From Sulfobacillus thermosulfidooxidans (lineage in GTDB: Bacteria; Bacillota; Sulfobacillia; Sulfobacillales; Sulfobacillaceae), in assembly GCF_001280565.1 (NCBI RefSeq), contig NZ_LGRO01000001.1, forward strand, positions 682,001-746,000: a DNA stretch of 64,000 nt, read 5' to 3'. Made by a program: the position numbers and the translations under genes. This document shows positions 1-64,000 of the stretch, one piece after another (within the stretch, counting starts at the first letter, position 1; the number at the start of each line of letters is the position of its first letter). The notes under the pieces are model-generated. The model was not told the origin of the DNA. It searched no databases and saw only the letters and a program-made list of their open reading frames with translations.

Positions 1-2
1 GC

Positions 3-413
3 GGCCGTCATGGTTGCCTGGAAACATTAGCTTCGGGAACAGCTATACAAAAGGCTGCATTAGAACAAGCCAACCACAGCCCATATCTGAAAAGTCTTTC
101 GGTAATAAATACGTCCGCCGTATTTGAGGGAGCACGACAAGGTGATGAGACCTGTCAATCCATTCTTTTTGAGGCCGGGAAATATTTGGGATTAGGATTG
201 TCATATCTCGTGAATCTTTTTAATCCTCAAGCTTTAATCCTTGGGGGAGGTGTAGTGGTGAACCAACCTAACTGGTTGGACACCATCAAAACATTTACGG
301 CGGACTATAGTATGAAAGATTTGTTTCAAGCTGTTTCCATAAATTTGGCGAAACTCGGAAAGGATTCGGGATTGCAAGGTGCCTTGGCAACGGCCATTAC
401 GAGTCAAGTCTAA
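3..413 (+). CDS. ROK-family sugar kinase/regulator, C-terminal part
   Basis: The open frame enters from the left edge of the window, so the N-terminus with the ATP-binding site is missing. The visible 136 residues begin with the end of the ROK signature (GRHGCLETLASGTAI), which in this family carries zinc-binding cysteines next to the sugar site. A second family hallmark is NPQALILGGGVV, the glycine-rich turn before the C-terminal helices. ROK proteins are mostly gluco-, fructo- or N-acetylhexosamine kinases, or repressors with an added HTH. Without the N-terminus these cannot be told apart. The stop overlaps the end of the convergent proC by three bases. Confidence 0.85.
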   Translation, partial: GRHGCLETLASGTAIQKAALEQANHSPYLKSLSVINTSAVFEGARQGDETCQSILFEAGKYLGLGLSYLVNLFNPQALILGGGVVVNQPNWLDTIKTFTADYSMKDLFQAVSINLAKLGKDSGLQGALATAITSQV

Positions 414-1219
414 GCACGGGTAGGGATGCTGCCCAATTGGGTGGCTCTCTCGCCGGCCGCTTTGAGGGCTTGATGCATGATATCCTGCCACCCGGATTGA
501 TCCAGAACTTTCAACATGGCTTCTGTTGTTCCACCTGGAGAAACAACTTGTTCTACCAATTGTTGCAAACTTTTATTGCTGTCCACTAAGGCTAATTGTG
601 AAGCACCTTGTACCATGTACGCAGCCAGTTCACGGGCTTGATCGGCAGGGATTCCAAGATCTTCCGCAGCCTGAATAATGGATTGTAAGAATACGTAGAC
701 GTAAGCCGGGCCACTTCCATACAAGGCCGTCATGGGATTTAACAGGTGTTCGGGCATTTCCACAACATGCCCTAATAAATTCAAAAGTGATAAAATCCAT
801 TCTTTACGCTCTTCGGATACCTGATCGAAACTAATGCCAGTTACTGAGGTGCCGATTTCTGAACAGATGTTTGGCATGGTGCGAACAATACCTTGGTCCG
901 GCAATAATTGGCGAATTTGGGCAATGGCAATGCCTGCAGCGACCGACAACACGGTTGTGGATGGAGAAATAAAGGGTTTCAATTGAGCAATGGTCGCGAT
1001 CATATCCTTAGGTTTCACGGCCAAGACGACTAAATCGGCATCAATAACCACTTGCGGATCAAATGTCACAACCTTTTGTTCTTCAGCACTCCAACCTTTA
1101 GTTAAATATGTCTTGGAACGGGCTAATACATAGATATCAGCATGTGCGACGCGTAGCCATCTTGAAACAATAGCATGTGCAATATTTCCCGGTCCTACCA
1201 CAACAATTTTTTTGGACAT
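410..1219 (-). CDS. proC: Pyrroline-5-carboxylate reductase
   Basis: A 269-aa enzyme that catalyses the last step of proline synthesis, NAD(P)H-dependent reduction of pyrroline-5-carboxylate. The N-terminal Rossmann turn is VVVGPGNIAHA. The C-terminal ProC signature VVSPGGTTEAML lies near residue 225, and the length is normal for the family. ATG at 1219 is chosen because AGGCAGG lies about 8 bases upstream. A GTG seven codons further out (1240) is possible but would include that ribosome binding site. The gene follows a T-box leader on the same strand whose specifier reads as a proline codon, so it is probably induced when tRNA-Pro is uncharged. Confidence 0.95.
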   Translation of the reverse strand: MSKKIVVVGPGNIAHAIVSRWLRVAHADIYVLARSKTYLTKGWSAEEQKVVTFDPQVVIDADLVVLAVKPKDMIATIAQLKPFISPSTTVLSVAAGIAIAQIRQLLPDQGIVRTMPNICSEIGTSVTGISFDQVSEERKEWILSLLNLLGHVVEMPEHLLNPMTALYGSGPAYVYVFLQSIIQAAEDLGIPADQARELAAYMVQGASQLALVDSNKSLQQLVEQVVSPGGTTEAMLKVLDQSGWQDIMHQALKAAGERATQLGSIPTRA

Positions 1220-1302
1220 CCGTTTTTCCTGCCTTTCCACTCCAAGATTCCCGAAGGTTATCTGATGAAAAATAGGTCATACCGTGCACACTGTTTAGAA
1301 AA

Positions 1303-1530
1303 CAAAAAATCCCATTGTCCTAAGGACGAACGGGAGTCGCGGTACCACCTTAGTTACACACTCAACCCTCACCCGAGTGTGTATCTCATGCCTCGATAAC
1401 GGGAGGGAACCGTCTGGTTGGGAACTCATGAGATGGGACAGACTGCTTTACGACGGCCTTACACTAATCACCGTTCGCTGGGCGTAAGAGGCAATCCTTA
1501 GTCTCAGTCATCGCTAATACTATGAAATTT
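1303..1530 (-). promoter_or_regulatory. T-box leader of proC, proline specifier CCC
   Basis: On the minus strand the leader shows a long Stem I, the T-box antiterminator core (AAGGTGGTACCGCG, 1338-1351), and a terminator made of TCCCGTT/AATGGGA with an inner GTCC/GGAC stem and a T run (1303-1336). Stem I can be drawn with lower stem GAGA/TCTC and upper stem GGATTGC/GCAGTCT. The specifier loop 3' strand is then GTCCCA, placing codon CCC (1435-1437) before the usual purine. CCC is proline, which matches proC. A TATAAA-like -10 lies just upstream near 1530. The folding is by eye. Confidence 0.88.
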
Positions 1531-1621
1531 TATACAAATTCTAAAGGGTGAGATATTCCTTGTCAAGATTTTTTGTAGGCAAGGCTTTGGTTTCTAACGC
1601 CAATTTGTTAGCATAGTGTCT

Positions 1622-2752
1622 ATGAAAATGACAAAATATCCGTATCCTATATGGCCTTGGCAATTAAGTCAAGGATTTCCATGGCCACGCCTACAGTTTT
1701 TACGAATATCGGATCCTTTCCGGTTAGATAGTGGCGAAGTGTTGCCTGAATTACTCATCGCCTTTGAAGAATGGGGACAAATCGGAAAGGGGACCCCGAT
1801 CATTATTTTTCATGCCTTAACTGGCGACAGTCATGTGACCCGTCATACCTATCAAGATAATGCAGGCTGGTGGGATAACTTAGTTGGATTTGGGAAGCCC
1901 ATTGACCTACACCAATATCATGTTATTTCTTTAAATGTGTTGGGAGGAGCCATGGGGTCCACAGGACCGCATTCTCCTGCGGAAGATGGACATCCTTATG
2001 GAGGGCGTTTTCCTAAACTCTCCTTATTCGATATGGCCCGTGCCGCTAAAATTCTGATAGATGCTATATTAGGCGACCGTGACAAACCCCTGGTAATTGG
2101 TGGTTCTATGGGTGGTATGATGGCGTATGCCTACGCCATGCTGTATCCGGAGACCCTTCGAGGTATTTTGACTATTGGATCCCCTATTTGGCATTCACCC
2201 TGGGCGATTGCCTTTCATACGGTGGGGCGTCAAGCTATCATGTCAGATCCTTTTTTTAATGATGGCAACTATTATTTGACTGGTGCCTATCCGAGTCAAG
2301 GATTGGCCCTGGCGCGGATGGCGGATATGATTTCCTATCAGAGCCCCAAATCTATGGATACAAAGTTTGGCCGATTATATCAGACACCGGAACGCGATGA
2401 ATTCCAAATTACGTCGTATCTGCGATATCAAGGACAAAAGTTAGTCCGACGGTTTGATGCGAATACGTATATTCGAATTACTGAAGCCATGGACCGGTTT
2501 GATTTGCGTGAAGGAGATCTGTCAAAACTCCGAAATGTGCCTGTATGGATGGTAGGTATAACCAGTGATCAATTGTATCCCTATGACGAGATAAGGCAAC
2601 ATGCCAATATCCTTCGAGAGGCAGGGATTAATGTGCGCTTTGAAACACTACATTCTCCCTGGGGTCATGATAGTTTCTTAGTGGATATTGTTCCCATGGG
2701 CAAAATATTACGACGGTTTTTACAAGTGATGTCTCATGCCATGGTGAATTAG
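1622..2752 (+). CDS. metX: Homoserine O-acetyltransferase family alpha/beta hydrolase
   Basis: About 376 aa, typical of MetX, which transfers an acyl group from acyl-CoA to homoserine for methionine synthesis. Visible motifs are HALTGDSH, the family stretch LNVLGGAMGSTGP, the nucleophile elbow GGSMGG (Ser about residue 162), and the Asp and His of the triad in SDQLYPYDE and SPWGHDSF near the C-terminus. These three positions fit a complete catalytic triad. The start is uncertain: ATG 1622 and GTG 1616 both lack a clear Shine-Dalgarno. MetX homologues can use acetyl or succinyl donors, and some act on serine, so the exact substrate is not proven. It is transcribed divergently from the proC T-box. 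Confidence 0.88.
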   Translation: MKMTKYPYPIWPWQLSQGFPWPRLQFLRISDPFRLDSGEVLPELLIAFEEWGQIGKGTPIIIFHALTGDSHVTRHTYQDNAGWWDNLVGFGKPIDLHQYHVISLNVLGGAMGSTGPHSPAEDGHPYGGRFPKLSLFDMARAAKILIDAILGDRDKPLVIGGSMGGMMAYAYAMLYPETLRGILTIGSPIWHSPWAIAFHTVGRQAIMSDPFFNDGNYYLTGAYPSQGLALARMADMISYQSPKSMDTKFGRLYQTPERDEFQITSYLRYQGQKLVRRFDANTYIRITEAMDRFDLREGDLSKLRNVPVWMVGITSDQLYPYDEIRQHANILREAGINVRFETLHSPWGHDSFLVDIVPMGKILRRFLQVMSHAMVN

Positions 2753-2786
2753 TATAGATTTTCGCGGCGCCGTTCATCCTGTGTGT

Positions 2787-3110
2787 ATGCGTATAGAATA
2801 TGTGATGAAGCTAGGGAATGACAAAACTTTTTATGCTAGTCACATTCAGTGGGAGGCTTACGGCATCCGTGTTTGGGGACGATGGAACCGGCATGGGACA
2901 TCCCATTCTTATTTAATTCCTTTGGCATGGATTAAGAGCATAGAATTTGTAGGCAGTTCACCGAGGCGGTCACGGCCAAGACATTATCGGCATTCCCATT
3001 ATTGTGGAGAATGTAAAGAAGGATATTGTGGACACCGCGGCGAAACAAGCGTCAGACAGCATAGAAGGAGATTAACAACATATGGCCGTCGACGCCGTAA
3101 CATTTTTTGA
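2787..3110 (+). CDS. Small hypothetical protein, Arg/His/Cys-rich tail
   Basis: I do not recognise this gene. The reading frame encodes about 107 residues. The first half resembles a small beta-rich domain (FYASHIQWEAYGIRVWGRW, then HSYLIPLAWIKSIEFV). The tail is strongly basic with His and Cys residues (HYCGECKEGYCGHRG), a pattern that could bind metal or nucleic acid. No good ribosome binding site precedes ATG 2787 or GTG 2781. The end overlaps the start of the GNAT gene by 29 bases. It may be translated and coupled to GNAT, or the open tail may be fortuitous. Confidence 0.45.
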   Translation: MRIEYVMKLGNDKTFYASHIQWEAYGIRVWGRWNRHGTSHSYLIPLAWIKSIEFVGSSPRRSRPRHYRHSHYCGECKEGYCGHRGETSVRQHRRRLTTYGRRRRNIF

Positions 3111-3630
3111 CCGCGCTTCTCGCCCCTATGTGATTCGAGAAGCGACTGTAGAGGACGCATTAGATATTATCACCGTCATAAAGGAAGTCGGGACGGAAGG
3201 GCAATATATTGCCAATGAAGGAGAGTACTACACCCTCGAACAGCAACGTCACATTTTACAAAATCGTAATCCGGCGATTCAGCTAATTTTGGTAGCGGTA
3301 GTCGATAACCGTGTGGTTGGCACACTGGAAGCAATCCGGGGCACATTCACGAAAAATCGGCACGTGGCTACCATGGGCATGGTTCTTCGTCAGGGATTTC
3401 GTGGTCAAGGACGAGGATCGGGACTGATTAAAGTCCTTGAGCTGTGGGCGCGGCAGCATGAAATCGCCAAAATAGCGATTTCCGTTTTTGAAACCAATGG
3501 TCCAGCTCTACATTTCTACCAACGCCACGGATTTGTGATAGAGGCCATGCGTCCTAATCAATTTGTTATTGACGGAAAAATGGTGGCAGAAGTTTTTATG
3601 GCTAAATACCTAGGGCCATTAGGGACTTAG
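3082..3630 (+). CDS. GNAT-family N-acetyltransferase
   Basis: A 182-aa protein with the GNAT fold: an N-terminal strand-helix (YVIREATVEDALDIITVIKE), then the acetyl-CoA pyrophosphate loop region VLRQGFRGQGRGSGLI (Q/R-x-x-G-x-G/A type), and the late motif ALHFYQRHGFVIEA. It transfers an acetyl group from acetyl-CoA to an amine that cannot be deduced. The start is well supported by AAGGAG at 3065-3070, twelve bases before ATG 3082. It ends convergently with the minus-strand gene at 3627, overlapping by four bases. Confidence 0.88.
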   Translation: MAVDAVTFFDRASRPYVIREATVEDALDIITVIKEVGTEGQYIANEGEYYTLEQQRHILQNRNPAIQLILVAVVDNRVVGTLEAIRGTFTKNRHVATMGMVLRQGFRGQGRGSGLIKVLELWARQHEIAKIAISVFETNGPALHFYQRHGFVIEAMRPNQFVIDGKMVAEVFMAKYLGPLGT

Positions 3631-4187
3631 TCCCCTAAAGCCTGTATATATTTCCAAAATTCGTCATCATCATCCGGAGCGGTAACGGCTAATTCTACAG
3701 CTTTCTCCGCGGCATCGCGCATGGATGCTGAATAAAAGTAGAAGGTCTGTCGACTTTCTACCACCCGATCGTTATGATCAGGATGTCCTGCCCATGCCGC
3801 TGCGAATGCCCATGCATTTAGTAGTACACGAATTTCCTCCTGGCGTTGCTCCCAAATCGAATCGATCAGTTCTTCTAAAATCGCATGTTGATTGTCTACC
3901 CAAGGTGTCCTCCCAAGAAGACGACGACTGAGGGCGTGGAGGACTTCATCACGGTGACGTTCACTTAAATGATCCCAATCGAGTGTGGCTTGGGGCGGTT
4001 CCATCACGGGTTGATCACGGTAATCACGTTTTACCCACCCCAGCCTTTCCAGTTGCCTGGTGTCATCGGGGTTGAGGACCTTCTGCGGAACCGTTCCAAA
4101 TAAGGCACCCTCTGTAAGATGTTGGGTATCAATTTGCGATTTTAACTCATTGTCCAGTCCGAAGTTCAATTCTGCCTTGTCTTCCAT
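3627..4187 (-). CDS. Hypothetical acidic soluble protein
   Basis: A 186-aa protein that I cannot assign. It is acidic and largely helical, with no signal peptide or membrane segment. The central part is charged and Trp-containing (LDWDHLSERHRDEVLHAL, then DSIWEQRQEEIRVLLNAW), and the C-terminus ends in a run of aspartates before EFWKYIQALGD. AAAGGTAGG lies seven bases before the ATG, so translation is likely. It stands alone between convergent and divergent neighbours. Confidence 0.72.
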   Translation of the reverse strand: MEDKAELNFGLDNELKSQIDTQHLTEGALFGTVPQKVLNPDDTRQLERLGWVKRDYRDQPVMEPPQATLDWDHLSERHRDEVLHALSRRLLGRTPWVDNQHAILEELIDSIWEQRQEEIRVLLNAWAFAAAWAGHPDHNDRVVESRQTFYFYSASMRDAAEKAVELAVTAPDDDDEFWKYIQALGD

Positions 4188-4484
4188 TCAGGTCCTACCT
4201 TTCTTTGCGTGGAGGCTCTTTCCTCGTTTGTTCTTGGTGCCAAATATCATTCGGCAGTGTTCTTCGTGATCGCCAGCTGAAATCCTTGAGAGGATCATAA
4301 CAAAAGACCCATCACCAAGGATTTGAACGCCGAATATGCCGCGTATTGGCACTATTATAACGGATTTGATAAACCGATTCGAATCAACTGCCCGGGATTT
4401 ATATTTCACCAGGAGATGTTCATTTGAGTGCATAAGTCTTTAAGAAGGCGGCTACGCTAGCCATACAAGCAAAGGGGGAGAATC

Positions 4485-4943
4485 ATGAAAAAGCCACTTG
4501 TAACCCTTTTGGTGTTGTCCGCAATCTTTTCGGGTTTTCTCGGTGGGTGCGGGAGCCAGTCTAGTTCTCCCGCACATCAAGGTCATCACGGGGCACGTAA
4601 AACCGAATCGAATACGCGTCACGCCACCAAAACGGTGAATCGGAAAGTTAATAATCCATCGAGTGGGCACACGACCACTCATAACGATGCGTCAGGGGTG
4701 AGTCTTGCGCAAGGCGCAAAACTGTATGCCTCCACATGCCAGTCTTGCCATGGAAAAGCGGGAGCGGGAACGAGTCAAGGTCCGAAGTTGGCGGCTTCCC
4801 CCACCGTGGTCTCGCGGTTTGGCACGGAAACAGCATTGGAGGCGTTTGTAGCCCATAATATGCCTGCGACTAATCCCGGTTCATTGTCTAGTTCAGAATC
4901 TCGTAATGTTTCGGCATATATTTGGAATCTGGCTAAAAAATAA
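4485..4943 (+). CDS. Membrane-anchored c-type cytochrome (lipoprotein)
   Basis: A 152-aa exported protein. Residues 1-22 form a lipoprotein signal ending in the lipobox LGGC (acylated Cys22). A Ser/His/Thr-rich linker follows to about residue 70. The mono-haem cytochrome c domain has CQSCH (Cys85, Cys88, His89) for covalent haem attachment, and Met126 in HNMPATNPGSL as the likely second axial ligand. It should sit on the outer face of the membrane and shuttle electrons in respiration, a design common in Gram-positive bacteria. GGGGGAG precedes the ATG, and an intrinsic terminator follows directly. Confidence 0.9.
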   Translation: MKKPLVTLLVLSAIFSGFLGGCGSQSSSPAHQGHHGARKTESNTRHATKTVNRKVNNPSSGHTTTHNDASGVSLAQGAKLYASTCQSCHGKAGAGTSQGPKLAASPTVVSRFGTETALEAFVAHNMPATNPGSLSSSESRNVSAYIWNLAKK

Positions 4944-4961
4944 AACGGAATCGCCTGCTGT

Positions 4962-4989
4962 AAAACCCTTCTCATGAGAAGGGTTTTTT
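4962..4989 (+). terminator. Intrinsic terminator after the cytochrome gene
   Basis: A perfect inverted repeat AACCCTTCT/AGAAGGGTT with a CATG centre is followed by a run of T residues, immediately after the cytochrome stop codon. The preceding A residues may let it also work from the minus strand. Confidence 0.9.
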
Positions 4990-5141
4990 GTGGGTTCATA
5001 TCATGAATAGGGGAATTCATCCTAAACGCTAACCAGACGCGATATCGTGTGCACCGGTTCATTGATACTCGATGACGTTATATCAACAAATCAGGTATAT
5101 TTAGATTTTAGATTCCTGATGAATCACTGCTCGCTTATTAT

Positions 5142-5147
5142 TATAAT
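5142..5147 (+). promoter_or_regulatory. Candidate -10 element of the cob operon
   Basis: TATAAT occurs 33 bases before the cobU start, inside an AT-rich gap. No convincing -35 hexamer lies at the standard distance. The interval 4990-5179 shows no B12-box or cobalamin riboswitch core that I can recognise. Confidence 0.4.
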
Positions 5148-5179
5148 GAATTCAAACGGTTAAAGATTGGAGTCATATA

Positions 5180-5788
5180 ATGCCCTTGTGGCTAGTAATC
5201 GGTGGAAACAGCTCAGGTAAAAGTGCATGGGCTGAGGACTTTATGGCAAAGACGTTAGGCTACCGCGATGTTGATTATATTGCTACGCTTGATGAATCTT
5301 ATCACGCGTTGAATGATGCCACGGTGCACGAAAAAATTAAAGAACATCAAATGAGACGACCGCCACAATGGACGGTGTGGACTGAACCCGTAAATCCCAT
5401 CCATCGGATTTTGGCATTACCTGGTGATCACGGTGTGCTTTGGGATGGCGTTGGTCCATATATTGTGCGCAATATGCTTGATGATCGTGGCGATGAGCCA
5501 GTTAAAAATCGCCATGCGAGCAATGATTATGGGTTATGGTCGTCAACAAATTCCCTGCATACTATCATGAAGACTTGGGAAGATCTTTTAGTCAAGATCC
5601 ACCACCGCTCTGCAGACACTGTGATTGTAAGTGAAGAAACCGGACTTGGTATATTGGATTTGAACTTATTTACACAAGATTTTGTCCGGGCACTCGGGAA
5701 ATTTAATCAAGTGGCATCGTCTTGCGCTAAAGGCGTCATTCTGGTGGTGGCGGGACTCCCCATGTGGCTTAAAGGAGCATGCCCATGA
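5180..5788 (+). CDS. cobU: Adenosylcobinamide kinase/guanylyltransferase
   Basis: A 202-aa protein of the CobU/CobP family, which phosphorylates adenosylcobinamide and then adds GMP to give AdoCbi-GDP, the activated precursor of the cobalamin nucleotide loop. The P-loop GGNSSGKS is at residues 8-15. The second family region DYIATLDE follows, and VIVSEETGLGI carries the conserved Glu. It opens a co-directional operon with cobQ, cbiB, cobS and cobD, and overlaps cobQ by four bases if cobQ starts at 5785. GGAG lies eight bases before the ATG. Confidence 0.9.
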   Translation: MPLWLVIGGNSSGKSAWAEDFMAKTLGYRDVDYIATLDESYHALNDATVHEKIKEHQMRRPPQWTVWTEPVNPIHRILALPGDHGVLWDGVGPYIVRNMLDDRGDEPVKNRHASNDYGLWSSTNSLHTIMKTWEDLLVKIHHRSADTVIVSEETGLGILDLNLFTQDFVRALGKFNQVASSCAKGVILVVAGLPMWLKGACP

Positions 5789-7245
5789 CTGCCAGGGCTT
5801 TAAGCATTTTGGGAACAAGTTCTCATGTCGGCAAAACCTGGGTTGTGGCAGGACTATGCCGTCTTCTTGCTGATCAAGGCATCCGGGTCGCTCCTTTTAA
5901 GGCACAAAATATGTCCTTGAATGCTTTCATTACGGCCGATGGGCACGAAATGTCTTATGCCCAAGCCATTCAGGCGTGGAGCGCCGGGCTATCGCCACGC
6001 GTGGAAATGAATCCTATTCTTCTCAAACCTGAAACGACGTCCCGTTCCCAATTAATTGTCCGGGGACAAGTACAAGGCCCCTATGAAAGTCGCCATTTCC
6101 GGGATAACCGGGATGAACTCTTCAAAATCGTTCAGCAAGCTTATGATGAGCTGGCGCAGCAATATGATGTTATTATCATCGAAGGTGCGGGAAGTCCCGT
6201 GGAACTGAATTTAATGCATACCGATTTATCGAACATACGTATGGCCGAGTATGCTAATGCATCTGTGATTCTCGTGGGTGATATTGATCGCGGCGGAATT
6301 TTTGCAAGCTTATACGGTACAACAAAGCTCCTGCCTGCCTTTGCACGTCACCGGTTAAAAGGGCTGATTGTCAATAAATTTCGCGGGGATCTCACCTTAT
6401 TCGATGATGGCATTCGTATATTGGAAGAGCTTACGGCTGTCCCCGTACTTGGGGTTATTCCCTATGTTGATTTGGCTTTTCCCGAAGAAGATAGTTTAGG
6501 GGTCCGAGAGCACATAACTCCGAAAAATCAGATCACCATCTGGGTGGTCCGTTTGCCCTATATGAGCAACTTTACCGATTTTGATCCTTTCCGGTTTGAA
6601 CCTGCCGTCAATTTACTGTTTTCCTCGACACCACCTCCTTCGCGTCCGGATATGATCATTATTCCCGGAAGCAAAAATACCTTAGCGGATTTAGCCTGGG
6701 TGAAAGAGAGCGGATGGGCTGACAGTATAAAACATTGGGCAAATCACGGAACGATGGTGGCAGGTATCTGCGGCGGATTCCAAATAATGGGACAAACGGT
6801 GGATGACCCGCTGGGTATCGAAGGGATGGTGAAGGGTGACTCTGGCTTGGGGTTGTTACCTATTCGTACGGTTTTAGGTCCCGACAAGATCACAAAACAA
6901 GTGCACGGGACTGGGATTGCCCGCCCTTGGAAAAATCAAATGGTGTCGGGCTATGAACAGCACATGGGTGAGACCACGGTAGTACAATCTGCTGATCCTT
7001 CGTTTACCCCACTGGTGGCATTAGACGGATATACCGACGGCTTAGTGAGTTCCTCTGGTAGAATTTGGGGAACATATTTGCATGGAATTTTTCACAATAC
7101 AGCATTTCGTCATACCGTTATTCATCTCTTGGGCGGTCGAGGGGTTATGACCGAGAACCCTTTTGATGTGGTTATTAATCAATGGAAAGAGGTGATGGCT
7201 GAACATGTCGACCTCTCAGCTCTTCTTCGCTTGGTTCGGGGCTAG
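5785..7245 (+). CDS. cobQ: Cobyric acid synthase (glutamine-hydrolysing)
   Basis: A 486-aa amidotransferase that amidates four carboxylates of adenosylcobyrinic acid a,c-diamide. The N-terminal dethiobiotin-synthetase-like domain has the P-loop GTSSHVGKTW and the CobQ stretch PFKAQNMSLNAF. The C-terminal class I amidotransferase domain has the nucleophile Cys in AGICGGFQIMG and the His in GTYLHGIFHN. ATG 5785 is preferred over 5779 because AAGGAG then lies seven bases upstream rather than one. The frame continues past the cbiB start by about 40 bases, so translation is probably coupled. Confidence 0.94.
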   Translation: MTARALSILGTSSHVGKTWVVAGLCRLLADQGIRVAPFKAQNMSLNAFITADGHEMSYAQAIQAWSAGLSPRVEMNPILLKPETTSRSQLIVRGQVQGPYESRHFRDNRDELFKIVQQAYDELAQQYDVIIIEGAGSPVELNLMHTDLSNIRMAEYANASVILVGDIDRGGIFASLYGTTKLLPAFARHRLKGLIVNKFRGDLTLFDDGIRILEELTAVPVLGVIPYVDLAFPEEDSLGVREHITPKNQITIWVVRLPYMSNFTDFDPFRFEPAVNLLFSSTPPPSRPDMIIIPGSKNTLADLAWVKESGWADSIKHWANHGTMVAGICGGFQIMGQTVDDPLGIEGMVKGDSGLGLLPIRTVLGPDKITKQVHGTGIARPWKNQMVSGYEQHMGETTVVQSADPSFTPLVALDGYTDGLVSSSGRIWGTYLHGIFHNTAFRHTVIHLLGGRGVMTENPFDVVINQWKEVMAEHVDLSALLRLVRG

Positions 7246-8206
7246 TCAGACTCCCTGGATTCTTTTAGGCGTCGTGCTTGACATACTATTCGGTGACCCA
7301 CCGTGGCCTTATCATCCTGTGCGATTGATAGGACATGCTGTTGATGGATTAGAAAGTCTCGCACGCCATGTCGCTCATACGCCTCGGCAATTACGCCTTG
7401 CTGGCACAATATTAGCGATTATCGTCATGATTGGGGTAACAGGTTTGGTAACGGCATTATTAGTGATTGCCCATATTTTGTCGATCTGGTTATTTCGGGC
7501 CTTGATTGTTTTATTGACATATTGGGGGATTGCGATACGCGGACTCGCGGAAGCAGCGCTGGCCGTCTACCGCCCCTTGGCACAAAGTCGTTGGGACGAA
7601 GCTCGCTATTATCTTTCGATGATTGTTGGACGAGATACAGAAAAATTGAATCAAAGTGAAATTATTCGGGCGACGATTGAATCGGTGGCAGAAAATACTT
7701 GTGACAGCATTGTGGCTCCCTTGTTTTTTACGTTTTTAGCAGGACCCGCGGGGTTATGGTTGTATAAAGCTGTCAATACGATGGATTCGATGATCGGATA
7801 TAACAATGCGCAATATAAAGATTTGGGATGGTTTGCGGCACGTACCGACGATTGGTTGAATTGGATTCCTGCGCGGATTTCCGGTTGGGCCATTGCCATT
7901 ACAGCAGGAGTCGATGGGCGATTTCGCGACTCCTATCAAATTATGCGAACTGATGGCAGACGCCATCCCAGCCCCAACAGTGGAATTTCTGAAGCGGCTA
8001 TGGCCGGAGCTCTTGGAGTTAGTTTAGGCGGCATTAATACTTATCAAGGAATGGTTTCTTTGCGGCCTAAAATAGGCCGGGGAACAAAACCTTTAACGGT
8101 GCCCATGATAATTCATGCAGTTTCGATCATTATGCGGGTGGCTTTAGTTGTATCATTAGTGTTTGCGTTTTTGGCCGTGTTAATGACGGGTAGGTGGTTG
8201 TCATAA
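7205..8206 (+). CDS. cbiB: Adenosylcobinamide-phosphate synthase
   Basis: A 333-aa membrane protein (CbiB, CobD in aerobic nomenclature) that attaches aminopropanol or its phosphate to adenosylcobyric acid. The N-terminal family motif DILFGDPPWPYHPVRLIG is intact. Hydrophobic helices occur around residues 55-105, 175-200, 215-235 and 305-330. The conserved central part includes SVAENTCDSIVAPLFF and the NTMDSMIGYN motif. GAGGTGA is about nine bases before ATG 7205. The gene overlaps both neighbours in the cob operon. Confidence 0.93.
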   Translation: MSTSQLFFAWFGASQTPWILLGVVLDILFGDPPWPYHPVRLIGHAVDGLESLARHVAHTPRQLRLAGTILAIIVMIGVTGLVTALLVIAHILSIWLFRALIVLLTYWGIAIRGLAEAALAVYRPLAQSRWDEARYYLSMIVGRDTEKLNQSEIIRATIESVAENTCDSIVAPLFFTFLAGPAGLWLYKAVNTMDSMIGYNNAQYKDLGWFAARTDDWLNWIPARISGWAIAITAGVDGRFRDSYQIMRTDGRRHPSPNSGISEAAMAGALGVSLGGINTYQGMVSLRPKIGRGTKPLTVPMIIHAVSIIMRVALVVSLVFAFLAVLMTGRWLS

Positions 8207-8928
8207 CCGGATTATTTGATGCGTTAAGCATTCTCACCCGCATTCCGTTGTCAGGAGAATCGGAGTGGACATCGAGAACGTGGGCGCTGGCATGGTTTCC
8301 TGTGGTTGGAGCGTTATTTGGCGCTCTGTGGATGATATGGCTCCAATTATTTCCCGAACTCCCTATCTCGTTACGAGCTGTGGGTGCCTTGACAACGGAG
8401 ATCATTTTGACTGGTGGCCTGCATTGGGATGGGTGGGCTGATGTGTTCGATGGGTGGGCGGCCAGGGCAGACAAACGGGACCAAGCACGCAAGGATTCCC
8501 GGATTGGAACCATTGGGGTCCTGTGGGTGGTGCTGGCGGTTGCTGCTTTTATCGGGTTGTGGGTGCAATTAGAGATGATGCCAGATGCAAGACTTGTTGT
8601 GTTTATGGCTCCTGTTCTTAGCCGTACCGCCATTGCCGTGGGTTTAGCGCGAATTCCCGCGTCATCCGAAAGTCGATTAGCTAAATGGACCCAAGACCAC
8701 GTCAATGCCCGCGGTGCGGTGATTGCAACGATTATCACACTAGCTATTGTTGCCGGCTTTTGGGGATGGAAGGGTATCTTAGGCCTTGGGATCATTGCGG
8801 TATCAGACACACTATTTCTAGAATATTGGCGACGGCTGTTTAACGGGTTAAATGGCGATGTGCTAGGAGCCACCGTTATCTTTACAGAACTCCTTTCTTT
8901 GAGTGTGGGCATTGGATTATGGAGGTAG
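8194..8928 (+). CDS. cobS: Adenosylcobinamide-GDP ribazoletransferase
   Basis: A 244-aa polytopic membrane enzyme that joins AdoCbi-GDP and alpha-ribazole (phosphate) to make adenosylcobalamin (phosphate). The CobS signature GGLHWDGWADVFDGWAA lies near residue 70, with the Asp residues thought to bind metal. RKDSRIGTIGVLWV follows, then several hydrophobic helices. GTG 8194 is the first possible start because an in-frame TAG sits directly before it. The start lies inside the last codons of cbiB. Confidence 0.92.
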   Translation: MVVITGLFDALSILTRIPLSGESEWTSRTWALAWFPVVGALFGALWMIWLQLFPELPISLRAVGALTTEIILTGGLHWDGWADVFDGWAARADKRDQARKDSRIGTIGVLWVVLAVAAFIGLWVQLEMMPDARLVVFMAPVLSRTAIAVGLARIPASSESRLAKWTQDHVNARGAVIATIITLAIVAGFWGWKGILGLGIIAVSDTLFLEYWRRLFNGLNGDVLGATVIFTELLSLSVGIGLWR

Positions 8929-8935
8929 TAAAAGA

Positions 8936-9967
8936 GTGCATGGCGGGGACTGGGCTATTTATGATGCCACCACGTGGGCAGAAAAAAATTTTTTAGATTT
9001 ATCGAGCAGCATCTCACCATACGGTCCTGGTCCTAGGGCCCGCCTATTGTGGCCGTCGTTGATTGACCGTTTGGATCGGTATCCCGATTGGCGCAAAAGC
9101 CAGGTAAGTGAACAATTGGCCCGGCATCTTAGAGTAGACACGAGAAATTTGATTGTGACAGCTGGTGCGATGGAAGCCATTGAACTGCTTTTTCAGGCCT
9201 ATCATCCGCATCACGTTCTGATAAAAATCCCGGCCTTTAGTGAATATGAAACGCGTGCATTATTGCATGGTCAGAATGTCAGCTATGTTACAGGTCCAAA
9301 GGACTTGTCATCTGGACCGGGGATGCTGTTTATAGCGAATCCTGCCAATCCGACAGGGCATCTTCTTTCGGAGAAAGACCTCCAGCAATATAAAGAGTGG
9401 GCTTATGGTCATGGCCACATCATGGTGGTTGATGAGGCCTTTATTGAATTCGTTGAAAATTGGCATCATCACAGCGTGATGCAAGAAGCCATACAATCGG
9501 ATCATCTTGTCGTCTTAGGGTCTTTGACAAAATTTTATGGATTAGCAGGTCTTCGCATCGGATTTTTAGTGGGACAAGAAGATGTCATCGCCAAGATCTC
9601 TCAGCACACGTATTCCTGGCATGTATCGTTGGTCGCACAAGAAATGGCTGTGGCGAGTTTGCATGATCAAACGTATTTTGAGTTAACCAGGTCATGGATT
9701 CACAAGGAAAAGCAGCGATTACAAGACTTATTACAACCATTTGGCAGGGTCGATGATGCAGCACAGGCCAATTATTTTCTGCTTTTTCCTAAACTGCAAT
9801 CCTGTGATGATATCATCAAGGGATTAATCACGCAGGGTATTTTAGTACGCGATGCGAGAACCTTTAAGGGATTAGATCAACCAGCAATACGTATTGCGGT
9901 TAAACGTCCAAAAGATTCGGACCGACTGGTGAAGGCATTATCGGCCATTTATGGAATAACGCGGTAG
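8936..9967 (+). CDS. cobD: Threonine-phosphate decarboxylase-like PLP enzyme
   Basis: A 343-aa fold-type I PLP enzyme of the HisC/CobD group. The opening HGGD followed by LDLSSSISPYGPG is typical of L-threonine-O-3-phosphate decarboxylase, which makes aminopropanol phosphate for the CbiB step. IANPANPTG and VVDEAFIEF are cofactor-binding motifs. The Schiff-base Lys lies in GSLTKFYGLAGLRIGF. GTG 8936 is chosen because GGAGG (8921-8925) is ten bases upstream. A longer frame from 8903 would overlap cobS and contain that site. Histidinol-phosphate aminotransferase is the alternative, but position in the cob operon favours CobD. Confidence 0.86.
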   Translation: MHGGDWAIYDATTWAEKNFLDLSSSISPYGPGPRARLLWPSLIDRLDRYPDWRKSQVSEQLARHLRVDTRNLIVTAGAMEAIELLFQAYHPHHVLIKIPAFSEYETRALLHGQNVSYVTGPKDLSSGPGMLFIANPANPTGHLLSEKDLQQYKEWAYGHGHIMVVDEAFIEFVENWHHHSVMQEAIQSDHLVVLGSLTKFYGLAGLRIGFLVGQEDVIAKISQHTYSWHVSLVAQEMAVASLHDQTYFELTRSWIHKEKQRLQDLLQPFGRVDDAAQANYFLLFPKLQSCDDIIKGLITQGILVRDARTFKGLDQPAIRIAVKRPKDSDRLVKALSAIYGITR

Positions 9968-10017
9968 CCCTGCCGTGAAAAATTTTCCAGAAAGAAAAAT
10001 AGAACGGAGACGAAATC

Positions 10018-10758
10018 GTGGACATCACTTTAGCACATTTATATCCTCAACACATGAATTTGTACGGGGATCGGGGCAATGTTTTAGCGTTACAGTACCG
10101 GGCACAAAAGCGTCAAATTGGCTTTCACATAATTAACGTGGAAATCGGTGAAACCTTAGATTGGCGACACGTTGATATTGTTTTTATGGGAGGCGGTGAA
10201 GACTCCCATCAAGCCAAAATTTATGAAGATTTTCTATGTCGCAAAGACTCATTATCCGAAGCATTGTCCCAAGGATTGCCTATGTTAGCAGTGTGTGGTG
10301 CGTATCAATTATTGGGTCATGAATACCGCACTGCTGATGGTCAGGTTTTGGTTGGTCTGGGTTATTTAGACGTGGTCACCAAAGCGGGAACAACACGATC
10401 TATTGGTGATGTGGTTTGTGAAACGGTATTGCCTCTGACGCCCAATACCTTGGTCGGGTTTGAAAATCATGGTGGGCAGACATTTTTAGGAGAGAAGGCC
10501 AAACCGTTGGCTCATGTCCAGTTAGGTCATGGCAACAACGGGGAGGACGGTACCGAAGGTGCTTTCCAAGGCCATGTGATTGGTACCTATCTTCATGGGT
10601 CATTATTGCCCAAAAATCCCCATTTAACCGATCTTTTATTGACATGGGCGCTAGAATGGCGGGAAGGGAAGCCTGTAGAGTTGCCGCCCTTAGATACCTC
10701 TTGGGAAATGGCAGCGCATGAAGTTATTGTAAAACGGCGAAACTTAAAGCATGTTTAG
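10018..10758 (+). CDS. gatD: Lipid II isoglutaminyl synthase glutaminase subunit
   Basis: A 246-aa class I amidotransferase of the CobB/CobQ-like subgroup. The nucleophile is Cys93 in LAVCGAYQLLG, and His193 lies in GTYLHGSLLPKNP. The N-terminus (LAHLYPQHMNLYGDRGNVLAL) is characteristic of GatD, which supplies ammonia to MurT for amidation of lipid II glutamate. The usual partner murT is not next to it or anywhere in the window. GGAG precedes the GTG start. It follows cobD by 50 bases and may be co-transcribed with the cob genes. A cobalamin-specific amidotransferase is less likely because cobQ is already present. Confidence 0.82.
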   Translation: MDITLAHLYPQHMNLYGDRGNVLALQYRAQKRQIGFHIINVEIGETLDWRHVDIVFMGGGEDSHQAKIYEDFLCRKDSLSEALSQGLPMLAVCGAYQLLGHEYRTADGQVLVGLGYLDVVTKAGTTRSIGDVVCETVLPLTPNTLVGFENHGGQTFLGEKAKPLAHVQLGHGNNGEDGTEGAFQGHVIGTYLHGSLLPKNPHLTDLLLTWALEWREGKPVELPPLDTSWEMAAHEVIVKRRNLKHV

Positions 10759-10768
10759 GGCTCGTTCG

Positions 10769-10777
10769 TGTTATAAT
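10769..10777 (+). promoter_or_regulatory. Extended -10 promoter of tatA
   Basis: TGtTATAAT is an extended -10 element about 45 bases before the tatA ATG, in the gap after gatD. No strong -35 is visible, as expected for extended -10 promoters. Confidence 0.6.
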
Positions 10778-10821
10778 GTGTTATACGGAATTGATGGCTC
10801 GGTTTAAGAAAGGAGTCCACG

Positions 10822-11043
10822 ATGGATCTATTATCTCCGATGCATATTATTGTATTGCTTGTGGTGGCGCTATTAATTTTTGGACCCAAGCGGTTACCGG
10901 AAATCGGATCAGGATTAGGTAAAAGCATTCGTGAATTCAAACAATCCATGAATAGTCAAGTACAAGAGCCCAAAGCTCCGCAACCGACCGAATATCCTGT
11001 TCAAGCGGTGACGAAAGAGCCCGAACCGCCTCAAGAACAATAA
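10822..11043 (+). CDS. tatA: Twin-arginine translocase subunit TatA
   Basis: A 73-aa protein with one N-terminal membrane helix (about residues 7-21), the conserved FGPKRLPEIGSGLG hinge, and an amphipathic helix (KSIREFKQSMNSQ). A short Pro/Glu-rich cytosolic tail follows. It forms the pore-forming oligomer for export of folded proteins. AGAAAGGAG sits eight bases upstream. It is monocistronic with its own promoter and terminator. The window's tatC gene is 51 kb away at 62497. Confidence 0.95.
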   Translation: MDLLSPMHIIVLLVVALLIFGPKRLPEIGSGLGKSIREFKQSMNSQVQEPKAPQPTEYPVQAVTKEPEPPQEQ

Positions 11044-11061
11044 TTTGTTTCAAAAATTATT

Positions 11062-11106
11062 CAGCCTTCTTCATGATCATTTTGATCATGACTGAGGGCT
11101 TTTTTG
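11062..11106 (+). terminator. Intrinsic terminator of tatA
   Basis: A long imperfect hairpin (AGCCTTC..TCATGATCA / TGATCATGA..GAGGGCT) ends in six T residues, 20 bases after the tatA stop. Confidence 0.88.
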
Positions 11107-11173
11107 ATAAAAACGTCTAGCGTGTAGTCATAGACGGTTTTCACGTTAGTATTTTTTGGGGGAGACGGTTAGT

Positions 11174-12124
11174 GTGGCGGATATTGCGCATTTGATAGGG
11201 AATACCCCTATGGTTGAAATAAAATCATTGCAAAATTATGGGGCTGAAGTCTGGGCCAAATTAGAGTCCTTCAATCCGGGAGGATCGATAAAAGATCGCA
11301 CGGCATGGTCATTATTGAAAGATGCGATCGACAGTGGAAAAGTGACATCAGATACGGTCATTATTGAGGCGACTTCAGGTAATACGGGTATTGCTTTAGC
11401 CATGGTTTGTGCTATGGAACACTTACGATTGGTGGTTTTTATGCCTGAGGGGCAAAGCTCTGAAAGGAAACAGCTCTTTTGGGCCTATGGTGCCACAATT
11501 GTTGAGACTCCCCGGGAAGAAAAAACGGCCGGTGCGATCAAACGTGCTAAACAACTTGAACAGATGCTGCCTAATGCGCTCATGTTACGACAACATGAAA
11601 ACCCAGCCAATCCCAACATTCATGAATTAACGACAGGACCGGAAATCTGGGAACAAATGCATCACGATGTTGATGTTTTTGTGGCTGGTGTCGGCACGGG
11701 TGGGACGATTACTGGGACAGGTCGTTATCTTAAGAGGGTGAATCCTCATATCGAGATTGTGGCCGTGGAACCTGAAGGATCCGCCGTGTTAAATGGCAAA
11801 CCGGCGGGGAGTCATAAGATTCAAGGGATTGGTGCGGGCTTTATTCCCCAAGTTCTTGATACTTCTGTGATTACTCGGATTGTCGATGTTCCCGATGATG
11901 CGGCCATCTCATCGGCACAAGAGCTTGCGCGTACTGAAGGACTCGTCGTAGGTTTGTCGTCAGGAGCGGCTTATTGGGCATGTAAACATCTTTTGGAACA
12001 AGGATTGTTTCATGGGAAGCGAATCGCGGTAATTTTTCCGGATTCAGGAGAACGATATCTGTCGACTGGTCTCTATCCTCCGACATCAACGGATTGGGTC
12101 GAACCGTATTTGTCATCTTCTTAG
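11174..12124 (+). CDS. cysK: Cysteine synthase (O-acetylserine sulfhydrylase)
   Basis: A 316-aa fold-type II PLP enzyme that makes cysteine from O-acetylserine and sulfide. LIGNTPMVEI opens the domain. The PLP Lys is in NPGGSIKDRTAW, the substrate loop is EATSGNTGIALA, and the phosphate-binding loop is GVGTGGTITGTGRYL, all intact. GTG 11174 is preferred because GGGGGAG is nine bases upstream. A TTG at 11156 would lie upstream of that site. No S-box or other leader element was recognised. Confidence 0.92.
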   Translation: MADIAHLIGNTPMVEIKSLQNYGAEVWAKLESFNPGGSIKDRTAWSLLKDAIDSGKVTSDTVIIEATSGNTGIALAMVCAMEHLRLVVFMPEGQSSERKQLFWAYGATIVETPREEKTAGAIKRAKQLEQMLPNALMLRQHENPANPNIHELTTGPEIWEQMHHDVDVFVAGVGTGGTITGTGRYLKRVNPHIEIVAVEPEGSAVLNGKPAGSHKIQGIGAGFIPQVLDTSVITRIVDVPDDAAISSAQELARTEGLVVGLSSGAAYWACKHLLEQGLFHGKRIAVIFPDSGERYLSTGLYPPTSTDWVEPYLSSS

Positions 12125-12174
12125 TGCTTAGCGAAAAAGCCCTCAAAAACAGGAATTAGGAAGGATTCGACCTT

Positions 12175-12203
12175 TTGACAAAAAAATAGGCTTTGCGTAT
12201 GAT
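12175..12203 (+). promoter_or_regulatory. Promoter of the selenocysteine tRNA gene
   Basis: TTGACA at 12175-12180, a spacer of exactly 17 bases, then TATGAT at 12198-12203. This is a near-consensus vegetative promoter whose expected start falls a few bases before the mature tRNA 5' end at 12215. Confidence 0.88.
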
Positions 12204-12214
12204 GGTAAAGGTTC

Positions 12215-12310
12215 GGGGGTAGTTGGGGGCTTGGTGCCTTCCATGGACTTCAAATCCAATGGCTGGCCTTAGGGGTCAGCGGTAGGTTCGATTCCTACAT
12301 ACTCCCGCCA
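12215..12310 (+). tRNA. selC: tRNA-Sec (anticodon TCA)
   Basis: A 96-nt tRNA with encoded CCA (12308-12310). The anticodon segment GGACTTCAAATCC places TCA at 12250-12252 and is identical to that of classical bacterial selC. Other tRNA-Sec hallmarks are a 6-bp D stem (GGGGGC/GCCTTC) with a tiny loop, a long variable arm CTGGCC-TTAGG-GGTCAG, and T arm GTAGG-TTCGATT-CCTAC. The acceptor stem has one G-T pair, and an eighth pair would be mismatched. The upper anticodon stem is also imperfect. A suppressor tRNA-Ser is excluded by the D arm and anticodon. It implies that selenoproteins are made, but no selA, selB or selD is in the window. Confidence 0.88.
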
Positions 12311-12737
12311 AAATTTATGCGGTTAACGTTTTGCTTTGAATTCATAAGGTATATCAAACTTTCGGCGCTGATTGTTTGGCGTCTTTTTTTGTAACAACAT
12401 GGGGAGCTAGCGGCTTCGGTTTTGCCTTTAAGTTATTGATATTTTGAAATAAGGCGTTCTCTCCATTACTGGCGTTGTCTTTAAATCCCTCTTCAGGAAG
12501 CACTATATCTTTGGATTTCGCAAGGTCGCATGAGCAGTTGAGTGCTGTAATCTATACTCTTTAAAGGATGACCGCCTGGGTAACCAAGGCGGTCATATAA
12601 TACGAAAGACATGAATACTTCGGGAAATCGGCGGCGTTGGCTAATAGAATTACTTTGCGACATATCTTATTGATTGATGGATGGTTGATGTTTGTGAGTC
12701 TCTTAGGCACGTTACGAGATAAAGACATGGCTTCTAT
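12311..12737. other. Gene-free interval after tRNA-Sec
   Basis: About 430 bases without a convincing gene. A weak terminator-like stem (GGCGC/GCGTC plus T run, near 12363-12391) could end the tRNA transcript. A perfect 10-bp inverted repeat (ATGACCGCCT/AGGCGGTCAT) lies at 12568-12596 and has no T run. Otherwise nothing is recognised. Confidence 0.6.
12568..12596. repeat. Perfect inverted repeat in an intergenic region
   Basis: ATGACCGCCT and AGGCGGTCAT flank a 9-base loop (GGGTAACCA). The stem is GC-rich, but no T tract follows on either strand, so it may be a transcript-end stabiliser, an operator or a relic rather than a standard terminator. Confidence 0.6.
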
Positions 12738-14393
12738 TTAGACGCGAGGGCTCATATTTTCCTGCATAGCGGGGGCGATGTGAATATAGCTCCCGGGAAC
12801 TTTGCAGCGGTCATGACAGTCGGCTTCCAAACTGCAACATAACGAACACACGGTGCCTGCGTGATGGGGACAGTCCACCATATCGTGCGCTTCAAAGCGA
12901 AAGTCACACACGGCACAGGCCACGCCGTCGGGACTCTCGGGAATCGTGGGGCTGGTGCGGGCAATGTAATATTTGCCGTGCGTGAGAAGGGCAATAATCG
13001 GGGACAGGACGAAGGCGAGCCCGAGCGATAAGAAGGGGGAGAACGCGCTCAGGACCTTGCCAAAGAGGCCAAAATAGGCCGCAATCGACACGGCGGAGGC
13101 GATGACCATGGATCCGAATCCCACCGGATTAAAATTATACAAGTGGCCCCGTTTAAATTCGATATAGCTCGGACTCAGCTTCAACAGCGGCTTATTAATC
13201 ACCAAATCCGCCACGACGGCGCCAATCCACGCCACCGCCACGTTGGAATAAAACCCTAAAATACTGCCCAAAAAGCCAAAGACACCGAGTTCCATCAAGG
13301 TCAGGGCAATCCCCACATTCAGCACCAGCCAGACCACGCGGCCAGGATGGACATGAAAAATCCGCGAAAAGAAGTTGGACCACGACAGGGATCCCGAATA
13401 GGCATTGGTGACATTAATTTTGATTTGCGAAAGGAGGACGAAAAAGGTCCCAAGGGTTAACGCCATGGCGACATTGGGAATCCACAAATGCAACGCATGC
13501 AAATACATTTGAATCGGTTCATCGGCTTTGACCGGGCCCACTTGCGGAGCAATATACGACGCGAGTACCGATCCCCCAATTTGTTTGGCCGCGCCTAACA
13601 CGACCCACCCCGGCCCGGCCAGCATGACCGCCCACCACCACGCCCGCCGGTTTTGCGCGGTCAGATTCGGCATAAAGCGGAGGTAATCGACTTGTTCGCC
13701 AATTTGCGCAATCAAGGACAACACGACCCCGGCGGCAGACCCGAAGAGCAAGGCATTGAAGCCGGCACGGCCCGCGCTCCCTGCAAAATGGGTCCAGTGG
13801 ACAAAGGCGTGGGGATCTTTGGTGGCGAGGACCATCAGCGGCAGAATTAAGAGCGCCAACCAGACGGGTTGGGTCCACACTTGCAGCTTCGACAAAAAGG
13901 TCATGCCATAGATGACCAGGGGAATAATGAGCAGGGAGGCCAGGACATAACTGACGGCCAACGGAATGCCAAAGTAGGCCGTAATCGCCTGGGACATGAC
14001 CGATCCTTCTAACGAGAAATAAATAAAGGTAAACGAGGCATACACGAGCGAGGTTAAGGTGGATCCATAGTAGCCAAACCCCGCGCCGCGCGTGAGCAAA
14101 TCCATATCAATGTTATCGCGGGCCGCATAATAGGCGATGGGAATCCCCGTGAGAAAAATGATTACCGCCACAACCAGAATCGCCGTCAAGGCGTTGGTAA
14201 AGCCATAACTTAAGGTAATAGAGCCGCCAATCGCAAAGTCGGCTAAGTAGGCAATCCCACCTAAGGCGGAACTGGCCACGGCAAATTCACTCCAGCGGCG
14301 AAAGGACTGGGGCGCATACCGCAACGCATAATCTTCCATCACGGGGTTATTCACCAGCGCATTAAATCGTCGTTTTTGAGAGCGTTTATTCAT
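12738..14393 (-). CDS. NCS1-type (purine/cytosine permease-like) transporter with Cys-rich tail
   Basis: A 551-aa polytopic membrane protein with about 12 hydrophobic helices. The N-terminal part (FNALVNNPVMEDYALRYAP, then YYAARDNIDMDLLTRGAGFG) resembles nucleobase-cation symporter family 1. After the last helix, a hydrophilic tail of about 60 residues carries CAVC, CPHH, CSLCCS and CHDRC, a Cys/His pattern suited to metal binding. I recall the same transporter-plus-tail at the N-terminus of proteobacterial hybrid histidine kinases; here no kinase follows. ATG 14393 has GGAGGTG just upstream. The gene looks more GC-rich, with more C/G third positions than its neighbours, suggesting transfer. 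The substrate is unknown. Confidence 0.82.
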   Translation of the reverse strand: MNKRSQKRRFNALVNNPVMEDYALRYAPQSFRRWSEFAVASSALGGIAYLADFAIGGSITLSYGFTNALTAILVVAVIIFLTGIPIAYYAARDNIDMDLLTRGAGFGYYGSTLTSLVYASFTFIYFSLEGSVMSQAITAYFGIPLAVSYVLASLLIIPLVIYGMTFLSKLQVWTQPVWLALLILPLMVLATKDPHAFVHWTHFAGSAGRAGFNALLFGSAAGVVLSLIAQIGEQVDYLRFMPNLTAQNRRAWWWAVMLAGPGWVVLGAAKQIGGSVLASYIAPQVGPVKADEPIQMYLHALHLWIPNVAMALTLGTFFVLLSQIKINVTNAYSGSLSWSNFFSRIFHVHPGRVVWLVLNVGIALTLMELGVFGFLGSILGFYSNVAVAWIGAVVADLVINKPLLKLSPSYIEFKRGHLYNFNPVGFGSMVIASAVSIAAYFGLFGKVLSAFSPFLSLGLAFVLSPIIALLTHGKYYIARTSPTIPESPDGVACAVCDFRFEAHDMVDCPHHAGTVCSLCCSLEADCHDRCKVPGSYIHIAPAMQENMSPRV

Positions 14394-14726
14394 AAAACAC
14401 CTCCATGGCAAAGAATGTAAAATATGGGGAAGCTTTCTTAAATAATACGGAAAGTTTTTAAATAAATTTTGTATTTTGTAACAAAAAACCGCGGATTTTT
14501 AGTTTTGATACACTATTTGATACTAAAAATCTAACAATAACGCTCTAATGCAGAAGAATTATCCGACCAGAGAGATACTTGACCATTTAATAACCAAGGT
14601 ATCATCATAAATCTGAATTTGTTAATGTGATTGCTGCGTTTTGGGAAATAATTGTTTTACACGAGAAGGAATTGATAAAAAGTTAAGAAACATAAACAGA
14701 GAACCAATACTTTGGAGGGTCGTATT
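14394..14726. other. Divergent promoter region between transporter and deacylase
   Basis: About 330 AT-rich bases between divergent genes. A direct repeat of TTTGATAC-like units occurs at 14503-14525 (TTTTGATACACTA then TTTGATACTA) and could be an operator. A TATTAT -10-like element faces left near 14440. No gene is visible. Confidence 0.5.
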
Positions 14727-15656
14727 GTGACGACGGTAATGAAAATAATGAGAAAAACGCAAGATAAACTTCCTGTGCCTGGAACCGATATTGCCCTACC
14801 TTATACGCGGATTGAAGGGGAAAAAGATGGCCCGACATTACTGGTGACAGGCGGCGTACATGGCGGTGAATATCCAGGAATTGAGGCGTCGATCCGATTT
14901 GCCCAGCAGCTTGACCCGTCAAAACTTCATGGTCGTGTCGTGGTAATTCATATCACTAATCCGCCGGCCTTCTATGAAAAGACGCAATATATTGTTCCAC
15001 TTGATGGGAAAAATCTCAATCGGGTATTCCCTGGTAAAGCTGATGGAACAGTCTCTGAACGTATAGCCCATGTAGTGACTCAAGTCGCCGAAACAGCCGA
15101 TTATTGGGTCGATCTTCACGGTGGCGATATTCATGAAGCCCTCATTCCTTTTACGATCTATTCTGGTGGAGGAAGCGATGCGGTTGTCAAGATCTCGCGG
15201 GCTATGGCTGAAGCCTTTGGCATTCCCATAATTTTAGAATCGGATTCGGTGGTGGGAGGCAGCTATGCTGCAGCATCCCAAATGGGGATCCCGGCTATCT
15301 TAACAGAAGCTGGCCAAGTAGGTCAGCTTGATGAAAATGCGGTGTCCATACATTTACGCGGATTGAATAACTTAATGGCTACTCTAGGTTTTGTTGATAC
15401 GCCGGTTATGACATTTCCGCCTGCTCAAATTATGCGTCAATTTGTCTGGATACGCTCACGGCATCAAGGATTATTCTATCGGAATATTCAGCCAGGTCAA
15501 AATGTCCGCCGAGGCGATATTGGCGGAACTATCAAAGACGCGTACGGTACCCTTATAGAAGAGGTGCTAGTGCCCCAAGACGGATTGGTATTGTTTACAG
15601 CCACTTCGTTAGCCATCAATCAAGATGATCCCCTCTTCGCGGTGGCAGCCAAGTAA
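14727..15656 (+). CDS. Succinylglutamate desuccinylase/aspartoacylase-family protein
   Basis: A 309-aa zinc hydrolase of the M14-like AstE/AspA family, which removes acyl groups from N-acyl amino acids or related amides. The metal and substrate signature GGVHGGEYPGIEA supplies His and Glu. NPPAFYEKTQY and DGKNLNRVFPG follow, and the third metal ligand is in DLHGGD. The C-terminal 80 residues form a lipoyl-like barrel (NVRRGDIGGTIKDAYG). GTG 14727 is chosen because GGAGGG lies seven bases upstream. Sitting between two NCS1 transporters, it may process an imported amide or nucleobase-derived compound, but this is inference. Confidence 0.85.
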   Translation: MTTVMKIMRKTQDKLPVPGTDIALPYTRIEGEKDGPTLLVTGGVHGGEYPGIEASIRFAQQLDPSKLHGRVVVIHITNPPAFYEKTQYIVPLDGKNLNRVFPGKADGTVSERIAHVVTQVAETADYWVDLHGGDIHEALIPFTIYSGGGSDAVVKISRAMAEAFGIPIILESDSVVGGSYAAASQMGIPAILTEAGQVGQLDENAVSIHLRGLNNLMATLGFVDTPVMTFPPAQIMRQFVWIRSRHQGLFYRNIQPGQNVRRGDIGGTIKDAYGTLIEEVLVPQDGLVLFTATSLAINQDDPLFAVAAK

Positions 15657-15761
15657 TTATTGTGTAAGCTGAAAGTCGTTTGGCCATTTTTCCATGTTTG
15701 CGGCATGGATTTAATTCCCACTGCAAACACACCAATACGCCAGAACCATTGATTGTGAGGA

Positions 15762-17132
15762 TTACGTAGTCGCTTCAATGGGTGGATGTAGCGTGCTCCA
15801 CGTCCAGTAAACGACTAAAGTGACGGAAAAGCCCAGGAAGTATCCCAATGATGACGTACGAAAAATATCCAAAGCCAAGGGACCTGTAAAAATGGCCGTG
15901 GACGTCGTAGAAAGGGCAATGCCTGCTCCCAAAATCCATGAGATCATTGCCGCTGTGGCGGATGCCCTGGGGGCATGGGAAACGTTCATTAAGGCAATGG
16001 CGGCCCAAGGTGCCAAGAATCCTGCAATAAGACTTAAAAATGCTTCAAAGGAAAAGAGAAATTGCTGAGAAACCAACAAGACATAAAGACTGGCACCAAT
16101 AGAGACGATGGCATCAACACCAATCGTACGAGAACGAGGCACTTTGACCCCAGCAGCCAATAAGCTTAATCCGGATGAATACGCATCAAGGATACCACCA
16201 GCGATAATGCCAATTGTGGTCACGAGCAAGTAGGGAATTTCCGCCCACGCTGGCATCCATTTTAGTAATAACGCAATGGGATTAACAGCGGAAGATAAGT
16301 TGGGAGCACTTTGGCTGAGCAAGAGCCCTGCAAACATCATTAATCCCGTCGAAACAATTGAGCCCCATGCTGCCGCACGGACAACTTTTTGGGGTGGTAT
16401 GGTTTTTGGCAAATGACGTGTATAATCAGATGCCGTTGTGACCCAAGACAGGACACTCGCTGCAACGACAATCGTGACCGCTGGAAGAAAGCTGTCAAGC
16501 CATGGTCCAGGCGCCTTGGCGGCAATCACATGCCATTTGACATGCGGGATAAATGCCATGAGGACGAAAAGGGTCAATACGCCAAAAATATAGGAGAACC
16601 ATTGCTGAAATCTCTCAATCAAGGCATGGCCGAAAAATGCGATGGTTAACTCTAGAGCGGCTGAGAGTATCAAGGACAATAGTAGCCAGAAGATGGTCGT
16701 TGGGATTCCGAAAAGTAACTTGAAAATCGTTTCCATGGCATAGGTGGCGATAACGAGAACCACGGTCTCCCAACCTAACATGTTAATCCACGAGATAATG
16801 GCCATAAATCGGTTGCCATGAGCCCCAAAATAGCGCGCAGAGTATGCCATAGTCGGGATGCCCGTTCGCTGTCCGGGAAGTCCCAGATATCCGATAATCC
16901 AGTACGTGGATAAACCCAATATTAAGGCCAAAACGCTCTGCCAAAGTGACAGCCCGAAGGTCCAAATAACGGCACCAATAACCAAATAAGCAAACGAAAG
17001 ATTTCCCGCGAACCATACCCAAAATAGTTGAGGAGCTCCGCCATACCGGTCTTTTTCGGGAACCGGTTCAATACCAATAGCCTCAATCCTCCATAAAGGT
17101 GGTTCGGTTTGACGATCTCGAGATGTCATCAT
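15762..17132 (-). CDS. NCS1-family permease (cytosine/purine/hydantoin type)
   Basis: A 456-aa membrane protein with about 12 hydrophobic segments. The N-terminal PVPEKDRYGGAPQLFWVWFAGNL is the usual NCS1 entry motif, followed by GLPGQRTGIPTMAYSARYFG. It probably imports a nucleobase or related heterocycle by cation symport. The ATG pair at 17127-17132 has no adjacent ribosome binding site. The only strong one (AAAGGAGG) is about 55 bases upstream, separated by a 9-bp GC-rich hairpin that would bring it close (see the separate entry). It is convergent with the deacylase gene. Confidence 0.86.
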   Translation of the reverse strand: MMTSRDRQTEPPLWRIEAIGIEPVPEKDRYGGAPQLFWVWFAGNLSFAYLVIGAVIWTFGLSLWQSVLALILGLSTYWIIGYLGLPGQRTGIPTMAYSARYFGAHGNRFMAIISWINMLGWETVVLVIATYAMETIFKLLFGIPTTIFWLLLSLILSAALELTIAFFGHALIERFQQWFSYIFGVLTLFVLMAFIPHVKWHVIAAKAPGPWLDSFLPAVTIVVAASVLSWVTTASDYTRHLPKTIPPQKVVRAAAWGSIVSTGLMMFAGLLLSQSAPNLSSAVNPIALLLKWMPAWAEIPYLLVTTIGIIAGGILDAYSSGLSLLAAGVKVPRSRTIGVDAIVSIGASLYVLLVSQQFLFSFEAFLSLIAGFLAPWAAIALMNVSHAPRASATAAMISWILGAGIALSTTSTAIFTGPLALDIFRTSSLGYFLGFSVTLVVYWTWSTLHPPIEATT

Positions 17133-17200
17133 AAATAGAGCGCGGCGAATTACGCCTGCTTTTTTTGAGACAATACGCCGCGCTTTGACCTCCTTTCAAG
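17133..17200 (-). promoter_or_regulatory. Hairpin between ribosome binding site and start codon of the NCS1 permease
   Basis: Read on the minus strand: GAAAGGAGGTCA (a near-perfect Shine-Dalgarno), then AGCGCGGCG (17176-17184), a loop with flanking ATT/AAT, then CGCCGCGCT (17139-17147), CTATTT and ATG. The 9-bp stem is perfect. If it folds, roughly 9 unpaired bases separate the Shine-Dalgarno from the ATG, the normal spacing. Alternatives are a rare ATT start inside the loop or an operator role. Confidence 0.6.
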
Positions 17201-17449
17201 GGGTTTTTATGCCTATACCGGCAATGTTGAACATCGTCATGAATTGCCGTGATGATTTAAAATGTCGAGAAACATTTCATTTTTCTCTTTTCCTTTGGAA
17301 TATCACGGGTTTTAGATCGATGTCGAGTTGTTTGTCCTATCCATGGTCGCGTCTAGATTCTATGACTTTTTACCGTGATGATTTTTTCAATCCATGGACG
17401 TATCCCACTAAGTCTGACCCATCAGATGTCTTTGGCCTGGGGAATTGTG
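17201..17449. other. Gene-free interval between NCS1 permease and panE
   Basis: About 250 bases that hold the presumed promoter of the leftward permease. An inverted repeat CGGCAAT/ATTGCCG spans about 17219-17253 and is a candidate operator. No coding signal is convincing. Confidence 0.4.
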
Positions 17450-18346
17450 TCATTTTTGTTGACTTAACGTGTGAATTAAATGAACAAGCGCTTGATGGGT
17501 TGAGACATCGATGGCATGATCATGGCCCATCCGCACAATATAGCCATTAATGGCATCGATTTCGGTGACTTTATGCTGTTCGATGTCTTGCAACATCGAA
17601 GACTTATTAGTGGCAGTAGCTTGACAAAGTTGCAATAGACGGGAAGACAAGTCATCATCAATAGACAATCCTATAGCTTGGGCGACATGGGTTGCTTCGT
17701 GGATTAGTGCGGTAGACAAGGACCATAAGGGAAGCTGGGGCAGGTCACCATTGGTGACATTGGCCAAAGCCGTAAGAGGATTGATGACACTATTGGCAAT
17801 GAGTTTAATCCATCGCTCCCGTAATACTGCCTGAGATGAAAAGAATTTCCAAGAAGATGTGAGATTCAGGCGTTGTAATTGTTTTTGCCACAACGGTAGC
17901 AAAGGATGAGGCAACAAAGGCAGGATCGTTTGACCAACGGCACTGACGCGGGCAGCAGGAAGCTGTGCTTGATTATCCCAATACGCGGTCACTGCATCGG
18001 TGGTAACGCCAACCATCAATTGCTCTGGTGCGAGGGGAGGGATTAGAGCCTCTTCTTGACCCATGCCATTCATGAGTGAGATGACTAGTAATTCTTGGCG
18101 AGCGTCTCGCAAAAATTGTTTTACAAGAGGCATCGCGGGCCATTTTACCGCTAAAATGATCACGTCGAATAAGGAGACGTGGGCATCATGCCACGACAAA
18201 AATCGAGGCGTCATCCGGGTTATTTGGTCGCCTTGTTTGAGAAGAAAAGGGCCGCCGTGACGGCCCACCATAACAGGATCTAAAATATCAAAGACTTTGG
18301 CGTAATAGCGAGCCATAGCTCCCGTGCCAATAATAGCTAATCTCAT
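17450..18346 (-). CDS. panE: 2-Dehydropantoate 2-reductase (ketopantoate reductase)
   Basis: A 298-aa NADPH-dependent enzyme that reduces ketopantoate to pantoate for coenzyme A synthesis. The N-terminal Rossmann motif is IIGTGAMARYYAKV. The family block RWIKLIANSVINPLTALAN carries the catalytic Lys and the substrate-binding Asn. The C-terminal NKSSMLQDIE..TEIDAINGYIV is typical. Its ATG overlaps the panB stop by four bases (ATGA), so the two are translationally coupled. Confidence 0.93.
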   Translation of the reverse strand: MRLAIIGTGAMARYYAKVFDILDPVMVGRHGGPFLLKQGDQITRMTPRFLSWHDAHVSLFDVIILAVKWPAMPLVKQFLRDARQELLVISLMNGMGQEEALIPPLAPEQLMVGVTTDAVTAYWDNQAQLPAARVSAVGQTILPLLPHPLLPLWQKQLQRLNLTSSWKFFSSQAVLRERWIKLIANSVINPLTALANVTNGDLPQLPLWSLSTALIHEATHVAQAIGLSIDDDLSSRLLQLCQATATNKSSMLQDIEQHKVTEIDAINGYIVRMGHDHAIDVSTHQALVHLIHTLSQQK

Positions 18347-19173
18347 CGTCCATATTCCTCAACAAACTTGTCCCATTCGCTATCTGGTATATGATAGGTT
18401 TCGCTGTCGCTGGGAAAAGATTTCTCCATTACGGCTTGGCGGTAATTTTGTAATCCCTGGATCATCGCGTCGCGAACATGAGCAAAGGGTCTTGCAAATT
18501 TGGGCAGACTAGGACTCAATCCAAGACAGTCATGAAAAACCAGGACTTGTCCATCAACCTGTGAACCCGCGCCAATGCCAATAGTAGGCGCCTCAATGTG
18601 TTGCGTTACAAACGCTGCCACGCGGTCAGGAATTCCTTCCAAAACGATAGCGCTGACGCCATGGTCACTGAGTTCTTTGGCATCGCGAAGAAGACGTTCA
18701 ATGCTCGCAGACGTCTTAGCTTGGACTTTATAGCCGCCCATAGTATGAATACTCTGGGGTGTTAATCCTAAGTGGCCAATGACCGGGATTTTTTCCCGGA
18801 TGAGGGCATCAACCACATCAATAATTTCATGACCGCCTTCTAATTTCACGCCATTTGCCAAAGTTTCTTGCATAATGCGTCCCGCATTTCTCAATGCTGT
18901 TGGAACGTCGGGATAGGTTAAAAACGGGAAATCGACAATCATCATGGTGTTTGGGGCGCCGCGCCGAACCATGGTCGCGTGATGGATCATATCATTAAGG
19001 GTTACTGGGATTGTGGAATCATAGCCCATTGTTGTCATACCTAAAGAATCGCCTACGAGAATGACATCAACTCGAGCTTCTTCGGCGACTTGCGCTTGTA
19101 CGACATCATAAGCTGTAATCCACACTGAAGGTCTTTGTCCTTTGAGGGCGCGTAATTCGGGTGCAGTCAGCAT
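18343..19173 (-). CDS. panB: 3-Methyl-2-oxobutanoate hydroxymethyltransferase
   Basis: A 276-aa TIM-barrel enzyme that adds a hydroxymethyl group from methylene-THF to ketoisovalerate, the first step to pantothenate. Motifs include ITAYDVVQAQVAEEA, DVILVGDSLGMTTMGYDST with metal-binding Asp, VKLEGG, and the catalytic Glu region AIVLEGIPD. GGAGG lies seven bases before the ATG. It forms a two-gene panB-panE operon; panC and panD are not adjacent. Confidence 0.96.
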   Translation of the reverse strand: MLTAPELRALKGQRPSVWITAYDVVQAQVAEEARVDVILVGDSLGMTTMGYDSTIPVTLNDMIHHATMVRRGAPNTMMIVDFPFLTYPDVPTALRNAGRIMQETLANGVKLEGGHEIIDVVDALIREKIPVIGHLGLTPQSIHTMGGYKVQAKTSASIERLLRDAKELSDHGVSAIVLEGIPDRVAAFVTQHIEAPTIGIGAGSQVDGQVLVFHDCLGLSPSLPKFARPFAHVRDAMIQGLQNYRQAVMEKSFPSDSETYHIPDSEWDKFVEEYGR

Positions 19174-19331
19174 ACCATTCCTCCGTTTACAAATTTGCTA
19201 TGTTAAAAAGCTAACCTGTGACTATGTACGTTTAGTATCTGACAATTTGTTAGATTGACTTCAATTATAGTCGTTCACAGGGAATTCGCGGTAGAATGAA
19301 TTTGAAATTGACCTATAAAGGAGAAGTCCAT

Positions 19332-20471
19332 GTGAATTGGGATTTAACAACGGATGAACAGATGATTCAGAATACTGTGAGAGAATTTGCCAATGAAAGG
19401 GTTCGCCCCGGAGCTGATGAACGGGATGAAACGGGAGAGTTTCCCTGGGATATCATGCAAGAAATGGGCAAGTTAGGGTTTTACGGCTTGCCATTTTCTG
19501 AAGAGTGGGGGGGTTCAGGCGCAAGTACTATTAGCTATGCGTTGGCAGTCGAAGAAATCGGTCGCGTGGATGCGTCTTTGGGACTCGGATTTGCGGCTCA
19601 CGTGTCTTTGGGCTGTTCACCCATTGCATATTTTGGAACATCTCAACAAAAGGAAAAATATCTTGTGCCGGCCATTCAAGGGGAATTTTTGGCGGCTTTT
19701 GGTTTAACAGAGCCGGAGGCCGGTTCGGATGCGGGCGGTACCCAAACTTTTGCGAAGAAAGATGGAAATGTTTATCATATTTCCGGAACAAAAATTTTCA
19801 TCACGAATGCGAAACACGCTGGCTATATCGTGGCCACAGCACGAACGGACCGGGAACAAAGACAAATCTCGGCTTTTATTATTCCTCAAGGAATTCCGGG
19901 GCTTAAGGTTACGGCAAACTATAAGAAAATGGGTATGCGCTCGAGTGAAACCTGCGAAGTATACATGGACAATGTCGAAATTCCTGAAGAAAATGTGTTG
20001 GGTGAAGTGGGTAAAGGTTTTCACCAATTTCTCGATATATTGGACGGGGGCCGCATTAGCATTGGCGCCTTGAGTGTCGGGGTGGCTCAAGCATGTTTAG
20101 ATGCATCATTAAGTTACAGTCGTCAGCGCAAGCAATTTGGAAAAACTTTGGATCATTTCCAGGCGATTCAGTTTAAGCTGGCTGATATGGCCATGGAGGT
20201 AGAGCTAGCCCGGATGATGGTTCTCAAAGCGGCTTGGTTAAAAGATCAACATCGGCCTTATGCCAAAGAAGCCGCCATGGCCAAATTATTTGCTTCCGAA
20301 ACGGCGATGCGGGCCGCTTTACAAGCGGTACAAATTCATGGTGGAGCAGGGTATATGCATGACTTCCCCGTAGAACGCTTTATGCGGGATGCTAAACTTC
20401 TGGAAATTGGAGAAGGGACATCCGAAATTCAGCGGATTGTGATTGCCCGCCAATTGGAGCTTAAAGGGTAA
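19332..20471 (+). CDS. Acyl-CoA dehydrogenase
   Basis: A 379-aa FAD enzyme of standard length. The signatures [14 protein letters not shown] and [20 protein letters not shown], and the C-terminal [20 protein letters not shown], are present. The usual catalytic Glu is in GEGTSEIQR, as in short/medium-chain enzymes. Known isovaleryl-CoA dehydrogenases have Ala there, so a true isovaleryl enzyme is not assured although the operon fits leucine breakdown. GTG 19332 has AAAGGAG eight bases upstream. It overlaps the next gene by one base. Confidence 0.92.
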
Positions 20472-21169
20472 TGCCAACAGAATCTTCACAAGGGTTGATA
20501 GCGCTTGAACAATGGATAGCTCAGTTAAGTGAGAACCGTCTTCGCTACTGGACACGGACAAGTCATTTTTCGTTTCTCCCCTCATGTTGGGGCGATATTT
20601 TAGCCGGATGGATAGGGGGAAGCACATTTTCCGTTGACCGTCCGGGTCCTTGCATGCCTCTCACGCCAGAATCTATTTATGGGCAAAGAGTTCCAACCCG
20701 TTTTCCTAATCCTTGGGCCTTGAGTGCCACTGCTTTTGGCCGCAGGTGGCTCTTTTCTCACCGGGCTGTGGAGGCGGCGATTGAAGCCTGGCAAGCATGG
20801 GATATCGCATACACGGTAGGAGGGCCATATTTTGTCCGTTGGATGAACCACGTGCCTTATCGGCACAAAGGCAACCAGGTATTTGTTTATCGCTCCTCTC
20901 CAATACCGGGATTTTGGGCTTATCAGAGCGGACCAAGGATTTTATTGTGGCATGCGTTAATTTTAGGCCCCGTGGGCCTATGGGACCAAGAAATCATTCA
21001 ACCATCGCCAGGCTTGGCCCTAAGATGCGATGACCAAAATATGTGGTATTGGCGTGGGGAAGCTGTAACAGATGGAATATGGTCGGATAGGGGATTTCAG
21101 CCCATTACTGCGCTTCATGGGTGGTTTTCAGAAAAATATATCGGAAATAAAGGGGAATTGAACAGATGA
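20471..21169 (+). CDS. Unknown Trp-rich protein in acyl-CoA operon
   Basis: A 232-aa protein that I do not recognise. It is soluble, with no clear membrane helix, and exceptionally rich in Trp (about 17) and other aromatics, for example WQAWDIAYTVGGPYFVRW and MWYWRGEAVTDGIW. It sits between the dehydrogenase and the biotin carrier, with overlaps of one and four bases, so it is firmly part of the operon. The place is one where a biotin carboxylase might be expected, but it shows no ATP-grasp motif. A binding or regulatory partner for the acyl-CoA enzymes is conceivable only from context. Confidence 0.8.
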   Translation: MPTESSQGLIALEQWIAQLSENRLRYWTRTSHFSFLPSCWGDILAGWIGGSTFSVDRPGPCMPLTPESIYGQRVPTRFPNPWALSATAFGRRWLFSHRAVEAAIEAWQAWDIAYTVGGPYFVRWMNHVPYRHKGNQVFVYRSSPIPGFWAYQSGPRILLWHALILGPVGLWDQEIIQPSPGLALRCDDQNMWYWRGEAVTDGIWSDRGFQPITALHGWFSEKYIGNKGELNR

Positions 21170-21387
21170 CAAAGATTGTGGCAAGTTTAGCTGGAACCGT
21201 TTTCAAAATTCTCGTTGCACCAGGAGACATGATTACACCGGGACAGGAAGTGGTCCGTCTTGAATCAATGAAAATGGAAATCCCCATTGAAGCGGAAATA
21301 GGTGGACGCGTAAAAGACGTGGTTGTTCACGAGGGCGATTTTGTTAATGAAAGTGATCCCTTGATTATTTTAGAAGATGAGATGTGA
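21166..21387 (+). CDS. Biotin carboxyl carrier protein domain
   Basis: A 73-aa stand-alone biotinyl domain. The biotin acceptor is Lys36 in LESMKMEIP, within the usual beta-barrel (SLAGTVFKILVAPGDMI before, GGRVKDVVVHEGDFV after). It should carry carboxybiotin between an unlinked biotin carboxylase and the carboxyltransferase encoded next. It overlaps the previous gene by four bases. A structured 139-base gap follows. Confidence 0.93.
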   Translation: MTKIVASLAGTVFKILVAPGDMITPGQEVVRLESMKMEIPIEAEIGGRVKDVVVHEGDFVNESDPLIILEDEM

Positions 21388-21455
21388 TCTCAAGAACCGG
21401 GACTATTCTTTTAACCCCTAAGGTTCTTAAGCCCTGCATCATTAAAAAGAGTCAA

Positions 21456-21502
21456 GACCTTGATGTGGTTGTCCTGCCTTTAGGATGACAATGCAGAAGG
21501 TC
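21456..21502 (+). promoter_or_regulatory. Nested hairpin between biotin carrier and carboxyltransferase genes
   Basis: Outer stem GACCTT/AAGGTC encloses TTGTC/GACAA and CCT/AGG. There is no T run, so it is not a simple terminator. It may be an RNA processing or stability element within the operon. Confidence 0.45.
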
Positions 21503-21526
21503 ATTGCGTGAAAGGCGGAAGATATT

Positions 21527-23047
21527 GTGACAGCTGATGAATTGGCGCAAGCACGGCAAAAAGCGTTAGCCGGAGGACCTCCTAAATATCATGAACGACT
21601 CAGTGCCGCTCATAAATTATCCGTGCGCCAACGGCTCGATCTGTTGCTCGATCCCGGCTACGTAGAAGACGGATTGTTTGCCAATGCGCTAGCGGATGAC
21701 GACCTAGCGGCCGATGGTGTGGTAACCGTGATGGGGACTATTGAAGGCCGCCCTGTTGTGGTAATGGCGAATGATCCCACGGTGAAGGCGGGCTCATGGG
21801 GAGCGAGAACCGTTGAAAAAATCCTCCGTATTCAAGAAAAAGCCATGGATATGAATTGTCCGATTTTTTATCTTGTAGATTCGGCAGGCGCCCGGATTAC
21901 CGATCAAGTGGAAATGTTTCCGGGGCGGCGAGGAGCGGGACGAATCTTTTATAATCAGGTTAAATTGTCTGGACGAGTTCCCCAGATTTGCTTGCTATTT
22001 GGCCCTTCGGCCGCAGGAGGAGCGTATATTCCCGCATTCACTGATGTCGTCATTATGGTGGATAAAAATGCTTCGATGTATCTGGGATCGCCGCGCATGG
22101 CTGAAATGGTTATAGGAGAAAAAGTCAGCCTGGAAGAAATGGGTGGCGCTCGTATGCACTGTTCGGTGAGCGGAAATGGCGATTTATTGGCGGCGGATGA
22201 AGAGCAGGCCATCTTATGGGGCAAGCAATATTTATCGTATTTTCCGAATCATTATACGGAAAAACCTCCCATTCGTTCGCCGAAAGATCCCGTGCCCACA
22301 AATTGGGATCAGGTGATTCCAACGAATCAAAATGTTCCATTTGATATGCACCAAGTCATTTGGGGCTTGGTAGACGAAGGCAGTTGGTTTCCCATTAAAC
22401 CCCTCTTTGCTCCCGAAATTATTGTAGGATTCGCCCGCCTTCATGGAGAACCGATTGCCATTGTGGCTAACCAGTCCAAGGTCAAAGGCGGAGTATTATT
22501 TGTGGATTCCGCCGATAAAGCCGCGCGGTTTATCAATTTAGCCGATGCCTTTAATATTCCACTGCTGTTTTTGGCGGATGTACCGGGATTTATGATTGGA
22601 ACCAAGGTTGAGCGACAAGGGATTATTCGTCACGGTGCAAAATTTATTGCCGCCGTGTCTGAGGCTACTGTGCCTAAGATTAGCGTGATTGTTCGTAAGG
22701 CTTATGGAGCGGGACTATACGCCATGGCTGGCCCCGCTTTTGGCGCCGATGCGGTCTTAGCCTTACCGACAGCTCAAATTGCTGTGATGGGGCCGGAAGC
22801 TGCTGTGAATGCAGTTTACTACAATAAAATTCAGGAGCTAGAAGGTGAAGAACGCCAAGCGTTTATTCGGGCTCAACAAGAGGCCTATCGTCAGGACATT
22901 GACATCTTGCGATTGGCATCGGAATTGATTGTGGATGATGTCATTGATCCACATAATCTTCGAGACGAACTTATCCGGCGATTTCATTTATATCAAAATA
23001 AGTCCCGGGACTTTAGCATGCGTCGGCATCCGGTAAATCCCGTTTAA
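21527..23047 (+). CDS. Acyl-CoA carboxylase carboxyltransferase subunit
   Basis: A 506-aa crotonase-fold carboxyltransferase of the propionyl/methylcrotonyl-CoA type, with fused N and C halves. Oxyanion-hole segments are FGPSAAGGAYIPAFTD in the first half and RKAYGAGLYAMAGPAFGAD in the second. LVDSAGARITDQVEMFPGR resembles methylcrotonyl-CoA carboxylase beta. It works with the biotin carrier just upstream. GTG 21527 has AAAGGCGGAAG upstream. Propionyl-CoA as substrate is the alternative; HMG-CoA lyase next door favours methylcrotonyl-CoA. Confidence 0.9.
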   Translation: MTADELAQARQKALAGGPPKYHERLSAAHKLSVRQRLDLLLDPGYVEDGLFANALADDDLAADGVVTVMGTIEGRPVVVMANDPTVKAGSWGARTVEKILRIQEKAMDMNCPIFYLVDSAGARITDQVEMFPGRRGAGRIFYNQVKLSGRVPQICLLFGPSAAGGAYIPAFTDVVIMVDKNASMYLGSPRMAEMVIGEKVSLEEMGGARMHCSVSGNGDLLAADEEQAILWGKQYLSYFPNHYTEKPPIRSPKDPVPTNWDQVIPTNQNVPFDMHQVIWGLVDEGSWFPIKPLFAPEIIVGFARLHGEPIAIVANQSKVKGGVLFVDSADKAARFINLADAFNIPLLFLADVPGFMIGTKVERQGIIRHGAKFIAAVSEATVPKISVIVRKAYGAGLYAMAGPAFGADAVLALPTAQIAVMGPEAAVNAVYYNKIQELEGEERQAFIRAQQEAYRQDIDILRLASELIVDDVIDPHNLRDELIRRFHLYQNKSRDFSMRRHPVNPV

Positions 23048-23065
23048 GAAAAGAGGTGCAAACAG

Positions 23066-23998
23066 ATGGCATGGCAATGGAAAGAACCGGAGTTTGTATG
23101 GTTTCGGGATGTATCGCCTCGAGATGGGCTTCAAGCAGAACACGTTATTTTAAATACGGAAGATAAAGTCCGGTTGGTCAATCAATTAGCGCAAGCGGGT
23201 GTACCCCGGATCGAAGTTACATCATTTGTTAGTCCGAAGTGGCTTCCACAAATGGCTGATGCGGAACAGGTCATGACATCTATCGAACGCAAACCAGGAG
23301 TTGTTTATTCCGTGTTAGTTCCTAATCCCAAAGGAGCAGAACGGGCTATTGCGACGAAACCTGATGAAATGACTGTTTTTGTATCGGCGAGCGAAACCCA
23401 TAATCAAAAAAATGTGCATCGCTCAATTCATGAATCTCTTAAGGGCTTTCATGATATTTGTGCCATGGCTCGACCTTACGGAATTACGGTGTCTGCGGTT
23501 ATTGTCACGGCTTTTGGTTGTCCATATGAGGGTATTGTCCCGTTGTCTTCGGTATTAGAATTGGCAGAACGTTTACAAGACCTCGGTATTGCAGAAATCG
23601 CTTTAGGAGATACCGTAGGGGTAGCCAATCCCAAACAAGTGGCGCAAATAGTGCAAGCATTTCAGCAGAAATTGCCTGGAATTCAATTGGCTTTGCATTT
23701 TCATGATACACGAGGAACGGCCCTGGCCAATTTATTGGCAGCAATCGGCAGTGGGGCATCACGATTTGAAACGGCGTTGGGAGGCATCGGTGGTTCCCCG
23801 TTTTCGCCCGGAGCGGGAGGAAATTTATCCACGGAAGATAGCGTTTATTGTCTGACAGAAATGGGTATTTCCACAGGAATTGATTTACCGCAATTACTGT
23901 CCACGACGCAGTTTTTGGTGGAAAAGTTAGGGCATGATGTGCCGTCTAAAGTTTTTCATGCTGGCGGCAAAATGGTACCGGTGAATGCGAAAAATTAG
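23066..23998 (+). CDS. Hydroxymethylglutaryl-CoA lyase-like protein
   Basis: A 310-aa DRE-TIM aldolase. The barrel opens with FRDVSPRDGLQAE (general base Arg and metal Asp), and HFHDTRGTALAN gives the two metal-binding His residues. In HMG-CoA lyases a catalytic Cys lies in the loop GGCP(Y/F); here it is Ser244 in GGIGGSPFSPGAGGN. The enzyme cleaves HMG-CoA to acetoacetate and acetyl-CoA at the end of leucine breakdown. The missing Cys could lower the activity or mark a related lyase. AGAGGTG precedes the ATG. Confidence 0.82.
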   Translation: MAWQWKEPEFVWFRDVSPRDGLQAEHVILNTEDKVRLVNQLAQAGVPRIEVTSFVSPKWLPQMADAEQVMTSIERKPGVVYSVLVPNPKGAERAIATKPDEMTVFVSASETHNQKNVHRSIHESLKGFHDICAMARPYGITVSAVIVTAFGCPYEGIVPLSSVLELAERLQDLGIAEIALGDTVGVANPKQVAQIVQAFQQKLPGIQLALHFHDTRGTALANLLAAIGSGASRFETALGGIGGSPFSPGAGGNLSTEDSVYCLTEMGISTGIDLPQLLSTTQFLVEKLGHDVPSKVFHAGGKMVPVNAKN

Positions 23999-24048
23999 TT
24001 GTTGTGAGTTTTCTTAAAGCTATTTGATGAAGAAGGGATGATACCGGG

Positions 24049-24831
24049 ATGAACATCCAAATTGAGCGGAAATCCATTGCTAAAATCATTTTAAATCGCC
24101 CGGAAGTCCGTAATGCCTTGAACCGCGAAACGATTCAAGACCTGATTCACGCATTTTCGTCATTGGGGCAAGACCCGGAAGTTCGTGTCATTATTCTCAG
24201 TGCGCAAGGAGAAAAAGCCTTTTGTGCTGGAGCTGATTTGAATGAAGTGGCCACACTCAAAACCGTAGAGGCAGTTCGTCATTATTTTTCTTTAATGGCC
24301 ACGTTAATCGAAACCATTCACCAGGTGCCTGTGCCGGTTATTGCTGCTACATTTGGTTATACATTAGCTGGCGGCATGGGACTAGCAGCAGCGGCAGATT
24401 TTGTCATTGCGGCTGAAGATGGGTATTTTGGTTTGCCGGAAGTGAAAATTGGCTTGTTTCCCATGGTTGTTATGGCCCCAATATCCCGGCTGATTGGGCC
24501 CAGGAGAACGTTAGAACTGGCTCTGACAGGACGTTTGGTGAGGACAGACGAAATGAATCAATGGGGATTTTGCAATGCGGTAGTTCCTTTTGGCGAAGTA
24601 CAGCGTCAGGCCATGGAGATGGCCGAGATGATTAGTCTAGGTAGCCCGTTGATTACACGAATGGGCAAAGAAGCATGGAGCCAAGCTCAGGATCTGGAAT
24701 ATCATAAAGCCGTTGAATATCTTAAAAATATGGTATCACTCGTTGCCATGTCTGAAGATTCCCGTGAGGGGATTACAGCCTTTCAAGAAAAACGTCCTCC
24801 CCAATGGTCATCTACACAGTCTTCCCGGTGA
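24049..24831 (+). CDS. Enoyl-CoA hydratase/isomerase (crotonase) family protein
   Basis: A 260-aa crotonase-fold protein. The first oxyanion segment is FCAGADLNEV, the second TLAGGMGLAAAAD. Of the two hydratase glutamates, the second is present (Glu131 in FGLPEVKIGLFP), while the first position, 20 residues earlier, is Gly111. Methylglutaconyl-CoA hydratase would complete the leucine pathway, but the loss of one Glu suggests isomerase, thioesterase or altered hydratase chemistry. It is the last gene of the operon and is followed by a strong terminator. Confidence 0.86.
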   Translation: MNIQIERKSIAKIILNRPEVRNALNRETIQDLIHAFSSLGQDPEVRVIILSAQGEKAFCAGADLNEVATLKTVEAVRHYFSLMATLIETIHQVPVPVIAATFGYTLAGGMGLAAAADFVIAAEDGYFGLPEVKIGLFPMVVMAPISRLIGPRRTLELALTGRLVRTDEMNQWGFCNAVVPFGEVQRQAMEMAEMISLGSPLITRMGKEAWSQAQDLEYHKAVEYLKNMVSLVAMSEDSREGITAFQEKRPPQWSSTQSSR

Positions 24832-24846
24832 TGCTGCTATTTTTCG

Positions 24847-24885
24847 AGGGTCTGGAACTTTGACGAAAAGTTCCAGACCCTTTTT
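24847..24885 (+). terminator. Intrinsic terminator of the acyl-CoA operon
   Basis: AGGGTCTGGAACTTT pairs with AAAGTTCCAGACCCT around a short loop and is followed by T residues. The stem is about 14 bp and perfect. Confidence 0.95.
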
Positions 24886-24887
24886 GA

Positions 24888-24916
24888 TTGATAAACCCCG
24901 ATGGGGTGGGTATAAT
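24888..24916 (+). promoter_or_regulatory. Promoter of the imuB-like/dnaE2 cassette
   Basis: TTGATA (24888-24893), 17-base spacer, TATAAT (24911-24916). The expected start near 24923 is directly before the LexA box, so LexA bound there would block initiation. Confidence 0.85.
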
Positions 24917-24929
24917 AAAAGCAGAAAAG

Positions 24930-24943
24930 CGAACAAATGTTCC
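24930..24943. promoter_or_regulatory. LexA (SOS) operator
   Basis: CGAACAAATGTTCC matches the Firmicute LexA/DinR consensus CGAACRNRYGTTYC at every position. It lies just downstream of the promoter and 15 bases before the ATG at 24958, a standard repressing position. Confidence 0.9.
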
Positions 24944-24957
24944 ATGGAGAGATCAAG

Positions 24958-26049
24958 ATGATTATTTATTGGTATTTAGGACATATTGTCCGGTCTGGCC
25001 ATATCCTTCAAGAACCTTATATTGTCGTCCGTGATCATGTTGTATTTGATGTCGATAGACAAGGATGGGATCTGGGAATTCAACCCAACATGCCGGTTGA
25101 AGAAATTAAATGGCATTATCCTCAAGCTAAATGGATCCCTTGGCGCCCTGAAGATTATCAACAGACTTATAATTACCTATCATCTTGGCTGGAACAACAC
25201 ACGATTTCTTACCGACTGGAAGATGTCCGAGAAGGTTATTGGCAACAACCGGAAATCCGTTATGATGAATGGCGTCAATTAATTAAAGAGTTAGTACCAC
25301 GGTGGGCCTTACGTATTCGAATGGGAATATCTATTCACCCGTTGCTTTCGCGGTGGATTTCCTTATTTGGGGAAAAATATCCGCAGTGGGTGGAACGATG
25401 GCAAGAGGATGCACAAATTGCCTATGTTCTTCCATTACAGAATACTGAGAAAATGTGGGAAGAAATACCTTTAAAATGGTTTCCTCTTCTGCCTATGCGA
25501 ACAATCCAGGAATGGAAACGACGTGGATGGGACAAAGTCGGAGATGTTCCCCATGCCCATCAGCTTTTGCAAGAGCAGAAGAACTCGTTCTCATTGGCTT
25601 TTTATAAATCTCGGGAACCTATTCGTGTCACAATGGGTTTTGAAGAACCTCTTCAGCAGGGATTTCTAGAATTAATTCGCGACTTGGCATCGAAAGTGGG
25701 AGAGATTCTTCAAAAAAATCATCAAGGCAGCCGGTATTTTCGTATTATCTGGCAAGGTGATCAAGGGATCGAAGTTCGAGAACGTAAATGGCCTTTGCCT
25801 ACTCAAAATATTCAGCAAGTCGTGACGCGTTTTTTGTCTCTCGTTTTGCGTCTTCCTTCCGTTTATCTGGAACGTGTGACGTTGGAAGCCCATCATCCCG
25901 AGGCTTTAGATTCGGACCAGTTAATGTGGTGGGGCTCTATTCCGACACACCATATAGAAATGATACCTGGCTTATCGCCTATTTCCCGACGTGATCAATT
26001 ACTGCAATATTGGGATCCCTGGCGCCGTACTGTCGTCGGGAAGAACTAA
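24958..26049 (+). CDS. Degenerate Y-family polymerase-like protein (ImuB-like)
   Basis: 363 aa. The first about 75 residues track the Y-family N-terminus: a hydrophobic strand, PYIVVRDHVVFDVDRQG, a LGIQPNMPVEEIKWHYP segment (where active enzymes have AR-x-x-GI-x-x-GM and the A-x-x-x-CP helix), then DYQQTYNYLSSWL. The catalytic acidic motifs are absent: YLGHIV replaces DLDAFY, and no SIDE motif is visible. A helix-hairpin-like stretch (EWKRRGWDKVGDVPHAHQLL) lies mid-protein. This matches ImuB, an inactive adaptor of the ImuB-DnaE2 mutasome, though it is shorter and very divergent. ATG 24958 has GGAGAGA upstream and lies just after the LexA box. I saw no ImuA (RecA-like) gene. Confidence 0.7.
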   Translation: MIIYWYLGHIVRSGHILQEPYIVVRDHVVFDVDRQGWDLGIQPNMPVEEIKWHYPQAKWIPWRPEDYQQTYNYLSSWLEQHTISYRLEDVREGYWQQPEIRYDEWRQLIKELVPRWALRIRMGISIHPLLSRWISLFGEKYPQWVERWQEDAQIAYVLPLQNTEKMWEEIPLKWFPLLPMRTIQEWKRRGWDKVGDVPHAHQLLQEQKNSFSLAFYKSREPIRVTMGFEEPLQQGFLELIRDLASKVGEILQKNHQGSRYFRIIWQGDQGIEVRERKWPLPTQNIQQVVTRFLSLVLRLPSVYLERVTLEAHHPEALDSDQLMWWGSIPTHHIEMIPGLSPISRRDQLLQYWDPWRRTVVGKN

Positions 26050-26160
26050 AAACTCAATCGGCTAAATTAGACCTGGTTCTGGATCATTCAAGCTAAGAAA
26101 GACGAGGCTTTACCACCGATAGTTGCCGATAGTTTAAGAAGGAATTTACGAGGTTTTGTT

Positions 26161-26427
26161 ATGAATGGAACTTATTCGGGATTAGAAGATCAACCAAAAT
26201 CTCTGGTTAAAGTCGAACTAAAAGATCGTGTGCCTTACCGGTTCTGGTGGCACGGTCAATTTCATAAAATTATTCGCATTATTGATTATTGGCGAGATGT
26301 TTCGGAGTGGTGGCGTGGAGAACCTGAACTTTGGTTTTGGAGAGTGTTGACGGAGAATCAAGGAGTTTATGAATTAGTCTGTTACCCTCAAAGTAATCAA
26401 TGGTGGATTTATCGTGTTTACGATTAG
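26161..26427 (+). CDS. Small Trp-rich protein of the mutasome cassette (DUF6504-like)
   Basis: An 88-aa protein with PYRFWWHGQFHKIIRIIDYWR, then EWWRGEPELWFWRVLTE, VYELVCYP and a closing WWIYRVYD. This arrangement resembles small proteins (I recall DUF6504) encoded beside dnaE2 and imuB in actinobacteria. The function is not known. GAGG sits eight bases before the ATG. It lies 111 bases after the ImuB-like gene and 18 bases before the next small gene, in the same SOS-controlled unit. Confidence 0.72.
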   Translation: MNGTYSGLEDQPKSLVKVELKDRVPYRFWWHGQFHKIIRIIDYWRDVSEWWRGEPELWFWRVLTENQGVYELVCYPQSNQWWIYRVYD

Positions 26428-26445
26428 AAAGGCGGTGTAACTCTT

Positions 26446-26604
26446 ATGGGGAAGGTTATTGTCTTTCCAACAGCCACGACGCATTCAGCTCCTATTCGTA
26501 TCGGTCATCATGTTTTTCGTATTCGAAAAAATTCTCCTTTGGATCATCTTTACACTCGTGCGTTGCCCCTCATTAAAAAACTGCAGGCAATGGCTCTTCA
26601 ATAA
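26446..26604 (+). CDS. 52-aa small protein in the SOS mutasome cassette
   Basis: A short frame beginning MGKVIVFPTATTH and ending KKLQAMALQ, with a basic middle (HHVFRIRKNSP). The spacing (18 bases after the 88-aa gene, 43 before the polymerase start) and the ribosome binding site AAAGGCGG about ten bases upstream suggest that it is translated. I know no family for it. It could be a peptide adaptor, but this is speculation. Confidence 0.55.
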   Translation: MGKVIVFPTATTHSAPIRIGHHVFRIRKNSPLDHLYTRALPLIKKLQAMALQ

Positions 26605-26647
26605 AGTCAATAAGCATAATACCTAGGATCAAGAGGACTTGACCATC

Positions 26648-29600
26648 ATGACATTGACGCGTCCGGGAGCACACTTGCATGTACATTCGGCCTTTTCATT
26701 TCTCGAAGGGGCATCATTACCGCGTGATTTGATTAGGCAAGCGGCCGCAGAAAATATTACGACTATTGCTCTAACAGATACGCACCGCATATCCGGCATT
26801 GTGACATTTTTAAACGAAGCGAAACAGTTCGGAATTCGAGCTATAGTCGGCGCAGAAGTTGAGGTAGAGAACCTGGGACGTCTCGTTTTGCTTGTGCCAA
26901 ACACAGAGGGCTATTCCGCTTTAGTGTCGTTATTATCAGAGGCTCATCTTACATCGCCCCGCTTGAATCCTCGTGTCAGCTGGGACATGTTGGAGCATTA
27001 TGGGGCAGGGCTTGTGGCTTTAACGGGAGATCGCCGAGGAATTTTGGGACAGGCATGGTTTAAACAACAGAAGGCGCAAATGCCTGCGATTCTTGAACGA
27101 TTGGCAGCGATTTTTGGAAAATCTAATCTATTTATTGAAATGGCTGCTAATTATCTTCCTGGTGACGGTGCTTTTTTTCATGCGTTAACGGATTTGTCTG
27201 CCTGGAAAAAAATCCCGACTATAGCAACTTCTGCTGCTCACTATGCGGAGAAAAAAGATTTTGGGACTTTTGATTTATTGACATGTATCCGACTTGGGCA
27301 AAAGATTGAAGAGATTGATCCATCACGATATTTAAATGCCGAAAATTATATTAAGCCATGGTCGGCAATAGAAACGGCATTAAGTCGTTGGCCCCAAGCC
27401 TTATCTAATACGTTACAATTAGCGGAACGCTTAGAAACACCCAATATTTTAAACCAGCGTTATGCCCCTCATTTTGCCTTGCCCTCAAATGTGAGTGCTC
27501 AGGAATATCTTAGGACATTAGTCAAAAAAGGTGCCCAATGGCGATATAAGGATCGCCTTACGAAAGTATGGCCACGTATTGAACACGAACTAAAAATTAT
27601 TGAGGCCTCAGGGTTTACCGAATATTTTCTTGTGGTCTGGGATGTTACGCGTTTTGCCAGAGAACATCACATTCGATTTGCGGGACGTGGATCGGCTGCT
27701 GATTCTGTCGTCGCGTATTGTTTAGGAATTACAGAGGTTGATGCATTTTCTCGCAATTTATTATTTGAACGATTTATGAGTCCGGAACGTCAAGAAATGC
27801 CAGATATTGATATAGATTTCGATGCGCGTTACCGGGATCAGGTGATTGCGTATGTTCACAGCCGATATGGAGAAGAACATGTGGCGCGGGTGGCCACGTA
27901 TCAAACTTTTCGTCAACGTTCGGCTCTGCGTGAAGTGGGAAAAGTCTTAGGATTTCCCACTGAAGAGTTAGACCGCGTGGCGAAATCACTTCCCGAAGGC
28001 TCTCTATCCCATATTATTGCTCATTGGAATGAGATTCCTGAGCTGAGACAATATCCAGAACACTCTAAACTCCAAACTCTCTTGCAATGGGCAGCAAAAA
28101 TTGAAGGGTTACCTCGTCATATTGGAACGCATTTAGGAGGTGTTGTGATTAGTGATCGGCCGTTATCCGCCATTAGCCCGCGCGAAATCTCGCAAAAAGG
28201 TGTACAAATTATTCAATTTGATAAACGTGATGTGGAGACATTAGGACTGCTGAAATTAGATTTATTGGGATTGAGAACTTTTACGGCTATTGATATTGCA
28301 ACACAAACTATCTTGCAAGATACACCGGATTTTTCTTATGATGCGATTCCATTACATGACGTAAAGACCTATGAACAATTGCAACAAGGAGAGGGAATTG
28401 GGGTTTTTCAACTTGAAAGTCCAGCTCAACGGTCATTAGCTCTCAGATTGCAGCCTGATCGTTGGGAGGATATTGTCGCGAGTCTTGCATTAATTCGGCC
28501 GGGACCTATTAAGGGGAATATGGTGGATCCCTTTATTGCCCGAAGACAAGGGCGAGAACCTGTAACCTATTTGCATCCAGCATTGGAACCGATTTTGTCT
28601 AAAACGTATGGTGTTGTGCTTTTTCAAGAACAAGTGATTGCCATTGCGAGCACTTTAGCCGGATTTACTCCCGGAGAAGCCGATGCCTTAAGACGGGTGA
28701 TGACTCATGCCCGGTCGGTTGAAGATATGCAAGAACTCGGACAAAAATTCAAAGCAAAAGCCCAACAACGAGGTGTGCCAATAAATGTTGCTGAGGCGGT
28801 GTTTCAACAAATTGTGGGATATGCCAGTTATGGATTTAATGAAGCACATGCCACAGCTTTTGCGGAAACGGCGTACCGTACGGCTTATCTTTTAAGGCAT
28901 TATCCTACAGAGTATTTTATGGGATTACTTAATGCGGAGCCACTCGGTTATTATCCTATTGATGTGCTTTTGGTAGAAGCTAGGCGTCGTGGCATTGAAA
29001 TTTATCCTATTGATATTAATCAGAGTGATGTCGGCGTCACAAAAGTGGGAGAAAAGGCTTTGCGAATCGGGCTTGGGTTTATTAAGCATATAGGATTGAA
29101 TTTAGCTAAGCGAATTGTCAGTAACCGGCCAAAAGAAGGATTTCATTCACCACGACAATTGCTTGATATGGGATTAACGGTGGCTCAAGCGACAATAACC
29201 ATTCATATTGGCGCGTGGGATAGCCTCAATGTTCCCCGGGATGTTTTAATAGAGGATTTATTGTTACCGCAGGGTCTCTATTTAAGGGCACGTCATGTCA
29301 AACCGGTTCACCCGCCTTCTTTGACCACACAAAATGCATGGGACTATCAATATTGCGGGTTTGGACAACATCAGCAATGGATGGCACCGTGGCGCAAATA
29401 TCTTCGCCGTCAAGGATTTCTGTCGACGTCAGATATACGCCAGATGAAAACTGGACGTTTTGCTCGTTGTGTAGGATTATTAATTCGCCCTCATCGTCCG
29501 CCAACACGGAGTGGGAAGACTGTCGTATTTTTTTCTGTTCTAGATGAAACGGGAGTTTTGGAAGCGCGGTTATCCCCTCAAGGTTATCAACAGTTTGGTC

Positions 29601-29713
29601 ATTTGCTATTTGGTCCAACTACATCGGTTATTATGGTGGGAGGACGCGTTGAAAGTCGTGGGATGGATGTGCGAACTATCACACCGTGGGCTTATCAAGA
29701 TATTCCCCAATGA
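26648..29713 (+). CDS. dnaE2: Error-prone DNA polymerase III alpha subunit (DnaE2-like)
   Basis: A 1021-aa C-family polymerase. The N-terminal PHP domain opens HLHVHSAFSFLEGASLP as in DnaE2. The motif that is TDH in metal-active PHP domains reads TDTH, so exonuclease activity is doubtful. The palm has MPDIDIDFDARYRDQV, with two catalytic Asp, and LGLLKLDLLGLRTFTA, with the third. GEADALRRVMTHAR is also present. The C-terminal OB domain (VVFFSVLDETGVLEARL) is followed by only about 50 residues, so it is shorter than replicative DnaE. ATG 26648 has AGAGGA ten bases upstream; TTG 26639 would be too close. It probably performs lesion bypass with the ImuB-like protein. Confidence 0.9.
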   Translation: MTLTRPGAHLHVHSAFSFLEGASLPRDLIRQAAAENITTIALTDTHRISGIVTFLNEAKQFGIRAIVGAEVEVENLGRLVLLVPNTEGYSALVSLLSEAHLTSPRLNPRVSWDMLEHYGAGLVALTGDRRGILGQAWFKQQKAQMPAILERLAAIFGKSNLFIEMAANYLPGDGAFFHALTDLSAWKKIPTIATSAAHYAEKKDFGTFDLLTCIRLGQKIEEIDPSRYLNAENYIKPWSAIETALSRWPQALSNTLQLAERLETPNILNQRYAPHFALPSNVSAQEYLRTLVKKGAQWRYKDRLTKVWPRIEHELKIIEASGFTEYFLVVWDVTRFAREHHIRFAGRGSAADSVVAYCLGITEVDAFSRNLLFERFMSPERQEMPDIDIDFDARYRDQVIAYVHSRYGEEHVARVATYQTFRQRSALREVGKVLGFPTEELDRVAKSLPEGSLSHIIAHWNEIPELRQYPEHSKLQTLLQWAAKIEGLPRHIGTHLGGVVISDRPLSAISPREISQKGVQIIQFDKRDVETLGLLKLDLLGLRTFTAIDIATQTILQDTPDFSYDAIPLHDVKTYEQLQQGEGIGVFQLESPAQRSLALRLQPDRWEDIVASLALIRPGPIKGNMVDPFIARRQGREPVTYLHPALEPILSKTYGVVLFQEQVIAIASTLAGFTPGEADALRRVMTHARSVEDMQELGQKFKAKAQQRGVPINVAEAVFQQIVGYASYGFNEAHATAFAETAYRTAYLLRHYPTEYFMGLLNAEPLGYYPIDVLLVEARRRGIEIYPIDINQSDVGVTKVGEKALRIGLGFIKHIGLNLAKRIVSNRPKEGFHSPRQLLDMGLTVAQATITIHIGAWDSLNVPRDVLIEDLLLPQGLYLRARHVKPVHPPSLTTQNAWDYQYCGFGQHQQWMAPWRKYLRRQGFLSTSDIRQMKTGRFARCVGLLIRPHRPPTRSGKTVVFFSVLDETGVLEARLSPQGYQQFGHLLFGPTTSVIMVGGRVESRGMDVRTITPWAYQDIPQ

Positions 29714-29751
29714 TATAAGAACGAGTTCTAAAACATAGGAAGGAGATGTGA

Positions 29752-30294
29752 ATGGATACAGGCGCGAAGTTTGACTGGACAGAACCGGTTTATGATTTTC
29801 GGCGTCGTGGAACGTTTATCATTTCCACATCGGATGGAGAAAAAAGTCATATGCATAATGGGTGCTGGATTAGCCCTATGTCGCATAAACCTCCGCGTAT
29901 GGGTATTGCTATGGCCAAAGAAATGGAAGGAGCAGTAATTGTTCAACGCGGACGCCGCATAGGTCTGTCGTTAGTGGCCGCAGACCAAAAAGATTTGTTA
30001 ATACGTTTTCTGCAAGGAGCCCAGACTCCGGAGAAACTAGGACTCAATGAGATTGTTTATGGCGAACATACGGGAGTGCCTCTATGGGCTAACGCTGTCG
30101 CACATTTTGAATGCTGGATTGATGACTGGATTGATTTAGGAGATTTTTATTGGCTAATAGGCAATACGGTCACAGCTAAAATCATTCGGGAAGTCCCGGA
30201 CTTGTTAGTGAATGATATTGGCGCTATCACCAAAGTCAAAATGCCATTTCGAGGTTATGCAGATGTGAGAATATTGCCTGAGCGCCCAAATTAA
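29752..30294 (+). CDS. Flavin reductase-like (FMN-binding split barrel) protein
   Basis: A 180-aa protein resembling flavin reductase domains: GTFIISTSDGEKSHMHNGCWISPMSHKPP corresponds, in pieces, to the strand-turn-strand that binds FMN, followed by RMGIAMAKEMEG. The middle and end (GVPLWANAVAHFECWID, then FYWLIGNTVTAKII) fit the same fold. It probably binds FMN and reduces it or uses it for redox chemistry. GGAAGGAG lies seven bases before ATG. It follows dnaE2 by 38 bases and could be co-transcribed with the SOS cassette. Confidence 0.75.
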   Translation: MDTGAKFDWTEPVYDFRRRGTFIISTSDGEKSHMHNGCWISPMSHKPPRMGIAMAKEMEGAVIVQRGRRIGLSLVAADQKDLLIRFLQGAQTPEKLGLNEIVYGEHTGVPLWANAVAHFECWIDDWIDLGDFYWLIGNTVTAKIIREVPDLLVNDIGAITKVKMPFRGYADVRILPERPN

Positions 30295-30353
30295 GTAACA
30301 GTTGGCATAAAATTCTTCACAATTTAAAAGGATTTTTTTAATCAGATCGCGAA

Positions 30354-30380
30354 CAGTACAGGATAAATTGGACTGTACTG
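30354..30380. promoter_or_regulatory. Palindrome before the GGDEF gene
   Basis: CAGTACAG and CTGTACTG flank an 11-base centre, ending directly at the GGGAG ribosome binding site of the gene at 30391. It could be an operator or an RNA hairpin that limits translation. Confidence 0.5.
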
Positions 30381-30390
30381 GGAGATAACG

Positions 30391-31521
30391 ATGCGCGAAG
30401 GTTCAATATGGCAACGTTTTGATACCGATGACGTGATATGGGCGTCTCGTTCGTTAGAATGGACGTTAGCAGCAATATTTGCTGTGACCATGCCATTTAG
30501 ATGGATTGTTTGGATTATCGTGGGATTATATTGGGCAACGTCTTTAATTGTGCGACAAGGCCGTCACAACAAGAATATGCTTAGCCGATTTAATATGGTG
30601 ATGATTCCCATCGATGTTGTTCTTATATCGGTGGGAATTCACGTTACCGGCGGATTTGCTAGTCAAGGGTTTTTGTTATATACCCTTGATTTATTATTCT
30701 TGGCGGTTTATTCTTCTATTCTTTGGGCCACATGGGGAACTCTCGGCATCTTAATTGCCTATGCGTTAGCGTCTCATGGTTGGGACAATTGGCAATTTTG
30801 GTGGCGGGAATTAATCCTTGGCTTTTTAGGCATCACGGCTACTGCCTTAGGCTTGTCACTGCGGCAAACACTACGTGCACTGTATAACAGTAGTTTGCCC
30901 ATGGAACAAATTCAAGCCTTAAAAAGTTTGCAGGAGTCGGTCGTTAAACTGTCAAGCTTACCAGCCGTGGTACAGACGATTTTACAAACAGGACTCCAAC
31001 TCCTCGATACCGAAGCGGGTTATGCAGCCAAATGGACCGCATCAGGAAAACTCAAATTGATTGCCCAAATCGGATTAAATACCGAAGGGGAATGGGATCC
31101 CCGCGAAAGCTATGAACTGTCCGCGTTAACATCTTTAGAGATTACGTATTTTAAAAATTTATCCAGCCACGAGGCGGTCAAGGTGGGACATGGTCTGTTA
31201 GCCCGTGGCTATCGGGAATTAGCTTTGATTCCTTTAAAGGACGGCGATCAAATTATTGGAGTTTTAGCTTTTGCTGGTATACGAAAAAAGAATCCTTTAA
31301 TTGATCATCGCGTTATTCTTGAAGGACTTGCGGATATGGTCGTGAATCAAATTCGTTTTGAAAGCGCGCAAGCCAATTCTCTCAAACGGGGGAGACTACT
31401 GGCAGTTTTGGAGCGTGTCGGGCGGATTGTTAACCGCAACTTAGAAATGGGGACACTCTTGCGCTCCTTGCATCAAGCCGTGGCTGACGAACTTGAAACC
31501 GATTCTTTTTTGTGGCTTTAA
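30391..31521 (+). CDS. Membrane GAF-GGDEF signalling protein, N-terminal part (frameshifted)
   Basis: 376 residues: about six membrane helices (residues 25-170), a GAF domain (about 195-320), and the start of a second GAF domain that stops at SFLWL. The reading continues in the -1 frame from position 31512. With one more base in the T6 tract (31506-31511) the junction would read DSFFVALTIP, as expected inside a GAF domain. GGGAG is six bases before the ATG. Either the gene is inactivated, the break is a sequence error, or a -1 shift at T_TTT_TTG restores the full 657-aa protein. Confidence 0.85.
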   Translation: MREGSIWQRFDTDDVIWASRSLEWTLAAIFAVTMPFRWIVWIIVGLYWATSLIVRQGRHNKNMLSRFNMVMIPIDVVLISVGIHVTGGFASQGFLLYTLDLLFLAVYSSILWATWGTLGILIAYALASHGWDNWQFWWRELILGFLGITATALGLSLRQTLRALYNSSLPMEQIQALKSLQESVVKLSSLPAVVQTILQTGLQLLDTEAGYAAKWTASGKLKLIAQIGLNTEGEWDPRESYELSALTSLEITYFKNLSSHEAVKVGHGLLARGYRELALIPLKDGDQIIGVLAFAGIRKKNPLIDHRVILEGLADMVVNQIRFESAQANSLKRGRLLAVLERVGRIVNRNLEMGTLLRSLHQAVADELETDSFLWL

Positions 31522-32363
31522 CGATACCCAATGATCCCGGCCATATTCTGATGCAATATTTATTTGATGAGGGGAAAGAATATCCTCCAGAAGTTCTCGC
31601 GATTGGCCCTGGAACACCGACGGAACAGGTCTTATTACGGAATGAACCCTTATTACTGCGAGATAATATGGGAGCCTCGCAACTGACGGGATCGTTCCGC
31701 GTTCCCAAAAGTGCGATTTTTTCGCCGTTAATGTATGAAGGGCGGATAATCGGAGCCATGTCGGTGCAATCATATCGCATCGATTATGATGACGACCATA
31801 TGGAGTTTGTGTCGTCTGTAGCCTCGCAAGCCGCTATAGCTATTCAAAATGCCCAATTGTACCAAAAAACCGAGTCGATTGCTTTAACCGACTATCTCAC
31901 TAATCTCGGTAATTCTCGTCATTTTTCCCTCGTTTTGCGTTCCGCAGTCGACTACGCAGTAGCAACAAATACGTCGTTGTCTCTTCTTCTGATCGACTCA
32001 GATAGCCTAAAACAAATTAACGATCGATATGGACATGTTGCTGGTGACACGCATCTCCAAATGTTGGCGAACGTTATTCGCCGAAGTATTCGTGATCGGG
32101 ACACGGCCTGCCGTTATGCAGGCGATGAGTTTGTGATTATTTTACCGGAAACGGCCTTGGACGAAGCGGTTCGCGTGGGCGAACGTATTCGTCGCGAAAT
32201 GGATGGAAAGTTTGCCTGGAAAGATTCTATGATTGGCGCAACAATAAGTGTTGGGGCGGCGGAATTCCGTCCGCCGATGACCGCAGAGGAATTATTTGCT
32301 GCAGCGGACCGCGCAATGTATGCAGCAAAACGTCAAGGAAAAAATCGCGTAGCCGCTGGTTGA
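31512..32363 (+). CDS. GAF-GGDEF diguanylate cyclase, C-terminal part (frameshifted)
   Basis: This is the remainder of the second GAF domain (IFSPLMYEGRIIGAMSVQS, then FVSSVASQAAIAIQNAQLY), followed by a GGDEF domain from about residue 125. The signature is AGDEF in CRYAGDEFVIILPET, a form that is often active, with the nucleotide-binding DSDSLKQINDRYGHVAGD upstream. It would make cyclic di-GMP from two GTP. No ribosome binding site precedes the GTG at 31512, so independent translation is unlikely; it belongs with the preceding frame. Confidence 0.85.
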   Translation: MALTIPNDPGHILMQYLFDEGKEYPPEVLAIGPGTPTEQVLLRNEPLLLRDNMGASQLTGSFRVPKSAIFSPLMYEGRIIGAMSVQSYRIDYDDDHMEFVSSVASQAAIAIQNAQLYQKTESIALTDYLTNLGNSRHFSLVLRSAVDYAVATNTSLSLLLIDSDSLKQINDRYGHVAGDTHLQMLANVIRRSIRDRDTACRYAGDEFVIILPETALDEAVRVGERIRREMDGKFAWKDSMIGATISVGAAEFRPPMTAEELFAAADRAMYAAKRQGKNRVAAG

Positions 32364-32437
32364 ATGTTGACCATAGACCATGGGGATGATAAAATTGCTT
32401 TTGTTGCGACGCCAACAAACGAGCCGAAAGAAAAGTC

Positions 32438-32466
32438 TTGACCGAAGACCATGAGGTCTTTATAAT
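32438..32466 (+). promoter_or_regulatory. Promoter of the tRNA cluster
   Basis: TTGACC (32438-32443), 17-base spacer, TATAAT (32461-32466), 35 bases before the first tRNA. Confidence 0.9.
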
Positions 32467-32500
32467 AAGAAAGCGCGGTTCGCAGTGGACAGTGGCAAAT

Positions 32501-32576
<76 letters not shown>

Positions 32577-32578
32577 AA

Positions 32579-32654
32579 GACCCCATGGTCTAGAGGCCTA
32601 GGACATCACCCTTTCAAGGTGGTAACGCGGGTTCGAATCCCGCTGGGGTCACCA
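32579..32654 (+). tRNA. tRNA-Glu (TTC)
   Basis: Acceptor GACCCCA/TGGGGTC, anticodon loop CTTTCAA with TTC, T loop TTCGAAT, and encoded CCA. Confidence 0.97.
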
Positions 32655-32658
32655 AATT

Positions 32659-32735
32659 GGGCCATTAGCTCAGCTGGTTAGAGCATCCGCCTTTTAAGCG
32701 GAGTGTCGAAGGTTCGAATCCTTCATGGCCCACCA
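32659..32735 (+). tRNA. tRNA-Lys (TTT)
   Basis: Acceptor GGGCCAT/ATGGCCC, anticodon arm CCGCC-TTTTAAG-CGG with TTT, and encoded CCA. Confidence 0.96.
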
Positions 32736-32740
32736 AAATT

Positions 32741-32817
32741 AGGCCAGTAGCTCGAATTGGTAGAGCAGCGGACTCCAAATCCGCGGGTTGGGGGTTCGAG
32801 TCCCTCCTGGCCTGCCA
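32741..32817 (+). tRNA. tRNA-Trp (CCA)
   Basis: Acceptor AGGCCAG/CTGGCCT, anticodon arm CGGA-CTCCAAA-TCCG with CCA, T loop TTCGAGT, discriminator G, and encoded CCA end. Confidence 0.97.
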
Positions 32818-32822
32818 GATAT

Positions 32823-32896
32823 GCGGGTGTAGCTCAATGGTAGAGCCTCAGCCTTCCAAGCTGATTACGTGGGTTCGATTCCCATCACCCGCTCCA
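32823..32896 (+). tRNA. tRNA-Gly (TCC)
   Basis: Acceptor GCGGGTG/CACCCGC, anticodon arm TCAGC-CTTCCAA-GCTGA with TCC, short D arm, discriminator T, and encoded CCA. Confidence 0.97.
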
Positions 32897-32901
32897 GTGT
32901 C

Positions 32902-32977
32902 GGGGCTTTAGCTCAGCTGGGAGAGCGCCTGCTTTGCACGCAGGAGGTCAGCGGTTCGATCCCGCTAAGCTCCACCA
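32902..32977 (+). tRNA. tRNA-Ala (TGC)
   Basis: Acceptor GGGGCTT/AAGCTCC, anticodon arm CCTGC-TTTGCAC-GCAGG with TGC, and encoded CCA. It is the second alanine isoacceptor in the cluster. Confidence 0.97.
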
Positions 32978-32992
32978 TTATTCAATTCATAT

Positions 32993-33068
32993 TGGGGAGT
33001 CGCCAAGTTGGTAAGGCACGGGACTTTGGATCCCGCATTCGCAGGTTCGAGTCCTGCCTCCCCAGCCA
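32993..33068 (+). tRNA. tRNA-Gln (TTG)
   Basis: Acceptor TGGGGAG/CTCCCCA, anticodon arm CGGGA-CTTTGGA-TCCCG with TTG, discriminator G, and encoded CCA. Confidence 0.97.
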
Positions 33069-33078
33069 TTTTATGACA

Positions 33079-33102
33079 CCGCAAGCGATTGCGGGTTTTT
33101 TT
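33079..33102 (+). terminator. Intrinsic terminator of the tRNA cluster
   Basis: CCGCAA/TTGCGG with a GCGA loop, followed by seven T residues, eleven bases after tRNA-Gln. Confidence 0.93.
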
Positions 33103-33634
33103 ATTTGCCTCCGAAAAAAGCCTGACCGCGTAGAGGCTTTGGTGAGTAGGCTAGGCCGCATCAAACTCCTTAAGGATCCATTTAATTTGACTACGTACTG
33201 TGCAGCACGGTGTCTATGGAAGAGTCCATCGATTCAACAAACTATCTCACACGCGTCATTGGTCCAGGAGACGCAAGAAACCAAATCATGGGAAGCGTTG
33301 CATGGTCTATTGTCATGTTATAATTTTTATGACATAGTCGTTACGAATGATCGGCTCAATCGATGAAGAGTACTAGACGTGGTTATTGGGTCTAATCCCA
33401 AAATTTTGGGAAGTTTTTTCACATGATAGAGTTTACGTAACGTGAGAAACGGCATTTTGAAGATGATTAGTCCATTACTATGATAATGGACTAATTTCTA
33501 TGAAGTAGCTGGAGTTTTATGAGCGGTTGAGGCGGGACAAATTATCGTGTGATATGAAAAGACTTGTCGTTCGCCTTTTACAACGCACAATTTTGGTACA
33601 GGATGAAAGGAGGAGCGGGATTCCAAGATGACAT
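33103..33634. other. Gene-free interval after the tRNA cluster
   Basis: About 530 bases. An open frame of about 74 codons from GTG 33142 to 33366 has no ribosome binding site and I do not call it. An 11-bp perfect inverted repeat lies at 33467-33494. The right end carries GAAAGGAGG (33605-33613), which may serve the next gene or a ten-codon frame at 33628. Confidence 0.5.
33467..33494. repeat. Perfect 11-bp inverted repeat
   Basis: TTAGTCCATTA and TAATGGACTAA flank a six-base loop and are followed by TTTC. It may be a weak bidirectional terminator or a protein-binding palindrome. Confidence 0.55.
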
Positions 33635-34291
33635 TTGATGAGTATGTCATCTTGTGTTGACCTTCAAAGCGAAGGGATTCCGCGAAATTTTGTGAATACA
33701 CAAAGCATGGGTTTTATCATCGGGGTCGCTGCACTGCTTACGGTGGGCGGGCTATTTATTCCGCAAACAACGTCACTGGGTCAAAATATTACAGAAGCCC
33801 ATGTCACGGGATGGCAAGGGGAATACGAAAGTGATATTCACGCGTTTAAACTTCGTGTGGAGGCAGGGACACCACAAACGACGGTCGTTATCAATATGAA
33901 ACCCTTGCCGATGAAAGACTTTTCGATTCATAAGGGAATGGATTGGTTTACGCCTGTGGACGCGATTGCGCCCATGCGGGCGGCCTTAGCGGTTGACCCT
34001 CATCTGGTCGATCAAGCCCTAGGAACTCGCAACAATGTGTTTACACCATTGACGCCCTTTCCCGGCAATCCGGTATCTTACAGCGCGGGAATGTTGAAAC
34101 AACTGGCAAAAGATCATATAAATCCGGATGAATTTGGAGGACCCAACATTCCTCCAGGCTCGGTTCCAATATCGCATTTGCCGGGCGGTGTGCTGCAGAT
34201 TGATACACTAGCCAATGCAAACACCTTAAAGCAGTGTGAGCCCGGAGAAATGCCCCCCGAGCTCACTCATCTCATCCATCAATATGGTTAA
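33635..34291 (+). CDS. Hypothetical membrane-anchored or secreted protein
   Basis: Up to 218 residues. A hydrophobic helix (MGFIIGVAALLTVGGLFI) near residue 25 is probably a signal anchor. The rest is a Pro-rich extracellular-type domain (MKDFSIHKGMDWFTPVD, then PFPGNPVSYSAGMLKQL) without a family I know. The start is uncertain: TTG 33635, ATG 33638 and ATG 33644 are far from the Shine-Dalgarno at 33605, and GTG 33692 would start right before the helix. It is convergent with the gene at 34296. Confidence 0.65.
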   Translation: MMSMSSCVDLQSEGIPRNFVNTQSMGFIIGVAALLTVGGLFIPQTTSLGQNITEAHVTGWQGEYESDIHAFKLRVEAGTPQTTVVINMKPLPMKDFSIHKGMDWFTPVDAIAPMRAALAVDPHLVDQALGTRNNVFTPLTPFPGNPVSYSAGMLKQLAKDHINPDEFGGPNIPPGSVPISHLPGGVLQIDTLANANTLKQCEPGEMPPELTHLIHQYG

Positions 34292-34295
34292 CGCC

Positions 34296-34679
34296 TTATG
34301 AGGTCTTCTTGGCCAGAGACGAACCCATTTCGGCAAGACCCATCGCGACAATCATAATCACTAAATGGGCAATTCCCAGCGCATTACTCTTTATGGAGAA
34401 AAAGAGACCAATAAACCCTCCGATGACAATGAGAATAGCGGCAGCCCACATGGCGCCGCTTCCGCGTTGTTTGGCCCGGCTCAAAGAAATAGCTAAAAAC
34501 CACATGACAATTGCCACAATAATCCCGGCAGCGATGTGGACGTCTAGCGTAGTTGCCGTAAACTGAAAAATGTTGAATAAACTGCCCAGACCAAGTAGAA
34601 AGGCAATGAGAAAGGCGATGCGCATAATCATCACATTGAGTTTTAAACTGGCCAGTTGAGACGAATTGTTGTTTGCCAT
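34296..34679 (-). CDS. Small membrane protein downstream of menA
   Basis: A 127-aa protein with four predicted membrane helices (residues about 18-38, 46-66, 76-96, 102-120) joined by short basic loops, for example SRAKQRGSG. The family is not recognised. AGGAGCAG lies just before the ATG. It begins 26 bases after menA on the same strand and is probably the last gene of the men operon, so a role near the quinone pool or respiratory chain is possible but unproven. Confidence 0.75.
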   Translation of the reverse strand: MANNNSSQLASLKLNVMIMRIAFLIAFLLGLGSLFNIFQFTATTLDVHIAAGIIVAIVMWFLAISLSRAKQRGSGAMWAAAILIVIGGFIGLFFSIKSNALGIAHLVIMIVAMGLAEMGSSLAKKTS

Positions 34680-34705
34680 TTATCTGCTCCTTTGTTTTCC
34701 TTTGT

Positions 34706-35572
34706 TCACCACAATATCCCAATGGTTAATAAAATGCCAATAAGCACATGAATGCGCCCTATTAATGGGACGGCTTTCGGTAAGACTTCCGGCTTGTGCA
34801 ATGCGGTGAGACTTTTTACCACGATAGGAAGAGCCAACCAGACTAAAAGCGCACTGATGGGCAATGAACCAAAGAAAACCATCACCGTAATCCATCCTAA
34901 GATGATGGCAATCATGATGTTGAGCGCGAAGTAACCTCCTTGTTGACCAAGAACAATGGGAAGGGTTCTTCGTCCATGATTCCGGTCCTTAGCATAATCA
35001 CGCAAATTGTTAGCGAGAAGAATAGTGGCGACGGAGATGCCCACGGGAATCGATAATAAAACGCCTTGACGGGTCATAATATCTGCAGCTGCATATTGCG
35101 TCGAGAGTACTTCAATCGGCCCCATAATAATCGTGACCAATACCTCTCCAAAAGGTGTCGACGAAATAGGATGGGATGTGCCTGTGTATAAAAATCCGGC
35201 AATGATTCCCATTAAACCCATCGCCAACAATATGGGACCTCTAAAGGCGACAAGAATAAGGCCAAGGATCAAGGCGATACCATAAATGATTAATGCTGAA
35301 TACCACACGGTTTCAGGGCGGACTTCTCCGGTGACGATAATTCCACCGATGCCAAGTGACTCGTGATCATCTAAGCCTCGTTTATAATCGAAATACTCAT
35401 TTAGCATATTGGCGCCAATTTGCATAATCAGCGCGATGAGAAAAATATCAAGCCATGCCCACAAAACAAAATGGTGAGATTTGAGAGCCAAAGCTCCCCC
35501 AACCAACAACGGAACAACCGTTGCCATCAGCGTCGGCGGGCGACTAACTTTGAGAAACTGCTGCCATGTCAT
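34706..35572 (-). CDS. menA: 1,4-Dihydroxy-2-naphthoate polyprenyltransferase
   Basis: A 288-aa UbiA-family membrane prenyltransferase that attaches the isoprenoid tail to dihydroxynaphthoate. The first Asp-rich motif is NMLNEYFDYKRGLDDHES, the second NLRDYAKDRNHGRRT. Nine or so hydrophobic helices and the opening WQQFLKVSRPPTL are typical. It is the last recognised enzyme of the menF-D-H-B-E-A run. Confidence 0.93.
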   Translation of the reverse strand: MTWQQFLKVSRPPTLMATVVPLLVGGALALKSHHFVLWAWLDIFLIALIMQIGANMLNEYFDYKRGLDDHESLGIGGIIVTGEVRPETVWYSALIIYGIALILGLILVAFRGPILLAMGLMGIIAGFLYTGTSHPISSTPFGEVLVTIIMGPIEVLSTQYAAADIMTRQGVLLSIPVGISVATILLANNLRDYAKDRNHGRRTLPIVLGQQGGYFALNIMIAIILGWITVMVFFGSLPISALLVWLALPIVVKSLTALHKPEVLPKAVPLIGRIHVLIGILLTIGILW

Positions 35573-35615
35573 GGCTAATACCCTCGCTTAATTCGATATT
35601 AATCGATATTAAATA

Positions 35616-37082
35616 TCATAATATTTCATGAAACGCCCCGCTTTGCCACATTTGACGGAGTTCTATGCGTCGTAATTTGCCGCTTGCGGTTCGTGGTAGC
35701 GTTTTAGCATGATAATATTTAACAGGCCGCTTGATAGACGATAATTGTGAATGAGCCCACGTTTTACATTCTGCTAACGTGATAGGGGCCGTTGTCACTA
35801 ACATGATCAGGGGGACCTGTCCCCATTCCGCGTCCTCCATGGCTAATACGCCCGCATCTAAGACTTTCGGGTGAGCTAGAAAAGCCCTTTCAATTTCGGT
35901 GGGCGAAATATTTTCTCCCCCGCGAATAATGAGATCTTTTTGTCGGTCTATGACGTGAATATATCCATTTTCATCGAGAAATCCAACATCACCGGTTTTC
36001 AGCCAATCTTGCCAAAATGTTCCCTTCGTTTGAGCCGGATCACGCCAATAGCCCTGAAACACCGTCGGACCTTTGACGACAATCTCCCCGGTTTGATGAG
36101 GCTCATGGGTTACGTGATTATCGAATAATATGGCCACGTCGGTTGGGTAAATGGCATGGCCTGCATTTTTGTGAATGCGCGATTCATGAACGAGTTGGGT
36201 GGCGATTTGAGAACTCGTTTCTGTTAATCCATACGTTTGCACAACCGGCAACTGGCGGGTCAGAGCCTCATCAATGAGGCTCGGAGCAGGTGGTGCCCCC
36301 CCGAGCAAGATTAATCGTAAACTAGGAGGGAAAGATTGGTTGACCGACAAGAGTCGGTAAAGCATAGTGGGAACTAAAGACATTAAGGATATTGGATAAC
36401 GACTCATCATTTCAAAGACCTCGTCGGTATCAAAACGAGGAAGCAGAACGATACCAGTTCCGGTGATTACACTGCGAAAAACGATGGACAGACCGCCTAT
36501 ATGATATAAAGGCATCACATGTAACCAGAGGTCCGAAGCTAAAGTGCCATTATGTATGGCACTAAAGCTGGCACTATAAAAAATGTTGCCATACGATAAT
36601 AAAGCGCCTTTGGGCTTCCCTGTGGTTCCAGATGTGTACATTAAACATTGCACTTGGTCCAGATTGATGGGAGAGGATTCGGCCAATGGTTCATCGTCTA
36701 GATGATCCCATAATTCTTCAGGCGTAATGGTGTGAGAAAATGATGGCGCCATCGCGGATGAGCCAATCACGATTTGCGGTTCGGCATCGTTCAACAATAT
36801 CTCTAGATCGGTCGGCATCAGACGGGGATTGAGCGGAACCAATACGGCATGCAGCCTTGTTAATGCGTGAATCACAGCCACAATGGGCATTGAGGACTCT
36901 GCCAAGATAGCTACTCGCGCGCCTTCGGCGAGACCTAAATGCGAGAGCCTGGTAGTCAATCGGCGAACAAGTTGATCCAATTGTACGAATGTCCAGTGCT
37001 CCTGACCATTGGTTAAGGCCAAACGGTCAGGAGTGAGCTGGGCGCGCATTGATAGCCAATCAGGAATGAGGTTCATTACCAT
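35616..37082 (-). CDS. menE: o-Succinylbenzoate-CoA ligase
   Basis: A 488-aa acyl-CoA synthetase of the ANL superfamily. The P-loop-like motif is MYTSGTTGKPKGA. VQTYGLTETSSQIA, LKTGDVGFLDENGY, and the C-terminal Lys motif LPRTASGKLRR are all present. It activates o-succinylbenzoate for ring closure by MenB. Three bases separate it from menB, and no clear ribosome binding site precedes the ATG, which suggests translational coupling. menC, which makes its substrate, is not in the window. Confidence 0.92.
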   Translation of the reverse strand: MVMNLIPDWLSMRAQLTPDRLALTNGQEHWTFVQLDQLVRRLTTRLSHLGLAEGARVAILAESSMPIVAVIHALTRLHAVLVPLNPRLMPTDLEILLNDAEPQIVIGSSAMAPSFSHTITPEELWDHLDDEPLAESSPINLDQVQCLMYTSGTTGKPKGALLSYGNIFYSASFSAIHNGTLASDLWLHVMPLYHIGGLSIVFRSVITGTGIVLLPRFDTDEVFEMMSRYPISLMSLVPTMLYRLLSVNQSFPPSLRLILLGGAPPAPSLIDEALTRQLPVVQTYGLTETSSQIATQLVHESRIHKNAGHAIYPTDVAILFDNHVTHEPHQTGEIVVKGPTVFQGYWRDPAQTKGTFWQDWLKTGDVGFLDENGYIHVIDRQKDLIIRGGENISPTEIERAFLAHPKVLDAGVLAMEDAEWGQVPLIMLVTTAPITLAECKTWAHSQLSSIKRPVKYYHAKTLPRTASGKLRRIELRQMWQSGAFHEIL

Positions 37083-37085
37083 GGG

Positions 37086-37904
37086 TTAGGGTAAACGCGG
37101 AAATTTAGAAAAATCGGGTTTCCGTTTTTCTAAAAACGCGTTTTTCCCTTCTTTAGCCTCCTCGGTCATATAGTAAAGCATGGTAGCATTACCCGCTAAT
37201 TCTTGTAAACCAGCTAATCCGTCTGTGTCGGCATTAAAGGCTGACTTGAGGAACCGGATAGCAATCGGGCTCTTTTCTAAGATTTCCTTGGCCCATTGTA
37301 CCGTTTCTTCTTCAACGCGTTCCAACGGGACGACCGTATTTACGAGCCCCATATCTAACGCCTCTTGTGCGGAATATTGCCGGCATAAGTACCAGATCTC
37401 GCGGGCCTTTTTGTGGCCAACAATCCGAGCCAGCAAAGTGGCCCCATAGCCTGCATCAAAACTCCCCACTTTGGGACCTGTTTGTCCAAAAACCGCATTA
37501 TCGGCTGCAATCGTTAAGTCGCAGACAATATGAAGAACATGTCCACCGCCTATAGCATAACCCTTAACCATCGCGATAACAGGTTTAGGCAAAGCCCGAA
37601 TTTGTTTTTGCAAATCGAGTACGTTAAGCCGGGCGACGCCTTCATCATCCACATATCCACCTTCACCGCGAATGCGCTGGTCTCCTCCTGAACAAAATGC
37701 CTTGTCCCCTTGCCCAGTAAGAATGGCCACACCGATGTTGGGGTCATCACGGACAATATTAAAGGCATCGGATAGTTGAAAAAGAGTCTGAGGACGAAAC
37801 GCATTACGAACTTCTGGACGGTTAATGGTAATTTTGGCTATGCCTTCATATTCTTCTAATAAGACATCGGAATACTCTTTTTTTAGGGTCCACTGAATTG
37901 ACAT
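37086..37904 (-). CDS. menB: 1,4-Dihydroxy-2-naphthoyl-CoA synthase
   Basis: A 272-aa crotonase-fold enzyme that closes the naphthoquinone ring. Diagnostic segments are [36 protein letters not shown] and the MenB loop [16 protein letters not shown]. The C-terminus [14 protein letters not shown] is typical. ATG 37904 has GAGG eight bases upstream. GTG 37913 overlapping the menH stop is less likely because the ribosome binding site would lie downstream of it. Confidence 0.96.
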
Positions 37905-37909
37905 ATTAA

Positions 37910-38755
37910 TCACCTCGATAAAGTTGTTAAGTAAAAATGTTTAATTGCCGACAAAAAAGATTCGGGTTGTTCTAAGTGAACGGTGTGCCCAGCATGGGCG
38001 ATATTCACCCATTGACTGTTTGGCATTGTATGATGAAGTTTTTGACCAATACTCTGGTATTTTTCATCCTTTTGGCCTGTCACAATGAGTGTGGGAGCTC
38101 GGTAATAGGGCAAAATCGGCCATAAGGATGCTTGATGGCCAGTCCCTGCGGCCCTTAGGCTTTGAGCCAACCCATAAGGATCCTGACCAAACCGAATTTC
38201 TTCTTGGTGGTCTAAGACCGCAATCGGTAATGTCTTTTGACTGGCAAATAAGGGAATGTGGCTCCAATAGGGTACAAACCAATCAAGGCCTCGGGTTTCA
38301 ATGTATGAAGCCAATTGCTCATCTTGTTGTTTGCGAAGGATCCGCTCAGAAAGATTATCAATGCCAGCTGTAGCACTTTCTACGACAAGAAAATCGACCA
38401 GGTTTGGAGCGTATAGTGGGAGATGTAAGGCAAGTCGTCCTCCCATTGAATAACCTAACACACCCGCCTTGGTAATTCCTAATCGCTCCAAAATCTTTTG
38501 GAGATCGCCCGCTGTTATGTGAAGAGACATATCATGAGGATCTGAGGAATAGAAACTTTGGCCATGGCCGGGCAAATCGGGCATGACAACCCTGAACATC
38601 TGTGTTAGATCGGGGAGCAGATCATCCCAGGATGCATGACTTCCGGTAAAACCATGTAATAATAAGAGGACAGGTAAGGCCGGATTTCCTGCCATAGAAA
38701 TATGGTAGACACGGTTATGATTTATCACTAGCGTTTGCGACGTTTGGTTTACCAT
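37910..38755 (-). CDS. menH: MenH-type alpha/beta hydrolase
   Basis: A 281-aa alpha/beta hydrolase, probably SHCHC synthase, which eliminates pyruvate from the MenD product. The oxyanion region is [15 protein letters not shown], the nucleophile elbow [10 protein letters not shown], and the triad His lies in [16 protein letters not shown]. The position between menD and menB supports the MenH role. Sequence alone could fit other hydrolases of this fold. Confidence 0.88.
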
Positions 38756-38837
38756 TTTTCTAACCTTCTTCGGGATCTTTTGCTTCTCTTGCCTTTTTGC
38801 CAGCGTTTCTTATCTGAAGTTATCTGGAATATGGCTC

Positions 38838-40535
38838 TTAATCTTTCCAGAATTCATAATGCATGACCACATTCTCTGGCCGACCAGCGGTTTGCCATTC
38901 TAAAATGCGCAAACCCTTAAGGGATACTAATTCCGAGAAGGTCCTTTGAAGTTGATCACGGGTCTTGGCAAGACGGTAGTGAGCTCCATATAAAAGTGCT
39001 GCATGCTCGAATGTTAGACCATGGGGAGTGCCAAATAAAGTTTCAAATTCCTCATGATTGAGACGGCTTTGAGGAAGGAAAGAAAAAATCCCGCCTCCAT
39101 CATTATTTATCACAATGATCAAGACGTCCAAATGATATTTTTTGGCTGCAAATAAGCCATTCATATCGTGATAAAATGCTAAATCTCCAGTTATCAAGAC
39201 GGCTTGTGATTTTATGGCTGCAATCCCCATAGTGGTGGATATAATGCCATCAATGCCATTGGCTCCCCGATTTGCCCAGAATTGTATGGATTCATCAGGA
39301 TTTTGGGTAAATGTATCAAGATCACGTACAGGCATACTATTACTGACAAAAACGTCTACCGGAGCCAGAGGAGTGAGCCACTGATTTAGATGATAGTACA
39401 GAAATGGCTCCGCACTTTCAGACAGGGTTCGCATTGTGTTTTCAATACGGGTCAACATCTCGTGATGTTTTTGCATCCAAAATGTGTACCAGCGTGAATC
39501 GGATGAGAGCGGTATCGATTCCAGTTGTCGATTAAGGGCCATAAGAACCTCGTTCAGATCGCCCTCAATAACTTGGCCGGGCTGTAATTGGGGTTCTCTG
39601 TAACTATTTTCGCCGTCCACAATAATTACGTGGCTGTTTTCGATATAGAGATTTAATGCCTTCGAGGTCATTGGTGCTCCTAATCGGATGACACAGTCAA
39701 TAATTGGTAAGTCGGTGCGATTTCGCAAAAAAGCATCATAAGTGCCGATGATGTGTGGATCTAGGCCCCGGATATTGGATAATGGATCAGCAAAAATTGG
39801 CCACTTTAGCTTTTCAGACAATCGCAAGATCTGTTCCAAAGCAGGACGCATCAATCCAGCTCCCACCAAAATAAGTCCTTGGCGATAAGATACCAGAGAC
39901 TGGACCACATCCTGAATGAAGACCGGATGAGGTGATCCAATACTGGGAATCACTCGCGGTGTCGGCATAATAGTGGATTGGCTAACGGTATTTTCAATCA
40001 GTAACGGTTCTCGAAACGGAAAGTTAAGATGAACGGGTCCGCGAGGCTGGGTTAAGGCATAATAGACAGCCCGTTCTGCCGTAATAGCTGCAAAACGGTC
40101 GAGGGCCGCGTCACCATTAGTAATGGGCATGTCTTGAAACCATTTCACATGGCTGCCATATAGGCGTACCTGGTCGATGGTTTGGCTAGCACCTGAATCA
40201 CGTAGTTCAGGAGGACGATCGGCGGTTAATATGATTAGGGGAATATGTGACCAATAGGCCTCAACAACCGCTGGCATAAAATTGGCGGCTGCTGTTCCTG
40301 ACGTGGACACTAGAACCACGGCTTTGCCACTGACTTTGGCCATGCCTAAAGCAAAAAAAGCCGCCGATCGTTCGTCCATTAAAACATAGGGAGTGATGTT
40401 CCCCTGTCGCTGAAGAGCCAAAGCTAGGGGTGTTGATCGAGAACCCGGGCAGATAACCGCGTCGGTAACTCCGCTAGCAAAAAGAGCATTGACAAAAGAC
40501 GATAAATATTGGGTCACGTCATGAATTTGAGACAT
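38838..40535 (-). CDS. menD: SEPHCHC synthase (MenD)
   Basis: A 565-aa thiamine-diphosphate enzyme that couples isochorismate with 2-oxoglutarate. The opening FASGVTDAVICPGSRSTPLAL contains, in its start, the residues binding isochorismate; DERSAAFFALGMAK holds the catalytic Glu region. The ThDP motif runs from GDLAFYHDMNG to NNDGGGIFSFLPQ. ATG 40535 overlaps the menF stop (TAATG) and has AGGGGTGA seven bases upstream. A longer frame to 40580 lacks support. Confidence 0.95.
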   Translation of the reverse strand: MSQIHDVTQYLSSFVNALFASGVTDAVICPGSRSTPLALALQRQGNITPYVLMDERSAAFFALGMAKVSGKAVVLVSTSGTAAANFMPAVVEAYWSHIPLIILTADRPPELRDSGASQTIDQVRLYGSHVKWFQDMPITNGDAALDRFAAITAERAVYYALTQPRGPVHLNFPFREPLLIENTVSQSTIMPTPRVIPSIGSPHPVFIQDVVQSLVSYRQGLILVGAGLMRPALEQILRLSEKLKWPIFADPLSNIRGLDPHIIGTYDAFLRNRTDLPIIDCVIRLGAPMTSKALNLYIENSHVIIVDGENSYREPQLQPGQVIEGDLNEVLMALNRQLESIPLSSDSRWYTFWMQKHHEMLTRIENTMRTLSESAEPFLYYHLNQWLTPLAPVDVFVSNSMPVRDLDTFTQNPDESIQFWANRGANGIDGIISTTMGIAAIKSQAVLITGDLAFYHDMNGLFAAKKYHLDVLIIVINNDGGGIFSFLPQSRLNHEEFETLFGTPHGLTFEHAALLYGAHYRLAKTRDQLQRTFSELVSLKGLRILEWQTAGRPENVVMHYEFWKD

Positions 40536-41893
40536 TAGTCGTTCACCCCTAAAGCGTTTAACATAGCTTGCAATTTCCATTCCGATTCAGCCAGTTCGCG
40601 TTCAGCAATCGAGTCTTGCATTATGCCACATCCCGCGTAACAATGCGCTGTGCGATCTCGAATTAAGGCGGAACGCAGAGCAACCCAAATGCTTCCATTT
40701 CCCTGCAAATCCATCAAGCCGACACCGCCGGCATACCAACCTCGGTTTAATCCTTCATATTTTTGCAGCCATTCGATAGCCGCTTCCCGTGGCTCACCGC
40801 CTACTGCTGGGGTAGGATGGAGAAGAGTCGCCAAGGATAATAGGCTGGCGTCTTCTCGCAATTGGCCCTCGATAGGGGTCCACAAATGGTGGACATTAGA
40901 CAGCGTGAGAACTTGTGGTCGTTTTGGCATTGTTAAATCAGCATACGGGCTCAGGGTATCGGTAATGCGTGTGACAACTGTTGCGTGTTCCCGCTGATCT
41001 TTCTCACTGGATAACAATAAAGCGATTTGAGCCCGATCATCTTCGGTTGTTTTACCGCGCGGTACCGTACCCGCCAACGCCATAGTGCGCAGATGATGAT
41101 TGTGCACAGCAATTAAACGTTCAGGAGTCGCCCCTAAAAACGTATGTCCTTGTGATTTTATGGCAAAAATTGTAGTGGAAGGGTTGTGATATTGTAATCG
41201 TTTTAGAATATTCCCCACATTGGGGGATGTGGCAAAAGTGGTGTCCACACGCCTAGCTAAAACTAATTTGGATAGATGGCCCGACTTTAAGGTCGTAATG
41301 GCATCCTCAACGCGTTTTATCCATTCTTGGGCTGAGGGATAAGACTGAGACCTGATTGGTTTAAGGGACTGCGTAGAAATTGGGTGCGTAACGCTGTCAA
41401 AAATTCTTGCATAATAATCAAGAATTTCGTTCAATGATTGATTGCGATCAATAAACAGCGTAAGCTGTGCAAAAACGCCATTTGCAGTTTTTTGGATAAA
41501 AAGAGCTGGCACTGTCCAATGAGAAAAGCTAAAGGCATCCCATAAGTCATCGTGAACCCGAGATGAACTAAAAGACCATCCTCCGGCTATGAGTGTGTTG
41601 GGCCGCAAGCCCATTTCGATGAGGCTCAATCTCTCACGATCAAATGACTGTAAAGCCGAAAGACTTGAAAAGTCCCATTGTTTGGCAATGCCGAGGCCCA
41701 GAAATTCGTCTCCATCATTGGTGCGGATATACCAACCATCCTTAACCGCATCCAAAGGAGTGGTTAGATCCGACCCAGGCCATTTGACATCGTATTGATA
41801 AAAACACGAAGGATAACCTGCATGACATTGTTCGTATCGTTCTGTCAGAACATGCTCAATATTTAATTCCGTACCAACTGAATGCGTGTTCAT
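40535..41893 (-). CDS. menF: Isochorismate synthase
   Basis: A 452-aa chorismate-utilising enzyme that converts chorismate to isochorismate, the entry to menaquinone synthesis. The C-terminal domain has LSKLVLARRVD with the catalytic Lys, FLGATPERLIA, ALAGTVPRGKT, LHPTPAVGGEPREAA, WYAGGVGLMDL and the end YAGCGIMQDS. ATG 41893 has no evident ribosome binding site. It is the first gene of the men operon and diverges from the phosphotransferase gene at 41976. Confidence 0.93.
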   Translation of the reverse strand: MNTHSVGTELNIEHVLTERYEQCHAGYPSCFYQYDVKWPGSDLTTPLDAVKDGWYIRTNDGDEFLGLGIAKQWDFSSLSALQSFDRERLSLIEMGLRPNTLIAGGWSFSSSRVHDDLWDAFSFSHWTVPALFIQKTANGVFAQLTLFIDRNQSLNEILDYYARIFDSVTHPISTQSLKPIRSQSYPSAQEWIKRVEDAITTLKSGHLSKLVLARRVDTTFATSPNVGNILKRLQYHNPSTTIFAIKSQGHTFLGATPERLIAVHNHHLRTMALAGTVPRGKTTEDDRAQIALLLSSEKDQREHATVVTRITDTLSPYADLTMPKRPQVLTLSNVHHLWTPIEGQLREDASLLSLATLLHPTPAVGGEPREAAIEWLQKYEGLNRGWYAGGVGLMDLQGNGSIWVALRSALIRDRTAHCYAGCGIMQDSIAERELAESEWKLQAMLNALGVND

Positions 41894-41975
41894 ATTGTCA
41901 TAATAGGACTGTATGGCCAAGAAATCAATGAATGCATATGATTCTGGAGAGAAAGATCTCGAGGGGGTTTTTGGC

Positions 41976-42815
41976 GTGGAGTCCAAAATATGGGGATTGC
42001 AAACGAAATTATTGGTGGAACAATATCTGACACAAATGTATCCACAAATCAGTGGTCAGATTACGTTATTCAGCGAAGGATGGGATTACAGAATTTACCT
42101 TACGTCCTCAGAGATGGTCATTAGAGTTCCCAAGAATCCGTGGTCCCAAACGCATTTACAGTATGAAATGGCAAAACTCCATACCCTATCACTTCCATTA
42201 GACATTCCTCATTACATCAAAACATCCGGGGCTTTAGGAGTTTATCCATTCATTTCAGGGAAGGATCTGCGGCGAACCAAACCCACGAATCAGGTAATTC
42301 AACAATTGGCACAGTTTTTGCGCACATTGCATCAGCATACATATCTGCCTCAAAAAATGGTTATCAATCATCATCGCCATCGATGGGCAAAGCGCTTTGA
42401 CCTTTTATACCGGGATACCCAAGAAAAAATTTATCCTTTGCTCAGTATTAAAGAACAGCGGCGCACTAGCCATTATTTTGAACAATTTCTTTATGATATC
42501 TCCCAACTTTCATGGCCGGTATCCCTGATTCATGGAGATCTGACCCCAGAACATATCATTGCGGAGAATGGATTAATCAAAGGCATTATCGATTTTGGTG
42601 ACATGACTGTGGGAGATCCTGCATACGATTTAGCAGGCATTCCTGCCCAGTGGGAAAAAGATGAATTGGCTGCTTATGCTCATCAAATCGATTCGGAAGG
42701 CCATAGATGGTTTTACCGACAAGTGAAGTTCTTACACACGATTTTACATGGTCTTGAGCATGGACACGTGCAAGACGTAGAACAAGCCATCGAAATGTTT
42801 CGGAAGAGTATTTGA
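41976..42815 (+). CDS. APH-family phosphotransferase
   Basis: A 279-aa aminoglycoside-phosphotransferase/choline-kinase-fold protein. The catalytic loop is LIHGDLTPEHII, the metal-binding motif IIDFGDMTVGDPAYDLAG, and the N-lobe has EMVIRVPKN with a possible nucleotide-binding Lys. The substrate is unknown: antibiotic, homoserine, methylthioribose or another small hydroxyl compound. GTG 41976 has GAGGGGG eight bases upstream. An ATG at 41913 would overlap the menF promoter. Confidence 0.83.
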   Translation: MESKIWGLQTKLLVEQYLTQMYPQISGQITLFSEGWDYRIYLTSSEMVIRVPKNPWSQTHLQYEMAKLHTLSLPLDIPHYIKTSGALGVYPFISGKDLRRTKPTNQVIQQLAQFLRTLHQHTYLPQKMVINHHRHRWAKRFDLLYRDTQEKIYPLLSIKEQRRTSHYFEQFLYDISQLSWPVSLIHGDLTPEHIIAENGLIKGIIDFGDMTVGDPAYDLAGIPAQWEKDELAAYAHQIDSEGHRWFYRQVKFLHTILHGLEHGHVQDVEQAIEMFRKSI

Positions 42816-42921
42816 TAATGTACTATGTTTTGAATTGACATCATAACAATGATAGAGAAATAACAGTGCAAGGTTGACGAATTTAGTCGAAAAAAATTAT
42901 GTAAAATTCGGCATTTAGCAC

Positions 42922-42949
42922 TTGTTATTTTTATCACGAATGGTATAGT
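42922..42949 (+). promoter_or_regulatory. Promoter of the ilv-leu operon
   Basis: TTGTTA (42922-42927), 16-base spacer, TATAGT (42944-42949) preceded by TGG (extended -10). The expected start is about 20 bases before the ykkC-class aptamer. Confidence 0.75.
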
Positions 42950-42971
42950 GCTTGTATAACATTTTTCGTCG

Positions 42972-43072
42972 GAGTGTACCTAGGGATCCGCCCATAGTAG
43001 TGGGAAGGACCAAGCGGTACAGGCTCCTTTTAGGAGCTACACCATGGGGATAAAAGACCCGTGGCAGGTTCG
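42972..43072 (+). promoter_or_regulatory. ykkC-class riboswitch, probably ppGpp-sensing (subtype 2a)
   Basis: The conserved ykkC blocks are present in order: CTAGGGATCCG, GGACCAAGCGG, a variable hairpin GGCTCC/GGAGCT, ACACC, then GGGGATAAAAGACCCG and GGCAGG. This RNA class contains guanidine, ppGpp, PRPP and other ligand subtypes. Known ppGpp versions precede branched-chain amino acid genes, often with a T-box, so that ligand is inferred from context. The AAAAGACCC segment is shared with the following terminator, which suggests an ON switch: ligand binding would hold it in the aptamer and allow read-through. Confidence 0.85.
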
Positions 43073-43102
43073 GCAGTAGTTGAACTTGCTCTGGGTCTTT
43101 TT
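43051..43102 (+). terminator. Terminator of the ykkC-class riboswitch
   Basis: AAAGACCC pairs with GGGTCTTT, enclosing GCAGGTTC/GAACTTGC, followed by T residues. The 5' arm overlaps the conserved 3' part of the aptamer. Confidence 0.9.
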
Positions 43103-43104
43103 GT

Positions 43105-43372
43105 GTTACCCAGAGAAAAGTTTCTGCTATGACGGGGAATTATAATCCGTTAACCACTGACAGCGAACCGAGGACGGTGGAAGCTCGGGCTTTGGCCGGA
43201 TTATTGTCTCACCCCTGAGCATGCTTCCCGAGACCGGCACTGACCGGAGGTAGACGAAGCCGGATGAATTCCGTTATCAGTCGCACGAGTCCTCTTTGAA
43301 CGAAGAGGAGAAGTAAGGGTGGTACCACGCAACCGCGTCCCTTTCAGCCGTCACGGCGAAAGGGATTTTTTA
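43105..43372 (+). promoter_or_regulatory. T-box leader of the ilv-leu operon, leucine specifier CUC
   Basis: Stem I can be drawn with ATAATCCG/CGGATTAT above and GGGG/CCCC below the specifier loop. The loop's 3' strand is TGTCTCA, placing CTC (43208-43210) before the usual A, a leucine codon. The antiterminator core AAGGGTGGTACCACGC is at 43315-43330. The terminator (CCCTTTC/GAAAGGG with inner GCCG/CGGC, then T6) is at 43338-43372. Uncharged tRNA-Leu should permit read-through into ilvN. Confidence 0.92.
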
Positions 43373-43398
43373 TTTGAGATGTAAGGGGGTTTGCACTT

Positions 43399-43935
43399 AT
43401 GAATCCATTTATCGGTGTGGAATTGCAAGATAAGCCAGGCGCAATTCAACGGTTGCTGTTAATGCTTGGACAACGGAACGTAGATATTGAACAAATGACC
43501 ATTAAAAAGGACCGGGACACATCACGACTAACTGTTATGATCGGGATTGCAGGCACGCACGAACGAGCGCAATGGATTCGTCGGCAAATGACCCGGCATC
43601 AAGATGTGACCCGCACCTTTATTGTTAAAAATAGTTACCATACAGTGCTTGTTGCTGCAGTGCCGACACAAAAGCCGGCGCATGTTCCTTTAGTATCCGC
43701 GACACCCATTGATTCCCACGCGGGATATTACACAGTCGCAGGGCCAAGGCATGCCATAGAACAGTGGATTGAAGACAATCATGCCCATGTTTTCGCACTA
43801 TTTCCAAGTTGTTTGACACTTAAGATTAGTGACAAAATGCCAAAAAAATCAGTCTACCACACTCGAGGAGGATGGAATCATGAACGCAAAATTATATTAC
43901 GACGACAACGCCGATCTGAGGTGGTTAACCGGTAA
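43399..43935 (+). CDS. ilvN: Acetolactate synthase small (regulatory) subunit
   Basis: 178 aa. The N-terminal ACT domain ([20 protein letters not shown], then [12 protein letters not shown]) binds the feedback inhibitor, usually valine. The second half is a divergent copy of the IlvN/IlvH C-terminal domain. The last 19 codons overlap the start of ilvC in another frame, so the basic tail is poorly conserved sequence. AAGGGGG precedes ATG 43399. Unusually, the catalytic subunit ilvB is four genes downstream rather than adjacent. Confidence 0.86.
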
Positions 43936-44914
43936 AACCGTTGCAGTCATCGGATATGGGAGTCAGGGCCATGCCCATGCATTAAACTTACGCGAGTCTG
44001 GTGTGAACGTGATTATTGGAATTCGGCCGGGACGATCCCGCGACCGGGCGAATGAGCAAGGATTTCAAACCATGGATGTTAAAGATGCAGCCCAGGCCGC
44101 TGATGTCATTCAGATTTTAACGCCAGATCATTTACAAGGGCCCTTATATGAGGAATGCATTAAACCAGGACTCAAACCAGGTAAGGCCTTAGCCTTTGCG
44201 CATGGATTTGCTATCCGGTTTCAACAAATTGTTCCACCTAATGATGTTGACGTTTTTATGGTTGCGCCCAAAGCGCCAGGACATTTGGTCCGAAGGTTAT
44301 ATGTTGAAGGGCAGGGAACTCCGGCACTCGTGGCCGTGGAACAAGATGCGACGGGTCACGCTCTTGATATCGCTCTGGCTTATGCGAAGGGCATTGGAGC
44401 TACACGCGCCGGAGTGATTCAGACCACCTTTGCTGAGGAAACTGAAACAGATTTATTTGGTGAACAAACGGTGTTGTGTGGCGGAGTGTCCCAACTCATC
44501 CAAGCCGGATTTGAGACATTAGTAGAAGCGGGATATCAGCCCGAAATTGCCTATTTTGAAACCCTACATGAATTGAAATTGATTGTTGATCTAATTTATG
44601 AAGGCGGCATGGGAGCCATGTGGTATTCGGTTTCCGATACGGCGGAATATGGCGGGTTAAGTGTGGGACCACGGATTGTAACGCAGGAGACGAAGCAAGA
44701 AATGGCTCAGGTTCTGAAAGACATTCAGGATGGAACCTTTGCGGAACGTTGGATGTCCGAAAATGCCAAAGGACGCCCGGAGTTCAACCGGATGCGACAA
44801 GATGCCCGTGAACATCCCATCGAAACCGTCGGACGCGACTTGCGTTCGATGATGTCGTGGTTGAAACCGTCAGTAGTAGAGGAGGATAGGGTTCAAAAGG
44901 AGGTCAAACCATGA
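43880..44914 (+). CDS. ilvC: Ketol-acid reductoisomerase
   Basis: A 344-aa class I enzyme that rearranges and reduces acetolactate or acetohydroxybutyrate. The N-terminal [17 protein letters not shown] is the nucleotide-binding fingerprint. [12 protein letters not shown], the metal site [12 protein letters not shown] and the C-terminal [17 protein letters not shown] are intact. ATG 43880 follows GAGGAGG. A longer frame from 43829 would lie inside ilvN. It overlaps leuA by four bases. Confidence 0.97.
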
Positions 44915-46440
44915 CAGATACTGTCAGGATATTTGATACAACCTTACGAGATGGAGAACAATCCCCTGGTGTGGCGTTAAGTACCCAAGAAAAATTAGCG
45001 ATTGCTGAACAATTGGCGCGTTTAGGCGTGGATTATTTGGAGGCGGGTTTTCCGCAAGCCTCTCCAGGCGATTTCGAAGCGGTGTCGCGGATTGCGGAAA
45101 ATATTAAAGGCCCTACCATTACAGCATTGGCCCGGTGTAACCGTCAGGACATCGAGCAAGCTGCACGAGCACTAGAAAAAGCAGATAAAGCCAGGATTCA
45201 TGTTTTTATTGCAACCTCCCCGATTCATATGCAAGCGAAATTACGGATGACGCCCGAACAGGTGCTAGAACGCATTGACCAGATGGTGCGGGTTGCCCGT
45301 ATGTATGTGGACGACGTGGAATTTTCATGCGAAGATGCCACCCGGTCCCAAGTCGAATTTTTGGTGCAAGCGGGGCAATTAGCAGTGGACGCGGGAGCGA
45401 CCACACTCAATTTCCCTGATACCGTAGGGTATACCACCCCTCGTGAATATTTTCAGCTCATCACGCATCTCAGAAAGGCCATAGCTGATCCTCGCATTAC
45501 ATTGTCTGTTCATTGTCACGATGATTTGGGCTTGGCCGTTGCGAATTCCTTGTCGGGAATTGAAGCAGGATGTCGGCAGGTAGAAGTGGCGGTTAACGGA
45601 ATTGGTGAGAGGGCGGGGAATGCCTCTTTAGAAGAAGTTGTCATGACGTTAACCGCGAGACAGGACCAATATCATGTCCAACATCACATCAAGACACAAG
45701 AAATCTACCGGGCAAGTCAGTTAGTAAGTCAGTTAACGGGAATGCCGGTACAGCCCAATAAAGCCATTGTGGGCAAGAACGCCTTTCGCCATGAATCCGG
45801 TATTCACCAAGATGGCATGTTAAAAGATCGTTCTACTTATGAAATCTTAACGCCTGAAGCCGTCGGTTGGGGTATGACCAAACTTGTGTTAGGCAAGCAT
45901 TCAGGTCGTCATGCGTTGCGTCAACGTTTAGAAGAATTAGGACTTCATGCCACTCCCAGCCAAATCGACCAGATCCAGCAGCGCGTGAAAGCGTTAGGAG
46001 AACTGAAGAATGATATTAACGATCAGGACTTGGAAGCAATCTGGCAAGAAGAAGTCGGGCAAGTTCGCCGATCACGGCATACGGAATTAGTTCATTGGCA
46101 AGTCAGTACAGGAAGTCATAATCGACCTGTGGCCTATGTTTCCGTCCGCGTTGGCCAAGAAATTCGAGAGGACTCTGGGAGTGGCGATGGGCCTGTACAT
46201 GCTCTCTTTCAAGCTTTTTCTCGTGCCTTGTCGCTGGATCATGTGCAATTAACTTCTTATCATCTGGCACCGATTTCACCTGGAGAAGCGGGACTCGCCT
46301 CAGTACGTGTCGAAATTCATGGATATGATTGCGAAACCCGGGGTCAAGCCGCAGATAGTGATGTGATGAAGGCCACCGCTGTGGCGCTTCATGAGGCCTT
46401 AGCTTATCTCTTTGAGCGGGCCCAAAATGTCGTGGCATAA
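44911..46440 (+). CDS. leuA: 2-Isopropylmalate synthase
   Basis: 509 aa. It condenses ketoisovalerate with acetyl-CoA, the committed step to leucine. The DRE-TIM barrel opens [16 protein letters not shown]. Metal and substrate motifs are [15 protein letters not shown] and [15 protein letters not shown]. The linker carries [18 protein letters not shown], split by family into two signatures, and [10 protein letters not shown]. The C-terminal regulatory domain for leucine feedback is present from about residue 390. AGGAGGTC lies before the ATG. Confidence 0.97.
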
Positions 46441-46466
46441 AAACAGAGCGTATTTAGGAGGATACT

Positions 46467-47549
46467 ATGGCGAATCACCAACTTTTAGTTTTGGCGGGAG
46501 ACGGTATCGGACCAGAAGTGACAGGCGCTGCATTACAAGTGCTCGAGAGGGTGGCTGAAATTGGGGGATGGGTTGTTGAAATCGAACGCGCCGATATTGG
46601 CGGATCTGCGATAGATGCTTATGGGGATCCATTTCCAGAAAAAACGCAACGGGCTATCGACAAATCCTCCGCAGTGTTGTTAGGAGCCGTCGGTGGACCC
46701 AAATGGGATCAGGCCCCCAAAAGACCTGAGGCTGGTCTCCTCGCGATGCGTCAATACATGGGATTATGGGCAAATTTGCGTCCCTATCACATTTTTAAAG
46801 GGTTAGAGCATCTTTCGCCATTACGCAAGACCCATGTTGATGGCATCATTTTTCGGGAACTCACGGGAGGATTGTATTTTGGTGAGCCCCGAGGGCGCCG
46901 GTTTTTGCCGGGCGATCTCGAAGTGATTGACACCTTGCAATATCGGCGCTCGGAAATGTGGCGCATTATCAAATTGGCTTTTGAGTATGCACGAGACCAT
47001 CACCTGACCTTAACATCTGTTGATAAGGCTAATGTTTTAGAAAGCTCACGGGTATGGCGTGAAGTGACTGATGAATTGTCCAAGCAATTTCCCGATGTGC
47101 CGGTTGTTCACCGTTATGTTGATGCCGCCGCTATGGATTTAGTTTTGAACCCCGACCGGTACCAAGTCATCGTGACGGAAAACTTGTTTGGCGATATCCT
47201 TAGCGACTTGGCGGGAGGCTTAGTGGGTTCATTAGGACTTCTCGGTTCGTCATCCGTGGCTGGCACGCCTGGAACACGGGGGCTATTTGAGCCGGTACAC
47301 GGCTCGGCACCGGACATTGCGGGAAAAGGTATCGCCAATCCGACAGGTGCAATGTTATCCCTAGCCTATCTCGTAGGGTGGAGTTGGTCAGAGACAGAAG
47401 CCCAACAGTTGATTGAATCAGCGGTGGCTGAAAGCTTGGCGGAAGGACCACATACGCCTGACTTGGGAGGGAGTGCCAGCACCGAAGAATTTACCGATTC
47501 GGTCATACAACGTCTTGAACACATTTGGCAAAGGAGGAAGATATCATGA
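46467..47549 (+). CDS. leuB: 3-Isopropylmalate dehydrogenase
   Basis: 360 aa. NAD-dependent oxidative decarboxylation of 3-isopropylmalate. Motifs are LAGDGIGPEVTGAAL at the N-terminus, LLGAVGGPKWD, FRELTGGLYFGEPRG, SVDKANVLESSR, and the signature NLFGDILSDLAGGLVGSLGL. AGGAGGAT precedes ATG. leuC and leuD, the isomerase needed between LeuA and LeuB, are not in the window. Confidence 0.97.
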   Translation: MANHQLLVLAGDGIGPEVTGAALQVLERVAEIGGWVVEIERADIGGSAIDAYGDPFPEKTQRAIDKSSAVLLGAVGGPKWDQAPKRPEAGLLAMRQYMGLWANLRPYHIFKGLEHLSPLRKTHVDGIIFRELTGGLYFGEPRGRRFLPGDLEVIDTLQYRRSEMWRIIKLAFEYARDHHLTLTSVDKANVLESSRVWREVTDELSKQFPDVPVVHRYVDAAAMDLVLNPDRYQVIVTENLFGDILSDLAGGLVGSLGLLGSSSVAGTPGTRGLFEPVHGSAPDIAGKGIANPTGAMLSLAYLVGWSWSETEAQQLIESAVAESLAEGPHTPDLGGSASTEEFTDSVIQRLEHIWQRRKIS

Positions 47550-49213
47550 CTGGAGCAGAATTAACCTGGGAAGTGTTATCACGATTAGGTACCACGGTTG
47601 TGTTTGGAGTTCCTGGTGGTGCAATTTTGCCGTTGGTTGACGCGTTAGCGACACGTCAAAATGATCCCATTGAATTTGTGGTTTCTCGCCATGAAGCGGC
47701 ATCCATCCATGCAGCGGACGGCTATGCACGAGTAACAGGAAAACCGGCTATCGTTTTGGCAACCTCTGGACCTGGCGGCACCAATGTCATTACCGGACTG
47801 GTCACGGCTATGACGGATTCCGTGCCGATAGTCCTGGTTTTAGGGCAAGTACCGACAACGTTAATCGGGACTGATGCTTTTCAAGAAGCTGACTTGTTTA
47901 GTATGACGATGCCCGTTGTTAAACACAGTTGGCGTATTACGGAACCCCAAGAAGTGGCCGATGTTCTGCTGCAAGCATGGGAGACGGCGCGTAGCGGACG
48001 TCCGGGGCCAGTTGTTGTCGAGTTCCCGAAAAATATTCAATTCATGCAATGCCCGGAATGGAAGGGATTGCCTGCAACCAACGCATCTGAAATCGAATGG
48101 GAAGAAAAGCCGATTACATGGGCACGAGCGAAGTCCTATTTGCGTTCGGCTTCTCGGCCGTTACTGTATGTGGGTGGAGGAGTCGTCTCTAGTGGCACGC
48201 AAGATTATGTCATGCAATTTGCAGAAACTTATGATTGCCCGGTTGCACACACCTTAATGGGCATCGGAGCCTTTCCTAGTACACATCCCAAGGCATTGGG
48301 GATGTTAGGCATGCATGGGACCTGGTATGCTAACAATGCTATGCAACATGCCGATTTAGTTATTGCGCTAGGGGCGCGATTTGATGATCGGGTCACAGGT
48401 AAACTAGATGAGTTTGCGCCTAACGCACGGATTATTCATGTCGATGTGGATGCCGCCGAATTAAGCAAGTTGGTTCGGCCCAACGTTGCTATTCATGGAG
48501 ATTTACGGCGCGTTTTACCGAAAATGCTGAAAATCGTACCGAATACGACGCATTCTGAATGGTGGGATACTATTAATCAGTGGAAAGCGTCTCACCCGTT
48601 ACGGATTAATCCGGCGCCCGAAGGCACCATTGCCTCTCCCGCGGTGATGCAGGTCATCAACCGTCATTTACGACCCGATGACATTGTGGTAACCGAGGTG
48701 GGACAACATCAAATGTGGGGAGCGCTCTTTCTCCGCCGGGAAAAGCCTCGCACGTTTCTTACCTCGGGTGGTGCGGGAACCATGGGATATGGGTTTCCAG
48801 CCGCTATGGGTGCGCAATTTGCTGCAGGCAATAATCGCGTCATTTTAATTGCTGGAGATGGGAGCTTCCAAATGAATCTCCAAGAGTTAGCTACCGTCGT
48901 TCAATACAACATTCCTATCTGGATGATTGTTTTGAACAATGAGGGTCACGGTATGGTACGGCAATGGCAAGATCTTTTTCATGGCAAACGCCGTATTGGT
49001 GTGGACTTGGTGAATCCCGATTTTGTCCGATTAGCTGAGTCCTTCGGTATTCATGGATTTAGTGTGAATTCTGAAGAGGCGTTAGACGAAGCTTTGCGCA
49101 TTATGGAGTCCATTAATGGCCCGGTATTGTTGGAAGTAATGGTCCCCAAAGATGAGCATGTATTTCCCATGGTCCCTGCTGGGCAACCATTGTCGATGGT
49201 GCTAGAAGGTTAA
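47546..49213 (+). CDS. ilvB: Acetolactate synthase large subunit
   Basis: A 555-aa ThDP/FAD enzyme that makes acetolactate and acetohydroxybutyrate. The catalytic Glu is in VSRHEAASIHAADGYAR. RPGPVVVEFPKNIQ, GARFDDRVTGKLDEF and the ThDP motif GDGSFQMNLQELATV to NNEGHGMVRQWQ are intact. ATG 47546 has AAAGGAGG eight bases upstream and overlaps the leuB stop by four bases. It is separated from its regulatory subunit gene by ilvC-leuA-leuB. Confidence 0.96.
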   Translation: MTGAELTWEVLSRLGTTVVFGVPGGAILPLVDALATRQNDPIEFVVSRHEAASIHAADGYARVTGKPAIVLATSGPGGTNVITGLVTAMTDSVPIVLVLGQVPTTLIGTDAFQEADLFSMTMPVVKHSWRITEPQEVADVLLQAWETARSGRPGPVVVEFPKNIQFMQCPEWKGLPATNASEIEWEEKPITWARAKSYLRSASRPLLYVGGGVVSSGTQDYVMQFAETYDCPVAHTLMGIGAFPSTHPKALGMLGMHGTWYANNAMQHADLVIALGARFDDRVTGKLDEFAPNARIIHVDVDAAELSKLVRPNVAIHGDLRRVLPKMLKIVPNTTHSEWWDTINQWKASHPLRINPAPEGTIASPAVMQVINRHLRPDDIVVTEVGQHQMWGALFLRREKPRTFLTSGGAGTMGYGFPAAMGAQFAAGNNRVILIAGDGSFQMNLQELATVVQYNIPIWMIVLNNEGHGMVRQWQDLFHGKRRIGVDLVNPDFVRLAESFGIHGFSVNSEEALDEALRIMESINGPVLLEVMVPKDEHVFPMVPAGQPLSMVLEG

Positions 49214-49255
49214 GATGGGATATCGCAAGAGATGCATATACAGGAGGCGCGCACA

Positions 49256-50155
49256 ATGAGTGAACTAAAAATCTTCTTCAACGGGGCCATGGTACCCGCC
49301 GCGGAAGCACGTGTGTCCGTATTCGATCATGGGTTTCTTTATGGGGACGGCATCTTTGAAGGCATTCGGGCCTACGAAGGCCGTGTATTTAAATTAGAAG
49401 AACACTTAGACCGTTTATTTGATTCCGCGAAAAGTATCCTATTAGATATTCCCTATACACGCGAAGAACTTGCAGAAGCTGTCTGTCAGACCGTTCGCGA
49501 GAACGGTCTGACAGATGCCTATATTCGTCTAGTCGTATCCCGCGGTCCGGGGGATTTAGGTTTGGATCCAACGAAATGTTCTCAGCCCAGCGTCATTATT
49601 ATCGCTGATCGCATTAAATTATATCCCGAGGAACTTTATCAACGTGGCTTAGAATTAGCGGCGGTATCGACGAGGCGTCCGGCTACGGATGTTTTAAATC
49701 CCTCCATAAAATCTTTAAATTACTTAAATAATATTTTGGCCAAGATTGAGGCTAATTTGCGCGGACTTCCCGAAGTCGTACTGCTTAATCACCAGGGTTA
49801 CGTGGTGGAAGGAACGGGCGACAATATTTTTATTGTTCGCCAAGGGGTCTTGATTACTCCCCCAACCTATGCAGGAATTCTTAATGGAATAACCCGCCAG
49901 GTTGTGATCGCTTTAGCGCGAGAGATGGGGATAACTTGCCGGGAAGAAAACATCACATTGCATGACTTATATACGGCCGATGAATGTTTCTTAACTGGAA
50001 CGGCTGCGGAAGTAATTCCGGCTGTGATGTGTGACGGACGTGTCATTGGCACGGGCCATGTGGGCCCCATAACGGCTAAAGTGCTGACCGCCTTTCGGGA
50101 CTATTCTCGGTCTTCGGGTGTTCCGGTATATGACACGGATGTGGCGACTGCATGA
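49256..50155 (+). CDS. ilvE: Branched-chain amino acid aminotransferase (class IV)
   Basis: A 299-aa fold-type IV PLP enzyme that transfers the amino group to the keto acids of Leu, Ile and Val. FDHGFLYGDGIFEGIRAYEG is typical of short IlvE, in two overlapping signatures. The PLP Lys lies in NPSIKSLNYLNNILAK, and EGTGDNIFIVRQG and GITRQVVIALAREMG bind cofactor. ATG 49256 follows CAGGAGG. D-amino acid transaminases share this fold, but the operon supports IlvE. The pheA start overlaps its stop by four bases. Confidence 0.93.
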   Translation: MSELKIFFNGAMVPAAEARVSVFDHGFLYGDGIFEGIRAYEGRVFKLEEHLDRLFDSAKSILLDIPYTREELAEAVCQTVRENGLTDAYIRLVVSRGPGDLGLDPTKCSQPSVIIIADRIKLYPEELYQRGLELAAVSTRRPATDVLNPSIKSLNYLNNILAKIEANLRGLPEVVLLNHQGYVVEGTGDNIFIVRQGVLITPPTYAGILNGITRQVVIALAREMGITCREENITLHDLYTADECFLTGTAAEVIPAVMCDGRVIGTGHVGPITAKVLTAFRDYSRSSGVPVYDTDVATA

Positions 50156-50979
50156 TTGACGGAACAGTCATTTATTATCAGGGGTCTCCGGGCGCCTTTA
50201 GTGAGGCGGCCATTCTGTCGCATTGGCCCCATGCGATTCCTCAAGGGTTTCCTACGTTTGCCGAGACATTCCAGGCATTGCAAGACAATCCCAATGCGGT
50301 GGGGTTATTGCCCATTGAAAATGCCTACCGTGGACCTGTCTACGATGTGTTAGATTTACTAACCGCCTCAACCCTGTCCATTTGGGCTGAGGCGGTTCAA
50401 CCCGTTGAATTGGCATTAATGGCGTATGGCCATTCCGATTTGTCCCGTATTAAAAAGGTTCGTTCTCATCCCCAAGCCTTAATGCAGAGTCAAATGTTTT
50501 GCCGTGAGCATGGACTTATAGTAGAAGTGGCGTTAGACACTGCTGGCAGCGCCAAGGAATTGTTAGAATCCCGGAGAGAAGATATTGGAGCAATTGCTAG
50601 TCCCAGAGCTGCTGAAATTTATGGCCTCAATATTGTACGACGAGGAATTCAGGATCATCCGGATAACCGTACACGATTTTGGCTATTGAGTCAGCGACCG
50701 ATTCATCTCACATCCCCATTGAATCGGATGAAGACAAGTGCGGTGTTTGATTTACCAGATAAACCAGGGGCTTTAGTGAATTATTTGCTATGGTATAAGA
50801 AATTTGGGCTAAATCTCTCGAAGGTCGAATCGCGGCCAAGACCTGGCGCACCATTTGCATACCGCTTTTGGATTGATGTTGTGGGAGATGCCCCAAGCCT
50901 CGATCAGGCTTGGGAAAGTGGCCTGTCTGACTTGGAATGGTTTAGACGGTTGGGGACTTATCCTGTTTTGAGTGAATGA
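50152..50979 (+). CDS. pheA: Prephenate dehydratase
   Basis: 275 aa. Converts prephenate to phenylpyruvate for phenylalanine. The catalytic domain starts YYQGSPGAFSEAAI, with GLLPIENAYRGPVYDVLDLL and the TRFW motif (DNRTRFWLLSQ) near residue 180. The C-terminal ACT domain (FDLPDKPGALVNYLLWYKKF, then LNLSKVESRP) senses phenylalanine. The overlap with ilvE (ATGA) places it in the leucine T-box-controlled operon. IlvE could also transaminate phenylpyruvate. Confidence 0.94.
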   Translation: MIDGTVIYYQGSPGAFSEAAILSHWPHAIPQGFPTFAETFQALQDNPNAVGLLPIENAYRGPVYDVLDLLTASTLSIWAEAVQPVELALMAYGHSDLSRIKKVRSHPQALMQSQMFCREHGLIVEVALDTAGSAKELLESRREDIGAIASPRAAEIYGLNIVRRGIQDHPDNRTRFWLLSQRPIHLTSPLNRMKTSAVFDLPDKPGALVNYLLWYKKFGLNLSKVESRPRPGAPFAYRFWIDVVGDAPSLDQAWESGLSDLEWFRRLGTYPVLSE

Positions 50980-51055
50980 CTCGACTTTGGAAAATCAAAA
51001 ATAGGTTCCACGAAATTGGTGATATGATAACACTATATTATTAATGACACAGGAA

Positions 51056-51093
51056 CAAGGCATTCGAGGTGTTATTAAGAATGTCTTGTTTTT
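51056..51093 (+). terminator. Hairpin with T run between pheA and the thi genes
   Basis: CAAGGCATTC pairs with GAATGTCTTG (one G-T pair) and is followed by five T residues. It most simply terminates the ilv-leu-pheA transcript. A TTGGTG/TATTAA promoter-like pair at 51016-51044 would place it in the leader of the next operon, where it could act as an attenuator. Confidence 0.75.
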
Positions 51094-51116
51094 CGCGCGT
51101 TAAAGGAGGGCTGTTT

Positions 51117-52184
51117 TTGCCAAGCTCAGAACTGCCGATTATTGGAAAAATATCGCCGGAAGCATTTCGGGATTATGTTTATCCGAATTTAGGCGAGAAA
51201 AGACCTGAAGTGCTTGTCGGACCACAGTCCGGTGTGGACATTGCGATTACCCGAGTTGCCCCGGGCACGGTGATGGCGACAACAACTGATCCAGTCTTTA
51301 TTGTACCCGCTTATGGCTGGGAACGGGCTGCATGGTTTGCCGTCCATATTCTGGCCTCGGACGCGGCTACATCAGGCTTGCCGCCTTCATTAATGACTGT
51401 GGATTTGAATCTTCCTTTGAGTATCACCACAGCCGAATTTGAGAAGCTGTGGACAGCCTTTGCTCGTACGTGCCAACAACTGGGAATTGCCATTATCTCC
51501 GGACACACAGCTCGTTATGAAGGCTGCGCATATCCCATGGTGGGAGGCGCTACCGTGATGAGTATCGGTCCGGAAGAGCGTTATATAACCACCGGTATGG
51601 CGGAAAAGGGCGATATGGTATTGTGCACCAAAGGGGCAGCCATTGAAGCCACCGGTCTTTTTGCGGCAACTTTTCCCGATTATATCCGACAACAGGTTGG
51701 AGAGGACATTTGGAAACAAGCCGATGCGCTGTTTGATCAAATGACCGTGGTAGAAGACGCTCGAATTGCAGCGGAACAAGGGGTTCGTGCAGAAGGTGTG
51801 ACCGCCATGCATGACGCTACCGAATGTGGGGTGATAGGGGGAGTCTACGAAATTGCCGAAGCGTCGAATCTCGGCGTTGTTTTGCAAGACGATAAGATTA
51901 TTGTCCGGCCTGAGACACAAGCCATTTGCAATTTAACAGGAATTGATCCCTTGATTTCGATTAGTGAAGGCACATTACTGTTAACCGTGAAACCTCATGC
52001 AGTTGATAAGGTAATGGCTGCATTGGCAGCACGTCATATTGACGTATCGGTCATTGGCGAAATGCGTGATGCCTCAGAAGGCATGTGGCGGGAAAAGCAG
52101 GGCAAACGAATACCGTTGGAGCACCCGCGGATTGATCCGTTTTGGGCTGCCTTTGGCCGATTGGCTCAAGGAGGTCACGTCTAA
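51117..52184 (+). CDS. AIR synthase-related (PurM/HypE/ThiL-fold) protein
   Basis: A 355-aa protein of the PurM superfamily. The N-terminal ATP-binding part contains the Asp in TTTDPVFIVPAYG and LASDAATSGLPP, corresponding to the metal loops, then ISGHTARYEGCAYPMVGGAT. The C-terminal part includes TAMHDATECGVIGGVYEIAEA, typical of HypE-like members. Overlap with thiD (TAATG) suggests a thiamine-related kinase role, possibly replacing ThiL, but a generic AIR-synthase-like function cannot be excluded. TTG 51117 has AAAGGAGGG six bases upstream. No TPP riboswitch was recognised upstream. Confidence 0.78.
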   Translation: MPSSELPIIGKISPEAFRDYVYPNLGEKRPEVLVGPQSGVDIAITRVAPGTVMATTTDPVFIVPAYGWERAAWFAVHILASDAATSGLPPSLMTVDLNLPLSITTAEFEKLWTAFARTCQQLGIAIISGHTARYEGCAYPMVGGATVMSIGPEERYITTGMAEKGDMVLCTKGAAIEATGLFAATFPDYIRQQVGEDIWKQADALFDQMTVVEDARIAAEQGVRAEGVTAMHDATECGVIGGVYEIAEASNLGVVLQDDKIIVRPETQAICNLTGIDPLISISEGTLLLTVKPHAVDKVMAALAARHIDVSVIGEMRDASEGMWREKQGKRIPLEHPRIDPFWAAFGRLAQGGHV

Positions 52185-52975
52185 TGGTTGCCAGAGCTCT
52201 AACTATTGCGGGATCGGACTCCGGAGGAGGAGCCGGTATTCAAGCCGATTTAAAAACATTTTCCGCTTTTTCAGTATATGGCATGTCAGCGATTACAGCG
52301 GTGACGGTTCAAGACACGATGGGGGTATATCGAATTGTCGCGATTGATCCCGACATTGTCGCACAACAAATTGATGTCGTAATTCGCGACTTAGGAGTAG
52401 ACGCCATAAAAATTGGCATGCTCTTTTCTGCGGAAATAATTGATGCGGTTGTCGATCGATTGCGCCATTATCCAAACATTCCGGTCATTTTAGATCCCGT
52501 CATGCGCGCCAAGGGAGGGACATCGTTGTTAAGTCCTGGGGCGGAAAATCAAATGCGTGAACAATTGCTCCCACTTGCTACCGTTATTACACCAAATCTT
52601 CCTGAAGCGGAAGCGTTAACGGGTCGGATGATTCGTTCTCCTGAAGATATGCGTAGTGCTGGAACGGCATTGCTCCAATATGGTGTTCCTTATGTGCTCG
52701 TTAAGGGAGGACATCTCGAGGGATATCCTGCCAATGACTTGCTCTTGTCTGAGCATGAAGAATTATGGCTCGAAGCGCCCCGGCTAAATACGGTGAATAC
52801 TCACGGTACCGGCTGTACATTATCTAGTGCGATTGCTGCGGGTCTTGCCCAAGGTCACGATGTGTCCCAGTCCGTAATCCAAGCTAAGAACTATGTGACT
52901 CAAGCAATTTCAGAGGCTCCATCTTTGGGCCATGGACATGGTCCATTATGGCATTTTCCGGGGAATCGTCTATGA
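52184..52975 (+). CDS. thiD: Hydroxymethylpyrimidine (phosphate) kinase
   Basis: A 263-aa ribokinase-fold enzyme that phosphorylates HMP and HMP-P for thiamine synthesis. The opening LTIAGSDSGGGAGIQADLKTF, in its two halves, is diagnostic. VLDPVMRAKGGTSLL and the anion-hole/catalytic Asp region NTHGTGCTLSSAIAAGLA follow (GTGC motif, with Cys in the Asp-neighbouring position as usual for ThiD). AAGGAGG lies before ATG 52184. It overlaps thiE by four bases. Confidence 0.95.
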   Translation: MVARALTIAGSDSGGGAGIQADLKTFSAFSVYGMSAITAVTVQDTMGVYRIVAIDPDIVAQQIDVVIRDLGVDAIKIGMLFSAEIIDAVVDRLRHYPNIPVILDPVMRAKGGTSLLSPGAENQMREQLLPLATVITPNLPEAEALTGRMIRSPEDMRSAGTALLQYGVPYVLVKGGHLEGYPANDLLLSEHEELWLEAPRLNTVNTHGTGCTLSSAIAAGLAQGHDVSQSVIQAKNYVTQAISEAPSLGHGHGPLWHFPGNRL

Positions 52976-53601
52976 ATCTTCAGTTACATGTGCTCATCGA
53001 TCCTCTGCAAATGTCGCTTGAATCCTTACCGTATAACATTCAGCAAATGGCACAGGGAGGAGCAAGCGTCATTCAATTGCGGGGGAAGTCGGCTACAACC
53101 CGAGAATTATTGGATTACGGACAGGTTGTAAAAAAACTCTGCCAGCAATTTGGTTTAACATTTATTGTTAATGATCGTGTTGATGTTGCTTTAGCCTTAG
53201 AAGCCGATGGTGTTCATGTCGGACAAGATGATATGCCGGTGAAAATTGTGCGCAAACTCGCACCGTTAATGCATGTTGGATTATCTGTCAGTTCCTTGGA
53301 AGAGATTTTGGGGGCCAAAAATTGTCCTCCTGACTACTTCGGACTGGGACCAGTATTTGCAACATTAAGCAAAAGTGATGCTGGAAAACCCTTAGGAGTA
53401 GACCAAACGAAACAATTGACTCAAGTCGCCAATGAGATGGCTCCTGTGGTAGCTATTGGCGGTATAAATCAAAATAACGTTGATCAGGTTTGGCGCACCG
53501 GGATTAGCGGCGTTGCGGTGATTTCTGCAGTCATACAGGCCACTGATAAAAAACAAGCGTGTGAACAGCTATTGGCTCCGGATAAGTATCATAATCAATA
53601 A
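52972..53601 (+). CDS. thiE: Thiamine-phosphate synthase
   Basis: A 209-aa TIM-barrel enzyme that joins HMP-PP and thiazole phosphate. GGASVIQLRGKSATTREL, FIVNDRVDVALALEADGVHVGQDD (split by the barrel strand), LSVSSLEEI and YFGLGPVFATLSKSDAGKPLG are family motifs. VVAIGGINQNNV binds the phosphate. ATG 52972 overlaps the thiD stop; a longer frame from 52948 would be inside thiD. The thiazole-branch genes are not here. Confidence 0.94.
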   Translation: MNLQLHVLIDPLQMSLESLPYNIQQMAQGGASVIQLRGKSATTRELLDYGQVVKKLCQQFGLTFIVNDRVDVALALEADGVHVGQDDMPVKIVRKLAPLMHVGLSVSSLEEILGAKNCPPDYFGLGPVFATLSKSDAGKPLGVDQTKQLTQVANEMAPVVAIGGINQNNVDQVWRTGISGVAVISAVIQATDKKQACEQLLAPDKYHNQ

Positions 53602-53630
53602 ATATTGGCACACTGTCCAATATTTTGTGT

Positions 53631-54248
53631 TCAGATGATGTTGGGAACAATGGCTTTTTGTTGTTTGGTTTGATGGACACGCAGATGGGGAGCCAGATCA
53701 TTGCGTAATGTGTTAAGGACGGAGGTTGATATCGCGATGGGGATCTCACACTGCACGTGAACATCGCCTCGAAAATCAGCACTGTACGAAATATTTTTTG
53801 TCATAAGGTAATTTTCCGTCCGCCCCCATTCGGAATATGGAATATCAAGAATGACAGTTACTACTTCTTCTTCGTGGCCCAATAGGGCATGGGACAATGC
53901 GTTGGCGGCAGCGTCTTGATAGGCATGAACCAAGCCCCCCGTGCCTAACTTGGTGCCGCCGAAGTAGCGGACAGTGACAATTGCGGTTTGAATCAAATGG
54001 CGCTTTTGAATCAGGTTAAGTGTCGGGGGACCAGCGGTACCTGTCGGTTCACCATCATCGGTCATTCGCTCCTCCCCGGGCCTGATCACATAGGCCCAGA
54101 CATAATGAGTGGCTTTCGGCCAGTGTTCTATGGCATAACGAAGGATTTGCTCAAACGTTGTTGAAGAAGGACAGGAAAATGCGCGGCTGATAAATCGTGA
54201 ATGGCGCACAGTGATCTCTGCCCATTCTCCTTGTATGACTGCATTCAT
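53631..54248 (-). CDS. YigZ/IMPACT-family protein
   Basis: 205 aa. The N-terminal IMPACT domain has SRFISRAFSCPSS, ATHYVWAYVI (replacing HxCxA), DDGEPTGTAGPPTLNL and the signature VTVRYFGGTKLGTGGLVHAY. The C-terminal half is the DUF1949-like ferredoxin fold. Relatives affect translation regulation or act on proline-containing peptides, and the function is not settled. The start is uncertain: ATG 54248 gives normal length, with a GGCGG-type site rather far upstream. Confidence 0.9.
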   Translation of the reverse strand: MNAVIQGEWAEITVRHSRFISRAFSCPSSTTFEQILRYAIEHWPKATHYVWAYVIRPGEERMTDDGEPTGTAGPPTLNLIQKRHLIQTAIVTVRYFGGTKLGTGGLVHAYQDAAANALSHALLGHEEEVVTVILDIPYSEWGRTENYLMTKNISYSADFRGDVHVQCEIPIAISTSVLNTLRNDLAPHLRVHQTKQQKAIVPNII

Positions 54249-54752
54249 GCTCTGATGTTTACCGCCTTCCATATGACTTCCAAATTGCGTACCGGCATAT
54301 CGTACTGCCTGGCCATCATCATTCGCAATCGCACACCTCATTTTATTTTCATTTTAGTGTATAGAAATATTTTTATGGGAGAGACTCTGCCCCACTATTA
54401 GGCCGAGAATATGTGAAGAAAAAGTCTTTTGTAGCTGTTAGGTCCTTGCACCGATAGGGGATGTTAGGAATCTGTTAAATATTTGTGGTAGTATATGAAA
54501 TTTGGGACCGCACGCGAAAGTATCAAGGGAGAAAAACATGATGACGTTATAGGAGAGTCGAAAAAATCCGTATTGTTGAGCATGATGGCGGGAGAAAATG
54601 GCTGACAACCTGGGTCAAGAAGCCGCATACACATATTCTATGGAAATGCTATCGAGTTTGTGGCAGACTAGCCACTTTTTGGCGTCCATGGTATCGTACA
54701 TTTGAGATGGAACACATTATGTCGCTTACGAGCGCAGGCTGGAGGTGAATGG
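54249..54752. other. Intergenic region before the glycosyltransferase
   Basis: About 500 bases between divergent genes. It should hold promoters for both. A 35-codon frame with GGCGGGAG upstream (54598-54705) is possible but unsupported. No riboswitch or repeat was recognised. Confidence 0.4.
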
Positions 54753-55988
54753 ATGGACATGGTGCCCGCTTCAGGCACAGATGTTAAACAGTCTGCCGAC
54801 TGGATTGACTGGTTAGCAAACCACCATGATGCAACTTTGAGCCTCCATCCCGAAATAATGATATTGGCGGCCAGATACGGGGATGGCCATTTACGTGCGG
54901 CAAAGGCTATTGCTTTGCAATTATTGATGATGGATAGTCAATTACGGTTAGGGATTTTGGATTATTACCGTTTTGTAAACCCTGGCCTCGATAATCTAAT
55001 CCGGTGGGGTTATTTAACCAGCGTTAGGCGTGCGCCATCATTATGGCGGTGGTTTTATACCTCAACACAGAATATTGATCCGTTGTCGAGAACTCAGCGC
55101 ATGATTAACCACATTGGCATCAAACGGTTTTATTCGGCGTTAAAAGATATGCCGCCCAAACTTATTGTTTCCACATATCCCACTGCCGCGGGTGTCGTCT
55201 CGACACTTAAACAGCAAGGTAAACTTGATGCCATTAACTACGTGGTTATGACCGATTACAGTGTGCATACACAATGGATACACCCGGCAGTCGATATGTA
55301 TTTTGTCGGTAGTGAAGATATGCGCCAGGAATTATTAGATCGTCATATTGATCCTAGTAAAATTATTGTATCGGGTATTCCTGTTGATGAACGTTTTCAA
55401 GAAACTGTTGACGAGCATGCGGTCCGGCAAAGCCTCCATATCGATGACAATATACCCATTATCTTGTTTATGGGTGGCGCGTATATGCCCATTGCGGAAT
55501 ACATTCAAGTTTTAAAGATTCTTGATCATGTTCCGGCAAGGCATACGACGATTGTGATTGCGGGACACGAAGAATTGCGCTTGACATTAGCTAAACAATA
55601 CGAACAAGAGGCCCGTAATCCGATGGTGGTATTGGGCTATGTTAATAACGTCCACGAACTAATGGCGATATCATCGCTCCTAATTAGTAAAGCAGGAGGA
55701 CTAACAACTACCGAATCGTTATGCCGGGGACTACCTACAGTCATTTATCGTCCCATCCCGGGTCAAGAAGATGCTAATGCGGAATTTTTGGTGCGAAATG
55801 GTGCAGGCCGAAGGGCGCACACGGAAGAGGATTTGGGGGAGATTGTTACGCATTTGTTAGAACATCCATGGGAACTTAAGGCCATGGCCCACCAAGCAAG
55901 AAGTTTAGGTCATCCCGATGCGGCTCAAATTGTGGCAAAACATATCTATTTAGCCTTGCGAACTGAGGAAGCCAATGCTCCAGCGTAA
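54753..55988 (+). CDS. MGDG synthase/UgtP-family glycosyltransferase
   Basis: A 411-aa GT28-like enzyme. The N-terminal MGDG-synthase part reads EIMILAARYGDGHLRAAKAIA (family G-x-GH turn), then DYYRFVNPGLDNLI and PPKLIVSTYPTAAGVV. The C-terminal half has the UDP-sugar-binding region VLGYVNNVHELMAISSLLIS, KAGGLTTTESLCRGLPTVIY and PGQEDANAEFLV. It probably adds glucose or galactose to diacylglycerol to make membrane glycolipid. ATG 54753 has GGAGG seven bases upstream. The following MFS gene overlaps it by 14 bases. Confidence 0.88.
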   Translation: MDMVPASGTDVKQSADWIDWLANHHDATLSLHPEIMILAARYGDGHLRAAKAIALQLLMMDSQLRLGILDYYRFVNPGLDNLIRWGYLTSVRRAPSLWRWFYTSTQNIDPLSRTQRMINHIGIKRFYSALKDMPPKLIVSTYPTAAGVVSTLKQQGKLDAINYVVMTDYSVHTQWIHPAVDMYFVGSEDMRQELLDRHIDPSKIIVSGIPVDERFQETVDEHAVRQSLHIDDNIPIILFMGGAYMPIAEYIQVLKILDHVPARHTTIVIAGHEELRLTLAKQYEQEARNPMVVLGYVNNVHELMAISSLLISKAGGLTTTESLCRGLPTVIYRPIPGQEDANAEFLVRNGAGRRAHTEEDLGEIVTHLLEHPWELKAMAHQARSLGHPDAAQIVAKHIYLALRTEEANAPA

Positions 55989-57144
55989 TCATTTGTCGCT
56001 TCCTCAGTCTTTATTGTTAATTGCATTGGGACTCGCTGAATTTGCACGAGGGGCATTAATCATTTCGTTGTTGCCTGCCTATGTCACAGGGCCTTTAGGC
56101 GCTTCCTTGACCATCGTTGGATGGGCCTTATCGAGCCATTATTTTTTAGATACAGTTTTTCGTGGCCCAGCGGGATGGCTTGTCGATCATATTGGGGTGC
56201 CTCGTGTTTTGACCATGGGTTTGGCGATTGAATGTCTATCTTTGATTGGGGCAATGAATACGAAGCATCCGGCCATGATTATTGTGTTTGTTGCCTTATT
56301 AGGCGTGGGTACAGCAACTCACTGGCCCGCGGTGGTTACTGGCACAAATCGTCTTACAGAGCCCGAACGACGGGCATCCATGATGGGATTGGTCTTTGCA
56401 GCATGGCTAACTGGCTCCGGATTAGGTCCTGTACTCATCAATTTTGTCTTAGGCGGGCGAGACCGGACAGCCTTTTTAGTCTTAATTGCAGCGGATGTGG
56501 TTGCTTTTGCTGTAACCATTTGGATAGCGGATCCGCGGTTGATTCAAGTGCATCACCATCAACCGAAAGCTCGACATTTATGGCACACCTTATGGCGGTT
56601 TCGTTGGGTAATTCCCGGAACGTTTGTGCAAAATATGACTTTAGGCCTCATGCTTCCGATTTTGCAGCCTTTTACCACACGCATTTTACACTTAAGTCAT
56701 TTACAATTCGCGGAATTACTTCTCGGAAGTGGTGCTTTTACCGTGTTGCTTTTGGTACCTATGGGGAAAATTACAGATCGTTTTGGATTACGCGTTCCTT
56801 TAGTAGGAGGTTTTTTTATTGCGGGTATCGCGTTGTTGGGGATTGCTTTCTTTCGGCAATTCTTTGAACTTACTATTTTCGGGGGCATACTAGGTTTGTC
56901 TTACGCGATGATTCTGCCGTCATGGAACGCCTTTTTAGCCGGATTGATTCCTAAAGAAATTGAAGGGTGGCTATGGGGCGTCTTTATGACCGTTGAAGGG
57001 TTGGGAATGTCGGTCGGCCCTATTGTCGGAACCCGCCTCTTTTCCGTACGAATTTGGTTACCGTTTGTGGCTTCAGCAGTCATTTTATTAATTATGGGTT
57101 CTTTTTACGCATCTTTCCCGTTAAAAGAGAAAATACAAAGCTAA
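55975..57144 (+). CDS. MFS transporter, possible glycolipid flippase (LtaA-like)
   Basis: A 389-aa major facilitator with 12 predicted helices. The loop 2-3 motif is GPAGWLVDHIGVPRVLTMG and the related second-half motif is GKITDRFGLRVPLVGGF. The overlap with a UgtP-type glycosyltransferase recalls the staphylococcal ypfP-ltaA pair, in which the MFS protein flips glycolipid for lipoteichoic acid anchoring. That role is inference from context; drug efflux is the alternative. Confidence 0.85.
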   Translation: MLQRNHLSLPQSLLLIALGLAEFARGALIISLLPAYVTGPLGASLTIVGWALSSHYFLDTVFRGPAGWLVDHIGVPRVLTMGLAIECLSLIGAMNTKHPAMIIVFVALLGVGTATHWPAVVTGTNRLTEPERRASMMGLVFAAWLTGSGLGPVLINFVLGGRDRTAFLVLIAADVVAFAVTIWIADPRLIQVHHHQPKARHLWHTLWRFRWVIPGTFVQNMTLGLMLPILQPFTTRILHLSHLQFAELLLGSGAFTVLLLVPMGKITDRFGLRVPLVGGFFIAGIALLGIAFFRQFFELTIFGGILGLSYAMILPSWNAFLAGLIPKEIEGWLWGVFMTVEGLGMSVGPIVGTRLFSVRIWLPFVASAVILLIMGSFYASFPLKEKIQS

Positions 57145-57168
57145 AACCGTGGATGAAGGAGAAGCTGT

Positions 57169-58419
57169 ATGTGGGGAATTCTTGGAGTCATTGTATTTCT
57201 ATGGGTAATCTTCTACCTGGTGCCTGATCTTATTTGGCACCATTTACAATGGAAAGCCATGTTGGGTACCCGTGATCATCATCAAATCGCATTGACTTTT
57301 GATGATGGTCCGGGTCCAGATACTCCAAAAATTCTTGAAGTCCTCCGGAATCATAATGCTCATGCGACATTTTTTGTGGTAGCGGAGCGTGCCCGACATT
57401 ATCCCGAGTTACTACACGAAATGGTTCGCGATGGTCATGAAATTGGATTACATGGCTATCAACACCGGTCCATGTATTTATTTTGGCCATGGAACGTATA
57501 CCGTGAAATCCAGCATGGATTAGATACGATAGAGTCCATTGCGGGTGTACGCCCGGTGTCTTATCGTCCTCCATGGGGACATCACAATTTGATGACATGG
57601 ATAATCGCTCGACGCCTAGGGTTGCGGCGTGTTTTGTGGACCATTGCGCCTGATGATTGGAAAACAGGAAAAACGGCACAAACGATTGAACATGATGTGG
57701 TTCAATTAGCGCATCCCGGCGCCATAGTCGTGATGCATGATGCTGGTGGAAACCGTGAAGCCACGGTTCAAGCTTTGGGACCCATTATTGATAATGTACG
57801 CAACCTAGGACTCAATCCGGTCACGATATCCGAGATGGACCGAGAAAAATCCGAACTCCGGCGTTGGTGGACCTGGTGGGAAATCCGCTTTACACGGCAG
57901 TGGGATATTGATACGATTCCGTCTTCTTTAGGTGGTGATCCTGTATTACGTTTAGGTTTGATAAAATATCCTTTTAAACCTACGGTGTTATCCACTGGGC
58001 GAACAATTACGCGGGGACAATGGATGGGAGAAATCCATTTCGGAAATCCCGCTTTATCTCAGCTTAGTTCGAGTCGTGCCGGGGGATTGCGAGCCTTTCA
58101 CGCGGTATTGCGCAGTTTAACAGATCTGGCGAATTTTGTATCAGAGCACGACAAATACCAGAACATCGTTGTAGTTGGAGGCATCACCTTATTAGACGCA
58201 TCAAGTGCTATTGAGAAACTCGGATTTGATCGTATACCGGTTTCTGGCATACGCAAATGGTCGATGTGGTTTTATCTCATTATCCTTATGGCTATTTACC
58301 ATGCGGATGGGTGGAGTACCTTAAAACGATTTTTGCGGCTGAAGCCTGTGTTACTGCTTATGGATCGGGATACTTTAATGAACCGATATTTACGGTCTTC
58401 AAATCCAAGACGCGCATAA
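57169..58419 (+). CDS. Polysaccharide deacetylase with C-terminal YkoP-like domain
   Basis: 416 aa. An N-terminal membrane anchor (residues 2-20) is followed by a NodB deacetylase domain (about 35-220): ALTFDDGPGPDTPKIL with the metal Asp, HATFFVVAERARHYPEL, GLHGYQHRSM with the metal His pair, RPPWGHHN, and IVVMHDAGG. The C-terminal about 180 residues (GQWMGEIHFGNPALSQL to LRLKPVLLLMDRDTLM) resemble YkoP of Bacillus, which is encoded beside a similar glycosyltransferase. It probably modifies peptidoglycan or a surface glycan outside the membrane. Confidence 0.87.
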   Translation: MWGILGVIVFLWVIFYLVPDLIWHHLQWKAMLGTRDHHQIALTFDDGPGPDTPKILEVLRNHNAHATFFVVAERARHYPELLHEMVRDGHEIGLHGYQHRSMYLFWPWNVYREIQHGLDTIESIAGVRPVSYRPPWGHHNLMTWIIARRLGLRRVLWTIAPDDWKTGKTAQTIEHDVVQLAHPGAIVVMHDAGGNREATVQALGPIIDNVRNLGLNPVTISEMDREKSELRRWWTWWEIRFTRQWDIDTIPSSLGGDPVLRLGLIKYPFKPTVLSTGRTITRGQWMGEIHFGNPALSQLSSSRAGGLRAFHAVLRSLTDLANFVSEHDKYQNIVVVGGITLLDASSAIEKLGFDRIPVSGIRKWSMWFYLIILMAIYHADGWSTLKRFLRLKPVLLLMDRDTLMNRYLRSSNPRRA

Positions 58420-58420
58420 C

Positions 58421-58702
58421 TTATTCAGCACTTTTTTGGGACATGACGGCTAAAAGTCGTTCCCGAAAGCCCGGATTGTTTTTCATGCGTCCAACTAAGT
58501 CAAGAACTACACTTTCGAGATAGGTGCGCTCTTCTCCCGCACCAGGTTTCATCCAAGACATCATCACGTCAGCCAAAACTTTGGAAATCAGTGCTTCTCC
58601 GTTGGGCGATTCCAAATATTTGCGAAACCACTGATTAATCCGCGGCTCAAGAAATGATTCAAATTTTTGCTCGAGCATTTGTTCGATTCCCAGAATTTTC
58701 AT
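58421..58702 (-). CDS. Small hypothetical helical protein
   Basis: A 93-aa protein, not recognised. It is charged and helical (EQKFESFLEPRINQWFRKYL, then SVVLDLVGRMKNNPGFRERL) with no membrane segment. GGGAGGG sits seven bases before the ATG, which makes translation credible. It is convergent with the deacetylase gene, one base apart. Confidence 0.72.
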   Translation of the reverse strand: MKILGIEQMLEQKFESFLEPRINQWFRKYLESPNGEALISKVLADVMMSWMKPGAGEERTYLESVVLDLVGRMKNNPGFRERLLAVMSQKSAE

Positions 58703-58975
58703 CTCGATTTCCCTCCCTTTAAGGTGTTGAGTGAATCTTTTAATCCATATGGCATATTACCTAGGATGCATGCCATTGTGACCACCACATCCTTTTCCCC
58801 AGGGTACCGGCTTGATACGTTCATTGTTCTTAGTCATGCTAACATGCCAGGCACTTGGTTGACGATGGGATCGGGTCATAATGGAAAATTCCGGGTAACT
58901 ATCCCCATAGGATAGCGAATACATATACACCAGGATTTTTCCAACTATAAACATGGCTCAGAAGGGAGCACGCAG

Positions 58976-59428
58976 ATGATGCAATTTGATGCCCATAAAA
59001 TTATAGACGCCCCGCCTAATAAGGTCTTTCCTTTGCTCATGGATCCTGCTGTATTAATTGAAAGTATGCCAGGTCTAAAAGCTATGCAGGAACAATCTCC
59101 CGGGATTTATGCCGTCGAAATGGAATTAGGGATTCCGGGTTTTAAGGGACAATACCGCGGTGAAATGCGTATAGATCAGGTTGTCGTCCCGCACAGTTAT
59201 CATCTGCGTTTAGAAGGTCAAGGACCCAATGGTGATATCTTTATGTCTTTAGCTGTGACATTGACTAGTAGTCAGGAGGGACAAACAGATTTACACTATC
59301 AGGGAGAAGGAATTTTTGGTGATCCATCCAATTCTCTTGCGCAAAAAGTCCTATCCGGTGCCGGGAATGTCATTTTAGGACAATTTTTTAATGCGATAGC
59401 GAAACGAGCTCGGAAAATGCCTCATTGA
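58976..59428 (+). CDS. CoxG-like SRPBCC (START-fold) protein
   Basis: A 150-aa protein with the CoxG pattern: FDAHKIIDAPPNKVFPLLMD, PAVLIESMPGLKAM, MELGIPGFKGQYRGEM and LHYQGEGIFGDPSNSLAQ. This hydrophobic-pocket fold in CO-dehydrogenase clusters helps recruit or mature the enzyme, but many members stand alone, as here with no cox genes nearby. GAAGGGAG lies eight bases before the tandem ATG. Confidence 0.82.
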   Translation: MMQFDAHKIIDAPPNKVFPLLMDPAVLIESMPGLKAMQEQSPGIYAVEMELGIPGFKGQYRGEMRIDQVVVPHSYHLRLEGQGPNGDIFMSLAVTLTSSQEGQTDLHYQGEGIFGDPSNSLAQKVLSGAGNVILGQFFNAIAKRARKMPH

Positions 59429-60020
59429 GATGAGGCGTCGGGGATTGAGACAGGAAAAATCTGAGACATCGCGTCTCGAATGGATTGCGGAAGCTTTGTT
59501 GGCCGTTGTGAATCACTAGCAAAAGGGCAAGATCCAGATGGGCCATTGACCCATCATGAGACTTTAAGGCGTGATCAGGACCTATTTCTAATGGTTGCTT
59601 GTGGCTATCCATTATCCCGAACGACTATTCACAAGGCCAAGTATGGTAGGCTATATTCGTAATGCCGCTCTAGGGGACAGCGTGTGTTCTGCTTGGGTTA
59701 GGCGACGAGAATGTACAGGAATATGTTTTTAGCAGCTCCAGAATGTAACCGTGGGAGTGGTTCGGAGGCTGATCTATTACCAGTTTTGAAATCGCCACTC
59801 CTTGGCGATATGTGAGGCATTGCCATGTGACGTGCGTGATATTTTGGGATATCCTGTCTTAAGCACTCCTGAATCGCTATCGATAACTATGGTCTCCGAT
59901 GATCATGGAGCGGGATGAGAAGATTATCTTCTCCGTCGATTGACCCCTTGAAGATTATTAATCAGCTTGGCGTGGGATTTCACTAACACAAGTGATATCA
60001 GTAGCGCTAGGCAGAAGAGA
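59429..60020. other. Gene-free interval
   Basis: About 590 bases without a supported gene. A 7-bp perfect hairpin GAGAAGA-TTA-TCTTCTC is at 59917-59933. Short frames on both strands lack ribosome binding sites. The hydrolase frame opens at TTG 59967, but a later start is preferred. Confidence 0.45.
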
Positions 60021-60815
60021 ATGCCCGAAGGATGGTGGGAAATGCAAACAGTTCGAGGAATTACCTACCACATTTATGGTGAGGGTCCTGAAGCGGTTTT
60101 CTGTCACCCCAGTTTGGGGTTGGGACAATTCTTATTTCATCGCATTCGTCCAGCGTTGTCTCGTGAATATACGGTTGTCTTATGGGATCCCCGTGGAGTG
60201 GGAGATAACGATCACTTTTATCCGACCTTAGAAGATTGGGTCGGCGATACGATCGACATTTTACGGGAGATTAATAAGCCGGCCCATCTTTTAGGGGTTT
60301 CGTTGGGAACGTGGGTAATGAGCCGCGTCGCTGCCGTTAACCCCGGCCAACTTGTGCGCTCTTTAACGCTTATTGGAGCCACACGTGGTTTTTCTCATGG
60401 GGAACAAGAGATTGCAGCTAGGCGCCAGCAGTTGGAGCACATGAGTATGCAGGAATTTGCTCAGAATTATGCTGATAACACGTTAACCGTATATGCGTTG
60501 CCTGAAGTTAAAGATAATCTGGTTCTAGAAATGGGTGAAGTTGACAAAGAGAAATATCTGCAGGCGATGCAAGCAATTTATACGGTACGCAATGAAGAGG
60601 TGTACCGGCAAATTGCGGTTCCGACGTTGATTATGGTAGGTGTGGAAGATACCCGGACACCGCCAGCGGAAGCCGATGAAGTTCAAAAATTGATTAACGG
60701 TAGTGAGGTGAAAGCGTTACCGCGCTGTGGGCATCTGGCAGTTCTGGATCAACCTCAACGGGTCATTCATGAATGCCGGTATTTTTGGACTTATGGTCAT
60801 ATGGCAGACGACTAA
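60021..60815 (+). CDS. Alpha/beta hydrolase
   Basis: About 264 aa. The oxyanion region is VFCHPSLGLGQFLFHRI, then VVLWDPRGVGDND. The nucleophile elbow is LLGVSLGTWVMSRVA, the acid is in MVGVEDTRTPPAEAD, and the His is in LPRCGHLAVLDQPQ, so the triad is complete. The substrate is not predictable. The start is uncertain: TTG 59967, ATG 60021 and ATG 60042 are all in frame and none has a strong ribosome binding site. Confidence 0.83.
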   Translation: MPEGWWEMQTVRGITYHIYGEGPEAVFCHPSLGLGQFLFHRIRPALSREYTVVLWDPRGVGDNDHFYPTLEDWVGDTIDILREINKPAHLLGVSLGTWVMSRVAAVNPGQLVRSLTLIGATRGFSHGEQEIAARRQQLEHMSMQEFAQNYADNTLTVYALPEVKDNLVLEMGEVDKEKYLQAMQAIYTVRNEEVYRQIAVPTLIMVGVEDTRTPPAEADEVQKLINGSEVKALPRCGHLAVLDQPQRVIHECRYFWTYGHMADD

Positions 60816-60941
60816 GGGCCACTAGTGACCATGATGCATGAGAAATTCGTGATATAACAATTTTTTCTTTGCCCCAGTTCACAGGTGCAGGTAAAATATA
60901 TGAGGAGTTTGTTCCGATACAAGCGGCAGGAGGGGGAAGTG

Positions 60942-61853
60942 ATGGACTACGATGACCGTCGACGTTATCGTCGGCTTAAGTTACTGACGACCATCGGTCC
61001 CACTCTCTTTGTCGCCGTTGCCGAAACTGTGCGGTTTTATTATTTGAGACGCATCTTGCCTCCCGCAAGTGTCAGCCTTGTAGCGGTGGCTGTCACGTTG
61101 GTCGGAGCCGCCGGATTCTCATCCTATGTTTTTGATGTGATTGAAAAAATGGAAAATGAGCGTCGTGAGTATCAAGATGCCATGCTTGCGCTTCAAGAAC
61201 GGGAGCGTCTCGCTCGCGAAATGCACGACGGGCTTGCACAAACTTTGGCTGTTATTAATTTAAAAGTTTATCAAGCAAAAACTCTTTTAGATGGCATGCG
61301 GTTGGACGAGCTGCGAAAAGAATTAGATGATATTCGTTGCGCCGTGAATAAGTCTTATTCGGAAGTACGACAATCTTTATATGATTTGCGTGCGGGCAAA
61401 CGGTTGGAAGAAGGATTTTGGACAGCGGTTCGAACATTGGCTAATGATTTCCAAGAAGGCACGAAAGTGGCGGTGGAAGTCGAAGCTTTACCTAATGATG
61501 GCGTGCCGTGGAATGATATGGCTTCCGTGCAAATTTTACGGATCATCCAAGAATCCCTCGCGAATGTGCGTAAGCACGCCGAAGCAAAACATGTCAAAAT
61601 TACCGCAGCAATTCATGATGATATCGTAGAATTAAAAGTGATAGATGATGGTAAAGGCTTTGTTATGGGAACGACTCCGCCCAATCATCATTTTGGTTTG
61701 GGAATAATGCAAGAAAGAGCCCAGACTTTCGGGGGACGCGTGTCGATCCATTCACAGCCCGGTCAGGGAACCGTGGTGACGATAACCTATCAGATTGATG
61801 GGGATAAAGGAGGAGAGGTCGTTGGAAAAGGCAAGAATTATGTTAGTGGATGA
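60942..61853 (+). CDS. NarL-type sensor histidine kinase
   Basis: 303 aa. Two short membrane helices (about residues 16-33 and 42-60) and almost no outside loop are followed by a coiled linker. The HisKA_3 H-box is RLAREMHDGLAQTLAVI, with phospho-acceptor His95. The ATPase domain has VQILRIIQESLANVRKHA, VIDDGKGF and HFGLGIMQERAQTFGG. It may sense membrane or intracellular signals. ATG 60942 has GGAGGGGG upstream. It overlaps the response regulator. Confidence 0.9.
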   Translation: MDYDDRRRYRRLKLLTTIGPTLFVAVAETVRFYYLRRILPPASVSLVAVAVTLVGAAGFSSYVFDVIEKMENERREYQDAMLALQERERLAREMHDGLAQTLAVINLKVYQAKTLLDGMRLDELRKELDDIRCAVNKSYSEVRQSLYDLRAGKRLEEGFWTAVRTLANDFQEGTKVAVEVEALPNDGVPWNDMASVQILRIIQESLANVRKHAEAKHVKITAAIHDDIVELKVIDDGKGFVMGTTPPNHHFGLGIMQERAQTFGGRVSIHSQPGQGTVVTITYQIDGDKGGEVVGKGKNYVSG

Positions 61854-62466
61854 TCATGCGCTGTTTCGCTCTGGCATGGCATCCTTATTAGCGAGTCGGC
61901 CGGACATGGAAGTGGTAGGGGAAGCAGAGACTGGGGAAGAAGCGGTACGTCTTGCCGAAGAACTCATGCCAGATTTGATTTTAATGGACATCAATATGCC
62001 TGGTGGCGGGGGACTTGAAGCGACTCGGATTATTAAAGAGCAGATGCCTTATGTAAAGATTGTGGTTTTAACTGCGAGTGATGAAAACGATTTGCTTTTC
62101 GAAGCAGTCAAGGCGGGAGCTCAAGGCTACCTTTTGAAACACCTCGATCCAGAACAATTTCTCGAAGAACTTTCGGCTCAAATTCGGGGTGAAGCGTCGA
62201 TATCTGGCGATGTGGCCTTAAAAATCATTCGAGCCTTCTCCACGCATGATGTGGAACGGCAACAAACGCAGTTAACGGGACGGGAACTCGAAGTGCTGAA
62301 ATTGGTTGGAGAAGGTTTTTCTAACCGGGACATTGCTGCACGCTTATTTATCTCGGAGAACACCGTAAAAAACCATCTGCGGAATATTTTGCAGAAGTTA
62401 CACTTTGAAAACCGTGTGCAAGCAGCAGCCTATGCTATTCGTCGAGGACTTGTTGATCCTCACTAG
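61822..62466 (+). CDS. NarL/FixJ-family response regulator
   Basis: 214 aa. The receiver domain has VDDHALFRSG, phospho-acceptor Asp56 in LILMDINMPGGGG, VVLTAS and the Lys in GYLLKHL. The C-terminal LuxR-type HTH (LTGRELEVLKLVGEGFSNRD, then ISENTVKNHLRNILQKL) binds DNA. TTG 61822 is favoured because AAAGGAGG lies upstream at standard distance. An ATG at 61840 would cut into the first strand. It pairs with the kinase encoded just before it. Confidence 0.92.
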   Translation: MEKARIMLVDDHALFRSGMASLLASRPDMEVVGEAETGEEAVRLAEELMPDLILMDINMPGGGGLEATRIIKEQMPYVKIVVLTASDENDLLFEAVKAGAQGYLLKHLDPEQFLEELSAQIRGEASISGDVALKIIRAFSTHDVERQQTQLTGRELEVLKLVGEGFSNRDIAARLFISENTVKNHLRNILQKLHFENRVQAAAYAIRRGLVDPH

Positions 62467-62496
62467 TGCTGGTGGTATTGCAGTAGGGGAGTGCCT

Positions 62497-63258
62497 ATGG
62501 ACGACAAGCAAATGACCTTGACAGAACATTTGACGGAATTACGCAACCGACTCCTCGTAATTTTGGGAGCGGTTGCGGTTGTCTTTTTAGTAGGATTTTT
62601 TTATACCCGGCCTCTTTTGCACTGGATCATTCGTCACACTCCGGTGCATCATGTGATTGTTACCGGGGTGACCGAAGCATTTTTTGCTTTAATCAAGTTG
62701 GATTTGGCCATGTCACTCATTCTAACTTCGCCGATTATCTTGTATGAAATTGCCGCGTTTATTTTGCCTGGTCTAACCCAAGTTGAACGCCGGGTCGTAG
62801 GCGTTATTGTGGGTCCGGGCCTAGCATTATTTCTCATTGGTACCGCTGTCGGCTATTTTGTGTTCGTGCCTATTGTGTTGCATGTGATGCTGTCCTTTAC
62901 CGGTCAAGGCATTGAGCCAATGTGGAGACTGGGTAGTTTGCTCAGCTTTATTATTGATTTATCCGTTCCCTTTGGGATTGTAGCGGAACTTCCATTAATC
63001 TCAGGAGTCATGTCGCATTTAGGTCTTGTGCAACCCGTAATGTTTTCGCGTTACAGGCGATATGCTATTCTCTTGTCTTTTTTTATTGCTGCGATCTTGG
63101 CACCCCCAGATGCTTTGTCTATGACGCTTATGGCGTTGCCTATCTACTTGGTCTATGAAATTTCCGCACTCGTTGCTCGTTTTACCTATAAGGCTCCTTT
63201 AGGAGGGAGCGAGGAACCTTCAACCGGTCCGTCAAATAATTCGGAGGGCTCCTTGTGA
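62497..63258 (+). CDS. tatC: Twin-arginine translocase subunit TatC
   Basis: A 253-aa polytopic protein with six helices that recognises twin-arginine signal peptides. The N-terminal TLTEHLTELRNRLLVIL contains the conserved HLxELRxR motif. The first periplasmic loop (VTGVTEAFFALIKLDLAMS) and FFIAAILAPPDALSMTLMALP are typical. ATG 62497 has GGGGAG five bases upstream. It follows the two-component genes by 30 bases and overlaps the FeoA gene by four. Confidence 0.95.
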   Translation: MDDKQMTLTEHLTELRNRLLVILGAVAVVFLVGFFYTRPLLHWIIRHTPVHHVIVTGVTEAFFALIKLDLAMSLILTSPIILYEIAAFILPGLTQVERRVVGVIVGPGLALFLIGTAVGYFVFVPIVLHVMLSFTGQGIEPMWRLGSLLSFIIDLSVPFGIVAELPLISGVMSHLGLVQPVMFSRYRRYAILLSFFIAAILAPPDALSMTLMALPIYLVYEISALVARFTYKAPLGGSEEPSTGPSNNSEGSL

Positions 63259-63488
63259 CGCTTTTAGAGGCGGAGATCAATACTCATGTGAAAATCGAAC
63301 AGATTTCTTTGGCGTATAGTCGCATGCAAGCTATCCGGTTGGGTTTAGCTCCTGGGGCTCATGTTCGTGTTGTTCAAAAACTGCCTCATGGGCCTGTTGT
63401 GCTTAACTACCAGGGACGAATGATTGCAGTAGGTTATGAACTGGCCAGGAATATTCGTGTCACTTCATCCGCAGAGAAGGAGTCGTAA
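63255..63488 (+). CDS. FeoA-domain protein
   Basis: A 77-aa SH3-like FeoA domain. RMQAIRLGLAPGAHVRVVQKLP and PVVLNYQGRMIAVGYELARNI match the conserved LG(V/L)xPGxxVxVxxxxP and the C-terminal (I/V)AxGxELAxxI patterns. FeoA works with the FeoB iron transporter, but no feoB is adjacent. The GTG start overlaps the tatC stop (GTGA). Confidence 0.87.
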   Translation: MTLLEAEINTHVKIEQISLAYSRMQAIRLGLAPGAHVRVVQKLPHGPVVLNYQGRMIAVGYELARNIRVTSSAEKES

Positions 63489-63561
63489 AATATTTGTATA
63501 CAACAATATTTGATGTCATGATAAAATAATTTGTGGATACCTCGTCGGTAGAGGAGGCTTT

Positions 63562-64000
63562 ATGATGTCGCTGAATCATTTGGCATTTATCGTGGTGGTT
63601 CTTTTAGCCATCTTATGGTTCGGGCTTTTGGTAACCGAGAAATGGGAATTGGTCCAGATAGGACAACCCCTTAATCGTTTTGATCAACCTGGCATCCGGT
63701 GGCAAGGTGTTTGGAAAGAAGTCTTTGGTCAACATCGCGTATTGCAGGAACGGTTTTCAGGCATGATGCATGTGATGATGTTTTGGGGATTTTTTATTGT
63801 ATCAATCCAAACTATAATCTTTTTTTTCAACGGGTTGTTTCCCGTGATCCCCATTCCCACCGGTCTTATCGGTACTATCCTTGATACAGCCTTTGACATT
63901 ACCGCCATATTCGTGCTGATCGCCGTGATGATGGCGGCCTATAAGCGGTATGTGGCCAAGACACCTCGTTTGGTAAGAAATTGGGATGCGGGTTTGGTGC
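63562..64000 (+). CDS. Membrane Fe-S oxidoreductase (FadF/heterodisulfide-reductase-like), N-terminal part
   Basis: The first 146 residues of a gene cut by the window end. It has an N-terminal helix (LAFIVVVLLAILWFGLLV), then VWKEVFGQHRVLQERFSGMMHVMMFWGFF, a second and third helix, and AAYKRYVAKTPRLVRNWDAGLV. This matches the NarI-like membrane part of FadF-type proteins, which go on to Fe-S and CCG domains and pass electrons from ETF to quinone. GAGGAGG is before ATG 63562. This could link the acyl-CoA dehydrogenase to menaquinone. Confidence 0.8.
   Translation, partial: MMSLNHLAFIVVVLLAILWFGLLVTEKWELVQIGQPLNRFDQPGIRWQGVWKEVFGQHRVLQERFSGMMHVMMFWGFFIVSIQTIIFFFNGLFPVIPIPTGLIGTILDTAFDITAIFVLIAVMMAAYKRYVAKTPRLVRNWDAGLV

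Follow-up and report, generated by a model that had tools for sequence, protein, structure and literature searches.

What signals control the branched-chain amino acid (BCAA) genes of Sulfobacillus thermosulfidooxidans, and how are they combined? In the window, i.e., the whole stretch of 64,000 nucleotides analyzed here, a phosphotransferase gene (41913-42815) is followed by a leader of ~450 bases, behind which an ACT-domain gene starts at 43399. The original prediction had read this leader as a ykkC-class riboswitch, probably for ppGpp, followed by a leucine T-box, each with its own terminator, that together control an ilv-leu operon. Our analysis makes it highly probable that the leader holds two transcription-attenuation switches in series that require both the starvation alarm signal ppGpp and uncharged tRNA-Leu, which amounts to AND logic. 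Both RNA elements are located between a conserved promoter-like site, whose exact pattern TTGTTATTTTNNNNACGAATGGTATAGT recurs at the equivalent position in relatives of the window's genus, and the genes for an ilvN-like protein, ilvC, leuA, leuB, ilvB, and ilvE (Table 1). The BCAA genes thus directly follow the leader, in agreement with the proposed control of ilv-leu. Two features of this operon deserve mention. The first gene product is only distantly IlvN-like (27 bits vs. a cut-off of 119), so that the usual IlvN small subunit may have been replaced by a divergent one. Furthermore, ilvE shares its last 4 bases with pheA, and the transcript of the BCAA genes may therefore include this gene for phenylalanine synthesis.

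Table 1. Features of the leader and the downstream genes (positions refer to the window).
Feature	Position	Strand	Basis
Promoter-like site, TTGTTA - 16 nt - TATAGT, TG ahead of -10	42922-42949	+	Sequence pattern, recurs in relatives
ykkC subtype-2a-like (ppGpp) aptamer, P0 helix 42968-42973 with 43069-43074	42968-43074	+	Rfam, covariation, covariance model
C-A-C ahead of P3; C43040 is the C75 equivalent	43040-43042	+	Sequence comparison, role from PMC6031431
Intrinsic terminator 1, shares the P3 and P0 3' strands with the aptamer	43052-43102	+	
P3 3' strand CCC-G-UGG, without G96 of PRPP aptamers	43058-43064	+	Sequence comparison, marker from PMC6031431
T-box leader (Rfam model span; leader to end of terminator 2 is 43120-43371)	43120-43345	+	RF00230, 68.7 bits, E 8.5e-15
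Specifier codon CTC (Leu)	43208-43210	+	
T-box antiterminator with GGTGGTACC core at 43318-43326; UGGU faces tRNA end ACCA	43315-43343	+	
Intrinsic terminator 2 (T-box terminator) with T tract	43337-43371	+	
ilvN-like ACT-domain protein, resembles acetolactate synthase small subunit, below NCBIfam cut-off	43399-43878	+	
ilvC, ketol-acid reductoisomerase	43880-44914	+	
leuA, 2-isopropylmalate synthase	44911-46440	+	
leuB, 3-isopropylmalate dehydrogenase	46467-47549	+	
ilvB, acetolactate synthase large subunit	47525-49213	+	
ilvE, branched-chain aminotransferase	49232-50155	+	
pheA, prephenate dehydratase, 4-base overlap with ilvE end	50152-50979	+	

A default Rfam scan with curated cut-offs lists neither the aptamer nor the T-box at this locus. 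It is blind to both elements because their scores fall under the respective gathering cut-offs (63 for RF00442 and 93 for RF00230). In a permissive scan, the first element matches RF00442 (ykkC/Guanidine-I) at 42969-43069 with 38.5 bits (E 2.3e-5). These low scores reflect divergence and not chance, given that 10 of the 14 T-boxes in the genome, including the one at this locus, remain under the cut-off of 93. Consistently, a covariance model built from non-family aptamers alone detects the aptamer of the window with 66.8 bits (E 4e-13). Across 16 related sequences, its 31 pairs are formed in 93.4% of cells and 14 of them have changed on both sides, with the caveat that the alignment contains the structure's own reference sequence, which favors the structure in the percentage but much less so in the double changes. 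No shuffled control reaches the real values, and controls in which the alignment was slid drop to 28-47%. The six pairs of the P0 end helix are formed in 96.6% of cells and four of them show changes on both sides. RNAalifold did not recover P0 from the non-family ppGpp set, which makes our model R2 weaker than model R1. Together with the conserved blocks, the paired positions establish the element as a member of the ykkC class. Its predicted borders (42972-43072) turned out too narrow, since the aptamer extends over 42968-43074 once P0 is counted.

The second element was recognized correctly as a leucine T-box with a CTC specifier. Its RF00230 match covers the full length of the model, though under the curated cut-off, and all expected parts are present: a stem I with the specifier, an antiterminator with the GGUGGUACC core, and a terminator. 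The genome encodes the cognate tRNA-Leu(GAG) at G000:C1:1730478-1730559, which can read CTC and whose gene ends in CACCA, fitting the UGGU of the antiterminator bulge. The CTC specifier is kept in all nine tandem loci of the family that we inspected. A long Rel/Spo homologue, i.e., a ppGpp synthetase, is encoded in the same genome as well (845 bits), so that the cell can contain both signals. Elsewhere in the window, a second T-box at 1319-1520 on the minus strand (66.6 bits, below the cut-off) is probably a proline T-box because the gene downstream of it (410-1240, minus strand) encodes a pyrroline-5-carboxylate reductase, and a selenocysteine tRNA gene is found at 12215-12306 (64.5 bits).

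Each of the two sensors overlaps a terminator of its own, so the leader has two separate expression platforms as had been proposed. Terminator 1 is a strong hairpin (about -28 to -31 kcal/mol) with a T-rich tail (7 T in 9), and its segment folds far better than shuffled sequences (z -5.1). Its left arm is made from aptamer sequence, namely the strands of the P3 loop, P3, and P0, and AAAAGACCCG in the aptamer pairs with TGGGTCTTTT in the terminator. The predicted reuse of aptamer sequence by the terminator is therefore real, but it begins at AAAAGACCC and not at GAT as first suggested. Because terminator 1 uses strands of the aptamer, the two structures are mutually exclusive, and ligand binding should therefore turn the operon on. 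Terminator 2 is also stable (-18.5 kcal/mol, 8 T in 9). From the overlap of terminator and sensor, both elements would be ON switches.

The following chain of events, from ligand binding through read-through to the resulting logic, is what we infer from these parts. Without ppGpp, terminator 1 would capture the P3 and P0 strands at their 3' side and RNA polymerase would halt near 43102, while bound ppGpp would keep P0 and P3 closed, block the terminator hairpin, and let the polymerase proceed. The T-box would then read tRNA-Leu(GAG) through its CTC specifier. If this tRNA is uncharged, it would stabilize the antiterminator and carry the polymerase past terminator 2, and if it is charged, transcription would stop near 43371. 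With two ON switches in series, the operon would be fully on only when high ppGpp coincides with uncharged tRNA-Leu, i.e., the arrangement would behave as an AND gate.

The most serious alternative to such a gate departs from it in the shape of the response and not in the parts. If both serial terminators are leaky, they may instead form a graded, multiplicative brake that responds to leucine and general starvation without a sharp AND. Uncharged tRNA raises ppGpp via Rel. The two inputs are therefore linked, and the cell may not use this leader as a strict AND. This physiological coupling favors a graded brake, as do the T tracts behind terminator 1, which are variable and, in some species of the genus, imperfect. 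In the window, however, each of the two terminators is strong with regard to both hairpin stability and T tract, and we thus consider the graded brake unlikely, though with a real chance of being correct.

A different question is whether the first aptamer senses ppGpp at all, since ykkC aptamers of subtypes 2a (ppGpp) and 2b (PRPP) are nearly identical. The PRPP riboswitch (PMC5912903, PMC6031431) shares with the aptamer of the window its fold, P0, and the blocks CUAGGG, GGACC, ACACC, and GGGAUAAAAG, and the latter scores even higher on a PRPP-type model (77.3 bits) than on a ppGpp-type model (66.8 bits). Separating the two ligands by whole-model score fails, including for the control element of Sulfobacillus acidophilus (69.4 bits for the ppGpp type and 67.4 bits for the PRPP type), and the subtype assignment consequently rests on position 96, a close homologue, and the gene context. 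A G at position 96 marks PRPP aptamers, whereas in ppGpp aptamers this position is A, C, or U or is missing altogether; the residue pairing with the guanine base of ppGpp is C75 (PMC6031431). In all seven PRPP-type sequences that we compared, position 96 is an invariant G, and the P3 3' strand reads CCC-R-G-N and continues with GGGUAGGU. The CCC-G-UGG of the window is two bases shorter than this strand and lacks both the corresponding G and GGGUAGGU. Nearly the entire Sulfobacillus family has CCC-G-UGG together with C75, while other ppGpp-type sequences of the class have CCC-G-A-G-CGG or one base fewer, from which it follows that the S-turn base is absent in the Sulfobacillus family.

The homologue is the only 2a-like element (L101) of S. 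acidophilus DSM 10332, a genome that we identified by its second contig, a plasmid with a 100% match to CP003180.1. It has the same core as the window's aptamer, with identity at 91 of 114 alignment columns, and the two loci further share the CCC-G-UGG strand, P0, a terminator of their own, a T-box downstream, and the position before ilvC; their differences concern P0 pairs, the tips of hairpins, and a single P3 purine. S. acidophilus DSM 10332 is the organism of the ppGpp-bound crystal structures 6DMC and 6DME (Peselis and Serganov 2018, as cited in PMC10112252 and PMC10687018), and as the only candidate in this genome L101 would be the RNA that was crystallized. Since the genes downstream of the aptamer in the window are moreover BCAA and not purine genes, we regard PRPP as a very improbable ligand. 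The retained C75, the missing G96, the core shared with S. acidophilus, and the BCAA genes instead all point to ppGpp, as originally predicted, making it the putative ligand on grounds of sequence, homology, and gene context.

It is hardly credible at all that this aptamer represents an ordinary guanidine-I riboswitch, even though RF00442 with its name Guanidine-I is the sole ykkC family matching in Rfam and the overall ykkC architecture is common to both, because the aptamer does not reach the guanidine-I score that would have spoken against the original prediction (38.5 bits vs. the cut-off of 63), whereas the true guanidine-I element of the same genome reaches 86.5 bits (at G000:C1:1933770), because guanidine-I RNAs lack the P0 helix seen in the window (PMC6031431) and differ at their 3' end (CCUGGGAGA), and because ykkC RNAs upstream of BCAA genes did not bind guanidine (PMC7266159). 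Guanidine is thus excluded more firmly than PRPP. As Rfam names the ykkC family Guanidine-I, aptamers for ppGpp or PRPP can be reported as guanidine switches, e.g., in a 2025 survey that labels T-box tandems ahead of ilv-leu genes as guanidine-I (PMC12452182). Surveys based on Rfam either miss elements like the one described here or label them in this way.

Tandems of a ppGpp riboswitch and a T-box are indeed already known, as the original prediction had stated. A ppGpp riboswitch/T box-Leu tandem was shown by Sherlock et al. 2018 (PMC5912903 Fig. 6C), the AND reading of these tandems has been in print since then (PMC5912903; also PMC9481103), and 31 of them were tabulated in 2022, 15 with the ppGpp riboswitch first and 16 with the T-box first (PMC9481103 Table 2). 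The leader in the window has no essential difference from the published tandem and resembles it in both elements, the leucine specificity, the separate platforms, the BCAA genes, and the order of ppGpp riboswitch before T-box. It is a new or unlisted example of a known tandem type, which is a modest surprise, and may already be among the 31 tabulated cases. Its value lies in offering a clean natural example of a two-input RNA gate that lends itself to testing and is close to an RNA with a solved ppGpp-bound structure, which makes the long-predicted AND logic directly testable in vitro.

Beyond the window, model R1 was applied to 154 genomes of the class and finds the aptamer in 81; within the family, it does so in 22 of the 34 genomes searched. 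All 22 of these family genomes carry a T-box directly downstream on the same strand with ilvC just behind it, i.e., the order of the elements is fixed across the family. Within the window's genus, a terminator separates aptamer and T-box in all six loci parsed plus a seventh (L098), and the same is true for S. acidophilus and for six of seven genomes of genus g6. In three sister genera (g2, g3, and g11), a terminator search across seven genomes found no intrinsic terminator between the two elements (L108, L094, L100, L087, L088, L090, and L092), whereas the T-box terminator is present in all genomes parsed. The AND gate of serial terminators is therefore not universal. As a single clade accounts for six of these seven sequences and several of them belong to metagenome assemblies, they offer little independent evidence; in the ilvC tree, g3 and g11 form a single clade (96/98), and one or two losses of the terminator are needed overall.

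What takes the place of terminator 1 differs between these genera. Aptamer and T-box are just 16 bases apart in g2, while the spacer of g3 and g11 folds into two hairpins that lack a T tract: the first is an anti-aptamer hairpin, and the second has an invariant left arm, GUGGGGC, whose partner varies yet still pairs. Pairing of this spacer with the base of T-box stem I was considered and dropped because by eye it comprises just three to four pairs that are not conserved. The aptamer core is retained in all three genera, which suggests that these aptamers are still in use. If they are functional, ppGpp could possibly act through the single terminator of the T-box, through pausing, or through Rho. 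Such a shared-platform form of the tandem, in which ppGpp takes another route, is a tentative and rather doubtful proposal. It is not described in the published accounts of ppGpp/T-box tandems that we examined and does not apply to the copy in the window, which has both terminators. A fixed tandem order that nevertheless permits loss of the ppGpp terminator in some genera would shed light on the evolution of tandem gates. Another variation on this theme is found in a genome of the same class (G049), where locus L112 (identical to L030; 1515-1938) combines a ppGpp-type aptamer and terminator with a T-box followed by an ilvN gene, and where the specifier, read by eye from the alignment, looks like GTC (Val) and not CTC.
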